Positions 1 to 64,000 of a DNA stretch of 64,000 nucleotides are shown piece by piece. Source of the DNA: Dillenia suffruticosa. Its lineage: Eukaryota > Streptophyta > Magnoliopsida > Dilleniales > Dilleniaceae. Made by a program: the position numbers and the translations under genes. The notes below the pieces were generated by a model. It did not search any database and was not told the origin of the DNA. It was given only the letters and a program-made list of their open reading frames with translations. The stretch covers positions 3,487,001 through 3,551,000 of the forward strand of contig JAVTVX010000027.1 of NCBI GenBank assembly GCA_033439265.1, written 5' to 3'. The stretch's first letter is position 1; the number at the start of each line of letters is the position of its first letter.

Positions 1-568
1 CCATACTTATATCCCCTAAAATACAAATATCGAACTTTAGATCAATGAAAAGTATATATAAAATTGAATCTCCTACAAGTACTGAAATTTAAATTTTAAA
101 AACAAAAAATGTAATTACAACTAACCTACATAAAATTTAGTCGTTTTCGCTCAGTTTAGTAGAAAATTTATGGGTTAAAATTACACAATCTTAAACGATT
201 ACTAAATAAATTTTTACTTAAAATTTAAATTTCTTCATTTGTAAAAATTTGAATGTATTAACTAAAGGAGTACACCTTTCCCAGCGGAGGCAAGGGGGAC
301 GAAGGGTAATTTCCCCTAATTTAAAAAAAAAAAAATCTATAACGACCTCTTTAATTCCAAGGTATTAACTTTCTTCGATTACAAGTACAACAATAACAAT
401 AAATTGAGTTTTAATCTCAATATTTAAAATCGATCATTTGAAAAACAAATATAAAAATAATTAAATATAAATAAATAAATACATATAAATGAATAATAAA
501 ATAAATAAATAAATAAATAAAATATACAAATAAATAAAAAACAAAATCAAAGATAAATATATATATAT
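1..568. other. AT-rich intergenic DNA, no gene seen
   Basis: Very AT-rich DNA with no open frame of interest. It ends in an AAAT-type simple repeat (about 470-545) and a short TA run (about 557-585). A small GC-richer island at about 268-320 stands out but matches nothing I recognise. Confidence 0.6.
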
Positions 569-1015
569 CTATATATATATATATAAAATATGATAGTTTA
601 TTTTTCTACGCCACTCATTTATATGTAATGTTATCTTCTCGTCTAAATTTTTAACTATCATATTTTTACGAATAATTTGTATCCAACTTTTTAACGATTT
701 ACCCATGCGTTTTATTAGATCTCTTATATATAAGTTATCAGTTATCCTAACTGGTGCGTCCATGGGTCTTCTTGCACATGTCCAAACCAGCCCAGACGAC
801 ACTCTCACATCTTATCCACAATTGAACTAATTTCTAACTTATTACAAATTTCTTCCTTTCTAATTTTATGTTTTCTAATTTTGTCACATATCCAGTTAAA
901 TATTATCATTTCTGTTACGACTATTTTTTATTTTTATTATTGTTTAATAACCAAATACTCAGTATCATATAATAATACAGGTCTAACCACGATTCTCCGA
1001 TCATAAGTAACTCTA
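569..1015 (-). mobile_element. Decayed LINE (non-LTR retrotransposon), C-terminal end of ORF2
   Basis: Read on the minus strand, this matches the C-terminal tail typical of plant LINE reverse-transcriptase polyproteins. Recognisable pieces in order are a stretch like 'VVRPVLLYDTEY' near 980, a middle block with 'EMIIFNWICDKIRKHKIRKE', then 'GWFGHVQ' and 'RRPMDAPVRITDN', and finally a block ending 'EWRRKI'. In intact elements these correspond to the ALLYGAECW..., RMLRWMCG..., LRWFGHVQRRP..DAPVR and EWRKRI motifs. At least three stops and one or more frameshifts separate the pieces, so the copy is dead. Only the distal ORF2 end is present, as expected of a 5'-truncated insertion. Family identity rests on motif recall; no database was consulted. 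Confidence 0.72.
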
Positions 1016-1682
1016 AATAATTTTTAAATTTTTATTATTGACAAAACATTTGCCGTTATTATAACACAATATTTGTTATATATTGAGATAATACCGAAAA
1101 TATATCTATTGCATACTGTTATTAGAGTTAGAGACTGAAGTATGTAAATACTACTATGTATATCTATTATATACTCAATGATACATAATATTTCTCAGTT
1201 TTATTCATTTCTCATTATTTTTTATTTTTTAAATAACAATTCTATCTTTTAAAATTTAAATCTTAATAAAGATACAAGAATCAGAATCTAATCTTATTAC
1301 TTGTGAAATATGTATTTCAGCTTATTGAATTAAAGGAAAATTTATATATATTCATTAATTTCCTCAGCCAAATGAAATAAGGGAACGGAGTTTAGAAATG
1401 GAAATTGAGAATTATTAATATTGCATCCTCCACGCGCGCACGCCCCCAAATAATTAAGTCATTAGCGCGTGGGAGAGATGACGAAGTTGAAACCGTTCCG
1501 TTTTATTTTTACTATATTTAAAGAAGTTGGACCGTTCCCACTGAATTCCACACCTTGCTTGCTCGTCTTCCATCTCTTGCCTTTTATCACATCTCCTCCT
1601 CTCTCTCTCTCACCGACCATTCTTCGTCAATAACTTCTTCATCTCTCTCTCTCTCTCTAACTGCCATTCTCTTTCTCCGATA
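1016..1682. other. Intergenic DNA and probable 5' leader of the gene at 1683
   Basis: AT-rich to about 1420. After that come GC-rich patches with alternating CG/CA (about 1431-1445), then a CT-rich stretch (about 1590-1680) directly before the start codon of the next gene. Pyrimidine-rich 5' leaders are common in plant genes, so 1560-1682 is probably transcribed leader. No TATA box is assigned with confidence. Confidence 0.45.
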
Positions 1683-3954
1683 ATGTTCAATATGGAAGAC
1701 GAGCTTGTTCTAGAACTAGACGGCCACGGGGTGCCTTGGTTGACTTGGATCAATCTCGTTGTTTTGTTCCTTCTCTTCATCTTGCTCTATTATTCCATTG
1801 TTTTTGGCTTTGATTTCTCAGAACAAAACAACTCTCTACTTTCTTCCTCCTCCTCTCGCTCGGACAAGCTTCTTCTCACCAAATCAACCACTATCTCTCG
1901 GTCGTTACACACTTCCAAGGTTCTCTCTCTCTCTCTCTCTCTCCCTCTCTCTGTGTTCTTGTTCTTGCTTTTTTTTCCTTTTTTTTAATGGTGAAAACTG
2001 TGAAACGCGTTATTGTTGTTGAAATTAATTATGATTAAGTGCACTAATGGTTACCTTCTTCTTCTTTAAAGATTTTTTTGGTCGGTTGGGATTTAGGCAT
2101 TGTTTGGACGAACCAATTTATTTATTGCAATCGAATCAAATTTTACTACAGTTGAAGGTGTTTAATGAATGTAATGATCTTCATAATCGATTTTTTTAAG
2201 GTATTTGGAGGAATTGATCATCATTATAATCTGATTTTAGTAAATTTGGGTATGAAATTGGATTACTTGTTGCCCTAAAATACTTACTATTTTTGTATTC
2301 ATTTTTCAAATTTGCATGATCATCAATCTTACCTTTCTTTCAATTTCTATTATTGCAATCTCAATCATGTGCTCCTTGAAGGAGAATATGTTCAACTTTG
2401 GCATCTAGTTCTGCCCTTGTATATTTTCAAGTTAATTTCATTTCAGGCATTTGAAAACTTAATATTATCTCCCCCCCCCCCAAAAAAAAAAGAAAAAAGA
2501 AAAAGAAAAATTTTTTATAGGTTATAAAAGTAAATGCCCAGCCTTTGCTTTTAAGTTTTTATATGACCAAAGCTTTTGCCCTAAGTGGAGTGATGGAACA
2601 TAACTTTGGGAATGTGGCACCAGTGAAAAAGAAACATGGGTCATGTTAATTTCAATTATGAATCATCATACTTCTTTTTATTAATAATAATAGTTATTAT
2701 TATTACTAATTAATAACAATCATAATCATAATTTTAATCACGTAGTCCTTGAGCCATGGGGTGGGGGTGGAAATTTTGTATATAATTTGCAAATTTATAA
2801 TCCCAAATGATTATGAGGCTTCAATAAATCGAAGTGCATGTTGCATTTTTGTTTGGGCCTGCCATTAGCTCACTAGTTTTAGTAACAAATTTGGGTATTT
2901 TGTTAAATAGCTTGTTTGAACAAATAATCCATTATATTTTAATATTTTGAAGTCCATTGAATGACAACTCTTTCCAGTTACATAAATTAAATATGAACAA
3001 GTCTTGATTTTGATGTTATCGTTATCTGTGGTCACTTTCTCTTGAGCTTCCTCTGAAGGGAGACTAATTCCGTGGGGAAACTAATCTCAAGCACACCTTC
3101 AACACCTTGTTATACTTTTCATGCCTGCCTGTGGAGTCTAGTCATGGAGTTTTTGTCCTTTTTTTTATGAAGACAGAACCATTTGTTTGAACTTTTTTTT
3201 AATACCCCAATTCTTGATAAATTTGCCTGTTTACATTTTTTATGTTTGTACATTAATCAATAATTTGCTGGAACTTTGCCTTTGATTTTGTCCTTCAAGT
3301 TGTCTGGAACCGAGACAAATGCTGGAATTTTGGCATTTGTGGATCTAATATTATATGATAGCTTTTAAAAAAAAAAAACCTTTTTTTGGAGCAGGGTTGA
3401 TTATCCACCCTTTTAAACATGTGAACTATTTCTTTTTCTTTCACATGAACTTGATGGTTTTTATCTTCTTCTATTTTTGTTTTTTCTTTCAAATCTATGT
3501 CAATGAGTAGAAGCAAATGCCTTAATTTGTATTGAATTGACAGAGAGAGACATCTTGAATAAAATGGACATTTAGCTTGGGATTGCCCTTCTCTTTCCCA
3601 CACCTCTTATGTTGTTGTTGATTCTTAACTCTGGTTCAATTTCCTTTTACATGAAACTCAAAGCGCATGGTAATATTGAATTGCGTATAATTTAATAAAC
3701 TTTTTCAGGTAGGAGAGCACCATATTATAAAAGGAGATATAGGAACAAGCACAAGTAGAAGAATAGTAAGAGAAGGAATATTGCCAAGAGAAGGCTGTTC
3801 ATTTAAGAGCTTAGCTCGTGGTAACCGGTTTTTCGATGACTCTCACAGCCCTTGCTATTTTCTTGAATTAGCTAAAAAGGCCTTCCTTAAATGCTTGGGA
3901 TTGGATTGTAATTCCGATGATTTGTCATTAATGGAGCAAAGAAAAGATAAATGA
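1683..3954 (+). CDS. Small single-pass membrane protein, two exons, unrecognised family
   Basis: Exons 1683-1919 and 3709-3954 join in phase 0 across a 1.8-kb GT-AG intron (AAG|GTTCTC ... TTTTTCAG|GTAGGA) and give 160 residues ending at TGA 3952-3954. A second in-frame ATG at 1692 has better context (purine at -3, G at +4) and may be the real start. Residues about 19-43 form one strongly hydrophobic segment (PWLTWINLVVLFLLF...), preceded by an acidic N-terminus (MEDELVLELD). After the helix comes a Ser-rich linker, then a basic and Cys-containing tail including 'CYFLELAKKAFLKCLG'. The open frame continues cleanly through the second exon, which supports the splice. There is no signal-peptide cleavage motif, so a tail- or signal-anchored protein is plausible. 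I do not recognise the family and assign no function. Confidence 0.7.
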
Positions 3955-6259
3955 TCCACGTATGCTCCTCCATTCTCCATGTATCTTATGAATGTTGATA
4001 ATGAGTTGAGGAGTTTTGCTACCATTCCGCTTCAGGGCAAGAGGAAAGGTCTGTGTAGCGAGTGTTGCAGGCATTGGGATGGAAATCAGGTTGTGAGACA
4101 AATGGGAAGAAAATTTTATAGCTTGCAAATCAGTCTCTTATAAATCCAGTCCGCGGCAAGGGTTAGCTCGAGTTGACACCTGTAACTCATTTGAATGATT
4201 GGGAAAACAGCACTGATTTTTTGAAGCAGTTCAATCAGATGCCATGTTCCCTTTTTTTCTTCTTTCCCAGATAAGATTCGCATTCTCTTGAGTAAGCCCC
4301 GTGAAACAGATCGGGCATTTACCCAGCATTGCTCTTGTTGGGCACTAGCATGTTAGGATGGTACAGGGAGATAAAAGGTGTATCTGGTTTTACTGAAAGA
4401 ATCAATAATAATTGCATCAGGCAACGTACATCTCCTTAGTTCTTGTCTTTTTGGGAAAGGATAAAGAGGCTGTAATCAATGTAGTAATTACATCTTTAAG
4501 TGTTATTATGAGTGATTTCATATGCTGGGAAATGTTTGATTTAAATCATAGTTACTACTTTTTGAGTGAACTTGCCATTATAATTTTTTTTTTTTTGGTG
4601 AATCTTGCCATTATAATCTCACTGTGTGAGTGGTCAACCATCCTAGGGTGAAGTTGTTATTATAATTTCATTAATGTGCGAGTATTCGAGCAGCGACAAG
4701 GTGTTTCATCCCCTCTGACTACTATCTCAAGTGGGTTTAAACTCATGACCTTGCAACATATACTCGTTTTTTTATCATTATCTGGATGGTATGGCACTAT
4801 GTTAGTTATGCAGATATACACTAATCTAATGTACTTAAAAAATGTATATAAATATAGGTGTCTGATGTACCTAATCAATGTCGGCAGATGCTGTTTACGG
4901 CATCATGTGGACAACTCAAAGACACGTGAAGGTTAACTGCACTGTTTGGTCACATGGGCCACCTGTTTAGCATCTTCCTCCTCTAACTCTATCTTTATGA
5001 AAAAAAAATGGAACACAAAAACATAAAAACATTTGATGGTGAATCATTTATATGATTGATTGCTCCTGCCACCCTGCATCAGCAAACAGGAAAAGGTGTC
5101 ACCGCTGCAGTACTGCACTATAATGTTCTTTATTTACTACATGCTAGATATTCAATTTCAGGTATGTAATTCTGTAGCCAACCCAGTATGCCTAGCTCGC
5201 CAAGCTCACCAAGCACTCTAAATTGGGTAATAATTGCTAGTTCAGCCAATTGAATCTGAATTCAATCCTGTCCATATCAGTACCGGAGGATTATGGGCAG
5301 GGAAAGATTTAATCTACATTGTTAACTCCAAAGCAAGAAAGAGAAAATATTGAAAGGTGGCAACTATGATAATCAAGTAAATGGAGCAGTTGGGAAATGA
5401 CACCTAACGATTTGTTTGGCTCAGTTCCTGATTCTGTAAGGGGCTGGAGAGTTTTTGGATGCTGATATATAATAGCAAAAGCGCCTTTTTGATCAATGCC
5501 ACACCAACCGGTCAAAGAAAATGATCGCATCAAACTCCCATGAATATATATTGTTCTCACTCAATTACATATTTTAAATTAAAATTATAAAAATAAAAAG
5601 TTAAAATTAAAAAAAATTAATCTTTTAATAAATTTTATAATAATCGGATCGAATTTATCAAATAAAATTCAGAAAAAAAAAAAAAAAGAAACACTCACAT
5701 ACACGCGTGTGCGAACCACTCTCCCGTGGAGCCCTGAGTTGGCCGATTTGGGCTCTTGTCCCTAAACACATCCGGGTCATGTAGAGGTCAGCTCGGCAAA
5801 AAAATTATTAATATATTATAAAACTTTATATTTTTAATTAATATTTTTAAGTTAGTAAAATTGCACAAATATCATAGTATTACATTATTAGATTCAAATT
5901 TTAATAATAAATCTGATTTATTTAGAAATTATATAAGAAATATTATCAACAAAAAATAATAATAAGATAAATTGGAATTCATCTATTCCAAACAGCACCA
6001 AAGTTGCTCATGTGTCCCAATGGGGAAATTTGGTTGGTAAAATATACATTGGCATAGAATTTGCATGACTTCATATTAAATTGAGTTATAATACCGTATG
6101 TATTTTTTTTTTTTTAATAAAAAGGGCAATTGCAAAAGTAGAGAAATTTGTGAGGGACAAATTTGGTCTTCACTGATAATAATTAGAACAATATAATTAA
6201 TGACAATGACACATTATGTTCAATAGTTGACTATGTTAATACATTAAACTTAGAAAATC
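3955..6259. other. 3' UTR then intergenic DNA
   Basis: The first 400-500 bases after the stop are probably 3' UTR, with AATAAT-type signals near 4405. The rest is AT-rich. Short direct repeats containing 'CCATTATAAT' occur at about 4573-4618. A GC-richer island at about 5690-5800, containing the palindrome ACACGCGTGT, sits in otherwise AT-rich DNA. No coding exon could be supported; the open frames here are short and lack splice-consistent partners. Confidence 0.5.
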
Positions 6260-6375
6260 CGTAATGATCACAATTGAACATAGATTTTGGACTCGTAGGT
6301 GCAAACTCCACAACTTTAAGTATGAAGAGAGAGAGAAGAGGGGGAGGGGGGGGGGTGGGAGAGAATGGGAGACCT
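6260..6375 (+). repeat. Upstream copy of a tandem duplication of the next gene's 5' end
   Basis: This segment and 6731-6837 are near-identical: both run from a CGTAA-ATGATC start through 'TTTTGGACTCG...TAGGTGCAA', a purine-rich tract, and an ATGGGAGACCT start-codon context. Homology resumes after an insert: 6707-6730 (CTCACAAGGAATCCC...) matches 6836-6860 (CTCACAAGAAGTCGC...). The original unit was therefore about 140 bp, covering leader, start codon and the first dozen codons. In this copy the frame from the ATG at 6365 is cut short by the insert. The purine tract here carries a run of ten Gs (about 6340-6355). Confidence 0.8.
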
Positions 6376-6706
6376 TAGTGTTTTTAAAACTGAACCGAAT
6401 TAGTTGGTTCCAATTTGTTCAAGAATAATTTTATAATTTAGTTCAGTTATTATTATTAAATTAGATAAAATCAATCCAGTTAAAATTATTTAAAATCGAT
6501 TAAAATCAATAAAATCAGTGAATTATTTAAACTGATTTGAAATACATAAATTTTATTTATTTTAATATATACTCTATACAAATGGTATATATGATATCAC
6601 GGTGATATTGTTTGATTTGTAAAATAATCTGATCAGTTCGACTAATAAATCAATGAATTAGTAGGTTCATCGAATTATTTACTAGTTTAATTTTAAAAAC
6701 ATTACT
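6376..6706. mobile_element. MITE-like insert with degenerate terminal inverted repeats
   Basis: About 330 bp of AT-rich DNA separates two halves of the upstream duplicate copy. The left end reads TTAGTGTTTTTAAAACTGAA. The right end, reverse-complemented, reads AGTAATGTTTTTAAAATTAA, so both ends share GTTTTTAAAA followed by similar bases. It has no coding capacity. The empty site can be inferred from the downstream duplicate (GACCT|CACAAG). No clear target-site duplication remains, so superfamily is undetermined. An internal 'CGAATTAGTTGGTTC' and a distal 'GAATTAGTAGGTTCATCGAA' extend the inverted similarity. Confidence 0.6.
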
Positions 6707-6789
6707 CACAAGGAATCCCTTGGACAGTTGCGTAAATGATCTCAATTGAACATAGATTTTGGACTCGGTAGGTGCAACCCCACAACTTT

Positions 6790-6792
<3 letters not shown>

Positions 6793-6822
<30 letters not shown>
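6793..6822 (+). repeat. GA microsatellite in 5' leader
   Basis: A run of about 14 GA repeats immediately before the start codon of the 6827 gene. It lies in the second copy of the tandem duplication, so it probably expanded after the duplication; the first copy has an interrupted GA/G tract at the same place. Confidence 0.85.
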
Positions 6823-6826
<4 letters not shown>

Positions 6827-7204
6827 ATGGGAGACCTCACAAGAAGTCGCTTAGACAGTTTAGTTAAAGCTATGATTCAGTGTTTGGGCCTTTATACAAC
6901 TGATCAACCCAGCTCCAATCATCATAACACTTCAAACTCATTGAAGACTAATGAGGTCGGTTTGCAAGACCCCACATCAAATGATGAACAAGAAATAAAA
7001 ATCAAAGCAAGTTCCTCTCCCTCTCTGAAATACGATTGTTAATTTGATAAGCTTTAATAAATCGTGGGTTGTGGATGTGTTTAACAGGAAGATGTCTCCA
7101 ACGGCAGTGACTTGAACAAAACTTCTGTCCCGGGTATTTTTCAAAATCTTCCTTCAACCACATCAAGAGATTTCAATTTCAATGTAAGTTGCCTCTCTCT
7201 CTCG

Positions 7205-7256
<52 letters not shown>

Positions 7257-8788
7257 CGAACTAGGCCACGTATTATCAATGAGCATATAATTTATGTATT
7301 ACAACAGGAAGGTCTTGTAGCAACTGAAGCTGCTACTGATATGATTATGCCAGATGCAATACCTTCAAGGCCTCCCATCAGTCCCGGCCCAGGTGGTCAA
7401 ATCAACTGAGTCATATCTTAAATATTGTCTCTCTCTCTCTCTCTCATTCTTGATTATTTCTTTATATGTATCTTTCAAATAATTCAGTCACAGATACATT
7501 GGTCTCCCCCCCCCCCTTCTCATGTATGCTTATTCTTCATCATTTCTTCATATTTTACTTCCTTGAGTGTATGGGAAACAAACACATTGGTCAGAGGACA
7601 CAGTGGTGATGCCAATCTAGGAAGCCTTTGTTTGTTTTTACATAGAAACTCAGTGTGTGTTTGGCTTTTTTCTCTTTAAGAATCCTTTTTGGAAGTTGGA
7701 ATCATTATTTTAGACAATTATAAGTGTTTTAATATTTGAAGATTAGGTCTGTCGACTAACTCGAGACAAGAAGGAAACGTCCATGGGCAGTTGTGCTCTC
7801 ACATCCCTTTGCCAATGCCAACGTTGGCAGGTGTTTTTAATTTTTATGTTTTTTGTTACACAAGAATTCAAACTTTTAATCTCAAGATTGGGGAGGAGCT
7901 TGTGATCACTAGAGTGTTCACTTGGGGATGCAAGTGTTTTTATTTTAACATAATAATTCATATTAACATATTTTTGACTAATTTTTAATCAAATATTTGT
8001 TTGAATTATTGAAAATACGCTGATAATTTGATCAAAATTTATTAATATAAAACTTTCGAGTAAGATTTAATCCATTTAGATTATAATTCATTTGATTCAC
8101 ATAAGATTACTGGCTAATAAATGTGTGCCAACTTAGATAAGCAAGCATGCTTGTGCAAGGAGAGTCTGTTTTATGGAATGACCTTAAAGAGAAACCCACT
8201 TTTTAATTTGCTTTTATCCGAGAATATTTTGTGAAAAATGAATATCAAAACAGCCAAACAAATCAATTTCTTATTTGGATGACCCACTGTTTCATTTCAA
8301 CAAAAACACTCAAATTCTTATGAGAAATCATATAAAACAATAGTTAATTGTGGGAAGTTTCCCAAGAAAAAAGAAATAAATGACTCAAAACAAAAAGGTT
8401 CTTGTGTCCCACTACTGTGTCACTGAGGTATGGCCACATAGATACGACTCCATCCCAGGCAGCAGCCAACACACAGTCACAACCTCCTAGACACTTGTGT
8501 TCTCTCATACACGTCTAAAAATGGGAAGCTTAACTAAAGAACAAAAAAGACAAGTGAAACAAATTAATGAGAGGATACCAAAGTAAATATTGTCTTATAA
8601 GACCTGAGAGGGAAAAAGGGAGAAAACTAGTGTGAGCTACTGCATATGGAGAGTTCAAGTTACTTCTATCGACCCCTCTATTGCCTTGAACAAGTCATCA
8701 ATGAATTCCTCTAGGCTCATCTACAGAAGATGGTTCACCAACCGTACAACCTCAGCCGGAATCATGTAGCACTGTAATGAACTTGAAC

Positions 8789-8828
<40 letters not shown>

Positions 8829-8968
8829 TTCCAGTCAGAAAATTGCAGGATGAGTCGAGAGATGTGACAAGGGGAGTAGTAAGGAGAAGGCCACCAAGGC
8901 CGCCAATAGGCTCAGGAAGTGTGGCCAGAACAACTCCACTTTATCATGAACTATCATTATTTTTATAG
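6827..8968 (+). CDS. Five-exon gene for a 175-residue, mostly disordered protein; first intron GC-AG
   Basis: Exons 6827-7006, 7088-7183, 7308-7392, 8727-8773 and 8849-8968 join in phases 0, 0, 1 and 0 to one open frame ending TAG 8966-8968. The first intron uses a GC donor (AAA|GCAAGT), the standard non-canonical 5' site; no GT in range gives an open frame, because the second exon is open in only one phase. The others are GT-AG. If intron 3 is retained, the frame stops at TGA 7408-7410, giving a shorter isoform. The start at 6827 has a strong context (AAGAATGG). The protein begins MGDLTRSRLDSLVKAMIQCL, possibly a short amphipathic helix, then is rich in Ser, Thr, Asn and Pro, with a basic Pro-Arg patch (VRRRPPRPP) near the C-terminus. 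No domain is recognised. CT microsatellites lie in introns 2 and 4. Confidence 0.62.
7191..7253 (+). repeat. CT microsatellite in intron 2 of the 6827 gene
   Basis: Nearly pure CT repeat with a few CTCG interruptions, beginning just after the GTAAGT donor at 7184. Confidence 0.85.
8791..8823 (+). repeat. CT microsatellite in intron 4 of the 6827 gene
   Basis: Pure CT repeat upstream of the ATTGCAG acceptor at 8848. It may serve as an extended polypyrimidine tract. Confidence 0.8.
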
Positions 8969-9133
8969 GTCCATAATCTCACAATTTGCCCTTTTTTTCC
9001 TTGTTTTTTTTTTCTGGGTATGCAAAACCTCCTTCAGATGTGTATTGACTTTTGAGTGAAACCAGGTTTAGCCATGTTCTATGTATAGTCCATAAAACCA
9101 AACTTCTGAAAAGTAAAAATATTTCCAAAACAC
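8969..9133. other. Probable 3' UTR
   Basis: T-rich sequence after the stop codon at 8968. The stretch 9000-9020 is a T-rich run. No coding signal is seen. Confidence 0.4.
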
Positions 9134-9332
9134 CTGGGTTTTCATTACTTGCTCCACATCATCTGGGGTTGGCAAACGCACCAAATCTTCAAACTTGTTT
9201 GTACTCATTGAAGTGTTGAGTAGATCCGCATTGAAGGTCCCCAAACTACAACTTGTAACTCATCTACATTGAGAGCTTCACCCCGCACAAAGGGTTTACT
9301 GGTGTCCAAATTTTCTCTTCATAACACTCGGA
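9134..9332 (-). pseudogene. Possible pseudo-exon with two frameshifts, unrecognised protein
   Basis: On the minus strand, three overlapping frames read as one protein if two single-base shifts are allowed: 'SECYEEKIWTPV', then 'PFVRGEALNVDELQVVVWG', then 'TFNADLLNTSM' and 'NKFEDLVRLPTPDDVEQV'. Composition is protein-like, unlike the surrounding DNA. The segment is bounded by a plausible acceptor (CTTTTGCAG|TCC) and donor (CAG|GTGTTT). The source family is not recognised, and no matching neighbouring exons were found. A relic of one exon is the simplest reading; chance is possible. Confidence 0.33.
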
Positions 9333-10915
9333 CTGCAAAAGAGTAGGTGACCAGAAGCAAAGAATGAACACCACCTCGAAAACAAGTCCACAATAAAAGC
9401 AAGCAAGCAAAGGCAATTAATTACTACACACCAGCATGGAAATAATTCAGTTCATGTAACCCTTTCTAGTGATCTACCTTTACCATAGTGTGCACTTACA
9501 TTGGCCCAAGAAGTTGTGATAATGGATCTCATGAGATGTTTTGCTATCTTATGCAAGTTGAGTTTACGGCTTTTAAGCAAAAATTGCATAATAATCGGTG
9601 AAACAAGCAAACTTTATTCTAGAAGAGAGAGAAGGAGGCATATAACATCTGAGAGGCACATGACAGCTATGAACTATCTAGCATTTACTAGCACAGTGCA
9701 GCTGCACAAACAATTAGTTCCATCTTTGATATCCAAGAAACGAAATGAGTAGGAAAAGAAGTAAGCATCAAAATAGAACCAAGGAAACTAAGTATTCTGA
9801 ACAATTGTTCAATCTCTTTTCAAAGTGATAGGAGCAACCAACGCCCTTCTCAACCATCATATCTGACCTTTAATTCTAAACAATTTGATAGAAATGCTGA
9901 TTCCTGCATTCAGATGATATCAAGAAAAAAAGGGATTAAAGAGGAAAGATCATCAAACCAGAAAATAAAAGGAAACCAAATATTCAGGGTGTCTTCAGGG
10001 TGTATAATCTTTTCCCATGTATGATAACTTCAGCTAAAAGCCACATCCTCTAGCTAATGGCAACAATGTATATGGAAAGGTATTTACCCCAATTAACAAC
10101 ACTCACGCTTGGGTTTCTGGCCAAGAACAAGCCTTGAAAAGAATGTACATCTTAAAGAGAGGAACAATGATTCTCCATCATTGACAATTAGCAAGTTCTA
10201 GACCATTTTGAGCAAATGCTTTAGTCAATCATCCAACAAATGGTTTCCCATCCATAAGCTCCGTAGACTGAAAGATTCTAATCAAATCCACCGGTATTAT
10301 CATCTCCAAAAACTTGGATAGTCACCATCTCCCATGTCCAATTAATCACAAGCACTCAACAGTGCTGCACCTTCATCACCACACCACCCTCCCACTTAGT
10401 GACGCAGGCATTCTATAATAAACTAACAAAATATCCTCATGTAAAGCTGTCTGGTGATAGACAACTATGACTAAAATAAGTAATTATCATGATATTTCCA
10501 GCACTAACCCCCAACCTCCAAACTAAGGTTGTCACAAGTACTTGAAGACCAATACAACCAAAAGACAAAATAAGCAATCTAGCAATAAACAAGTTAGCCA
10601 CATATATAAAAGCTTCAGAGCAAAGAAAAGGAAATGAGCATCATAAATTTGCATAAATACCCACAGAGTGTGAACTAAACCATCAACAGGAAAGATAAAA
10701 CCGAAAACAAAGCAGATACAAGTTCTGCAATAAGGATGCAAACAAAAGGCAAAACAAGCATCCCTCAAAAGATAACTGTGTTTGTAGGGAACAAATTTCA
10801 AGTTTAAGGAGAAGAAATGACAACCTCAAAATTGGGAAGAAAGCAATTCTTACAAGCAATTGCGTTATGTACAAAGGACAGGAGTTTCTCAAGGTGATGA
10901 TCATATTCTTGAGTC
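9333..10915. other. Intergenic DNA and 3' UTR side of the next minus-strand gene
   Basis: No exon could be supported on either strand. Base composition is less extreme than in the AT-rich deserts, and the stretch nearest 10,915 is probably 3' UTR of the plastid-protein gene read on the minus strand. Confidence 0.45.
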
Positions 10916-12442
10916 TTAAACTTTACCCTTCGGCTGTTTAGAGAGGTACCCAAGTGCCATCCTAGAAAATTTGGTCACTGTAAAAAAGATTTGCAAAAAT
11001 GCACGACCTTGCACAATCCCTTCTCGCACTTTTCTGGCAATCCTAGCCACTGCTGGTCCTGCTGGTGCTGGTTTGGTCTCTGGACTGGCCATCACCACCA
11101 CCTGCATTGAGGCTAACCAAGTAAAAACGAAGTAGAATCCATTGTTATATAGACATCTTAGACCTTAGAAAAAATCATAACTACAAAGAATCTCAATAAC
11201 CTGGAGTGATGGTTGTCAATCGACGAAGTCTCTCCTCAGCTACCCGAACAGCTCGAGTGGAGGTTCTAACACCTTGAGTTATCTCTTGGCTGAAAAAAAA
11301 AAAAAAAAAAAAAAAACAGATAATCTTAAGCACCATCTACAAAACAAAACAGTAAGGAAAAATTTTTGACAAGTACAAAAATTTGTAAACTAACCCAAGA
11401 TCACTAAGCTCCATTGTTAGGTCACTGATTTCCATCCCGGATAACCTAATAGCAGCCATTGTGCTGGGGAGCTCTTCCCTCGTGGCATCCATTAGCCTCT
11501 CGAGTGACTCTGCAGCTCTCCGAAAAGCCTTGTATACAAAGCATTTTTGAAATTTCAATCCACTGACAAAGTACTAATACTACAAGCTATGAAGCTATTG
11601 ACCGGCATGAGCATAACAGCATAACACAGTTATAAAAATTTCACACTATTTTACATAACACAATATGAATATCATATCATGTCATTCCATGGTTTTCACA
11701 ATACCAGCGCCTTCGTAGAACTATAGTAATGGGTTCGCCAAAGGGGAGTAATTATGGCTCAAACCACAATTCTATAATCTCCCTTTGCCCTTTGGCCCAG
11801 TAAAAGCATATATGTGTGACATGATATGAACACGCTCATTTATACCGTAAAGAATTCGTCCAACACAGACTATTAGCAATACCCAGGTCTACTAACACAT
11901 ATATTAGTATTTTGTATAAATTAGTTTGAAAAATATTCATGGGCATCGAAGATTACTAACCAGAAGAGCTGGGATTGCTGAGAAAAACAGCCAAGTTGCA
12001 GAAATCGCAACCTGCGTAAGAACTGCAATTGTCAGCCTATCTAAAATAATATTATTGTACCTATGTTTTTTTTCAAGACATTAAACACCCAAATTAAAAA
12101 CCCTAGAAATAAACATATAGAGACAGAGACAGAGAGTACAGCGCAAGCGATGAGATTCAAAATGGAAATATGACGTTTGGTGAGGTTCCAATAAGAGAGC
12201 TGAAGAGAAGACGGAGATCCCACAGTTGAAGTAAACTCTACATGATGTGAAGGAGGAGAAGATTCAGCTACTGTGTTATCTGCTGACGATTTGAGCGAAA
12301 ATGAAGGGAATCGCCGCTGAAGCTGTGCTCGCCGGAAATACAAGCCCCGAGAAATTGGACTTACATTTCCACCGACGAAGCTGTTTCCGGTACTTGGCTT
12401 GAAAGCCACGTTCGAAGCACATAATCTTAACATTGAATTCAT
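10916..12442 (-). CDS. Plastid-targeted single-pass membrane protein with coiled-coil region (DUF948-like)
   Basis: Exons in transcript order are 12442-12140, 12011-11961, 11528-11395, 11289-11201 and 11112-10916, joining in phases 0, 0, 2 and 1 to 257 residues. Residues 1-70 are rich in Ser, Arg and hydroxylated residues with almost no acids early on, as in a chloroplast transit peptide. Residues about 93-116 are hydrophobic (ISILNLIACA/VAISATWLFFSAIPALL) and span the exon 1-2 junction. Then comes a conserved helical block: 'SLERLMDATREELPSTMAAI', 'GMEISDLTMELSDL' and 'TQGVRTSTRAVRVAEERLRR'. This pattern resembles the DUF948-type coiled-coil proteins of plants and cyanobacteria; that family label is from memory. 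The tail is basic (YLSKQPKGKV). No enzymatic motif is visible. Location in a plastid membrane is inferred. Confidence 0.8.
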
Positions 12443-14097
12443 CGATTCACGCTCTCTCTCTTCTCTCCCACTCTCTCTCTCTTTCGGGTACTCCGCCCAA
12501 GTAGCTCAGGCTCGGCTGCTGCCAAAGACATTTTTCATTAGAAGCAGCGTTATGTTCAACACCTCGTTTTTGGTTGAACACCTCGTTTTTCACTTCGTCA
12601 ATGAAGCGGCCGTTCTACAGAACCGGCAATTGAGCCGGGCCAGCCCGAGCTCAGCCCGTTTTGAAGGGCCGAGCTCGGCCCATCTGGGCCGGGCTGAGAT
12701 TAGGTCCATTATTTAGGCCCATTTTAAATACAAACCGAATGTGGACAACGGTGGACTCGAACCATTGTAGACTTGGTCTATTTAAAATTAATATATATAT
12801 ATTTTTTGGATTTTACGGCGTATATTTGTTGCTCATGTGACATGTCCTCTCTCTCTCTCTCTCTCCTCATTGGAAACCACACGCAAACTCACAAACTGCA
12901 GAGCCCTCTCCTTCACTCTCTCTTCCCCCTCTCTCACTCATGGCGTCCATGATAGATCTAAATTCTTTCCAATAGATCTGTTCCTATCTGATGATTCTTC
13001 ATCTCATTTTCCTTTATGTCGATGATTCGGTTTTTCAGATTAAAAGTTTAAGAATTGGTTGTGATCGAACGATCATCTTGAAAATTGGATTCTCATCTTG
13101 AAGTCATTGGTTAAATGCAAACTCACCCAACTAAAGCTGGTTGTGCATCTTTCTTCATCTCCCCCAATTTCTCTCTCCTCTTCTCACCTCGATTCGATCT
13201 CCTTTTCTTCAACAATCCTTCAAATCAATCTTCGTTTCACCTTCTTCTCTCTATCCTTTATCGATTGATCTAAGTTTCATATATTTCTTCGTTCTATAAT
13301 CAATTTTCTAGGGGATTAGGGTTTCTTGAAGTTTTTTATCTTTGATTTTATATTCCAGATCTACATACTTTTTTGTCAGATCTACCTTTTTTGCCTTTGA
13401 ATCTGTTAATTTTGGTTCTTATTTCGTCAATTTTTAGTTGAAATTTTAAGAATTTAGTGTTCAAGTTTTTTGTACAAAAGAGAGCTTTCGCCTCTCTCTC
13501 TCTTTGGGTATGAAATATAGTGATAGATCCCTTAATCAAATTTACGAATTCGATCCATTATTTGGGTATGAAAAAAATAATGTTGAGAAAATAGTCCTCT
13601 TAAATAGGTCACTGTAAGTCTCGAATCGAATTAATTAGAGTATGATTTCAGATACCGATTGGTATAATATCCAAAAAAAAAAGAAGTTAAGTTAAATATT
13701 TAATTATTATTATTATCATTATAATTATTAGAAATTATAATATGAGTATTATTTTTTTGTTACATAAGGCATGAAAATACGCACACACTCACGAAAGTTT
13801 GAATAAAAGATCTCGACAAAAATAATTGAAGAAAATGTTTTTACCGCTCAGTGTCCTTATAAACACATAATACTGGTAGAAAGAAAGAGTCAGAGGGAAC
13901 CAAAGGATTTTCCTTTTCCATTTATATCTCATATATACAGAATAATGCCCTCAGCTTCCTCTACAAAATTCTCATCCGCCTCCCTTTCCCAACCCAAACA
14001 TATTACCCCACTAACCTGTTGCATATAACCCACTATAAACCAAAATGTACATATACAAACATAATCCCAATTTTCCCTGCCACCATCAAACGTGAAC
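12443..14097. other. Upstream region of the plastid-protein gene, then intergenic DNA with a leader-like stretch
   Basis: 12443-12720 is the 5' flank of the minus-strand plastid gene. 12838-13560 on the plus strand looks like a pyrimidine-rich plant 5' leader. It includes an ATGGCGTCC start at about 12940 that reaches a stop after about ten codons, but no downstream exon follows. It may be a truncated gene remnant or a non-coding transcript. 13560-13860 is AT-rich. The last part (about 13860-14097) is 3' UTR of the RKP gene. Confidence 0.45.
12630..12720 (-). promoter_or_regulatory. Cluster of GGCCCA/TGGGCC (site II-type) elements upstream of the plastid gene
   Basis: A GGCC-rich block 190-280 bp upstream of the minus-strand start codon contains several TGGGCC/GGCCCA and GGGCCGGGC words. 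GGCCCA (site II) elements bind TCP factors and are frequent in promoters of plant housekeeping and organelle-protein genes. Position fits that role; binding is inferred. Confidence 0.4.
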
Positions 14098-17000
14098 CTA
14101 CCATAATGGAGCTCTCTCATCCATCTTTATTACTTCCATGACTGTTGCATTGCAAAAGAAACATCTTTGGCAATTTAGTAGATGCCTTGTTATGCAGCCA
14201 GAACAGGACCTATGAGAACAAGGCACAAAATAGGCATCTGCCTCACACGCGTAACAGATGCAACACATGCTGTCATCAGCATCTACATCTCTCCTGCATT
14301 CCCAGTTCTCAACTTCCTGTGAGTCGGTCATCCGTCTAATAAGCACATCTGAGAACTTCTCTAGCTGCATTAGTTTTTCTTGATAGTCCCCTCTAAAGGA
14401 ACCCGCCTGGAAGACAACAAATAAAAATGGAAATGTTTTAAGGACTAAACCTGTACGGGCATGTTTCAACATTGAGAGGAAATCTAACAGAAGTAGGGGA
14501 AAGAAAGCGTGACAAGAACTAACCCAATTGTACTCTAGTAGATACTGAAGTCCACAGTGAACAGTATCTGGGCAGTCCATACTAGAAAACACACTTGCCA
14601 CATCATTCCCTTCACCACATTCTGTCCCAATACCAGCATCCAACAAGTTCAAAATAATTCCAACAATTGGCGCTAAAATCATTGCACGGTTGACTCTCTC
14701 TAGTGAATGGCCATGTCTTCTCACTGAGCTGCAGAAGCAAATGCAAAAGAATGAGCCAAGATGCCAGAATGCTGTATCAGTTGAACTACCTGCTCCATGC
14801 AGTACAAGTTCCATCACAATTAGATGGAAAAACACAGACATCTAAGGGAGGATACTGAGGTCAAAAAAGTCCTAAATCCTCAATGGAACCAATGACATAA
14901 CTCCTTACCAGACCCATTGTCGTAGCTATCCAGGATAAAATTAAAATTAACCCAGGTTGTATGTTTCTCAACATATATAACAATGTACATGCACCAAGAG
15001 CATTAATTCCTATGCTAGAAACTTACAGGTCAAAGAATTCAGCATCCACCGTGGAGATCATGTGGCTCAGGATAAACACAATCAACTCTGTCAGCCTCCG
15101 GAGGTTCATGTCACTTCCTAGTAAAAATGCTTGAGGGATCTCACGAGTGCAAAACTCCAATACCCTTGCAAGGTTGCATGAAAGGTCAAATATAACACTG
15201 CACTTCCTTTGCTGAAACTCGATGACCTGCAAACAGTTTGTGCATATTTAATATTCAAATAAAAAATACCACAACTTTTCCAGACGATGAATGCTATTCA
15301 AATTTCTTAGGACAACTAAGTAGACTAAGAACCCTTAAAAGGATCAAACCCTACTCAGCATTCTGGCAAAAACTCATCCTAAATAGATTAATAAGGAATA
15401 TATCAATGAGTCAGACATGTTACACCCAGCTAAGCTGGTAAAGGAGTGATGTCCCCCTAAAAAGGTCTTCAAAGCTTTGAAATTGGATCGGACTTTGCAT
15501 GTGGTTCGTGGGGTTGTTGTGCATGCTCAATAATTATGCAATGCACAGGTACAAATGTAAGGGCTCAAGTCCCACATATATATATCTATTTAAATTAAAA
15601 ATAATATAAAAAACAAAAAAAAATATTGTCATTGTCCATTAATCCCCGTGGTATGGTTTAAGGTTACAAGAACTCTTATTTTGCCAATATTCTACATGCT
15701 GAACCAAATTTGTCACTAATTTGAGATGTAATTTAAAAATGATTCTTTATATTAAAAAAATAACAATACCCAAAAGACATCATCATTGTATGTTAATCCC
15801 ATGCTATGTAAGGTCATAATAAGTCTTATTTTGCAGATTTTCTACATGTTGGACCAAATAAGCCATATGAGGTAATTCTCTTACCACCTACACCATGTCA
15901 CCATTCCCCTGCCTAGATGTTACCATATCACTCCTCACAACTATTGTCATATCACAAATATATTGTAAATCATAATACTTGGTTCTCGATAGAAAATTCA
16001 TTTTAAAAGAGAAAGGCAGACTATTGAGTTCCATAAAACAGCACCACCCTGTTCATCACTGTATGGTGAAAAAAAGAAAATTTTAAAATCAGGAAAACTA
16101 ACCTGGTAATTTTCTTGCATTTCACGAATTGAAACTGAGAATTCAGTCATTGTCCAGCTAAGAGTGTTAAACAACCGGTTGAGGAAAGCTAAGAATAACT
16201 CCTCATTGTGAATGCAAGCTTCCCGCAGCAATTTCTTTACAATTCAAGAACCCCAAAATAATAAGTCAGATTCAAGCCCACCAGCTCTTCTCAAGGAGAA
16301 AAGGGCGACTATAAACAGCAACAACAGTAAACCACAATTTCACCTGGAAAAGGACAGAGGATGATGATGACTCTCCAAGCTTCGAAGAACCAAAGCCAGA
16401 ACCCTTGCACAACCGAAGAAGTATGTTTGCCACAGGGATCCAAGATCTGTTATCAAAAGCTGACAGTAATGCTTTTGGCATCCTCTGAGTTGCTGCTTCA
16501 TTGCTTTCAAAAGCAGCCAAAAATTCCCTGTACTGCACCAAGACAGATATAGATTGGAGAAGAAGATCCCTCAGATCTGCACTTGATATCCGAGGATCAT
16601 TGAAGTGGGTAACAATGAAAGTGATCTGACCAATAAGACATCAAAATAAGTAATGTAAGAGTAGCTCCGCAGCAAGCATACAAATTGTCATCATAGTGCA
16701 AACTAAAGGAAATCAGATAGACCAAGTGCAGTGCCTTGACAATATGCCCAAGGAGTGTAAGCAGATTGGCCATTTGTTGGCTTTATGGTAATTACCCAGT
16801 AATTGCTCAGATCAAGTGCAAAGCTAGAAAGGTTTCTTGACTAAAGATGCATAACGGTGGAATAAAAGTTGAGAATGATTCTGATTTGTGCTTGTATGCA
16901 AAAAGAGATCATGATTTTCATGTTTGTAAGATGAAGCAGGAATATTAGAGGAACAGGATCCATTCCATGCCAATATGAAGGAACCTTTACAGTAAAGCTT

Positions 17001-20000
17001 TCTTGGTTACGCTCCAAAGTGAATTGCAGACTAAACACGAAGAAAGACAAAACCTACATACTATAAGCCAATATGCACTAAGATGATAGTGCCCAAATTT
17101 GTTAATTAAAATTTTGAAATTCTTGGTTAAACTCTACTATCACTGTAGCGATGTTAAAAAACAATCACAGAAATAGATGAAGAAGAATGAGAGAAAAACA
17201 AAAATGGGAGAACCAGAGGAAGAAAGAGAAAAGTTTAAGCATTAGACGTACAAATGAAGAGAGTCCTTGCTTGATAAATATTGCAGAAGGAACAAATGGA
17301 GGATCACTCTTCCGCAACACATGGAAACAGTCAACCTGCAAGTAGTTAAGATAGTAATTAATTTTAACGCAGAACAAGCTTGAGATTCAGTAGGCATGAG
17401 AATAATTTTATACAATTGTTACCAAGTGCAAGCAGAGTTTTCTATTAAAACCACAAAAAGCTTGCCTGATTTCCATGCAACATGGAAGTTCAAAATACTA
17501 GTATGGCCGTTTGCTACTTGAAATTGCATATATTACCTTTCGGAAGAGAGTTACTACAAGATTTTGCAAAAGTATGAGAAACAAAAATTCACGTACCAAG
17601 GCCTCCAAATAGAATTCAGGAACATAAATGTACACTGAATCATGTTTGCTAAGAACCAAAAGCAACTGGACAACCCACATGCAGCTGGCATACATTCCTC
17701 TTTGCTTCCACCGAGAGAAAAGAGAGATGCGATACCTGCAAATCATGATATGTGAACCAATGAAAAAAAGGCACAAGTAACAACCAACAAATTAAAAATA
17801 TGCACAACAAAAACTGAAAGAGAAAAGAATGTGATAGACATGGAAGCAGCATATTGAATACAAAGTTAATAATCTTGTAATGAAAAGGAAAAGGAAAAAC
17901 ACAACAAAGATCCATTATCACTTTCAAGTAACAATAATGCTAGACCTGAAACACAACATAGGAGCAAATCCAACATCCATCCATATACAGATTGGGATAA
18001 GCCCAACAAAATGCAGACTCCTTACCAATTATGTAGAACCAAAACAACACAAACAGACTGCATGTTTGTGCTCCACGACTGCATGAATTTGTTAAATTAG
18101 CATGAAAATGTTGCAAATATATCAAAAAGGATATGTTTACATGATAGGTTAAATTTAAAAAAGTAGCAAATTAGATTAGAAAAAAAAAATGTAATGTAAG
18201 AGGTTTTTTGCCTATTTATAAGACAAGACCTTATGTAGATTTATCAATGCTTTAATAATATTATAAATAAAAAAGTTGCAATAAAAATAGGAGTATATTT
18301 AAAGCTTGCCAGATCAAGAGAGGGGGGAAGAGAGACTGTGGTGCTGTTTTAGGAGAATAGACAAGACAGAGAGAGAGAGAGACAAGAAACATTGACAGAA
18401 GCTAGAGCAAGTGGTGGTGCAGAAGATGAAGAATAAATATTACAGTTGGATACAGCATGAAATTTTCGACCAAATTCCCTGCTTGTCCACCCCGTTTTAG
18501 TATATATTACAATTATAATTATAATTATACTGTCCACCAAGGCTAAATGTGCACCACAAAGAGGGAGACTGCCAGTACAGAAGTTTACTTCCTTAGACAA
18601 GGTTCAACTCAGGACATGCACCAAGGCCAACATAAACGAGTTAATAATCATGTTGGGAACAATAACTCTGCTGAGTGTTTTTGGTCATAATAGCCAATTC
18701 TCCCAGTGAGCTTCACTTTAACATTTCCCAACAACCTAATTACGCGTTAATTAAGCCACACGAAAACCATCCAGCCAAGACAGCTTTAATACAAAGCGAT
18801 ATCTATTTCTATGAGGAAGCTTAGAGCCATATAGACTTGTCATTTATTCTCTGAAAAGTAGAACATGATACATCTCAACCTAGAGGCACAGCCACATTGA
18901 AGGACCACAACAAAGAATGATTGCTAGTGGCAGGATTAGTATAACAGAAGACCTTTTTTGAACCTTTACCCATTCAACTGAAGCACAGCTATACAAATCA
19001 TATGTGGCATACTTCCAAGGGTTGTTGAATAACATGAGTTGACTATTTCAGGATTCTAAGCAGAATAGTCGATCCAGCAACAAGTGAAAGTGAGTGCACA
19101 TGTGTAAAAAGAATCATAGAGAGCATTGCATTACACCAAAGACCAAGTAAATATACATTATTTATGTCATCCTTACCATGTACAATGTCTCACGTAATCA
19201 ATAACTTCATCACGATATATGCTCCGAGCTTCCTTTAAATGCTTTAGCTGCTTTCTGCAAGCTCTTTCCTTTATTTGTTTATCCGTTTCTTCCAGGAGAG
19301 AGATAGATTGTGATTGTTGTGACATAAAATACAAGGCCTAAAACCAAAGTAGGTCCCTTCAGATATTGGGTTGCACAAACACAACTATTCAATAGAAATA
19401 TCACCCGATGATGAAATTGTATGATAATACAGCTTCCACTATGGTTATTGACAATCAACAATGCAACCAAACCAACATATGTTTTCCAATGGAATGATCC
19501 TTGTTGAGAATCAGTAAGGACTTGGAAATAGAAGCATGTAATTCTACTTCGGCAATTCAAATTCATTGCTCTAGCTGTAATAAGATACATGGAGAATGCC
19601 AGCATTGTGGAAGATTAACAAATCAAATCTTCCATCGTCCTCCCCAGCAAAGGAAAAGAATTCAGTAAAAGTATACACATATATATATGTATATGTATAT
19701 GTATGTATGTATGTATGCATGTATACATATTCTCCCACTTTACTTTTTTGGAGTATCTCTTTAAATAGAAAACCTATGTAGAAGGAAACAATCAACAGTA
19801 CATTCTGAGGTGTGCGCTTTAATTGAGAACTTTGTTAAGCATGTCTTGGTGAAGCCCTTTACACATTAGATCAAAAAATTTAGAAAATTCCCAGCTCCCA
19901 GTTTGCATGTTTCTTATCAAAAGATATATCCAGTCTAAAACTACATCTAGGTTGACTAAAATGATCACAAACAAGGCTTTTCTTTCTGACTAGAACACCA

Positions 20001-20592
20001 TTCCTTAAGGTTGAGCTGCTATGTCATCATGCAAAATCAAAAGGAAATCCTGACTATAAAAGACACATTGCCACCAAACACATCCCAGCACTTTCCAATA
20101 TGCTCACCAACTTTGGTTGAAAATGACAAGATCCATGTTGCATTTTATTGATCAAGTAAAGTGATGGGCTTCATTTTTTGGATTTCTTTTGGGTAGAATA
20201 ACTTTGGAATTGTAACCTGAGGTCACCGCAAGAGAGATAGAACAGCATAATACTTCCCCTGGGACACTCTCAAGCATAAATCAGATGATGGGGGTGAAAG
20301 AGTGGCACAGAAATTATTTTAGTTTTATGTTCAGTACATCAATTACAACCAGTACTAGTAGTATAAAAAAGAACAAATTGTTGCACCACGTTCAGACTGC
20401 TTAAATAATGCTGCAAGCACCATTATCTAGAATGACCAAAAGGAGGGAAAAACAGAGTGTAAAATATTAATGAGAACATTCACACAGATAAAGTAGAGAA
20501 TGAAGGTTGCATCATACACTCATAAAGAATCTCAAACTCTTAAACTTTAGGTCAAGACTGAATGATAGTACAAGACCACTAACACAGACTTA

Positions 20593-20635
<43 letters not shown>

Positions 20636-23244
20636 TGCAGGAAAAACGTACCTTCTTAAAATTTGGAGCAAGGCCTAGATGATATAACATCACCATGGTG
20701 TCCAAAAGTTCCTCTTCTCTCAGTGTTGCTGATGTCACGTTACTGTCCCTTGGTACAACCCTCAGATGCTGCACCGGTCTGTATTCAAAGTCAGACTCTG
20801 CTTGATCACTTGAGCTAGGCTTATCAGCTATCTCATCATTTAGATTTCCTGTACTGCACTCAGCAGCCACATGAGTTGGTCTCTCCGCAATGGGAGTGCC
20901 ATGGCTACAAGAACCTTTAGTCATGTTTCTAATTGGAACTTTAGAGATGCCAGAGTAGTCAACATCATAACTGGAGCAACAACAAGGCTTCTGCCTGGAA
21001 GAATGTGTAACTCTGTCCTCTTCATCATCTGTACACCCTTCCTCCCACCGAATAACATCTTCTTCTTGGTTATTTACAGGGTGGAATTTCATTAGATGGT
21101 TAAATGTTCCCCCAAGCCTAGATATGTCAGTTCGATGAGGATCATTCTTAAGAAACAAACCAATGGGGAAAGTTTGTTGACCACCCCTGTGAAGAAAACC
21201 AACATTGGAGCCAGCATTGTTACCATCCCCTTTTATCCAGCTGCAAATGTCTCCTACCGCAGATCCTTCAGATAAAAAATGGAGTATCACGGTGTACAAT
21301 GATACCAGAACGGAGTTGGTTGAAACTCCAGGAGGTGGCACATTACGATCTGCTCCTCTGTTTTTTAGTAAAAGGTTTTGCAAAAATGTCCTGAAAACTG
21401 AGCCAGGTAACTGTGGTGGCAATATAGGTGGTATAAACTGTATGACTAGGCGGCAAAGATCCCTATGCTTTTCCTCAATCTGCAGGAAAAACACGCTATC
21501 AAATGTCACAAATACAATATCCAAATTCATCACAGTTACAGAAAATGCTCATATTCATATATTCACTTGTGAATGTGCACCAGAGTGACAAAGGCAGAGC
21601 TTCATGAAATGACTACAATATAGCTACTACGGTGTATATTCTAAGTCATTTCAGCTTCTTTTCAAACTATAATTAATGACAGCAATAAAATTAATTTCAA
21701 TTCTTTTATCAAAAAAGTGAACGAATACTGTAATTCATTCAAGGGCAGACCTTATTTATGGCTCCAGATAAAGCTGTTGTTGTCAACATCATGCCATTTT
21801 CGTATGAAACATCCTCATATGAACCAGGCCACCATACAGACGGCATCATGCACTGAAGATCTTGTTTGTTAGGGCTCTTCCGAGATAAAAACCCTTCGAA
21901 CAGAAACTCAAAATCCGCCGAGTTCCACCAAACTACCATTAACTCTTCATGTCTTAACATGTGGCATGCCAAAGCTAGATAAGCATACGATCCCGAATAT
22001 GGACATTCCGTTAAAATCAAGGGTGCTGTTTTGCAACCATATGAAAGGGCACTTATCACATGCTCAAAAATGCGATGCGATCCTCGGAATTCTAGAAATA
22101 GATCAATAACTCTATCTAAGCTGGTGAAATCATGAGGTGCCTGTGTGCCAAAAATATCCATCATGAATGATGTAACTGAACCCCAACCAATATATTCTGC
22201 ACTGCCTGCTTCAGCATCAAGTGCAGAAAAAAACTCCTCGCATACACCGTGAGAAACAGGGTCAAAAAGCTCCTCTATTGGCATGAACCTCTTCAATCTT
22301 CTCAGTTTCTCAACTGAAATGTGCTCAGCCCTCTCCATGCACTGCAAATCCAAAAGCCTTGATAGGCATTGTAGCAGCTGGATTGCGAGATAGTTGGCAA
22401 AGGGGGGCGCCTGTAGAGGAAGAAAGCCATCAATTGGATATTTAAAGGGGTGGGCACCAAAATTTAACTCGCACCGTTCACCTTGAGACAGAGAGATTGC
22501 AGGGTAGTACCCAAGTCCTGGACCCATCTTTCGAATCCCTTCAAAAGCCACACCAAGAGAAACCCCATTTCTATAGAATGAAATCTCATCGCCATCTAAA
22601 TCTATGCAGCATCCAATGATGTCACCAACAACCCAAGACTGACCATATGTCTCAGCATCTTTATTCCACTTGCTAACCCTCCTCCCATCAAAAGCATATG
22701 AGTCATCAGCATCCCCTACACCCTTATGGTCAGTGAAGGGACAAGAAAGAGTTGCCCACCCGAGCTGTTGTATCCCAGCTGTCTCCAGTATCACTTCGTA
22801 CATCCATTTCCCTTCCCATATGCAAGCATTAGCCCTCGCACTACTGAACATTGCTAGGCTTTCTACAAGCAAAGGATGCTTAATTATTCTTATGTCCCCA
22901 CAGACACTAGCCTCATCAATACCAACCACCCCAGGTCCCCATCCATTATCCACTATACATAAACCACTCCTGCCAGAGATGCTGGGTTTTGCATGAAACT
23001 TCAAGAACTCAATCTTCAATATTGAACGCACTACACTAGTATCTATTGGAGTACTCAATTGTCCAATTGATTTGTATGGAAGATCAAAAACATGTTCAAG
23101 TGTTCTTTCCAGTGACTGATACCCAAAATCATCACAATATGAAACAAGCCGGCCTTTTTGAGACCCCTCTTTCTTCTCGTCATTGTTCAACAGCACGGCC
23201 AATCCAGAAGAAAGCCCACCAATCCGCAGGCCTTCTTCTGCCAT
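14098..23244 (-). CDS. RKP: E3 ubiquitin-protein ligase RKP (KPC1-related), SPRY and C-terminal RING
   Basis: Ten exons in transcript order: 23244-21751, 21479-20652, 19337-19177, 17735-17597, 17335-17252, 16625-16344, 16234-16103, 15226-15027, 14728-14524 and 14406-14098. All phases agree and give 1277 residues, about the size of Arabidopsis RKP. The start MAEEGLRIGG matches the family; an in-frame ATG at 23265 adds seven residues but is not conserved. Residues about 135-275 form the SPRY domain (GKWMYEVILETAGIQQLGWA ... DLDGDEISFYRNG). The C-terminal RING, about 1223-1260, has CCIC, CSHRSCSGC and CQRCFFC with every metal ligand present. In Arabidopsis, RKP is related to human KPC1 and promotes turnover of CDK inhibitors (KRP/ICK). 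Introns contain ordinary microsatellites and a local duplication, but the coding sequence looks intact. Confidence 0.95.
15622..15872. repeat. Diverged tandem duplication inside RKP intron 7
   Basis: About 15622-15715 and 15779-15872 share an ordered series of words: 'CATTGT..(A/G)TTAATCCC', 'TATG...TAAGGT', 'TCTTATTTTGC' and 'TTCTACATG(C/T)TG(A/G)ACCAAAT'. The unit is about 155 bp with clear divergence. It is confined to the intron between exons 7 and 8. Confidence 0.65.
20583..20634. repeat. ATA/TAA microsatellite in RKP intron 2
   Basis: About twelve AAT-type units lie just beyond the exon 2 donor (AAG|GTACGT on the minus strand), so they are intronic and not translated. Confidence 0.8.
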
Positions 23245-23995
23245 TTGTGAGGAGCACATGTGCAACCCCCAAAAATGGGAAACACCTTATATTAATCAAA
23301 TTCGATTTCCCATAACTATAAACTCAGAAAATAGCTCCTTTTCCACGCAACTCAGTGCTGATCACAAATGTCCCTGACCATAGGAATTCAAATGTTTAAC
23401 ACTTTTAACAAAATTTACAGTTCCCACGACTCCAGACTGGGTAAAAATTTCAGTTTCTTGCAATACACTCTTGATCAAAAATAGCTTTCTCAAACCCTAA
23501 TCCCTAAACGTCTTCTGACCCTAAAATTTTGAAATTTCAACGCCGCCTACAAATTTAGAGATAAAGAACAATTAAACAAAGAGAGATGGTGAACGAAAAA
23601 TAAGAAATGAAAATTAATAGATCTCGAACAGAGATAGAATATCAGACGAAAATTTAGGTTATAACGAAGAAAAAAACGAATTCATATAAATTTGGGGCAA
23701 AATTATCGTCATTTCCTAGCGACAATCTTCCCATTCACCTAATTAACAAACTTTTCTGGAGGCTCTCACAATTAAAATTTTGAATTCAAGATGATGATCA
23801 ATTAATTCTATAGCCATATTATATAAGACTTTCAAATAAGAAACTTACATGTGATTAAAGAAGCTCCGCAGACAGACTGATAGGGGAGGCTTTGTCTGAA
23901 GTTATTTTCTTGTTTGTTGAGATAGCATGAGAAGCGATTTAGGGTTTGCAGACGCCATTGAGGAGTTATGGAGAGAGAAAATAACAGAAAGAGAG
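23245..23995 (-). promoter_or_regulatory. RKP 5' leader with probable leader intron and an 18-residue uORF
   Basis: A strong donor (CACAT|GTAAGT, exon side ending at 23849) lies about 600 bp upstream of the RKP start, suggesting a non-coding first exon about 23990-23849. That exon contains an ATG at 23958 opening an 18-codon uORF (MASANPKSLLMLSQQTRK) with a stop at 23902-23904. The matching acceptor near 23270-23300 is not certain. A uORF in the leader would be expected to reduce RKP translation. Confidence 0.4.
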
Positions 23996-24344
23996 AGAGA
24001 CGTGCGGGTTGCTAACTTTTTGCAAACAGGCAGGAAATGTAGAAGCGAACGAACCACACAGGCCCAGCTCGTTCCTTCTCAAATCTCACGCTGACTCGAA
24101 CCAAAAAATAGTCCTTTCTTTACCGACACGTGTCTTGTTCTCGTGGACGAAATCGTCCGCCTGACGTCGTTACTTCCAGCTAATGTGCGCCGCTGGCTGC
24201 GCTGTGTATATCTCTAGCTCTACCCCGTCGAAGCGCCGTCTTTCAATTGTGGCGGTCAATTTGGGGTTTTTCTGAGGAAATCTAAGAAATCCCTAACTGT
24301 TTTCTCTTTTTCTAGCTATTTTCTCTTTTTTAACAACTTGCAAA
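23996..24344. promoter_or_regulatory. RKP upstream region with a perfect ACGT palindrome
   Basis: Not AT-biased, unlike the DNA beyond it. Contains the palindrome GACACGTGTC at 24125-24134, a G-box-type (CACGTG) bZIP/bHLH site, plus a TGACGTCG-like word near 24160. Functional use is inferred from position about 130 bp above the leader. Confidence 0.4.
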
Positions 24345-25660
24345 TAATTAAGTACGTAAAATATAAATTCAAATTATATAAATTTAAATATAAAATTATT
24401 TCACAATATTTATAATTATTGATTTTGAATGACCGTTAGAGACAAAAATTTAAAAGATATTATATATTTTATAAATAGTATACTATTTGCGATCGATATA
24501 AAATAATAATTTATTTTAAACTCATAATTATTCTTAAATTTTTTAAAATTCAGTTATAACTTTGGATTTTAATGGTTATTTAAGACTTCGGAAAATTATT
24601 TTACAACTTTCGTTCCCTCGGCTTTGATTTTATAATGATAAATCTTTAAATTTTACAAATTTTTAATTTTGATTTTTAGGTTTCATAATTTTTTAAAACC
24701 AAATCATAGAAAAAAAATTATAACCCTACCACATGTTTTAAAAATAAGAAAAACTTTTTTTATCTTTTTTTTAATACAAATGTACAAAATTAAACTATAA
24801 AAAATGTATAATTCTGATTTCTCTTTTTAATGGTCAAATTTTGTTTCTCACTATCTTATGTATACATGTACCAAGCAATTGAGTATATTAAATGTAAATT
24901 TAAATGATATAAAAATAAATATAAAATTTTTTGCGATGTTCTCTTAACATTGATTTTGAATAAGTGTCGTGTCGAAAACAAGAGAAGTAAGAAGAGAGCA
25001 GACGTGTATCTTGTAGATTAAATAAAATAGTTATTTTGATTCAAAACAATTGTAATTTTTCTAAACTTACAATAGTTTCAAAAAATTTTAAAAGTCGTTA
25101 TGACTTCCAATTTTAACGGTTATTTAAAATTTTGAAAAATTATTTTATAATTTTCCGTTATTTCAGTTTGATTTTACGATACTATCTCTTCCAAATTTTT
25201 TAAGGTTAAATTATAGAAAGAAATCTGTAATTTTGTTTTCTATTTTTAACGATGGCAAAACTCCTTTTAGCAATAAGCAAAACTTCTTCTATCACATTTT
25301 TACATACGGTGCACAAAGTAAATAAATTTATAAAATTTAAATTTAAATTATATAAAAATAAGTATAAATTTATTTCACAATGTTCTATTAGTATTGATTT
25401 TAAATAAGTGTTAGAAATGAAAGAATCGGAAAGGCGGTGTTTTATACACCAAATATAATAGTTATTTCAATTGGGGATAAATCTGTTATTCGACTCTAAA
25501 TTTGCAATTTTTTCAAAAATTCTTAAAATAATATATTATGACTTTTAATTTGTTTAAAATTTTTGAAAATTATTTTATGATTTTGCCTCATTTCGCTTGA
25601 TTTTATTAAGAAAATTATTTAGATTTCACAAAATTTGAAATTCAAATTGTAGAAAGAAGA
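24345..25660. repeat. Three diverged tandem units of about 430-535 bp
   Basis: Units begin near 24345, 24881 and 25313. Each carries, in the same order: an AAATT(C/T)AAAT-TATATAAA block; 'TTTTTCACAATRTT' or 'TTGCGATGTTCT' followed by 'ATTGATTTT(G/A)AATRA'; then 'TTATGACTT..AATTTTAA' ; then 'GAAAATTATTTTA' with a T/C-rich continuation; and finally 'CAAATTATAGAAAGAA'-like sequence. The third copy is truncated. There is no coding capacity. This may be a degenerate satellite or a tandemly duplicated transposon. Confidence 0.6.
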
Positions 25661-26375
25661 TAATTAGGCATTTATTGTTTCATTATATGGAGCATTTAAT
25701 TATTTATTATAGAATCATTTATGTCATGTAATTAAGTAGATATTAAAAATGACTAAAATTCTTAATTGACCGTCATTTAAATAATTTAAAATTGTGAGAT
25801 ATTCTAATTTTGAGTTTTGCTTCTTTCTCCTTATCAGACAAAAAATAAGTAAAAATAGAAATATAAAATGCTAATAATGTACTGATAAAATCTTGCTTTT
25901 GAAAGATTTAATTTTCTAAGCTATATTGATCCAAACAAAGTTAATTAATAATATACATACATAATGAAGTAAATTTCAAATATGTAATTATTGTATCATT
26001 GGACATATTAAGCTGACAGACAAAAAATAAACGTAATGAAAAATTAGTAATATATAATTTTCACATATCACGAGCTCCGGAGAGCTAAGTATTCATTCAA
26101 GACAAATTTCATAAGTATATCCAGCTCGAGACATAATTATTATTTTTATGATGAGATACATTATGCTAAAATACTAAACAATTAAAAAAACTCATAATAA
26201 TCATACAAGACAATTTTTTAAATCAAAACTTAAAATTTCAAATTGGCAAAGTATTTATTGTGTCTATTTAGAGGTTTTTAACTTTTTTCTTTACATAATT
26301 ACGGGGATTATTATAATATTTAAATAATCAAATTTCATTTTAATAGTCCTAAAAATATAAAAATCAGGATAATTA
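25661..26375. other. AT-rich intergenic DNA, nothing identified
   Basis: No repeats beyond simple AT-rich words and no open frame of note. Confidence 0.6.
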
Positions 26376-26825
26376 GTGTCCGTTTGGTAGAGTTTTTTTC
26401 AATTTTTATTTTCTTTATAAGGAAAAATCCCGTCAAACGGGATTTTTTAAAATCTAAAAAAAAAAGAGTTTTTTTTTTTTTTATAAAGAAAATTTTGTGA
26501 AGTAACTTTTAAGTAAAAGCTTTTGCTCCTTTTTTTTAATGTTTTAGTTTTTTCAAAAATTTATATTTTTTTATTTTATTTATATTCTCACATAATTATT
26601 TTTATTTTATTAATATTCTAATTTAAATGATATAAAATTTTAAATATATCAATTAATTTTTAATTTTTAATTTTTAATTTTACTTTAAGAGTAAAAAAGT
26701 AAAAAAAAAAATTAATTACTTTATTTCAAAAATAAAAAAATTAAATAACTTTTAATTTTTTTTAAGTAATTAATTTTTATTTTTTCTTAAAAAAATAATA
26801 AAAAAAATCCGATCAAGCGGGTAAC
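26376..26825. mobile_element. MITE-like element with a perfect internal hairpin
   Basis: The left end GTGTCCGTTTGGTAGAGTTT and the reverse complement of the right end, GTTACCCGCTTGATCGGATT, match at most positions, including CCG.TTG and the following T-run. The interior is AT-rich and non-coding. A perfect inverted repeat, AAAAATCCCG (26423-26432) and CGGGATTTTT (26438-26447) with a 5-base loop, lies near the left end. 'GTCCGTTTGG' ends are widespread in plant MITE-type repeats. Target-site duplication was not resolved. Confidence 0.5.
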
Positions 26826-26994
26826 AAAGCGAAAAAAAAGATGAAAATCGTGACAAGGGGGCCGTTGTTCTGTGTTATTTTATTTTATTTTTAATGCCTT
26901 TTGAAATAATTGGAGAGAGAAATTATTATTGTCTTAACAAAATCCGTGAATGAAGTACCTAAACTTTACAGGGTGGAGCAGGGGAAAACGCTAC

Positions 26995-27119
26995 AGTGCG
27001 CCGTGATGCGCACTCAAGCATTCGCGTTCCCACGGTTTGTACCCATGGCAATATTCGAGATTCGGATGTTACCCTTCAAACTTAAAATGGGGGGCGCAGT
27101 GCGCATCAAAGCGCACTGC
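26995..27119. other. Pair of GC-rich hairpins with shared arm sequence in an AT-rich desert
   Basis: Two perfect inverted repeats: AGTGCGC (26995-27001) with GCGCACT (27008-27014), 6-base loop; and GCAGTGCGC (27096-27104) with GCGCACTGC (27111-27119), 6-base loop. Both use the same core, so either left arm can pair with either right arm. They lie in a roughly 350-bp GC-richer block (about 26950-27310) that contrasts sharply with its flanks. An open frame of 125 codons from 26910 crosses the block but shows no recognisable protein signature. Confidence 0.75.
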
Positions 27120-27329
27120 AGAGACATCCAAATGGTTTTCTCTGTTGGCTTACGGTTCCGGTTTCGTCCATTTACTCGTCCGGTTCCGCAGTCAAAAGCG
27201 AGCACTCGCGGGGGAACTAATCGCTATCACCCCATGACACGTGGAAAAGGTTACTTCGGTAATTTTGAGTTTGTTGCTGCGATGTGATTTGATCTGGATT
27301 TTGTCACATGAAGTCGAAGGCAAGTACAC

Positions 27330-30300
27330 GAGGCACACTTGTGTCACAGGGGTTAATTTGTGGTGCTTTGCTTGCTACCATAAAATATTTTATCTAAATT
27401 ATATCTGATTTTAGTTATATTTAATATATTTTAGATAAAATTGTTATGTATCTATTAGTTATAACTTTTAGAATTTATTATAATTTCTTTTATTACATCG
27501 GTTGTCACGAGGGGATACTTCCGTTCCGGATTTCTCATACAATTTCTTTTATTATATTTTTTTTATTACTTGAACCCGAAATCACCATGTTAGAGAATAA
27601 AAATTATGACTACTAATTTGTCCCATTCAATTCCAAATTTTTAGAGTTTATATATTGCATCCCATGTTATCATAATTTCACAAAATTATTAGGCATCTAA
27701 AATTGATTTTTATGGTATTTGAATCATAAATATTGAATTTTGAAAAAAAATTATTATAATTCTATCAAAATATAATAAAATAACAAAATTCTTCACAATT
27801 TAAACCTCCTAAATGTACTTTGGCTTATCTTTATTATATTCTATTCAAAATTTCAGGGTTTTAAAAAATATACTTCTACTTAAATAATTATAATTAAGTT
27901 TGAATTTTAACGAAATTCGTTATCGTAATTTTATAGTACATTATTTTTCTTAGTAAAATTTAATTGATTTATTCACTTTCGTCAAAAATGTCTTGCTATT
28001 TAATAGAACAAGAAGTTCTTAGCGTCATAATTACATTAGTTGTTATATTAATTGTCTCTTCTTATTATTTTGCTAAATGAGAGGGAAAAAAAAGCATTTG
28101 CAAGTTCAGGATGTGACCAATTTATTTTCATCTAGTAATTTAATTGTCTTCTTATTTCCAATGCTAAAAAAAAAAAAAAAAAAAATTATGAGATGGTGCA
28201 AGAAAGAAACCTAAAGGTTTATCAATCTTCACATCCATGCTTAAAGTTGAAATTGAATAGAAAGAAAAAGTTAGATATCATATAATTATATTAATCGATA
28301 AAATTAAAAAATAAAATTAATTTTAAATTTGTTGAATTTAAATGAATTTATTGAGTACACACAATAATTCACAAACGGGTATCAAGCAGATCATGATAAA
28401 CATAGTTTATGGGCTTGAAACTGCTCTAATAAAGTTTAAATGGTGATTTTTTTTATTACAATTCTATCTGATAATTCTGCTATAAAATATTAGATCATTG
28501 ATTTAAGTTCACTCGTTGAAAATTAAGAATGTCATTTTCATTCGCCCTCTTATTACTTATTAAAACCAAATCAACTGGTTTTGATTTGCATAGTGGAATA
28601 GTCAAGAAGAATAAAAATTGTGAACCTTCTAGCTCTTTATACTTTGAGTACATTAAAGGAATATAATATGCATAATGCAAGCGCAAGCTGTGTTGCAAGC
28701 CGTGGGCTTAAGAGGTTTGCTGAGCTAATGTTGGCCAACTGATATTACCTCTAAGTAGCATCTAAATATTGAAAGGCTCTTTTCAAGCTTATCTCAGGAC
28801 CGCTATTTAATATGTTTGAATTTGAACTATGCCACTTTCTTGCTAGGGTTTTCCCAAGGTTCTTTTCAAGCTAATCTTAGGACCACCATTTAATATGTTT
28901 GAATTTGAGGTATGCCACATTATTGCTAGAGTTTTTGCCTTTTAATTGTTTGTGGGGACGGTGGGCGTAGTGGGATTTTTTTTTTTGTTACATAGGATCA
29001 CAAAAATCATGAAAATATTTAAGCTTATAAAAATTCAAATATTGAATTTTGAAGAAAATATTTAAGTAAAAGTTAATTACCATTCAAATCTCCATACAAA
29101 TATACCCCCGTAGCGTCCTTTGAGCACTGTGGGGATGTTTGTTTACTTTTTCTATTTTCTTTTTATAAATAGCAAGTTAATAAATTTAAACTATATACAT
29201 AATAAATTAGAATCAGTAATTGATAATTAAATATAACATATAAATCTCGTAGTAGTTTAGAAATTATTAAGATTTAAATGTTGAAAGTTTAGAATTTAGA
29301 AGCAAGTGCTCGATGACATTGAAGCATAGCCAAAGCATCTGCCTCCAAAGCTGCTTCCACCATTCTTTAAAGCGCACCAAGAATGGAGAAATACTTTCCG
29401 AAGTGGCATGCTGTATGTAGGGCTGGTTCTTGGTTGATGAATTTTAACATTGGACACATTTCCATCATGATGTTCCTATGAAAGGAAGGAAGAATGGGAG
29501 TCAAATTCAATAGTTGTATCCACTACATTCCTTTAGATAACAAGTTTCACTTTCGCTTTGTGCTCCATAAGGCCATATTACTTCGATCAAGCATGGGATC
29601 TCTGCTAACCCTGCCGGAGATGGTTTGTGATTGAAAGAGACTAAAACTCATAATTTTGCCTCCTAGCATTATAATGGGCAAGGAGAAACCCCATCAAAAT
29701 TGTGACATTTATTTACACTTTCTCTCTCTTTTTCCTTTTTTTTTTTTTTTAATTTTTTATTTAGGGTATTATGTTGATGCCCCGTGATACTTGTCCTCCT
29801 GTGCCTTGATAAAATGAGCAATGGATACGTCAACGATCACGAGTTTATTGGGCTTCGAGCCCATGTGTCACGGTGAAATTGAAATAGGCCATCCTGAGCC
29901 GAATAAGATGGCTGGTCTGCCCATATCAATGGCAATGTCTCTGTTGACGCTGACGCCCTCCTTTCATCGACAAAAAGCGCAAGGTCCGAGGAGACCAGAG
30001 CATGGTCACAATTTTCTTCTGCTAACGCCAAAATCTAGAATCTAAATTTTATGTAACAAAAAATAAAAAGACAAAAATTAATATCTCTCTTATGAACAAA
30101 ATTCATCGATGCATATACATATATACATGCCGAGAAAAATAGAAATAATATTATTTCCAAAAAATTACAAAATATTCTGATTTGTTAATTAATAACTTTT
30201 TTTGGCTATTTTAAATTAAATATTCTGTACTTAACGAAATATAAATTATATAAAAATATATAAACATGTCCATTCCATACTTGCCCAATTTGTGATGATG

Positions 30301-31700
30301 AATACCAATTTCAAGATATATAAATAACCAAATTAATCCAGTGTTATTATATTAGCTATTATATTGATTTTTCGTCATGCTTTTAAAAAAAAAAAATCCA
30401 CAAAACTGTCCTTGGTGTGCCAATAACTTTTCAAAAATTTTAATATTTTTTAAAGTTTAGCTCAATTTATCACCCAAGTAATAAATACCAAAAAATATGA
30501 TAACCAAAGAGCTTATCCCATTTGCACCAAGAAAGCACTTGAATATCTCTTGGTAACTTGAGATTAACGATTCGTGATGTATTTCAAATTTATAATGGTA
30601 TTCTATTTTTTAAAAAAATATTTGAAAATGAAGATTATAAAAATAAGGCGACAGAGTAGTCTAATTAATTAGACAGGATACTCAGCAATAACTCAAGTTG
30701 TAGAGTTTTTTTATTTCTATTCTTTTTTCGATTCAATTTCGTTTGTTTACATATTTTTATATATAAAAAAAAAATCTGCATTAAGTAGGTGGTACATATC
30801 AAAAGCATTATTGTCTCATTTTTTTTTTCCGACAAAAAAGAAGGATTCAAGAATAAAGATCACAGTATCATGCCTATCTCTCCAAGAATCGGATCATATA
30901 TATATATATTTATTAAAGAGGACGAGGATAAGATTATAGTTGGGTTCTGGTTATCTAAATAATTACAATAACTAAAATCTCACCTGATAATAAAAATTAT
31001 GAATTTAATTTTCTCTAATTGAAATAAGATAAGAAAAGACGCATATATCTATAAATAATCGATCAAAATATCATATTTATATAATTGTTAATAACAACAT
31101 ATGAATTGTTTTGTATAATGATATAGTTAACTAACAATTACACTTGAAATTCATTAATTTTCAAATAAAATTAGTGTGAAATATTACTTAGAGATTATAT
31201 AAAATATTTTTATTTAAAAAATATTCGATAAATATTTATTATTCTGATTTAGAATTATGTCTTCAATGATACTTGCAATGTAATGACCAATGATAAAGAG
31301 ATCGATCGTCTCCGAACCCTTTCCTCGCTTATAGCCAAGTACCAATTAATTGTAACAAAAACTATTGCTTTGTTAAAATTAGAATAGCAAAGAGAAGTAT
31401 TAATTATCATATAATTATTTATATCGAATGGTAAGTTTTTATTTTTTGTTATGATTAATAAAATTTAATAGTAAAAAGTATAAAATTTAAATAATAAAAT
31501 TAGTGAAACAATGTTCTAAAAAATTAAAGTTTATATAATTATTGGATTAATCAAATGAAATCTAATTGATTTGGACATAACCATGGGATTATGCTAAAAA
31601 TATAACCACGAATTTGTAAAAATAGAAGCTTCCCCAAACCAAAAACACAATCTCCAACGATCGACAAAATTTTGAACAGTTGCCTGATATTTACGCTAAC
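27330..31700. other. Gene-poor intergenic stretch
   Basis: AT-rich throughout apart from a less AT-rich patch at about 29290-30040. That patch has short open frames on both strands, but I could not tie them to a family. One short tandem duplication at 28775-28936 is listed separately. No exon or RNA gene could be supported. Confidence 0.5.
28775..28936. repeat. 83-bp tandem duplication
   Basis: 28775-28857 and 28858-28936 align throughout: both have 'TCTTTTCAAGCT', 'AT(T)TAATATGTTTGAATTTGA', 'TATGCCAC' and 'TTGCTAG(G/A)GTTTT'. Divergence is modest. There is no coding role. Confidence 0.85.
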
Positions 31701-31981
31701 CCTAATTTTTGAACAATCACGTCTTTAGCCTGAAATCAAAGCCATTACCATTTTTTAGGCCTTAAAATTAGATGTTTGATGACGTGTCAATAAATCATTG
31801 GTCGAACGCGAAATATATGTAGGACCGACCGATTCATTTTGCTATTAGGTTTTGTATTTTTGAGGGTTGGCGGTCATTCTCCAATTTTCACAATTTCGAA
31901 AAATTTCGAAGCTCTCTCTCTCTTCGCCAATTCTCTCTCTAGATTCGATTCACGACCCAAGTGCGCTCTCTCTCTGTAGCG

Positions 31982-34900
31982 ATGAGGAAAGGCACGAAGA
32001 GAAAGACGACTTCGCAGAAGAAGGAAGTTGAAGAGAAAGCTAAAGAAGAGGAAACACAGACAGAGACAATGGCAGGCACAAGTCAAGCTCCGAAAAGAAC
32101 TGGGAGGACTAAAGATTCTAAACCGAAGTCCGAGCCTGAATTTTTTGAGGAGAAGCGTAATCTTGTAATTTTTTCTACTCATTTTCTCTCTCTACATTAC
32201 AGTGTTGTAAATTTTTTGTTTGTTTTAATTTGGTGTTTCAATTGTTATGTGCACTTTGTCTTAATGGACATGTCATGAAAACCCTAAAAGTAGAACAGAA
32301 GTAGATGGGCAGTTGTTGTTATTATTATCATCATGTGTGTGTGTCTATATATATAATATATTATGTCTTTTGTTATATCCACACACACACACATATAAGT
32401 TTTGTGCTTTGTCATTGCTCATTGCCTCATATATATAACTAAACGCATTTTTTGACGTTGTGATTAGATAAACCCTAATCTAACACCTGTCCTTATTTTT
32501 CTATTTGTCTAAATTGGTTATCGGTGCATATATGAGTTTTTAGGGTTTTTTTGTGGGTTATGTATTTCTTATTATATTGTTTGTTAAATTTGCAGGAAGA
32601 TCTATGGCAGGCTGCGTTTCCTGTTGGCACTGAGGTCTGAGCTTGCTTATAATTTTTGTGAGTGTGTATATCTATGGTTATCTGGTTTTTGATTTGGTTA
32701 ATTCTGATTTTTTTTTTTTTTTACTTCAGTGGGATCAGATGGACTTAATTACTAAGTTCAATTGGAATTTTAAAAATTTAGAAGTAAGTGGCTCAATTCA
32801 TATTTTCTCATCTTTGATGAACTATTTGTGATTTTATCATTATTTTATTTGTATAAGGGCTAAGAACTGATATAAGGTTCAAATTTGTACCAGGATGCAT
32901 TTGAAGAAGGAGGAGCGCTACATGGAAAAAGAGTTTATCTTTTTGGGTGTACGGAACGTAAGTAATTTGTATGGTATATCTGTTGTGGATAAGATTGTAG
33001 GGTTTTGTTGTCTATGTGCTAAAACATGAACGCCATCTTCTGCCTTATTTTCTTCCTGTAATTTCTTCTATCTGTTTGAGATGGTTGAGGCTTGTTGTTG
33101 GTCAAAATTATGCCCATTCACTATTAAAAATTTATGCCATTACATCTCAAACAGGAACAGAAGATAGTGGGTATGGAGTTTTGGCGGATGTTGCTGGTTA
33201 TTTTAAATAATTAATCTTTACCTTTCTGTTGCAGGGGAAAAAAACTAGGTTTTACTTTGACAAATCTAGTAGAGTATAGATGCCCTTGAAATATGCAGGT
33301 TGCACAGGAAAGAATCTATTTGAACGGCTACTAGTACTAAATGAAGTAGATGCTTTTGTCAGAATCTTCTTTTTTTTTTTGCCTTTGTACCTTGGGTTAA
33401 TCCGGTCGTTGTTTGGTCAAGGGTGGCTGAATTTATTTCTAAGATGAAATTGGTATTACTGTGAGATGCTGTTATTGATGGAATTCAATTTAAATGGATT
33501 CAATATTGGTGTTATATTGCATGATAGGTTGATTGGCCACTTTGTGCCCTAAAAGGTTGTTTCTTTGACACGTTTTAAGCATTTAAAGTTTCAAAAATTG
33601 AACGTTTGACCTTAAAAGGTATCAAATTTGTAAATTATTACCTTTAACTATTTTTATTCGTGTATTTAAAAGGGAAAGAATCTATGATATGCGATGCTGA
33701 ACGCCAAATCTAGTTATAATGTTATTGCCTTTTAAAATGCCAAGTGAAACAAATGTTCTCTCCCCATTTTTATTCATGTATTTATTGCATTCATTTTTGG
33801 CTCCCACCAAAACTTTGGCACGTTTGTCACGTGCTTTGCCTCATGAAATTGTAAACACAGGACATGCCATGTATGCTTGGAACTAATACTGTTACATTTA
33901 TTTTTAAGTGTTCATTGTGTATTTTGTGTTTGAAACCCATAGACTCTTATTTTAAGTGTCTGTATTTGGTAGCTTGCAATAATGATTTATACAGCCGAAA
34001 GTGATGGATCCAAACTCTTGCTATATGATGTTAATGTTTGTTCATTGTTGTTCCTTACCTTTTGTTTTGTGTTGTTGCAGCACAAATGGTTCCTTTCAAG
34101 GGTGAATATAAGATAACAGTCATCCCAGTGGTTGTGGCTGTAAGTTACAGCATTCGTCTTTTTATTTTATTTTAATATGAAGTGTTAACTTTCCATTTGG
34201 AGTTCATAGGAATTGCTTCCAATCAACTTTCATTTTTTCCACTTTAAGCAAGTCAACTATTCTTCATTTGTCATTCCGTACATATTTTCTCTATAGATCT
34301 TTGTCCATGCACCATGCTAATAGATTTTGAGATGAACTGCTTTAGAAACTCTGGCATTACATTACATTGTTAAGTAAATGATGCAGGGCAACTAGGATAG
34401 TACTGCCTATAAGTAAAAAAATGGTGTCTAACGGTGGTGAAATGAGTTGTAAATGAGGATCAAAATAGATGCTAGGGACAAAGGTTGAATTTATTACAAT
34501 TTAGGGAATAAATGTTGAATTATTGAGATAAGGTTGAAATTTCTGGACAATGCGTGGATGTAGAAACAGAAATAGGTGAGGATACCATGAAGGGGAAATC
34601 CTAGGCAAACTTGCCCTTTCATAAATGACCGAATAAGTGACTCTTATCTATTAATTATTTCACTCTATCTTGTAGTTAGATTTTACTCCACTGATGGTAA
34701 TCATAAATGTTAGAAAAATCTCATCATGATCTTAAACTTTCTTTAAAAACATATCAATCATTACTGTGAACACAATTAGACTCGACATCACAAAATGGGA
34801 ACTTTCTAAGAAGCAAGAACTATAAGATAAAAAAAGCTCCAACTTTGAATTTGTTAGGAATTTAAATAGAATGGTGAAATCTTTAAAATGGAAGAATCAA

Positions 34901-37900
34901 TAAACATAAAAATATAGGAATGTATAAAAGACAAGTTCTACCCTTTTTGGAATTATAAATTACTACATATATTTAAACATTTAATTCCTACCAAGAGAAT
35001 TCTCTTTTTGTCCAAAAGGACCCTTTCTTTGTATGAGAGCTATGCCCTTTGCCGTAGATTCTCAAAGAGAAGATTTCTTCTCCAAGCGATGATCACATGG
35101 TCAGTATTATAAATAGAAATCACAGTTCTTTGAATTTATAGGTTAACTTGTTTCTATGTTAAATTTGACAAAAAAAATTTATCAAGCTGGAGAATGTTTA
35201 CATATTTTTCTGAGACGATATTCATAAATATGACTTTAAAGTTTTTGGGCATAGTTTTGACCATGATTCATGTAAATCATGAATACCTTAACAACTTTGC
35301 TCGTTGTGGTGTATAATCCTCAAGGACTATGTTTCTTTCTGACCTATTTTATTAAATGACTTGCTGGAAAGACCAAATATGTCAATATTTTCTGTTATTG
35401 GCATAAATATGGTGATCTTATTTAAAAATTATACGTTCTGATGATTTTAGATATCATGCCATTTTTGCCTTGTCTCATTTCCTTATTTTGTTTCTTTTAC
35501 TAGCTTGTTGAATTTTTTCTGCCTGAAGGAATTTTATGATTGTAATGATTGTCGTCACCATCTAGATTGCTCAATTCTTGCTTGTTCATTTTCTCCTTTT
35601 GTGTTTCTTCCCAAACAGGTTGTATCACCTTTCCCACCTTCTGATAAAATGGGAATTAATTCTGTACAGCGGGAGACTGAGGAAATAGTGCCAATGAAGC
35701 AAATGAAAATGGACTGGGTGCCCTACATACCTTTGGAGAATAGGTATCTCGTTCTCGTTGATCAACATCCTTTATTACTATTGTTGTTGTTGTTGTTTTA
35801 TCTATTTGTCCTTCTGGATACAGGCTTTGCTTGACATTTAAGTAATGTCCTTGTCAGTGGTTTTTAGGCAAGCAGTTGATGTTGATTTTTCTCTCGTGTC
35901 TGTAGGGAAAGCCAAGTTGATAGGCTGAAGTCGCAAATTTTTATCTTGAGCTGCACTCAGAGAAGGTCAACTACAGGACTGAATCTGCAATTTTTATTGT
36001 TACCATATGGTGTTTGCCAAATCCTACTTTTGGTGTCTCTCTTTTATTCATATAAAATGTTCCATTAAATTAATTTTGGTTGTTATTTTTATTTAATCTT
36101 TGTTTGGGTGGAGCTATTTACTTTCTTCATTGTTTGATCAGAGTCATCTACTCTTGATATGTGTAAGTTGTTGACTTGGTTTGTTTATGTGGTTTTTGTC
36201 CAAATTTTCTACTTGATGGCATTTCTGTCTGAATATAAATTCTGCATGCATTGTGTTGTTTCTGTACTAGACTTGTGCAATACCTAAGCTGTAGGAACAA
36301 AAAGTTTATATGAAAATTTGAAAAGTTGTCTTTAATGGTATATGTCCTCTTATTGTCTCATAGTTCTTTATTAAATCTGTTTATTTAATTATATGTGCTT
36401 ATTATTCATCAAAAAAATTATATGTGCTTAATTTATTTATTTTTTTTGGGGGGGGGATTTTCGTTATTCCTCTTCATTCCTTACTAAGGGAGGATCCATT
36501 TTCATAGACTGCAGTTCTACTTTGACTAGAGACATCAAGGAATGCACTTTGAACATTTGAATTGTTAAGTAAAAATGCAGAATGAAAAGCAAATCAGTCT
36601 AACTACAACTTTGTTCTTGCAATCAATTCAGAAGTGCTTGTAAATAGTATGATAGGGTACATATGTGGGATCTGAGTGTAACTAGGATTAATTTATATAT
36701 CAAGGCCCTAGTCCAATCAAGAAAGGTGTAAGATGAGCAAGTATAAATATGGAAAGAGGATAACATGTTTATCATGCTGTGCTTTTTCTTTAGTCATCTT
36801 GCTTTCTCAACTTGAAGAATTTTATTCACTATATGATGCATTGGCTTGTGAGATGCTTTTAGGGAGTTATTGGGGGTGATGAGAATAGGCAACTTGCATG
36901 CGATGGTACAGTTATGCATGATACTGGATTTGATTAGATTTGTGCATTACGTGAAGTGTATGGCTCAGATGTTTGTAACCATTACTCCTAGATGAAAAAT
37001 GAGGGCTGTTTATCATTTAAACAAGAAAATAAAGGTTTTAACTTGTGTCAACACCATTTCTTTTTCCTTAGCATGCTTAGTTTTAAGCCATGCCTAATTA
37101 AGGACTTGAGTTCCTGGTTTTGGGGGTGGGGAGGGGGGCTGTTATGATACATCAAAGAGATTAAATGAGGGGGGCATTGACTTTATATGGTTATGTTCTG
37201 GATCATGTACATTTCAATGTCTGATATGGGAGTTTCTATGGTGCCTCAATTTTTAAACCCATAGGGATGAAAGGGAAATTAATGTGGCATGTTCATGTAA
37301 TTATATTATGCTACAGATTTTTGCAATTAGAAAATACTTAAGGTGCAGGGGAGCTACTTGGATGATGGAAGGGGTAAGAGGAAGGACGAGGCCAGAAAAG
37401 TTGGAATATATAATAAGTGTGAAGTGAGGGACTTTTTCCTTCCTGCTTTTTGAATAGGTAAAGAAAAGAACCCTTATAGAGGTGACGAGAGGTATAACAC
37501 AAGTGAAAATTTCTGCTTGTGGGGTTGATGGAACACACAGGAGACATATGGAGGACCCTTGGTGGTTGCTGTGGGAAACTTTGAGGTAGCTCCTAATTCT
37601 GATTTTGCCCTCTTGTAAAAGAATTTTAAGGTAGCATCTTCATGATGCAAACATGAGCTTCATTATGCAGCAGGGTGGGGAGTAAACTTGTGTAGAGTAA
37701 TTGGTGTCGAAGAAGTTGAAAACAAGATGATGTTTATGCTAATGTGGAGGTATGGGGCAGCTATTCTGCTCTAAGAAATGTTTATGTTCAGCCATTGGCT
37801 AAGTTGAGAAAACCGGTCTACTCCCTGGCAATGGCTGTGAATCTGAAAACTATTATGATTAACACGAGGGGCATATGTGGGGATTTTGACACTGAATTGT

Positions 37901-40900
37901 GGTAAAATAAGCGTTTTTGATAGCTGTGAAGACCAGGCAATTATGTGTATACAGTAAAGATCTCCTAGAGCTCTTTAACTTTTAAAGATCAACTTGGTGA
38001 GGATAATGATGTTGGAGATTTTTGGTAGAGCTATTGTATGTCTTCCAAGTGGGAATACTTTACCTGTCTACTAAATGGGGGATGATTAATACTGACGGTG
38101 CACTATTTAACCACTCCTGGATCAAATTCGCTGGAAAATTCTCCCATGCATAGAGGATATGATTTGGGTACCAATTCTTCAAGGATGACCTGGCAAAAGT
38201 GAGATTTTTAGCCTTCTTAGACTTATTGGGATCAAAATTTGTTAGTTCTCTGGTAGACACTCTCGTTACATGTGTTGGTTTTTTAAAATATGGAGGCTGG
38301 AAAGTCAGAGCATTTCTTTCTGTAGTCTTTTGATTTAATATAATATTAGAGGTCCCCTTTTTGTGTGTTTTGTATTGAACATATCTTCTCCCAATTTATG
38401 TATTCTCTTTTTGTTAGATTTGAGCTGTCATCAATTTGAGGGCATTTTAGCTTTTGGACCAAAGCATGTTGAAGCATAGGTCTCAGTTGTCACCCGTGAA
38501 TAGAGGTTTAGCATGAATGGATAATTGAAGTTGAGTATTTCAAATCAAGTGAAAATGAAAATTTTCGCTTAATGATACTTAAATGTTATATAGATTTCAT
38601 ATTGTGTCATCCTCTTGCATACATGTATGTATATATAATATATATTTTTTTGTTACGACTTATGATTCATATTAATGTTGAACAACTATGTGTACTTGTG
38701 AGGAAAGGACTGCCTTTGCTCCCTCTTCCCTTACATATGGAGATTTGGATATTATCTAAATGTGTTTGGGAGAACATAGGAAGCACTTCCTTGTCGGTTG
38801 TTGGGTATTGATCTTCTGGCTGTTGATGTATTTGGGTTTTTTATTGCAGGGCTGCCCTCAAGCACTTAAAAATAGAGCGGCTCAAGAAATATGAGTACTG
38901 TCTACCATGTGAGTCCTTAAACTCTTTCTAGTTATAGAGCTTCCTCATTGCTCATAAAGATTTGGATTTGTGTTTAAAGAAATTATTTGATATCACAATA
39001 GTTCCTTTGTCTTTGAGGTCTTTCACAATTTGTGCTTTAAAAAGTTTTTTGCCACACATCTCTTTACATTTGCATTGAAAAGTTCTTTGACTTTGAACTT
39101 CTTTTGCATGTGTATTTGTCTCTGATGTCCTGTTTCTGGGTCAAAACTGTGTCTTAAATTCTGTACATTATACACATTAGTGCATAGCTTGTTTGCTCAT
39201 GACACCAGATGCTTTTTTAGGTACTGCCTTCTGAAAGTGCAATAAAAAATATAATTCTCATGCTGAAACAGATTCAAAATGAAGGCTGCTTGTTGTTGAA
39301 GGACTTCTTGTTGAGATGTCAAAATAGTGGAACTTTCTTTGCCAAACATTGACATTATTGTTATTATTTTTTTTCCTTTACAGATTTCTACCAGCCATTA
39401 AAAGAAGATGAGCTTGAACAGAGTACTGTTGTTCCCATTTTATTTCCATCAGAGTCAAAACCGGTACGTTTGTGGAGATATTGACTTGTATAACTGTATT
39501 GTGGGCTAAGGTGGATTCATGCAGTTCTAATGGCATCCATGTAGCTAGGTTATTCATCAATTTGTTGGAAAGACCGAAGCAGCTATAGTGAACACTCTTG
39601 ATCTGACTTTTTCTTGTTACTCCTTTACCTGCAGGTCTTTTGTGAATTTGATTGGGAGTTTGATGAAATTGAGGTACATAACTAGTTTCTTATACAATTG
39701 TGTTGCTTGACTATTCTCTGATGTAAAAAACTTACATTATCAGAATTTTGAACTGTTGTTGTCTTTTTTTTTTTAATTTATTTTTAAAATAAAATCTGAT
39801 GTGGTTTAAATCCTGTAGGAATTCACTGATAATCAAATCAAGGATGAGGTGATTTCTGAAGATCAGAAGGATGCCTTCGAGGTAAAGTTTTGTAATATTT
39901 TTTGAGTTACTTTCTGCTTTTTTCATGCTTATAAATTCTACATTTCACTTTTTTCCTTTTTCAGGAATATGTGAAGGAGAAGGTTCGGGAAGCAAAAAGA
40001 GCTAATCGTGAGGTATTTGTGACATTTTTTTAACCAATATTGTAATCTAAAGTTTGTTATAATGCATGTACATGGACATGTGATGACATGATTTTGATGG
40101 TTGGTGCACACTTCAGATGGTAGAAACAATATGGTTATGACATAGCAAAGAAACAAATCTTGATGCAATCAAAGTTGCATTCTACTTGCTTTTTCGCTGC
40201 AAATACATTGGATCTAGCTTGAAAAATCTCAATTGTCTAAATATAGCACTGACCTCTACTTGTAGTATATTTCAAATAAACATAATGGGTAAAGAATTTC
40301 CATGTTCATATCATTATATAAAGCATGTCTAGATGGTGATGTAGCATAATTTTTTTGAGAAAAATTAATATCACATCATCTACCAACTTACACCAGTAAA
40401 TTAAATTTTTAGACATCCAATTGCTTCTTACAAGTATGTGAAAAGAAGAATTTACAAACAAAAGTGTTTAAGTACAAGCCTCACATTTCTTAAGTGCTAA
40501 AGTATACTACATTAATATGAAAAAAACATGCAATCTTGTTGTATCCTCTCATGCCCCTTCTTAAATAAAACAATATTAAGACATGTTGATTGGTGTGTCT
40601 GACATGTCCAACATTCACGCCTCTTCATTTTTGTATTTTTATATTTTAAGATAGATCTAAGAGAAATGGCCTTCCTTGAGTCAGATGGAGATAAATTTGA
40701 CAAAACTAGCCAATCAAAACAGTTGTAACGCACTTGTCCGAGTTGTTGCATTATGAGCAATTTGACTATTTATTCTATTTCTCTTGTTTTGCTTAGGCAA
40801 GGGAGGCACGAAAGAAAGCCCTTGATGAAATGAGTGAAGAAACCAAAGCAGCATTTGAGAATATGAGGTTTTACAAGTTCTATCCTGTGCAGACACCAGA

Positions 40901-41239
40901 TACACCAGATGTATCGGGTGTGAAGGTACTTACACTTACATTCAGATAATGAAACTATTTGATATAAGGCTTGTGGTTTTTGATAGCATCCTTTATGGAA
41001 GATCTTTACCAGGGTTTTCTTATTTTACTATTAAAATAACATACATCTGTGGAAGACTTATATAAATATATATAAATACAACAACAATAACAAACCGAGC
41101 CTTAAACCTAATAATTTGGGGTCGGCCATTTGAGAGACAAATTTAAAAATGATTAAAAAAAAAACTAAATAATAAATAAAATAAATAAAGAAATACACTA
41201 AAAGTAGAAAAAAAAAACAATAATAAAAAAAGGGGAATT

Positions 41240-41275
<36 letters not shown>

Positions 41276-42401
41276 TTTATCCCCTCATCTATGTATCCTT
41301 CTTGCTAGTTATGTTAATTATTTTTGACTTTCAACGTGCCAAATGTCTGAGACTAAGATTTCACTCCCTGCCCCCTCCCTCACAAAATTTTTTCCAAGGA
41401 GTTGAATTGGAAAATAGAAGAAACTTCTGTTATTAATGGGGTCGTTACATTACCTTATTATTACTGGTGTAAGAGACTGCAAGTGATTTTTGTTATTGCC
41501 ATGTAATTGAAAGGACCGGGAATCTATCTTGGTAGAAAACAAAATTCTTGAACTGCATTTCCCCTTTCTGTGGTATCAGTTCTGCTTGCTTGAAATATTC
41601 ATGTCCAGAAAAACCATAAATTTAAGATTCATTGGCACAATTTTCTTGTTGGGTTTAACTTGTATAGCTAGCAATTTGGCCAGTTTGCACCCACATCCAT
41701 TTATCTTAATGGCATAGTTGGGTCCCTACCATCCAAGCACTGTGAGAAATCTACACTACTAGTTTACTGGATGTTCCATTCTTGGCAGATCAAGACCTGT
41801 TTGTTCTGAAAATGAATATCAAGTTGCAACCATGCTAAGATTATTGGCCGGTTTTGCATTCCAGGAAGATATAAAGTTAGCACCATCAACAGGATGACTT
41901 GTACAATGGTTTAATTTGTTGCATGAATGCGGTAACAAATTGGCATATTATTTTGCGTTTATGCCTTTATGAGAAATTTATAAACAAGCATGGAATATCT
42001 GTAAACAGCCTATGTTGTAGTGTCAAGGTTTAATTTGTTCCATGAACGCAGTAACAAATTGGCTTATTATTTTGCGTTTATGCCTTTATGGGAAGCTTAT
42101 CAACAAGCATGGAATATCTGTAAAACAGCCTATGTAGTAGTGTCAATAGTACACGTTATAGGGAACATGCTAATATTTGAGATGCTTTTTCCTATGTTAG
42201 CAGCATATGTGAAACACCCTAGTTTCCAGAAGTATTTGTCTTTCTTCTTTGTGATTTCTCACATTGTTTTGAACTTATTGTAGGATATTTGTGCGAGTCA
42301 TGGAATACGGTGATACTCATATCTGAAAATTATTATTTTTAATTCTTTTACAGGCCCCTTTCATAAATAGGTATTATGGGAAGGCTCATCAGGTTCTTTG
42401 A
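31982..42401 (+). CDS. HIT4: HEAT INTOLERANT 4-like nuclear protein, 14 exons
   Basis: Exons: 31982-32164, 32596-32634, 32730-32783, 32894-32957, 34081-34139, 35619-35743, 35906-35965, 38850-38908, 39384-39463, 39635-39673, 39819-39881, 39965-40012, 40797-40925 and 42354-42401. All are GT-AG with matching phases, giving 349 residues. The N-terminus is basic (MRKGTKRKTTSQKK), a likely nuclear signal. Family blocks follow: 'DLWQAAFPVGTEWDQMD', 'VPYIPLENR', 'SQIFILSCTQRR', 'YEYCLPYFYQPLKEDELEQS' and 'CEFDWEFDE'. Residues about 276-312 form a charged helix, and the protein ends FINRYYGKAHQVL, the family signature. In Arabidopsis HIT4 is a chromocentre-associated nuclear protein needed for heat-induced chromocentre decondensation and basal thermotolerance. 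The model is shorter than the Arabidopsis protein as I remember it, mainly at the N-terminal half. Introns 7, 5 and 13 exceed 1.4 kb. Confidence 0.92.
41076..41140 (-). mobile_element. Short dispersed plant repeat, possible LINE 3'-end relic, in HIT4 intron 13
   Basis: A CAACAACAATAACAA tract is followed by 'GAGCCTTAAACCTAATAA' and 'TTGGGGTCGGCC'. This combination is a common dispersed motif in plant genomes that I associate with the 3' ends of LINE-type elements in minus orientation. An AT microsatellite (about 41241-41270) lies just downstream. Only the terminal part is present. Confidence 0.4.
41908..42146. repeat. 119-bp tandem duplication in HIT4 intron 13
   Basis: 41908-42026 and 42027-42146 are nearly identical: both run from GGTTTAATTTGTT through 'AACAAATTGGC', 'TATTATTTTGCGTTTATGCC' and 'CAAGCATGGAATATCTGTAA' to 'TAGTGTCAA'. 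The duplicate ends about 200 bp before the last acceptor, so it does not alter coding. Confidence 0.92.
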
Positions 42402-43007
42402 CCGAATGAGAATGAGTATTTCAACTCTGCATAGCATCATACTCCATGGTTTGGCTGCCAAAGAGGCTAGTCAGGTGTTAATCAGATGACCATTGCACAT
42501 AGAGACTAAAACATAGCCAGAAGCCCACCTGTATTTGAAAGCGCACTTTCTGTATTTTGTATTGCAAGTCAAAAGTTGTAATGTAGTATTTTTTTTTCAT
42601 TTCAATTTTGGTAAAACACCCTGAATAAGTAGGTGCCCTTTATACTATCAAAGGAATTTTGTAGTATACATTGTTGAGACATTCAATTTTGGCGACAACT
42701 GCTTCCCAGGCTGCTGCAGGATTCAGTCGCTTGAGATTCACTTGTTCCCTTTTTTCTTTTAAAGCCTTTTCTTATGTTTCTTTAAGAATTCTTTTGTATG
42801 ATGAATATTTTAAGTTTTATAGTGCCAAGTTAATGGCATTTATTCAATCTCTCTCTCTCTCTCTCTTCTTCTGTCTAGTGTGATTTGAAAGTTTGTTAAA
42901 TTCTTTGTTTTTTTGTTTTACCTGTGACATACTCATTTGTTTAGTGTTCTTTGCTTGATCCCTCGAGAAAAAATGAGCACCGAGGGGGACTTATTTATTT
43001 ATTTATT

Positions 43008-43040
43008 CCCCCCCCCCCCCGCGCCCACCTCCCGCCCCCG
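43008..43040. repeat. C-run followed by C-rich, GC-dense tract
   Basis: Thirteen Cs, then GCGCCCACCTCCCGCCCCCG. The minus strand has several closely spaced G-runs and so meets the simple pattern for a G-quadruplex. Confidence 0.6.
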
Positions 43041-43286
43041 GTGGTTATCATCAATCGGCAATTTGACTTGAAGGTGTATGGTAGAGAATTTTTTTTTTCT
43101 TTAAAATTACTCTTATAATTATCATCAATCGATAATTGGAGGGTTGAGATTCATGTAGATCTGGTTCATTCCTAGTTCCCAATGTTCAGGCTTCGTTGGG
43201 CAATATGCTGTGTTGAACTTCCATGTAAGAAGGGGTTAACATTCCAAAATGAGGTGATTTTATATAATAGTATGTATATGTATATA

Positions 43287-43317
<31 letters not shown>

Positions 43318-43675
43318 GTACTTTTAAAAAAATTGGGAAAGAAAACGAGAAGCAAGCTATATAACAAGAACTTTTGCTTTATTCTTAGGGTATGTTAATT
43401 TAATAGAAAATTTGGTTCTATACTTGGGCTATATGAAATTTTAAATTCATGCACAAAATTGGGAAGAGTGGTTTTTGCTGAAACCATGAAAAACATGTTG
43501 AGAGAAAAAAAGATAAAAGAAAGTACACTCATCGTTGGATAATTGTATAATCACAAAAAAATTTATCAATTTTATAATTATTTTATGGATTTAATTAAAT
43601 GTCGGGATAAATAAATAGATGTATCGATAAATTTTAAAATTATTAGAAAAAGTGTCTATATAAATTAATAGAATG

Positions 43676-43710
<35 letters not shown>

Positions 43711-44003
43711 TATTTTTAATAAAAAGATTGAGAATATAAAAATGCAAAAATGTAGATCAATCATTTTTCAATAGACTTGATTTAAACAAAAAATAGAGAG
43801 AAAGAATGTTAATAGTAAACAACATGTAGCTGTAGATAAATAAAACTTTTTTAAAAAATATAATATATGATGACAAGAAAAATTACTTTCTAGAAAGATT
43901 TTTTTCGAAAATGGTAATTCCATTTTAAGAAAATCTTGTTCATTTCTCAAATTCCATCATCTTTGTTCTCGAACAAAACCCCAAAAAACAGAAGCAAATA
44001 CCT

Positions 44004-44006
<3 letters not shown>

Positions 44007-44041
<35 letters not shown>
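44007..44041. repeat. CT microsatellite
   Basis: About 17 uninterrupted CT repeats between HIT4 and CPR5. Confidence 0.85.
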
Positions 44042-44045
<4 letters not shown>

Positions 44046-44530
44046 ATTAAAATTTAGAGTCATGTCTGTCGGTAATTGTAGAAAAAAAAAATTCAACAGC
44101 TGAAGCCTCAACATATCTACAAGTTTACAGCTTTCTATATGTACAACCTCACGCTTTTCTTTGTGGCAATGAGAAGAGACAACATTTATATCACACTCAC
44201 GAACTTGGAGTCATTCTTATAACCATTTGAAAGAGTTCTTACCAATTCACTTTATGATGTGTTTTCAGCTTACCCCACCAAGGTACAGCTTAATATTACA
44301 AGGAACATATATAACCCAAAACCTGAGCTTCTCCCAAACTAGAGAAGGCTCTTCCATTAAAAAAGATCCCTACTTATAGGTCAAACCAGAAAACAGACGA
44401 CTCCTTAGTCTTCAGGTGAACTGGCCAGATAACCCAGTCCCTGCTTTAGGATAAATTACACTGTTGGTCAATTGCTTTTGCAAGTAGATGAATGACGGTC
44501 TCCCTTTGGATGCCTATTGTTTGGTTCAAA

Positions 44531-47500
44531 TCACCACCGATTCGTGACCAACATGAATAAGTGTTCTTTCCATTCTCTTGGGCCAGCGAAAGGCATGAGG
44601 CCACATAACAATGGAAGAAACAGAAGCAGGGTCGCATAAAATAATGTTCGCCTACTCCAATATGGAATGATTGTGTGGCTCTTTCCGTCTTGAGACACTG
44701 TGATGGGTCCATTAAGTACAGCAAACAACTTTGAAGTCCAGATACCCGAAAATAAGTGCAGCAAGCATAGAACTTCCCAGTAAAACAGCCAATGAAACCC
44801 AGCACCTCCCAAAGTGTCCACACACAACTTTCCTGCAGCACCGCATACAACTCCTAATAGCAAGAGTATGAAAGTGACAGGCATTTTTTGTCCTGAAGAT
44901 GAACGCTGAAGAAGCAAATAGGCTATTGCCACGATCATGAAGATACCAAACATCATCCTGCTGACAACCTGAACCTGGCACCTGATACCATGGAAGCCTG
45001 TTTCAAAGGACGCAATTGACTTTGGCATCCACCATGATTTGGACTCCTGAAATATGGCAAAGCATCATTAATGACAAAGGTTTAATGCGAAGAGGTTAAT
45101 GAAACAATCCAATTGCAGATGCTCCAGAAGAAGGTGTTGATTGATCAGTGCAATTGCACTAAAAGTATTTTACCTTGGTAGAGGGCATACAGGAAGCAGT
45201 CGCATCAGTTATCCGTTTGTATGAATAAATATAAGCCCCATAACATAGGGAGGCCGACATAATAAGTAATCCAGCAACAAGACAGTCTATGCATGTTGCG
45301 AGAAACTCAGCATATCTGCTGTCTTCCAATTGATTCATGAACTTCTCGGCTTTAAAGGATGCTTTTGAAATCCCCATTTTGATTTTAGTTCTCTCCAGAA
45401 CATTGGAATCGGATCTAAGGGCTAGCTGTTTTTCTTTCAGTTGCAGTTTCTTCATGGTAAGACCTATCTCCAAAGTTTTGAGCTTATTAGAGCGTTCTAG
45501 CTCAATTACTGACCTCTCAAAGGTGTTAACTATGGACTTATTAGTTATGGAGCTCAATGTGCCTGATGAAGCATATGCCAGCTGTTGATGCAATACTAAC
45601 TCCCGGTTCACAGAATCCAATTGTATATTCTCCTGTATATCTTCTAGTGTTTCCAGTGATGCAGGTATAGTATCAGCAGGTAGAGCTGCTTCTGACTGTG
45701 AGTCATTTGTGGCAGAACAATCACCAGAAAATCCCACAGTGCTTAGGGAAGTAGATGGAATTTCAAAAGAAGAGCCCTTGATGTCAGAGTAATGTATGTC
45801 TTCGGCTTGGTCGAGAGATGATCCATTTATCAGTTTATGCTCTTGCAGATCCTCAAGCATGCTCAATTTTTCCTGAGCTTCAATGGTAGATAATTCCACT
45901 TCTGACTGAAGCTCATTTTCCATAGAGCTGCAAATAGAACACCCTTTTCTGTTTGAAGACATGGATGGAGGTTCCCTGTAAGAACTCCTAATGTCTAAGA
46001 GGCTCAAGGCATCACTCTTCTTCGGGGATGATGTATTTAACAATCTAAGGGTCCTCAAAGTGCTTCTAAATGATTTCTCAAAGTTCTGCACAAAGCAATC
46101 AAACTTCTTCCCTGACACCTGTAGCAACAGATTTAGTGGAAAGAAAGGTACACCTATTAGTTATAATACCTTTAGTTTGTAAGAAAATGCTGTCAGAATA
46201 ACAAGTGGAAATTCAACTTGAAAACCGGAGGCAATAAGTTGCTTCCAACGATCAAGTAAGCAGATTAAGTGCATCTTACATTGGCTAAAGATTCTTTGAC
46301 TGCCATAGTGCAGATCTGCAAGAGAAATATACAGAAGTGATATAAATATACTGTTTACTAGTTTTGAAACTCAAAAATGTATAACATGGGTGCACATTCA
46401 TACAAAGAAAGTGATCCCTCACTACGGAGGAGGGCTCCACTTCAGGTTGTGCCATTTGTTCCACCAAATCCAACCATGAAAGACCTGGATGGTCCACGGC
46501 TGTAAAATTAAACAGCTGTGGTATATAAATAAGCTAATCTTACTGTTCTCATACAAAAACTGGTTTCCAAGGTTTTTCCTTTATTAGAAGAAAGCGCTTT
46601 TTGATCCATAAAATATAGGAGAAAGTGGAATGATATTGGTCTTAAATAGAAATTGCAAGCAAAAGTACTCTAATTTGCCAAATATTTTGAAATACTCATG
46701 TCTAGAAAGGGATTTATGAAGCACACCGTAGAGATATGATCGACGGGCAGGTCTTCTTCCCTTACATATTTCCTTTCAAGAATCTGTCACGACATCCAAG
46801 ATCTCGACATTAATTACCCTCTTTGAAAAAACAGAAAAGAGCAATATAAGCAGAAGAGGCAAAACTATAGTGCAAGTCTTTAGCATTTCAGAACGGACGC
46901 ATAATGTAGGCTTCTTGAAGCATAACATTAGCATTCCATGTATTCTCAGAAAGGTCAATGTGCTCAATGATGTGTCTTCTAGGATCATACATTAAATACA
47001 TCAGTAGATATTGTATTCCCATTCTATTCAACAATTGCATATTATTGCAACGTCCACCTAATCTTATGTCTCAAGAGCATCTTAGTCTTACAAATTGTCT
47101 ACTTTCAATAAATCCCTCCACAGTAAAAACATTTTAAATAGTTAGACTCGATTCATGAAATCAGTTGCCCTGATTTCACAATGCTGCAACTCAAAAAGCT
47201 TGCATGATAGATACAGTACATAAATCATGCTTATGTCCAGAGGCGAGCAAAATTTTGAAAAACATAAAAGAAAATTCTAGTAGCAGCATTTCAGCAAATG
47301 CGCTAAAATCATTTAAAATAGCATTTGTTCCCTAAACCTTTCCTCTCTTCCACGCCCCCCAAAATTTTAAAAGCTAAACATAGAATCCTAATATGACCTC
47401 TCTATCTACACTACTCGAGTTCAAGAACAACCTTTTTGCAATACCATTTGAAATTCCCCAATTCAAAACAAACAACAAAATGCACAAAATCTCTCTCAAT

Positions 47501-48109
47501 TTCAACAATTTCAACAATTTCAACAATTTCAACAATTTCAACAATTTCAACAATTTCAACAATTTCAACAAGCAAGCTGTAAACTTCCCACTAAAAACTC
47601 ATTCAAAATGATATTTTTTTTGGTTTCCTCAATTGATTCCCAAAATCATTAAACCCTAAAAAAAGAATGGAATCAAAATGATCTAACCACATGACCAGAA
47701 CCCCAATTCAATCAAAAAGTTAAACTTTTCGTATCACATTGAATTTAAACCAAACCTGAGAAACAAAAGCGGCAATAGACATGCCAAGAGGAAGAGCGAG
47801 AGAATCCACGTCGCTCTCGTAACGTCGAATACCTCCGATCAAAATTCTAGGGTTTCGTCGCTTATCAGACAATCGAAGGCCTCTAACTCTCTGCGAACAC
47901 GACGACGAAGAAGAAGAAGCACGAAAAGACGAAGACGACGCTGTTGAAGTCATGTCTCCCTCCTTTCTACGTTTTCTGATTTTGTTCCTAGTGCTTCCGT
48001 TGCAAAAACGAACAATTTTGGCCGTCGGAATTGGAATGACGGCGGCGGTGGCGCACAAGGAGTCGTCAGCATCTTGGAGAGAATGGAGAGAGAGGGGGGG
48101 AACGGCCAT
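44531..48109 (-). CDS. CPR5: CPR5, transmembrane nucleoporin and negative regulator of immunity
   Basis: Exons in transcript order: 48109-47756, 46783-46727, 46315-46280, 46118-45174 and 45046-44531, all phase 0, giving 635 residues (Arabidopsis CPR5: 564). A basic segment at 41-49 (RNKIRKRRK) and a later KRR form a bipartite-type nuclear signal. Exon 1 ends in the family motif 'LALPLGMSIAAF'. Exons 2-4 carry 'ILERK', 'ICTMAVKESLAN' and 'NFEKSFRSTLRTLRLLN'; a helical block (KLKTLEIGLTMKKLQLKEKQ) follows. Hydrophobic segments lie near 424-446, 495-511, 520-537, 548-566 and 598-616, matching the C-terminal membrane bundle. Exon 5 begins ESKSWWMPKSIASF, highly conserved. In Arabidopsis CPR5 sits in the nuclear pore and restrains effector-triggered immunity, cell death and CDK-inhibitor signalling. 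The extra length is in the Ser/Glu-rich middle of exon 4. Confidence 0.95.
47499..47570. repeat. Nine-bp tandem repeat (CAACAATTT)n in CPR5 intron 1
   Basis: Eight near-perfect units of CAACAATTT in the intron between CPR5 exons 1 and 2 (46784-47755). On the transcribed strand it reads AAATTGTTG repeated. It creates spurious Leu-Lys and Asn-Phe reading frames that are not genes. Confidence 0.93.
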
Positions 48110-48439
48110 TGATGAAGCAGAAAGCTCAAGTGCATAAATTTGAAATTTTCGGGGATTTTTTTTTTGTGGGGTGGGGGGAGAGAGAGAGAGCGTACGTGGG
48201 ACGCTGACTGACCGGGTTTCGAAGATTCCCTTTGTGTTAGGACCGCATTCATTGTACTTTCCTAGTACGGTTCCCTTCGTTAAGCTCATTTTTTTGTTAA
48301 TTAATAAAATTTTTACAATGAAAAGAAAAAACACATCGCAGAAATATTTTTATGAAAAAATAATATATATTTTTTATTTACTTACTAAGTTCCCATGATC
48401 TTCTAATATCTCCTTTTTATTTTATTCCTTTTTTGAAAT
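48110..48439 (-). promoter_or_regulatory. CPR5 5' leader and upstream region
   Basis: Immediately upstream of the CPR5 start, the transcribed strand is pyrimidine-rich (CTCTCTCT followed by CCCCCCACCCC at about 48165-48195), as in many plant leaders. Further out, the DNA becomes AT-rich. Confidence 0.4.
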
Positions 48440-50054
48440 GGTGTTGAGGCACGGAGTGTATGCAACCCAGAAAAGCAAGTAGTCGCACCACATTGGTTTG
48501 ATTTGGTTATTTTTTTTAAATAAATCATTTTTATATGATGAAATTTATTTTGAATTAGATTGATTTAAATAAAACTCTTTCGATATTTATTTTTTAAATA
48601 CATAAAATTTTAACATTAAATATTATTTAAATGATATCAATATCCGATCATCAAATTAAATCAATTAAACGTAATTCACTCTATAATCCTAATCCCAACT
48701 CAGCATTTTCCAGCATTACTTCACTCAGGTTAAAAAAATTGAACAATCGTATTGGAATTCATTTGGATCATAATAAAACCATACTTTGATCATGCTAATA
48801 TTTAAGGATCTATGATTCTATATTCTGATCGAGCAATTGCTAGATTCACAATAAAACCGAATTTCAATTATTTTTGCTCTTAATATTTCAAATTTGTTTA
48901 TTTGAACAGAAAATGAATTCTATTTGATTTATTTATTTAGTTTTAGGCAAAGAGGGAGGACGAAATGAGATTTAGATCGAAATTGCTATTTGTGGTACTA
49001 CTTTAAGAATTGATATCAGATTAATCGAAACAACTATTCTATTCATGAAAATACATGAATTAATATAAGAAAAAAACACAATGAATTTAATCGACAATTT
49101 CTTCTTATATTTGTTTTTGTTTTATTCTAATTTTTCTCCTACTTTGATTGTAAAATTAAAACTTTAAAAAAGGTGCATAGCTTAATGTAAGTGATAACTG
49201 TTAAATTTTACCAACATCCAAAGTTTGATCCCCTGATTTCAATTTTTTCGCTGATTGAATGAGTGACTAAGATTTAATAACAGAATATTAAATTTTCTTA
49301 ATTACAATATCGATTTTGTGTTTTGATTAAAAAAAATATGCGTAAAAAAAGTTGGCTCTTAATTGATTTCTGTAACTACTCAAATTAGATTAGTCAGATT
49401 TTAAATATCGATAAATTTTGAATTTGAGTTATGAAAATAAAAAAATAAGATTTGAGAGAGTCAATTCTTTAAATATGTTTTACAATATTCAGAGTAGATT
49501 AGTCGAGTAAAATATAGATATTGCTTGATGAAAAAAAATATCAAAGTATAAAAAAAAAGAAACTGTTGAATTTTTATTTAGGAATGTAATGTTTAAGAGG
49601 GCCTTGCCCCTGGTCGCCCTTTTTCTCAAGTTGGTGAGTCGGATTGATGACACTAATCGAGGCATTCCCAAAAAAAGAAAAAAAAAATGAAGCAAAATGT
49701 GTCAATGCACCTGCAGATGTTGCGAATAGACTCATGATAGAATATTCATCAAATCTGCTTTAATTAGAATAAAATTATATCTTTAATTTTTAAATTATTA
49801 TAAATTATAAATTAATATGAAATACGATTTTCATATTTTCATTTTTTTGTTAAACTTATTTTTATAACCCATTGGTTAACATCATAACTGTAACAATCAA
49901 AGATAAAAGTATTAACTTTGGTCTTTACAACGAGGTGCAAAGAAGGGGAAGAGACAAAACTAGTAGCCTCTCTCAAATGACTTCGAGAAGAAGCTGCTCT
50001 ACCCAAAGTGGACGAGTATTGGACAATGCATCGCATATACTTATTATATTTTTC

Positions 50055-50055
<1 letters not shown>

Positions 50056-50089
<34 letters not shown>
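50056..50089. repeat. GA microsatellite in duplication copy A
   Basis: About 17 GA units; the equivalent in copy B is at 62496-62534. Confidence 0.85.
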
Positions 50090-50091
<2 letters not shown>

Positions 50092-50586
50092 TTTTTTTTT
50101 TTTGGCTTGGTCAGAAGAGAGGGATCAGTGAAGCGCCGGACCTATGATTGGTTCATGCTCCAAAATTTTTTTTCCCCATATATTTGGATTACTCTATTAA
50201 TCACACCATGAAATTTAATTTAAGAGTTGATTCTCTTAATATTTATTTTTTTTATTTCTAAAATTTAAATTTGAGATTTTAATTAAATAAATTTAATATT
50301 TTATCATTAACACATACATAGGATTCACGTTCCAACTTCAATTGTTTGTTATGAAAATGCTACATGCATAGGTTATGTGTCAAATAACCAGCTCTTGATC
50401 ATTCTTTAGGGAGTTTTACATAGGAACTGTTTGTACAATGAAACCCGAAACCAAAATTTTTAGGGTTAATGTTTCTTAGATTTGGTCTGTAAGGTATCGG
50501 ATGGACTATGTTTGAACACTATCATTTTCGCATAAAGTTGCTGTCGTTGGCATCTATGCTCAAGCTACCATACATTCGACCAAAAC

Positions 50587-50587
<1 letters not shown>

Positions 50588-50620
<33 letters not shown>
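50588..50620. repeat. Second GA microsatellite in duplication copy A
   Basis: About 16 GA units; the equivalent in copy B (63075-63093) is shorter. Confidence 0.85.
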
Positions 50621-50624
<4 letters not shown>

Positions 50625-50960
50625 TAGCATTGGAAACATTTTGATTTACACCAATCAATAAACCTTTCTTTTAACAAGAATATCGAAAAATTACAACCTA
50701 TAAAAGAACAAAAACAAGATCATCTGGCCTTCCCATGATTTTGCCCGAGTTCATCTTTTCCACGACACGAAAGGAAAAGACCAAATCAACAAAACATATA
50801 GAAGCAACCAGTCAATAAACAAGCTGAATTAAAACAGCATAAATTTCATTGATCATGTTCAATGAAATTTCACATTTGGAGATAGTATATAGATAGAAGG
50901 TTAATAAATTCAACAAATTCAAGAAATTAGAAAGTTTCTGAAAGTCTGAAATCATAATCT

Positions 50961-51568
50961 CTACCACTCAACTCCATGGTGGAGATGAGCAGCCACACCT
51001 AGCCTTCCATTGCAGTCATGCTCGAGGATCTTGCTCATATTAAAGCCTCCCACTCCGAATGCCCTTGAAGTCACTTGTGCAGTGATCGGATAATAACCAC
51101 CATCGAAAGGACTCTGAAAATGATCCGTCTTAAAAACTACAGAGTTAGAAGTTTATGGATGTCATCAACAACAATAGTATTAGCATCATTAGTATTATGA
51201 GACTGATCTTCTTGTCTAGCTAAGGAGTTCTTCTCTCCTTCTGTTTCTCTGTACTTGTTGAGATAAACCTTTAAAGGTCCAATATAGTTCTCGAATCCTA
51301 AAGCGTTCATGGCCCAAAGAAGATCATCTCCGTTGATTGTCTTCCGTTTTTCTATCCGACACTTGTCAGAGGCTTCGCCGGTGATGAAGCTGATGAACTC
51401 AAGACACACTGTTGGACAGTTTCCTTGGCTTCTTTTTGCAGTTGCAGGAAGAGATTTCTTCATGATACGGCTAACATTGGCAATGGGAAGAAACTGATCT
51501 TGCTGAGCTGTCGGATAAGTCCCCAGATAATGGGCTTCTGACCGGGCTAGACTGGTTTCTTTTTCCAC
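50961..51568 (-). pseudogene. NF-YB2/3-like gene, decayed duplicate copy
   Basis: Clear homologue of the NF-YB gene at 63435. The histone-fold core is still readable: '[20 protein letters not shown]' and '[13 protein letters not shown]'. Damage is visible in four places. There is no ATG at the expected N-terminus: the open frame upstream of the core begins at a GTG and reaches a stop without an ATG. A 7-bp loss plus a compensating 2-bp loss replaces the conserved [14 protein letters not shown] helix with an unrelated [14 protein letters not shown] one-base loss at the DIHK position truncates the C-terminus after LLTL. A block of about 40 bp covering the Gly-rich tail segment is missing. NF-YB proteins pair with NF-YC to bind CCAAT boxes; the altered helix would probably block pairing. 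Confidence 0.85.
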
Positions 51569-51570
51569 TC

Positions 51571-54500
51571 GTGGAGGCTGAGTTCAGAGGAATAGAAAGG
51601 GCTTTTTCTTTTAGAGAGTTGGATGAAAGAGTTGCTTGTGGGATTCAATAATCAGAGACTTCTAGGCTTATAAACTACGTGAAGAGGCAAAAGGACAACA
51701 AAAATTTATAATAGAATAAAAACGTGGGAAGACGGTTTGATGTGGATGGAAAAGAAATAAACAATGACTTAGCAACCAAGAGTCGTTTTAAGCATTGGTG
51801 TGTGAATTCTGGAATCTAACCGGTACACATCTGATCAGTTTTTCTAAGTGGAAAAACGAATTTCCCCAAAGTAAATGGAAGGAGACGAACATGATTTTTT
51901 TTTTTTTTTTTTTGGAAATTTATCACTTTCCATCCTTCGTTTCGACAAATTGTTTCTATATTAATTGTAAAATGTAATAAATATATATATAGTTTTTTTT
52001 TTCTAATATATGCAGACTATAACAGTTTATTGAGTATTTCATTAGTTAGATAACTTGATCTCAGAAGGTGAAAACATGATTCGTACCATGCTAATCAGAT
52101 TTTTTTCCCTATTATTATAATAGAATTTCAATTATTTCTTTTCTGGTATAAGCTATATGGTATGCATTAAATTTTATGGTTCAAAATTGCTCTAATGCAA
52201 TTAAGGATTAAAAGTGTATTTCCTACTGGCTAAATAGGGATTTGGATGCATATCTCAGGCCCTTTTAGCATACATATGTGAGATCATAAATGTGCGATAT
52301 CCATGCTCTCAACACATCTCCAAAAAATTTCAATCTCACCTGTGAGAGAAGGATAAAAGTTCCAACATAAATCAGATGAAGGATGCGACTGTCCTAAAAT
52401 ATGTATGAAAGTTGCTTCTAAGACACGATGTATCTTAACAGTTTATGGAGCTTAGAAAACTTGGTTCCTGTCATGCCCAAGAAACTTTCTCTGCACCTCA
52501 TTTTCTCCAAGAACTAAGGGGTCCCTAGTTTCCAGGGCTTCACAGACCCTTTCAACTGGAGTTTAAGTTAAACAATAAATGAGTAGAGATGACATGACTC
52601 ACTTAAAATAAAAGCACAGTATATGATCAAATCTCATTTCAGTGGTGAGGAGAGCTCCTGTGTTGGGATGAAGTGAACCTAGTCATCTATTCTGCAGACC
52701 CCACATGTTCCAAATTGATTGCTGAACCGATGCAAAACGATACTGTACAAGATATTTTGCATGGTTTGGTTGGTTTGGGCATAGCATACTTTTTATCGAT
52801 CTATGGCCTACTTATCCCAAGAATTGATTCTATTCCTATCACATCCATGCAAGCTGCAGAATATCAGGCTTAAAACCAGTAATTTCAGAGACAATTCTGT
52901 AAAAAATTAGAGAGCCCCAAGTCTAAGAACGTCATCAGAATGTCCAAATTAGGAACTCACATACCATTTTAATCATATCCAGTTTGGTGTTCAAAATGTG
53001 TTAGACAAATTGCAAATATCTAACTCTTGAAAGGTGAAAAAAGGTAAAGAAAAAAAAAGTACACTAATCTTATGTTGTATCCAACAAGGTTATTGGGGTT
53101 GAAAGCTTTAATGAAATAATGAAATCATGCAAATTCTTAGAGCATCATATAAAGTGAGTTCCTGCACTTCCATTCTCAAAGCCTCCTATTCCCTTTGATG
53201 TGTAAATTAAATTCTTTAAGAATTCTAGTCCCTTTTTCTTGATAATATGACCTAAGAAAGTTGCAATAAGTGGACTTTTTGAAATCTTAAGACTTAAGTG
53301 TTATAACTTCATTCCAACCATAAATTTCAAACCACCTAAGTTCTAGCTAAGCCTTGTAACAAGGAGGAGACAAATGGCTGCAGTTCGCAACTACTTCACC
53401 TATATTTTAACAGCATGATTAAATTATCTAAATATTGCTGTCCCCATAAGAAATATCAAACTAGAGTCTCAAGATTAATATACAAAGAAAGACATTGTTT
53501 ATGGGTTTCTTAGCACTTCACATACATTAGAACAGCATGATCTGAATCTCTAAATCTTGCTGTTCCCATAGAAAATAATAACCAAAGTCTGACGTTTAAC
53601 ATACAAACATTATATTGGTTAATGTATTTCCCTCCAATCATTCAAAAGATAACTGTAATAACATAAACCAGAAATAAACATAAATTAAGATTAGTCATAG
53701 ATTGAGGCTTCTAGGTCAACTATTAGATTAAACAAATAACTTTTCTTTGGTATTATATTGCTTGAAGAGGCATGCTTATAGGCACAAGATACACTGGTAG
53801 GAAAGCATCCAAACTAAAGAGATTGAACACCAAAGACAAGCTTAGATTCCAAAAGGTCTCCAATGTCTTTTCCATTTTCCTCTATTTTGATTTGTCTTAC
53901 TGTTTTAAGGCTCTGTTAAATCCAACTTGAACCATTTAAATCTGAAACACAAAAGGTTAGTATCATAAGCAAATAATTGCTGGTTTTCCTATTATCTCAC
54001 TATTTTTAACTAAAAAGTCATTAATAGAATGTAATAACAAAGACAACTAATGATAGAGACTCTATACTTTTCCAAACGGTCACCATATGAGCCTTTATAT
54101 CAAACCACGTTCAATGAAATTCACAAAGCATAATTCTGGTACATTTGGCTTCCTCAATTACATGATACAACTTTGACGAAGACTTACTAATAAAATATTA
54201 CCAATTTTCGACATGCTCTTTTGCAGTCCTTATTTTACTGCCCACAGAAAATCTAACCTAAACAAAGACATTTTGTCTCTACTAAGACTGCACATTCTTG
54301 TTTGCACTTGAATAAGTTAAACATGTCAGTGCAAAGGTCATTGTCCTTCCTTTCCAAAGTAATTTCTTACGTCTTAACAAATCTATATATAATTTTGGTC
54401 ACAAGACTTTTCAATACCTCCAGAAATAAAGTTCAACTATCGGTTAGTATTCCGTCGCTAACATCAGGTGCCGACAGGACATATTCAATCTTATCCTCGA

Positions 54501-54577
54501 TCTTGTGACTCCAGAACCTACCTCTCTGGAACCTTCTCCTAATTTGTTATATGTGCAGGCTAAGGTATTACCATCCG
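51571..54577. other. Upstream of the NF-YB pseudogene, then intergenic DNA
   Basis: 51571-51780 is the former NF-YB leader. Beyond that the sequence is moderately AT-rich with no splice-consistent exon set. An open stretch on the plus strand at 52680-52873 contains one hydrophobic segment (GLVGLGIAYFLSIYGLLIP) but has no ATG and no recognised family. A diverged tandem duplication (about 53393-53616) is listed separately. Confidence 0.45.
53393..53616. repeat. Diverged 122-bp tandem duplication
   Basis: About 53393-53494 and 53515-53616 share 'ACTTCAC.TA.ATT', 'AACAGCATGAT', 'TCTAAAT(A/C)TTGCTGT.CCCATA', and 'AT(T)AA(C/T)ATACAAA' in the same order. Confidence 0.65.
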
Positions 54578-56749
<2,172 letters not shown>

Positions 56750-57049
56750 CACTCCCTATCCCGATCCTCACACCATACCAATAAACAGCTTTCACGAAAT
56801 TTACAGCCTTAGACTCAGAAACCAATTGGGTCAATTCAATAACAAAGATCGCATCACGAAAAAACCCCATCAAACCTCATCCTTCGAGACACGAATGAAG
56901 CACCATCAAATAATCCATTCTGTGCAAACCTAATGAACATTGCATTGCAACAAACAAGGCCTCTCCTTTACATTCCCTCAAACAGATTATAACCCATATC
57001 TAGTGGACCACATTTTACATGCATATCAACCGTTGCTGTTTGTGCATAA

Positions 57050-57246
57050 ATATCAGTTGAAAAAGGCGATATTAGCACCGGAAACGGAAGCAATCGAAGA
57101 TGCTCGAATGGAGGCGGATTCGAGATAAAGTTGTTCGATAGTGGGAGGTCGTAGGTTATGGGAGGTCCATTGTACTCGACGGCTATGGAGTGACCGAGAT
57201 GATCTGCATCGAGAAGTGGAGCTCCGGCGGGTAACATTGGACCCAA
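57050..57246 (-). pseudogene. Fragment resembling the N-terminus of an extra-large G protein (XLG)
   Basis: A minus-strand open frame from the ATG at 57237 contains 'SIAVEYNGPPITYDLP', very close to the conserved N-terminal EYxGPPxxYDLP motif of plant XLG proteins as I remember it. It is followed by a Pro-rich linker, then runs directly into the PPR-like DMHVKCG block in the same frame. No Galpha domain is present anywhere in the window. It is probably an exon fragment captured next to a PPR relic; identity rests on one motif. Confidence 0.35.
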
Positions 57247-57369
57247 AACTTAACTTCTTCCCAAGTTTTGTTCTCCTCCGCATCAGAAAACATGGCGTTG
57301 GCTTTGGAGACGTGACATTAGGGCTTTGAATTTGAAACAGGACAAGAAGAAGACGTATGTAAACTTCAC

Positions 57370-59755
57370 CGGGAACCTGTCACACTGTCAGATGTCATCA
57401 GGGCGTCAGTACACAGTCATGTGGATTTAGTCCAGTCAGCAACGACGTGGTGCACAGGTCAGCAGGTTCAGCCATGTCAACATCCACCTGTTGTCCCAGT
57501 CAGCGGATGTAGTCCGGCCAGCATAACACGTGTACGACGAAGTCCAGTCAGCGGCCATGTGACTACCAGGTCAGCCATGCTTCCCAGTCAGCAGTCCAAC
57601 AGTCCACGTCTACACATGCGGCCCAGGATTCTAACTTTATGATAGGTCCAGTCACATCCACGTGGCATCCCGGTCAACTTGCAATCCAGTCAGCAGCCAC
57701 GTGTATTCCACCTGTATGGAATAGTCAAGTCATCATCCACGTGTTGTCAATGTCAGCGCTAAAATCCAGTCAGCAGTCCATGTCCGCATATTCAGCACAG
57801 TCAGCAGACAAGTGTTGTCCACGTGCCGTCCAAGTCCAGTCAGCATCGACGTGCAGACAAGGTCAGAGGTAGCTTCCACTCAACTGTCCACGTCGGCATG
57901 TTTAGCCCAGTCAACAGACAAGTGTTGTCCACTTTGACTTACTGAGCCAGGTAAGCATTCCACCTGGATGCAAAAGTCCAGTTAGCATCCACGTCTCGTC
58001 CATGTCAGTGCTACAATCCAGTCAGCCGCTCACGTAGGCAAATTAAGCCCAGTCAGCGGACAACTGTTGTCCACGTCTATTTACCTCGCCAGGTAAGCAT
58101 TCAACCTGGATGCGGAGGTCCAGTCAGCATCCATGTCTCGACCAGGTCAGAGCGACTATCCAGTCATCACTCCACGTCGGCAAATGAAAGCCAGTGAGCA
58201 GACAAGTGTTAGCCACGTCAACTCACAGTGCCGGGTAAGCATTCCACCTGGACTGACAAATCCAGTCATCATCCACGTCATATCCAGGTCAGCGCCACAA
58301 ACCAGTCAGCAGACAAATGCTATCCACGTGCTGTCAGAGCCCAGTCAACAGACAAGTGTTGTCCACTTTGACTTACTGAGCCAGGTAAGCATTCCACCTG
58401 GATGCACAAGTCCAGTTAGCATCCACGTCTCGTCCATGTCAGCGATACAATCCAGTCAGCCCCTCACGTAGGCAAATTAAGCCCAGTCAGCGAACAACTG
58501 TTGTCCACGTCAACTTACCACGCCAGGTAAGAATTCGACCTGGATGCGGAGGTCCAGTCAGCATCAACGTCTAGTCCAGGACAGAGAGACTATCCAGTCA
58601 TCACTCCACGTCGGCAAACGAAGGCCAGTCAGCAGACAGGTGTTAGCCACGTCAACTCACAGTGCCCGGTAAGCATTCCACCTGGACCGACAAATCCAGT
58701 CATCATCCACGTCATGTCCATGTCAGCACCACAAAACCAGTCAGCAGTCCACGTCGTCGTATTCAACACGGTCAGCAGACCAATGCTGTCCACGTGCGGT
58801 CCGAGCCCAGTCAGGATTGACGTGATGCCCATGTCAGTGGTAGAATCCAGTCAGTTGTCCACGTCAACATACCTCGCCAGGCAAGCATTCCACCTGGATG
58901 CGGAAGTCCAGTCAGCATCCACGTCTCGTCCAGGTCACAGCGACTATCCAGTCATCACTCCACGTCGGCAAATGAAGGCCAGTCAGCAGACAAGTGTTAG
59001 CCACGTCAACTCACAGTGCCCCGGTAAGCATTCCACCTGGACCGACAAATCCAGTCATCATCCACGTCATGTCCATGTCAGCACCACAAACCAGTCAGCA
59101 GACAAATGCTGTCAACGTGCTGTCCGAGCCCAGTCAGCATTGACGTGATGTCCATGTCAGTGGTAGAATCCAGTCAGTTGTCCACGTCGACATACCTCGC
59201 CAGGTAAGAATTCCACCTGGATGGACAAGTCCAGTCAGCATCCACGTCCTGTCCATGTCAGCGCCACAAACCAGTAGCAGTCCACGTCGGCATATTCAAC
59301 ACAGTCAGCAGACAAGTGTTGTCCACGTCGACATACCTCGCCAGGTAAACATTCCACGTGGATGCGGGAGTCCAGTCATCACTCCACGTCGGCAAATGAA
59401 GGCCAGTAAGCAGACAAGTGTTAGCCACGTTGACTCACCGCGCCAGGTAAGTATTCCACCTGGATGGACGAGTCGGGTCAGCATCCACGTCTTGTCCAGG
59501 CCAGCGCCACAAACCAGTCAGCAGTCCACGTCCGGATATTCATCCAAGTCAGCAGACAATTGTTGTCCACGTAGACTGACTTATTCATGTAAGTAATTCA
59601 CCTGTATGACCATGTCCCGTCATCGCCCACGTGGTTCCTAATCCAGTCAGGTCTGCAATCCGGTCGGCAGTCTACGTGGCGTCCAAGTCAACAATGCAAC
59701 CCAGTCCGGTCCGGTTCAGAGTGTTGACTAAAGCTTTGACTGAGAGGTTCAACCA
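57370..59755. repeat. Complex tandem repeat array with 434-bp higher-order period
   Basis: Roughly 2.4 kb of GC-richer DNA built from CCAGTCAGCA, CCACGTC and CAGGTAAGCATTCCACCTGGATG modules. The CCAGGTAAGCATTCCACCTGG anchor recurs about every 100-210 bp (mostly 141-150) at 57947, 58089, 58231, 58381, 58523, 58665, about 58876, 59018, 59200, 59341 and 59443. The first three anchors recur exactly 434 bp later (57947/58381, 58089/58523, 58231/58665), so a three-unit block was duplicated. The 5' end (57370-57946) has only the short CCAGTCAGCA/CCACGT modules. By hand count there are about 45 ACGT cores, mostly CCACGTC or CCACGTG. Open frames across it (up to 144 codons) are repeat-derived. No transposon hallmark was found. 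Confidence 0.93.
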
Positions 59756-60712
59756 ATTTTCAGCCGGTTTTCTGGTCAACCAGACCGGTTCCTAGGGTTT
59801 TAAGGTGTTCCGAATTCATTTCTGGGTTTAGATTAGCTAAATTCAGACTCTACAAATAGGGTTTTTTGCTTTTTTCCCAAAATTTTCATGCCATAAATGA
59901 TTGGTTTTCAAGTAAAATGGGGTTTCCCTTTTCCTGATACATGTGGAATTCAAACAATCAAAAACTATGACAGAGAAAGAGAGAGAGCAACAAAAGATCA
60001 TTGTAATAATAATTAGCGGTATCATAATTTCAAAATAAATCAATAAATTAATTAAAACTTAAAACTACCAAATGTAAATAGTTGAAAAGCGTGTATATTT
60101 TTCAAATTGATTAGTCATAAATCATAAAGGGTAGATTAGTGGAAAAAAGTTTGGGAAAAAAAAAATGACAAGGAAGGGATGTCTGCCAAAAAATGGCACC
60201 TAATAATCGCGTCTACTCTCCGTGTTAACTAACCTTTTGGGGTTGATGTGGATAGTTTGCTATGGACCGCATCCGATTGAGCTCAATCCGATCCACCCAT
60301 TCAGGGAAAAGGGGTATACGAAGAATCAAATTTTGCTGACTTGGTTCTTTTTTTTTTTGGGTTTGATTTGAGGCCCCTGACGGGGTAGAAAATACGCGAT
60401 ATCGGAGCCGTAGGGTTTGGGAGAGGTATCGGCGGCTGAGATCTGTTGAGTGATGACCACCACGACAACAGAAAGGGAAAGAGAGGGACCCTTGAGAGAG
60501 AGACAGAGAGAGAGAGAAGACGGAAAATATGGAAAAGGAAAATCCAGGAGAAAGATTGGATTTGGATCGGAGGGATGCGTTCTTAATTTTTTTTTTTATA
60601 AGGATTTAAATTTGAGAAAAGAGGGATTTATATCACTAAATTATCCCCCGTGATCCGTTCTTACTTCTGAGGACGCGGCAGTGAGGGGGCAGATTTTGCT
60701 GACTCGGCGACG
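59756..60712. other. Intergenic DNA beyond the array, with a leader-like stretch
   Basis: 59700-59800 has a GC-rich tail with CCGGTT words (GGTCAACCAGACCGGTT). 60390-60600 looks like a plant 5' leader (GTAGGGTTT, GA repeats) with an ATG at about 60453, but the frame is mostly GA-derived Glu-Arg and no downstream exon is evident. Confidence 0.45.
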
Positions 60713-60895
60713 GTGTCAAGCATGGAGTGTATACAACCCAAAAAGAAAGAAGTCGCACCAACTCAGCAAAGCCCAACTCCTACACATCCCTATCACAAAG
60801 TGAAGGCCCATCAGGGTGAACTTGGAGGAGGGCGGCACATGGCTCGTGTGGATGTTTGTGTGCAATTGGTTCACTCTACAAACTCAGCATTTTTA

Positions 60896-61510
60896 GTGTA
60901 AAAAGAAAATTGAATACGATTTTAAAATCACATTAAAAATATAAAACAATATAAATATTAAATATAGATAAGTATGATTGTGATATCGTGTTAAAAAAAT
61001 ATCAAACCTAATACTGTATTATTTTATTAAAATTATTATAATAAATTAAATTTATATTAAAAACTCATTATTACAAAATATATAAACAATTATTATAAAT
61101 ATGGAACAAATCGATAATTGATTTGATTTTAATATATAACATATTTTTTAATATTCTCTCAGATTCAATGGGTGTAATAAAAATTATTTAAATTTAAAAT
61201 ATAGATAAAGAATCTTGGATTTGGCTTTGGCTTTGGCTTTGGTTTCATACTCCAGCTCCTTCTCAAGGTCCGATTCTTTTGATGATGTATACGGACGCAT
61301 GAATAACCCTTTTTATAAAGATGTTATGATAATATGTAAAAAGAAAATTGAATATGATTGTAAAATTATATTAAAATATTAAAATATAAAATAATATGAC
61401 TATAAAAAATAGATAAATATAGTAGTGATACAATATTAGAAAGTATTAAACCTAATGTTCTATTACTTCATTTGAATTGTTACAATAAATTGAGTTTATA
61501 TAAAAAATAG
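60896..61510. repeat. Diverged direct duplication of about 175 bp inside copy B
   Basis: 60896-61070 and 61335-61510 share GTAAAAAGAAAATTGAATA, 'TAAATAT', 'AT..AACCTAAT..T.TATTA' and 'ATAATAAATT.A.TTTATA'. A third partial piece follows at about 61500-61545. Confidence 0.7.
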
Positions 61511-62493
61511 ATAAATATAGTTGTGATACAATAATATGACTAATGCATCCTATTTGATTTGTTTATTCAATTTTAGACAAAGAGGGGGAAGAAATGAGAT
61601 TTAGAACGAAACTACTATATGTGATTATCCTTTAAGAATCGATATCAATTAATCAAAACTACCATTCGTGGAAATGCTTGAATTAATATAAGAAGAAAAA
61701 AGAAACCATGATGAATTTAATTATCGACAATTTCTTCTTATATTTGATTTTGTTTTGTTATAATTTTCTCCTACTTTGATAGTATAATTAAAAATTTAAA
61801 AAGGTGCATAGCTTAGTGTAAGTGAAACCGTTAAATTTTATTAATGACCTGTGAATTTAGTGACAGAATACTAAATTTTTTTAATCACGGACTTGAGTTT
61901 GTATCTTGAAAATAAAAAAATAAATATTGAGAGGGTTGATCCTTAATTGGACCCTACGACTATTTAAATTAGTTAAGTTTTTAAATATCAATGGTCAAAT
62001 AAAAAAAAAAAATCTTCTTATTTTGATGAGTCGGATTGATGACCTTAAGTTGTTGCCCTTTCCTCAAGTTGGTGAGTCGGATTGATGACCCTAAATGAGG
62101 CATTCTAAAAACCCAAAAAATAGCAAAATGTGTCCATGCACCTGAAGATGTCTCGCATAGACTCACAATAGAATATATGATCTATTGTGCTTTAATTAGA
62201 GTAAAATTATATATTTAGTTTTTAAATTATTATAAATTATAATTTAATATGAAATACGATTTTCATTTTTTCATTTTTATTTTGTTAAACTTATTTTCAT
62301 AACCTATTGGTTAACATAATTAGTGTAATAATCAAAGATAAAAGTATTAACTTTGGTCTTTTTAACAAGGTATAAAGAAGAGGAGGGGACAACTGGTTTA
62401 GTAACCTCCCTCGAATGACTTTGAGAAGTAGCTGTTCTACCCAAAGTGGACGAGTATATGGACAATGCATCGCATATACTTATTATTTTTTTC

Positions 62494-62495
<2 letters not shown>

Positions 62496-62534
<39 letters not shown>
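62496..62534. repeat. GA microsatellite in duplication copy B
   Basis: About 19 GA units at the site equivalent to 50056-50089 in copy A. Confidence 0.85.
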
Positions 62535-62536
<2 letters not shown>

Positions 62537-63434
62537 CTTTTTTCTTGCTTGGTCAGAAGAGGGGGATCAGTGAAGCGCCGGACCTCTGACCGGTTCACGT
62601 TCCAACCTTTTTTTTTTTACCAACAAGTATTTAGATTATTCGATTAATTATTTAGATTATTCGATTAATTTGATTTGAATATTACGAGACCAAATTAAGG
62701 AGTTGGTTCTTCTAACGCCTATTTTTTTATTATCAAAACTTAAATTTAATATTTTGATTAAGAAAATTTAGTATTTTGTTATTAAATTTGATGTTGGTGT
62801 CGGTGTTGGTGTTACAACTTCAATCGTTTGTCATGAAAATGCTATATGCATAGGTCTTATGTTTCAAATAAATTGCTCATAATCATTCTTTGGGGACTTT
62901 TACACAGGAAGTGTTTGTCCAATGAAACCCCGAAACCAAAATTTTCTAGGAGTAATCTTTCTTAGATTTGGTCTGTAAGGATTGGATGGACTATGTTTGA
63001 ACGCTGTCATTTTGGCATAAAGTTGCTGTCGTTGGCATCTATGCTCAAGGTACCATACATTCAACCAAAACATGAGAGAGAGAGAGAGAGAGAGTTAGCA
63101 TTAGAAACATTTTGATTTACACCAATCAATAAACCCTTTTTTTAACAAGAAGATCGAAAAATTACAATCTATAAAAGAACAAAAACAAGGCCATCTTGCC
63201 TTCCCATGATAGTGCTTAAGTTGATCATCTTTTCCACGAAATGAAAGGAAAAGACCAGATCAACAAAACACATAGAAGCAACCAGTCAATAATCAAGCTG
63301 AATTAAAACAGCATAAATTTCATTGATCATGTTCAATAAAATTTTACATTAGGAGATAGTATATAGATAGAAGGTTAATAAATTCAACAAAATCAAGAAA
63401 TTAGAAAGTTTCTAAAAGCCTGAAATCATAATCT

Positions 63435-64000
63435 CTACCACTCAACTCCATGGTGGAGATGAGCAGCCATAGCTAGCTTTCCATTGCCATCATGCTCGTG
63501 GATCTTGCTCATATTAAAGCCTCCCACCGCAAAATTCTCGCCATAGCCAATGATCCTTCCACCATCTCCGAATCCCCTTGAAGTCACTTGTGCAGTGATC
63601 GGATAATTACCACCATTGAAAGGACTCTGAAAATGATCAATCTTAGTAACTACAGGGTTAGAAGTCTTATGGATATCAACAACAGCAATAGTATTAGCAG
63701 CGTTAGTATTATGAGACTGATCATCTTGTCTAGCTGAGGAGTTCTTCTCTCCTTCTGTTTCTCTGTACTTGTTGAGATAAACCTTTAAAGGTCCAATATA
63801 GTTCTCGAATCCTAAAGTGGTCATGGCCCAGAGAAGATCATCTCCGTTGATTGTCTTCCGTTTTTCTCTCTGACACTTGTCAGAGGCTTCCCCCGTGATG
63901 AAGCTGATGAACTCAGACACACACTCCTGGACAGTTTCTTTGGCTTCTTTGGATATTTTTGCAGTTGCAGGAAGAGATTTCTTCATAATACGGCTAACAT
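63435..64000 (-). CDS. NF-YB2/3-like CCAAT-binding subunit, 5' end beyond window
   Basis: Open from the window edge (codon split at 64000) to TAG 63435-63437, at least 188 residues, no intron. The visible part starts inside the histone-fold core ([16 protein letters not shown]), then '[20 protein letters not shown]', '[20 protein letters not shown]' and '[16 protein letters not shown]'. These are the NF-YB core with the [19 protein letters not shown] wording of the NF-YB2/3 branch. The tail is Gly- and His-rich and ends HHGVEW. NF-YB pairs with NF-YC; the dimer joins NF-YA or CONSTANS at CCAAT or CORE elements, and NF-YB2/3 promote flowering in Arabidopsis. Its duplicate at 50961 is broken, so this copy is probably the functional one. 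The N-terminus and start codon are not in the window. Confidence 0.93.

Follow-up and report, generated by a model that had tools for sequence, protein, structure and literature searches.

The 64-kb window (the whole stretch of 64,000 nucleotides that was analysed) contains a tandem array of about 2.3 kb on the plus strand, at positions 57,380-59,715, which has the two members of a tandem gene duplication on either side, given that a region with an NF-YB-type gene (49,613-51,477) is repeated on the other side of the array at 62,052-64,000 with 83.7% identity. Over its full extent (48,912-51,477 and 61,542-64,000) the duplicated region shows 82.5-83.7% identity between copies lying about 12.5 kb apart. 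In Pfam searches, which of the two duplicated copies covered the left one, one ORF of the window matched the CBF/NF-Y histone-fold family, and two further ORFs matched the RKP_N, SPRY, RNF123-like TPR and RING families. With these matches, the window would probably be plant nuclear DNA.

Adjoining the array there is a composite pseudogene on the minus strand (56,857-57,293, by phmmer and reading frames), in which a fragment that we take to resemble the N-terminus of XLG3 is joined in one frame, over 56,857-57,249, to pentatricopeptide-repeat (PPR) sequence. Residues 57-92 of a 93-aa ORF matched PPR proteins in a phmmer search against PDB chains (E 3.8e-11) and an ORF beyond the stop that breaks the locus also gave a PPR match by phmmer (E 3.4e-4), while Pfam returned no PPR match for the 93-aa ORF. 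Because the locus is interrupted by this stop and its start appears in a different frame, the composite pseudogene proposed in the initial annotation is accepted as far as tested, with phmmer vouching for its PPR part and the XLG3 part being putative. On the other side, the string CTACAAATAGGG, presumably a TATA-like motif, is found on the plus strand at 59,850-59,861, about 135 bp to the right of the array, and no plus-strand gene was recognised immediately downstream of it.

The array, delimited by TRF, repeat families, a word model and a word scan whose scores drop at about 57,400 and 59,700, is GC-rich and bounded by AT-rich DNA, as had been described (GC content of 0.53, the two flanks having 0.35 and 0.33), with a CpG observed/expected ratio of 0.70 compared with 0.44 and 0.72. 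Its tandem nature was confirmed by TRF, which detected periods of 110, 142, 434 and 102. No counterpart was found by self-BLAST elsewhere in the 64-kb window, a blastn search of plasmids with the array gave zero matches, and none of the titles and abstract openings among the literature matches listed describes the array. Exact-pattern matches in viral and prokaryote sequences (8 loci each, one match per locus) were regarded as chance.

According to the word model (11 positions, seeded with TCCA and refined in at most 15 rounds to TCCAgGTagcc), the array is built at its lowest level from an approximately 11-bp word, TCCA(n)GTCAGC, which is placed 131 times on one strand, part of these placements being due to chance since shuffled arrays hold a mean of 21 positions scoring at least 3 bits, compared with 140 in the array. 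Most of the spacings between words (98 of 130) measure 11-13 or 18-19 bp. With a stricter scan (7 bits), 84 of the 137 plus-strand matches of the window fell inside the array, and word scores are lower at both array ends. The most frequent 8-mers are CCAGTCAG, CAGTCAGC, TCCAGTCA and TCCACGTC, of which CAGTCAGC occurs 24 times inside the array and is absent from the rest of the plus strand of the window; TCCA-GTCAGC and TCCACGTC-(A)GC would represent the same word, one base apart.

These words nest into units of 71 and 142 bp, and three monomers of the 142-bp type compose a 434-bp unit that is present in two copies and a partial third, in agreement with the earlier proposal that small units had been bundled into a larger one. 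When the eleven monomers of about 142 bp were aligned, their classes followed one another as a b c a b c b c d b d (class names coined in this analysis). As established by TRF and segment comparison, the first copy of the higher-order unit (57,904-58,301; monomers a, b and c) recurs at +434 (58,338-58,735) with 25 differences over 398 bp (93.7% identity), beyond which the register is lost, so that the 434-bp repeat initially called exact is exact in the spacing of its anchors and not in its sequence. The partial third copy (58,877-59,090; monomers b and c) lies at +354 (92.0% identity over 138 bp) and +355 (100% over 71 bp), and the segment 58,764-58,952 is found again at +323 (59,087-59,275) with 88.4% identity over 189 bp. 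The left part of the array (57,380-57,903) is degenerate and lacks regular 142-bp units.

A 21-bp anchor, CCAGGTAAGCATTCCACCTGG, occurs 11 times on the plus strand between 57,947 and 59,463 when up to two mismatches are allowed, and 0 times in 100 shuffles; the estimate of at least ten anchors was therefore sound, though only two of the 11 are exact. As also reported, three successive anchors (57,947, 58,089 and 58,231) recur at 58,381, 58,523 and 58,665, each at exactly +434, and two degenerate relatives were recognised by eye only near 57,697 and 59,586. The splice-donor-like string CAGGTAAG is present six times, every time within an anchor, and the remaining five anchors vary inside it; the consensus 5' splice site that most anchors were said to carry is thus present in six of the 11. 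We regard this string as a probable coincidence multiplied through duplication.

Minisatellites consist of head-to-tail units of about 10-100 bp extending over 0.5 to several kb, and the array agrees with this description, showing also the divergent monomers and segment copies (+434, +354/355 and +323) of a higher-order repeat. The array is probably a hierarchical (complex) minisatellite that grew locally in intergenic plant DNA, because its periods are nested, its segment copies have each their own breakpoints and divergence, the word model with its 131 placements weakens at the ends, and no element, RNA or coding signal was detected in the stretches scanned; the default offered in the initial annotation, a neutral minisatellite, is thus the best-supported reading. 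Complex minisatellites and higher-order repeats grow by unequal exchange. Since the array shows the pattern that unequal exchange, when it recurs at multiple scales, is expected to leave in tandem repeats, we infer that it grew by such exchange or by replication slippage at several length scales, that its centre would have been refreshed most recently while its edges decayed, and that it most likely has no selected function, although its ACGT cores may happen to attract bZIP proteins.

Two other kinds of sequence were set aside. A coding repeat was ruled out because neither 142 nor 434 is divisible by 3 and stops are present in all six frames (17-21 in each plus-strand frame through the array, with a longest open stretch of 205 codons), and in Pfam the two array ORFs gave nothing reaching a family cut-off. 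A structured RNA was set aside since Rfam gave no match to the array at gathering thresholds and the folds of a 435-nt segment (58,377-58,811) were within those of shuffled sequences on both strands (z of -1.10 and -1.32, with 13 and 12 of 100 shuffles folding at least as well).

It is unlikely that the array is the interior of a degraded transposable element, whether an LTR retrotransposon like Tat, Ogre or Retand, which would carry it in U3 or in the 3' untranslated region, a DNA transposon that captured gene fragments, or a solo LTR. Such an origin would fit the neighbouring composite of gene fragments, which resembles those carried by gene-capturing elements, and the presumed TATA-like string to the right of the array, but the NF-YB gene lies within the long direct repeats found on either side of the array, which are consequently read as the outcome of gene duplication rather than as LTRs. 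The search for solo LTRs, defined by TG..CA ends and exact 5-bp target duplications, yielded two candidates compared with 2.8 expected, no pair of inverted repeats of at least 18 bp exists in 56,500-60,500 (diverged TIRs, or TIRs lying further out, may exist), and no Helitron-like 3' end (a hairpin followed by CTRR) was seen in 59.6-61.0 kb on the plus strand or 56.6-57.5 kb on the minus strand. Of the 24 ORFs of at least 62 aa that lie outside the array in 51.7-62.1 kb, Pfam covered 18 and detected no transposon domain in them, gag and pol included, the six others being five over simple repeats and one GA-rich. For the transposon interior that the initial annotation had named as a possible refutation, the scanned stretches thus gave no terminal repeats, excess of target duplications or transposon domain. 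Such tandem arrays are common in the 3'UTRs of Tat-lineage elements according to two reports (PMC7004042, PMC11963269), and a review (PMC10794571) describes tandem repeats as common in transposable elements, more so in DNA transposons. Our array is similar to the arrays in the 3'UTR, or between POL and the 3' LTR, of Tat/Ogre/Retand LTR retrotransposons (PMC7004042, PMC11963269) in being a short, family-specific tandem array in a plant genome, and differs from the elements that carry them in that no LTRs, pol domain or element boundary were found at its locus.

It is improbable that the array has a regulatory function, in which its bZIP (ACGT) sites would form a homotypic cluster that lies along one helix face and serves as an enhancer, a sink or a decoy. 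The number of ACGT cores (45 in 57,370-59,755, spanning 57,445-59,677 on the plus strand) is the one initially estimated and exceeds the 11.5 expected for the array from a first-order model. CCACGTC (25) and CCACGTG (8), named as the source of these sites, provide 33 of the 45. The enrichment remains in part after correction for repeat copy number, with three ACGT in a single 142-bp consensus versus 0.64 expected (P=0.024). In the degenerate left part there are nine ACGT versus 2.4 expected, a number reached in 0 of 1000 simulations. This residual excess is read as the signature of one founding word, given that, from the alignment and the word model, the ACGT boxes and CAGGTAAG look like variants of one word multiplied by duplication, which argues against a regulatory array, as does the fact that one of the neighbours is a pseudogene. 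The array also contains eight occurrences of CCACGTCA; its complement TGACGTGG, the UPRE of mammals, is accordingly found eight times on the minus strand, which speaks for a regulatory array. Among words related to the plant ER-stress element pUPRE, whose sequence was taken from PMC3645738, TCCACGTCA occurs five times and TCCACGTCAT three times, but the pUPRE core CCACGTCATC, ATTGGTCCACG and ERSE-like words are absent from the array. The array words were not identified as pUPRE or UPRE on these counts.

An argument for sites arranged on one helix face would come from their phase, since 10.1 bp is the strongest period in the 6-40 bp range for ACGT, CAGTCA and TCCA, with vector strengths of 0.81, 0.85 and 0.70, respectively. 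In six segments from left to right (4-11 sites each) the ACGT phase is -2.6, -2.8, -2.1, -2.1, -1.7 and -1.9, a drift of at most about 1.1 bp across the 2.3 kb of the array, and the degenerate left part is also coherent. The array is not a plain decamer repeat, as exact base autocorrelation at 10 bp (0.228) and 20 bp (0.205) is under the background of 0.256. When compared with a null in which arrays of period 142 carried three randomly placed sites and a varying number of random indels, the observed ACGT phase was reached in 16% (14-16%) of simulations with no indels, which weakens the regulatory reading, and in 2.6%, 0.7%, 0.2% and 0.07% with two, four, six and ten indels (P 0.002-0.007 for four to six), and a word-spacing null reached it in 0.13% of 1500 simulations. 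Counting distinct spacing classes, CAGTCA holds the phase (V=3.14, 12 classes, one-sided P=0.0008), ACGT is left with V=1.79 (11 classes, P=0.037) and TCCA with V=1.08 (15 classes, P=0.14), and all the phase significance values given here are generous because these data also served to fit the period. The 10.1-bp phase is a real regularity, and past assembly from blocks about 30 and 41 bp long could account for it without selection. It is very improbable that it represents a selected phased lattice, in which ACGT and CAGTCA would be held on one helix face in 10.1-bp steps over about 230 turns, with phase-breaking indels purged, so that bZIP proteins could assemble or nucleosomes could be arrayed in a fixed rotational setting.

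In a conservation profile of ten units (all except the short one at 59,341), mean pairwise identity over the first 71 columns was 0.92 for the anchor, 0.95 for ACGT and 0.63 for spacers, but the ACGT window ranked only 9 among 47 four-column windows for conservation in five representative units. Within classes, changes were less frequent in columns invariant between classes (13/94) than in the others (18/48; P=0.0023, the second half of the columns being based on six units), and this difference was retained when only changes to states absent from the other classes were counted (P=0.024) or CpG was left out (P=0.041); with both filters together it was 9/94 versus 9/48 (P=0.18), with fewer events and less power. 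Between segment copies, word bases differed less than spacer bases (14/329 versus 44/467, P=0.0055), a contrast biased toward words because these were chosen by a match in either copy, and within classes the word and spacer columns gave 12/49 versus 10/22 (P=0.10) and 3/44 versus 6/27 (P=0.07). ACGT was retained at 15 of 16 places, compared with 0.59 for all 4-mers, and other 4-mers of the word were close to it (CAGT 0.90, CCAG 0.88, and also CATC).

The CpGs of the ACGT cores appeared particularly stable between segment copies, 14 of 15 being intact, given that 1/15 changed versus 21/32 other CpGs (P=1.5e-4), but this raw contrast is inflated because several of the other CpGs are gains in single copies. 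Losses polarised from a class-majority CpG, counted by hand from the unit tables without the columns lacking a class majority and the +323 pair, were 1/22 for ACGT and 4/26 for the others (P=0.36), and selection on ACGT was dropped since this difference is not significant. We take sequence constraint on the array to be possible, and grade it no higher because the column test loses significance with both filters and the CpG contrast is lost when polarised. Neither the 435-nt folds, which are within the shuffles, nor the constraint tests, which are not robust, support the regulatory or decoy role raised as speculation in the initial annotation, or a splicing role. Against the neutral reading stand the column test (P=0.0023), the word-versus-spacer contrast (P=0.0055), the raw CpG contrast (P=1.5e-4) and a phase above most simple nulls.

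A splicing-related array supplying repeated 5' splice sites, which the six copies of CAGGTAAG might suggest, would be exceedingly improbable, since that string belongs to one duplicated anchor, the five other anchors differ within it, and no plus-strand gene with a matching intron start was recognised at the locus.

The locally grown complex minisatellite that we favour is like other complex minisatellites in its short word, nested units, divergent monomers within a higher-order unit and degenerate edges. It is unlike typical ones in that it is small (2.3 kb, with two higher-order copies and a partial one), lies in gene-containing DNA and is ACGT-rich with helical spacing. The short interrupted repeat cassettes (SIRC) of Arabidopsis, described in one report (PMC10342631) as 2-8 repeats of 10-29 bp, also have short direct repeats split by variable DNA, whereas the array has more than 100 words in nested units. 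Multiple ACGT elements with spacers of 0-30 bp have been described for 1-kb regions of plant promoters in another report (PMC3622567), where ACGT likewise co-occur and their spacing is discussed as helical phasing, in contrast to the ACGT neighbours of the array, which are 28-101 bp apart through duplication.

If the array is ordinary, it illustrates clearly and on a small scale how higher-order repeats arise from nested duplication, and how copying one word can yield dense transcription factor motifs and splice-site-like strings without selection; because one copied word has this effect, motif counts in tandem repeats need correction. Should its helical phase prove to be selected, the array would stand as a very long natural example of phased bZIP sites.

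Two simple repeats were also observed in the window, a perfect AG microsatellite of about 51 units at 55,791-55,893 and a perfect 9-bp repeat, CAATTTCAA, present in 8.3 copies at 47,497-47,571.
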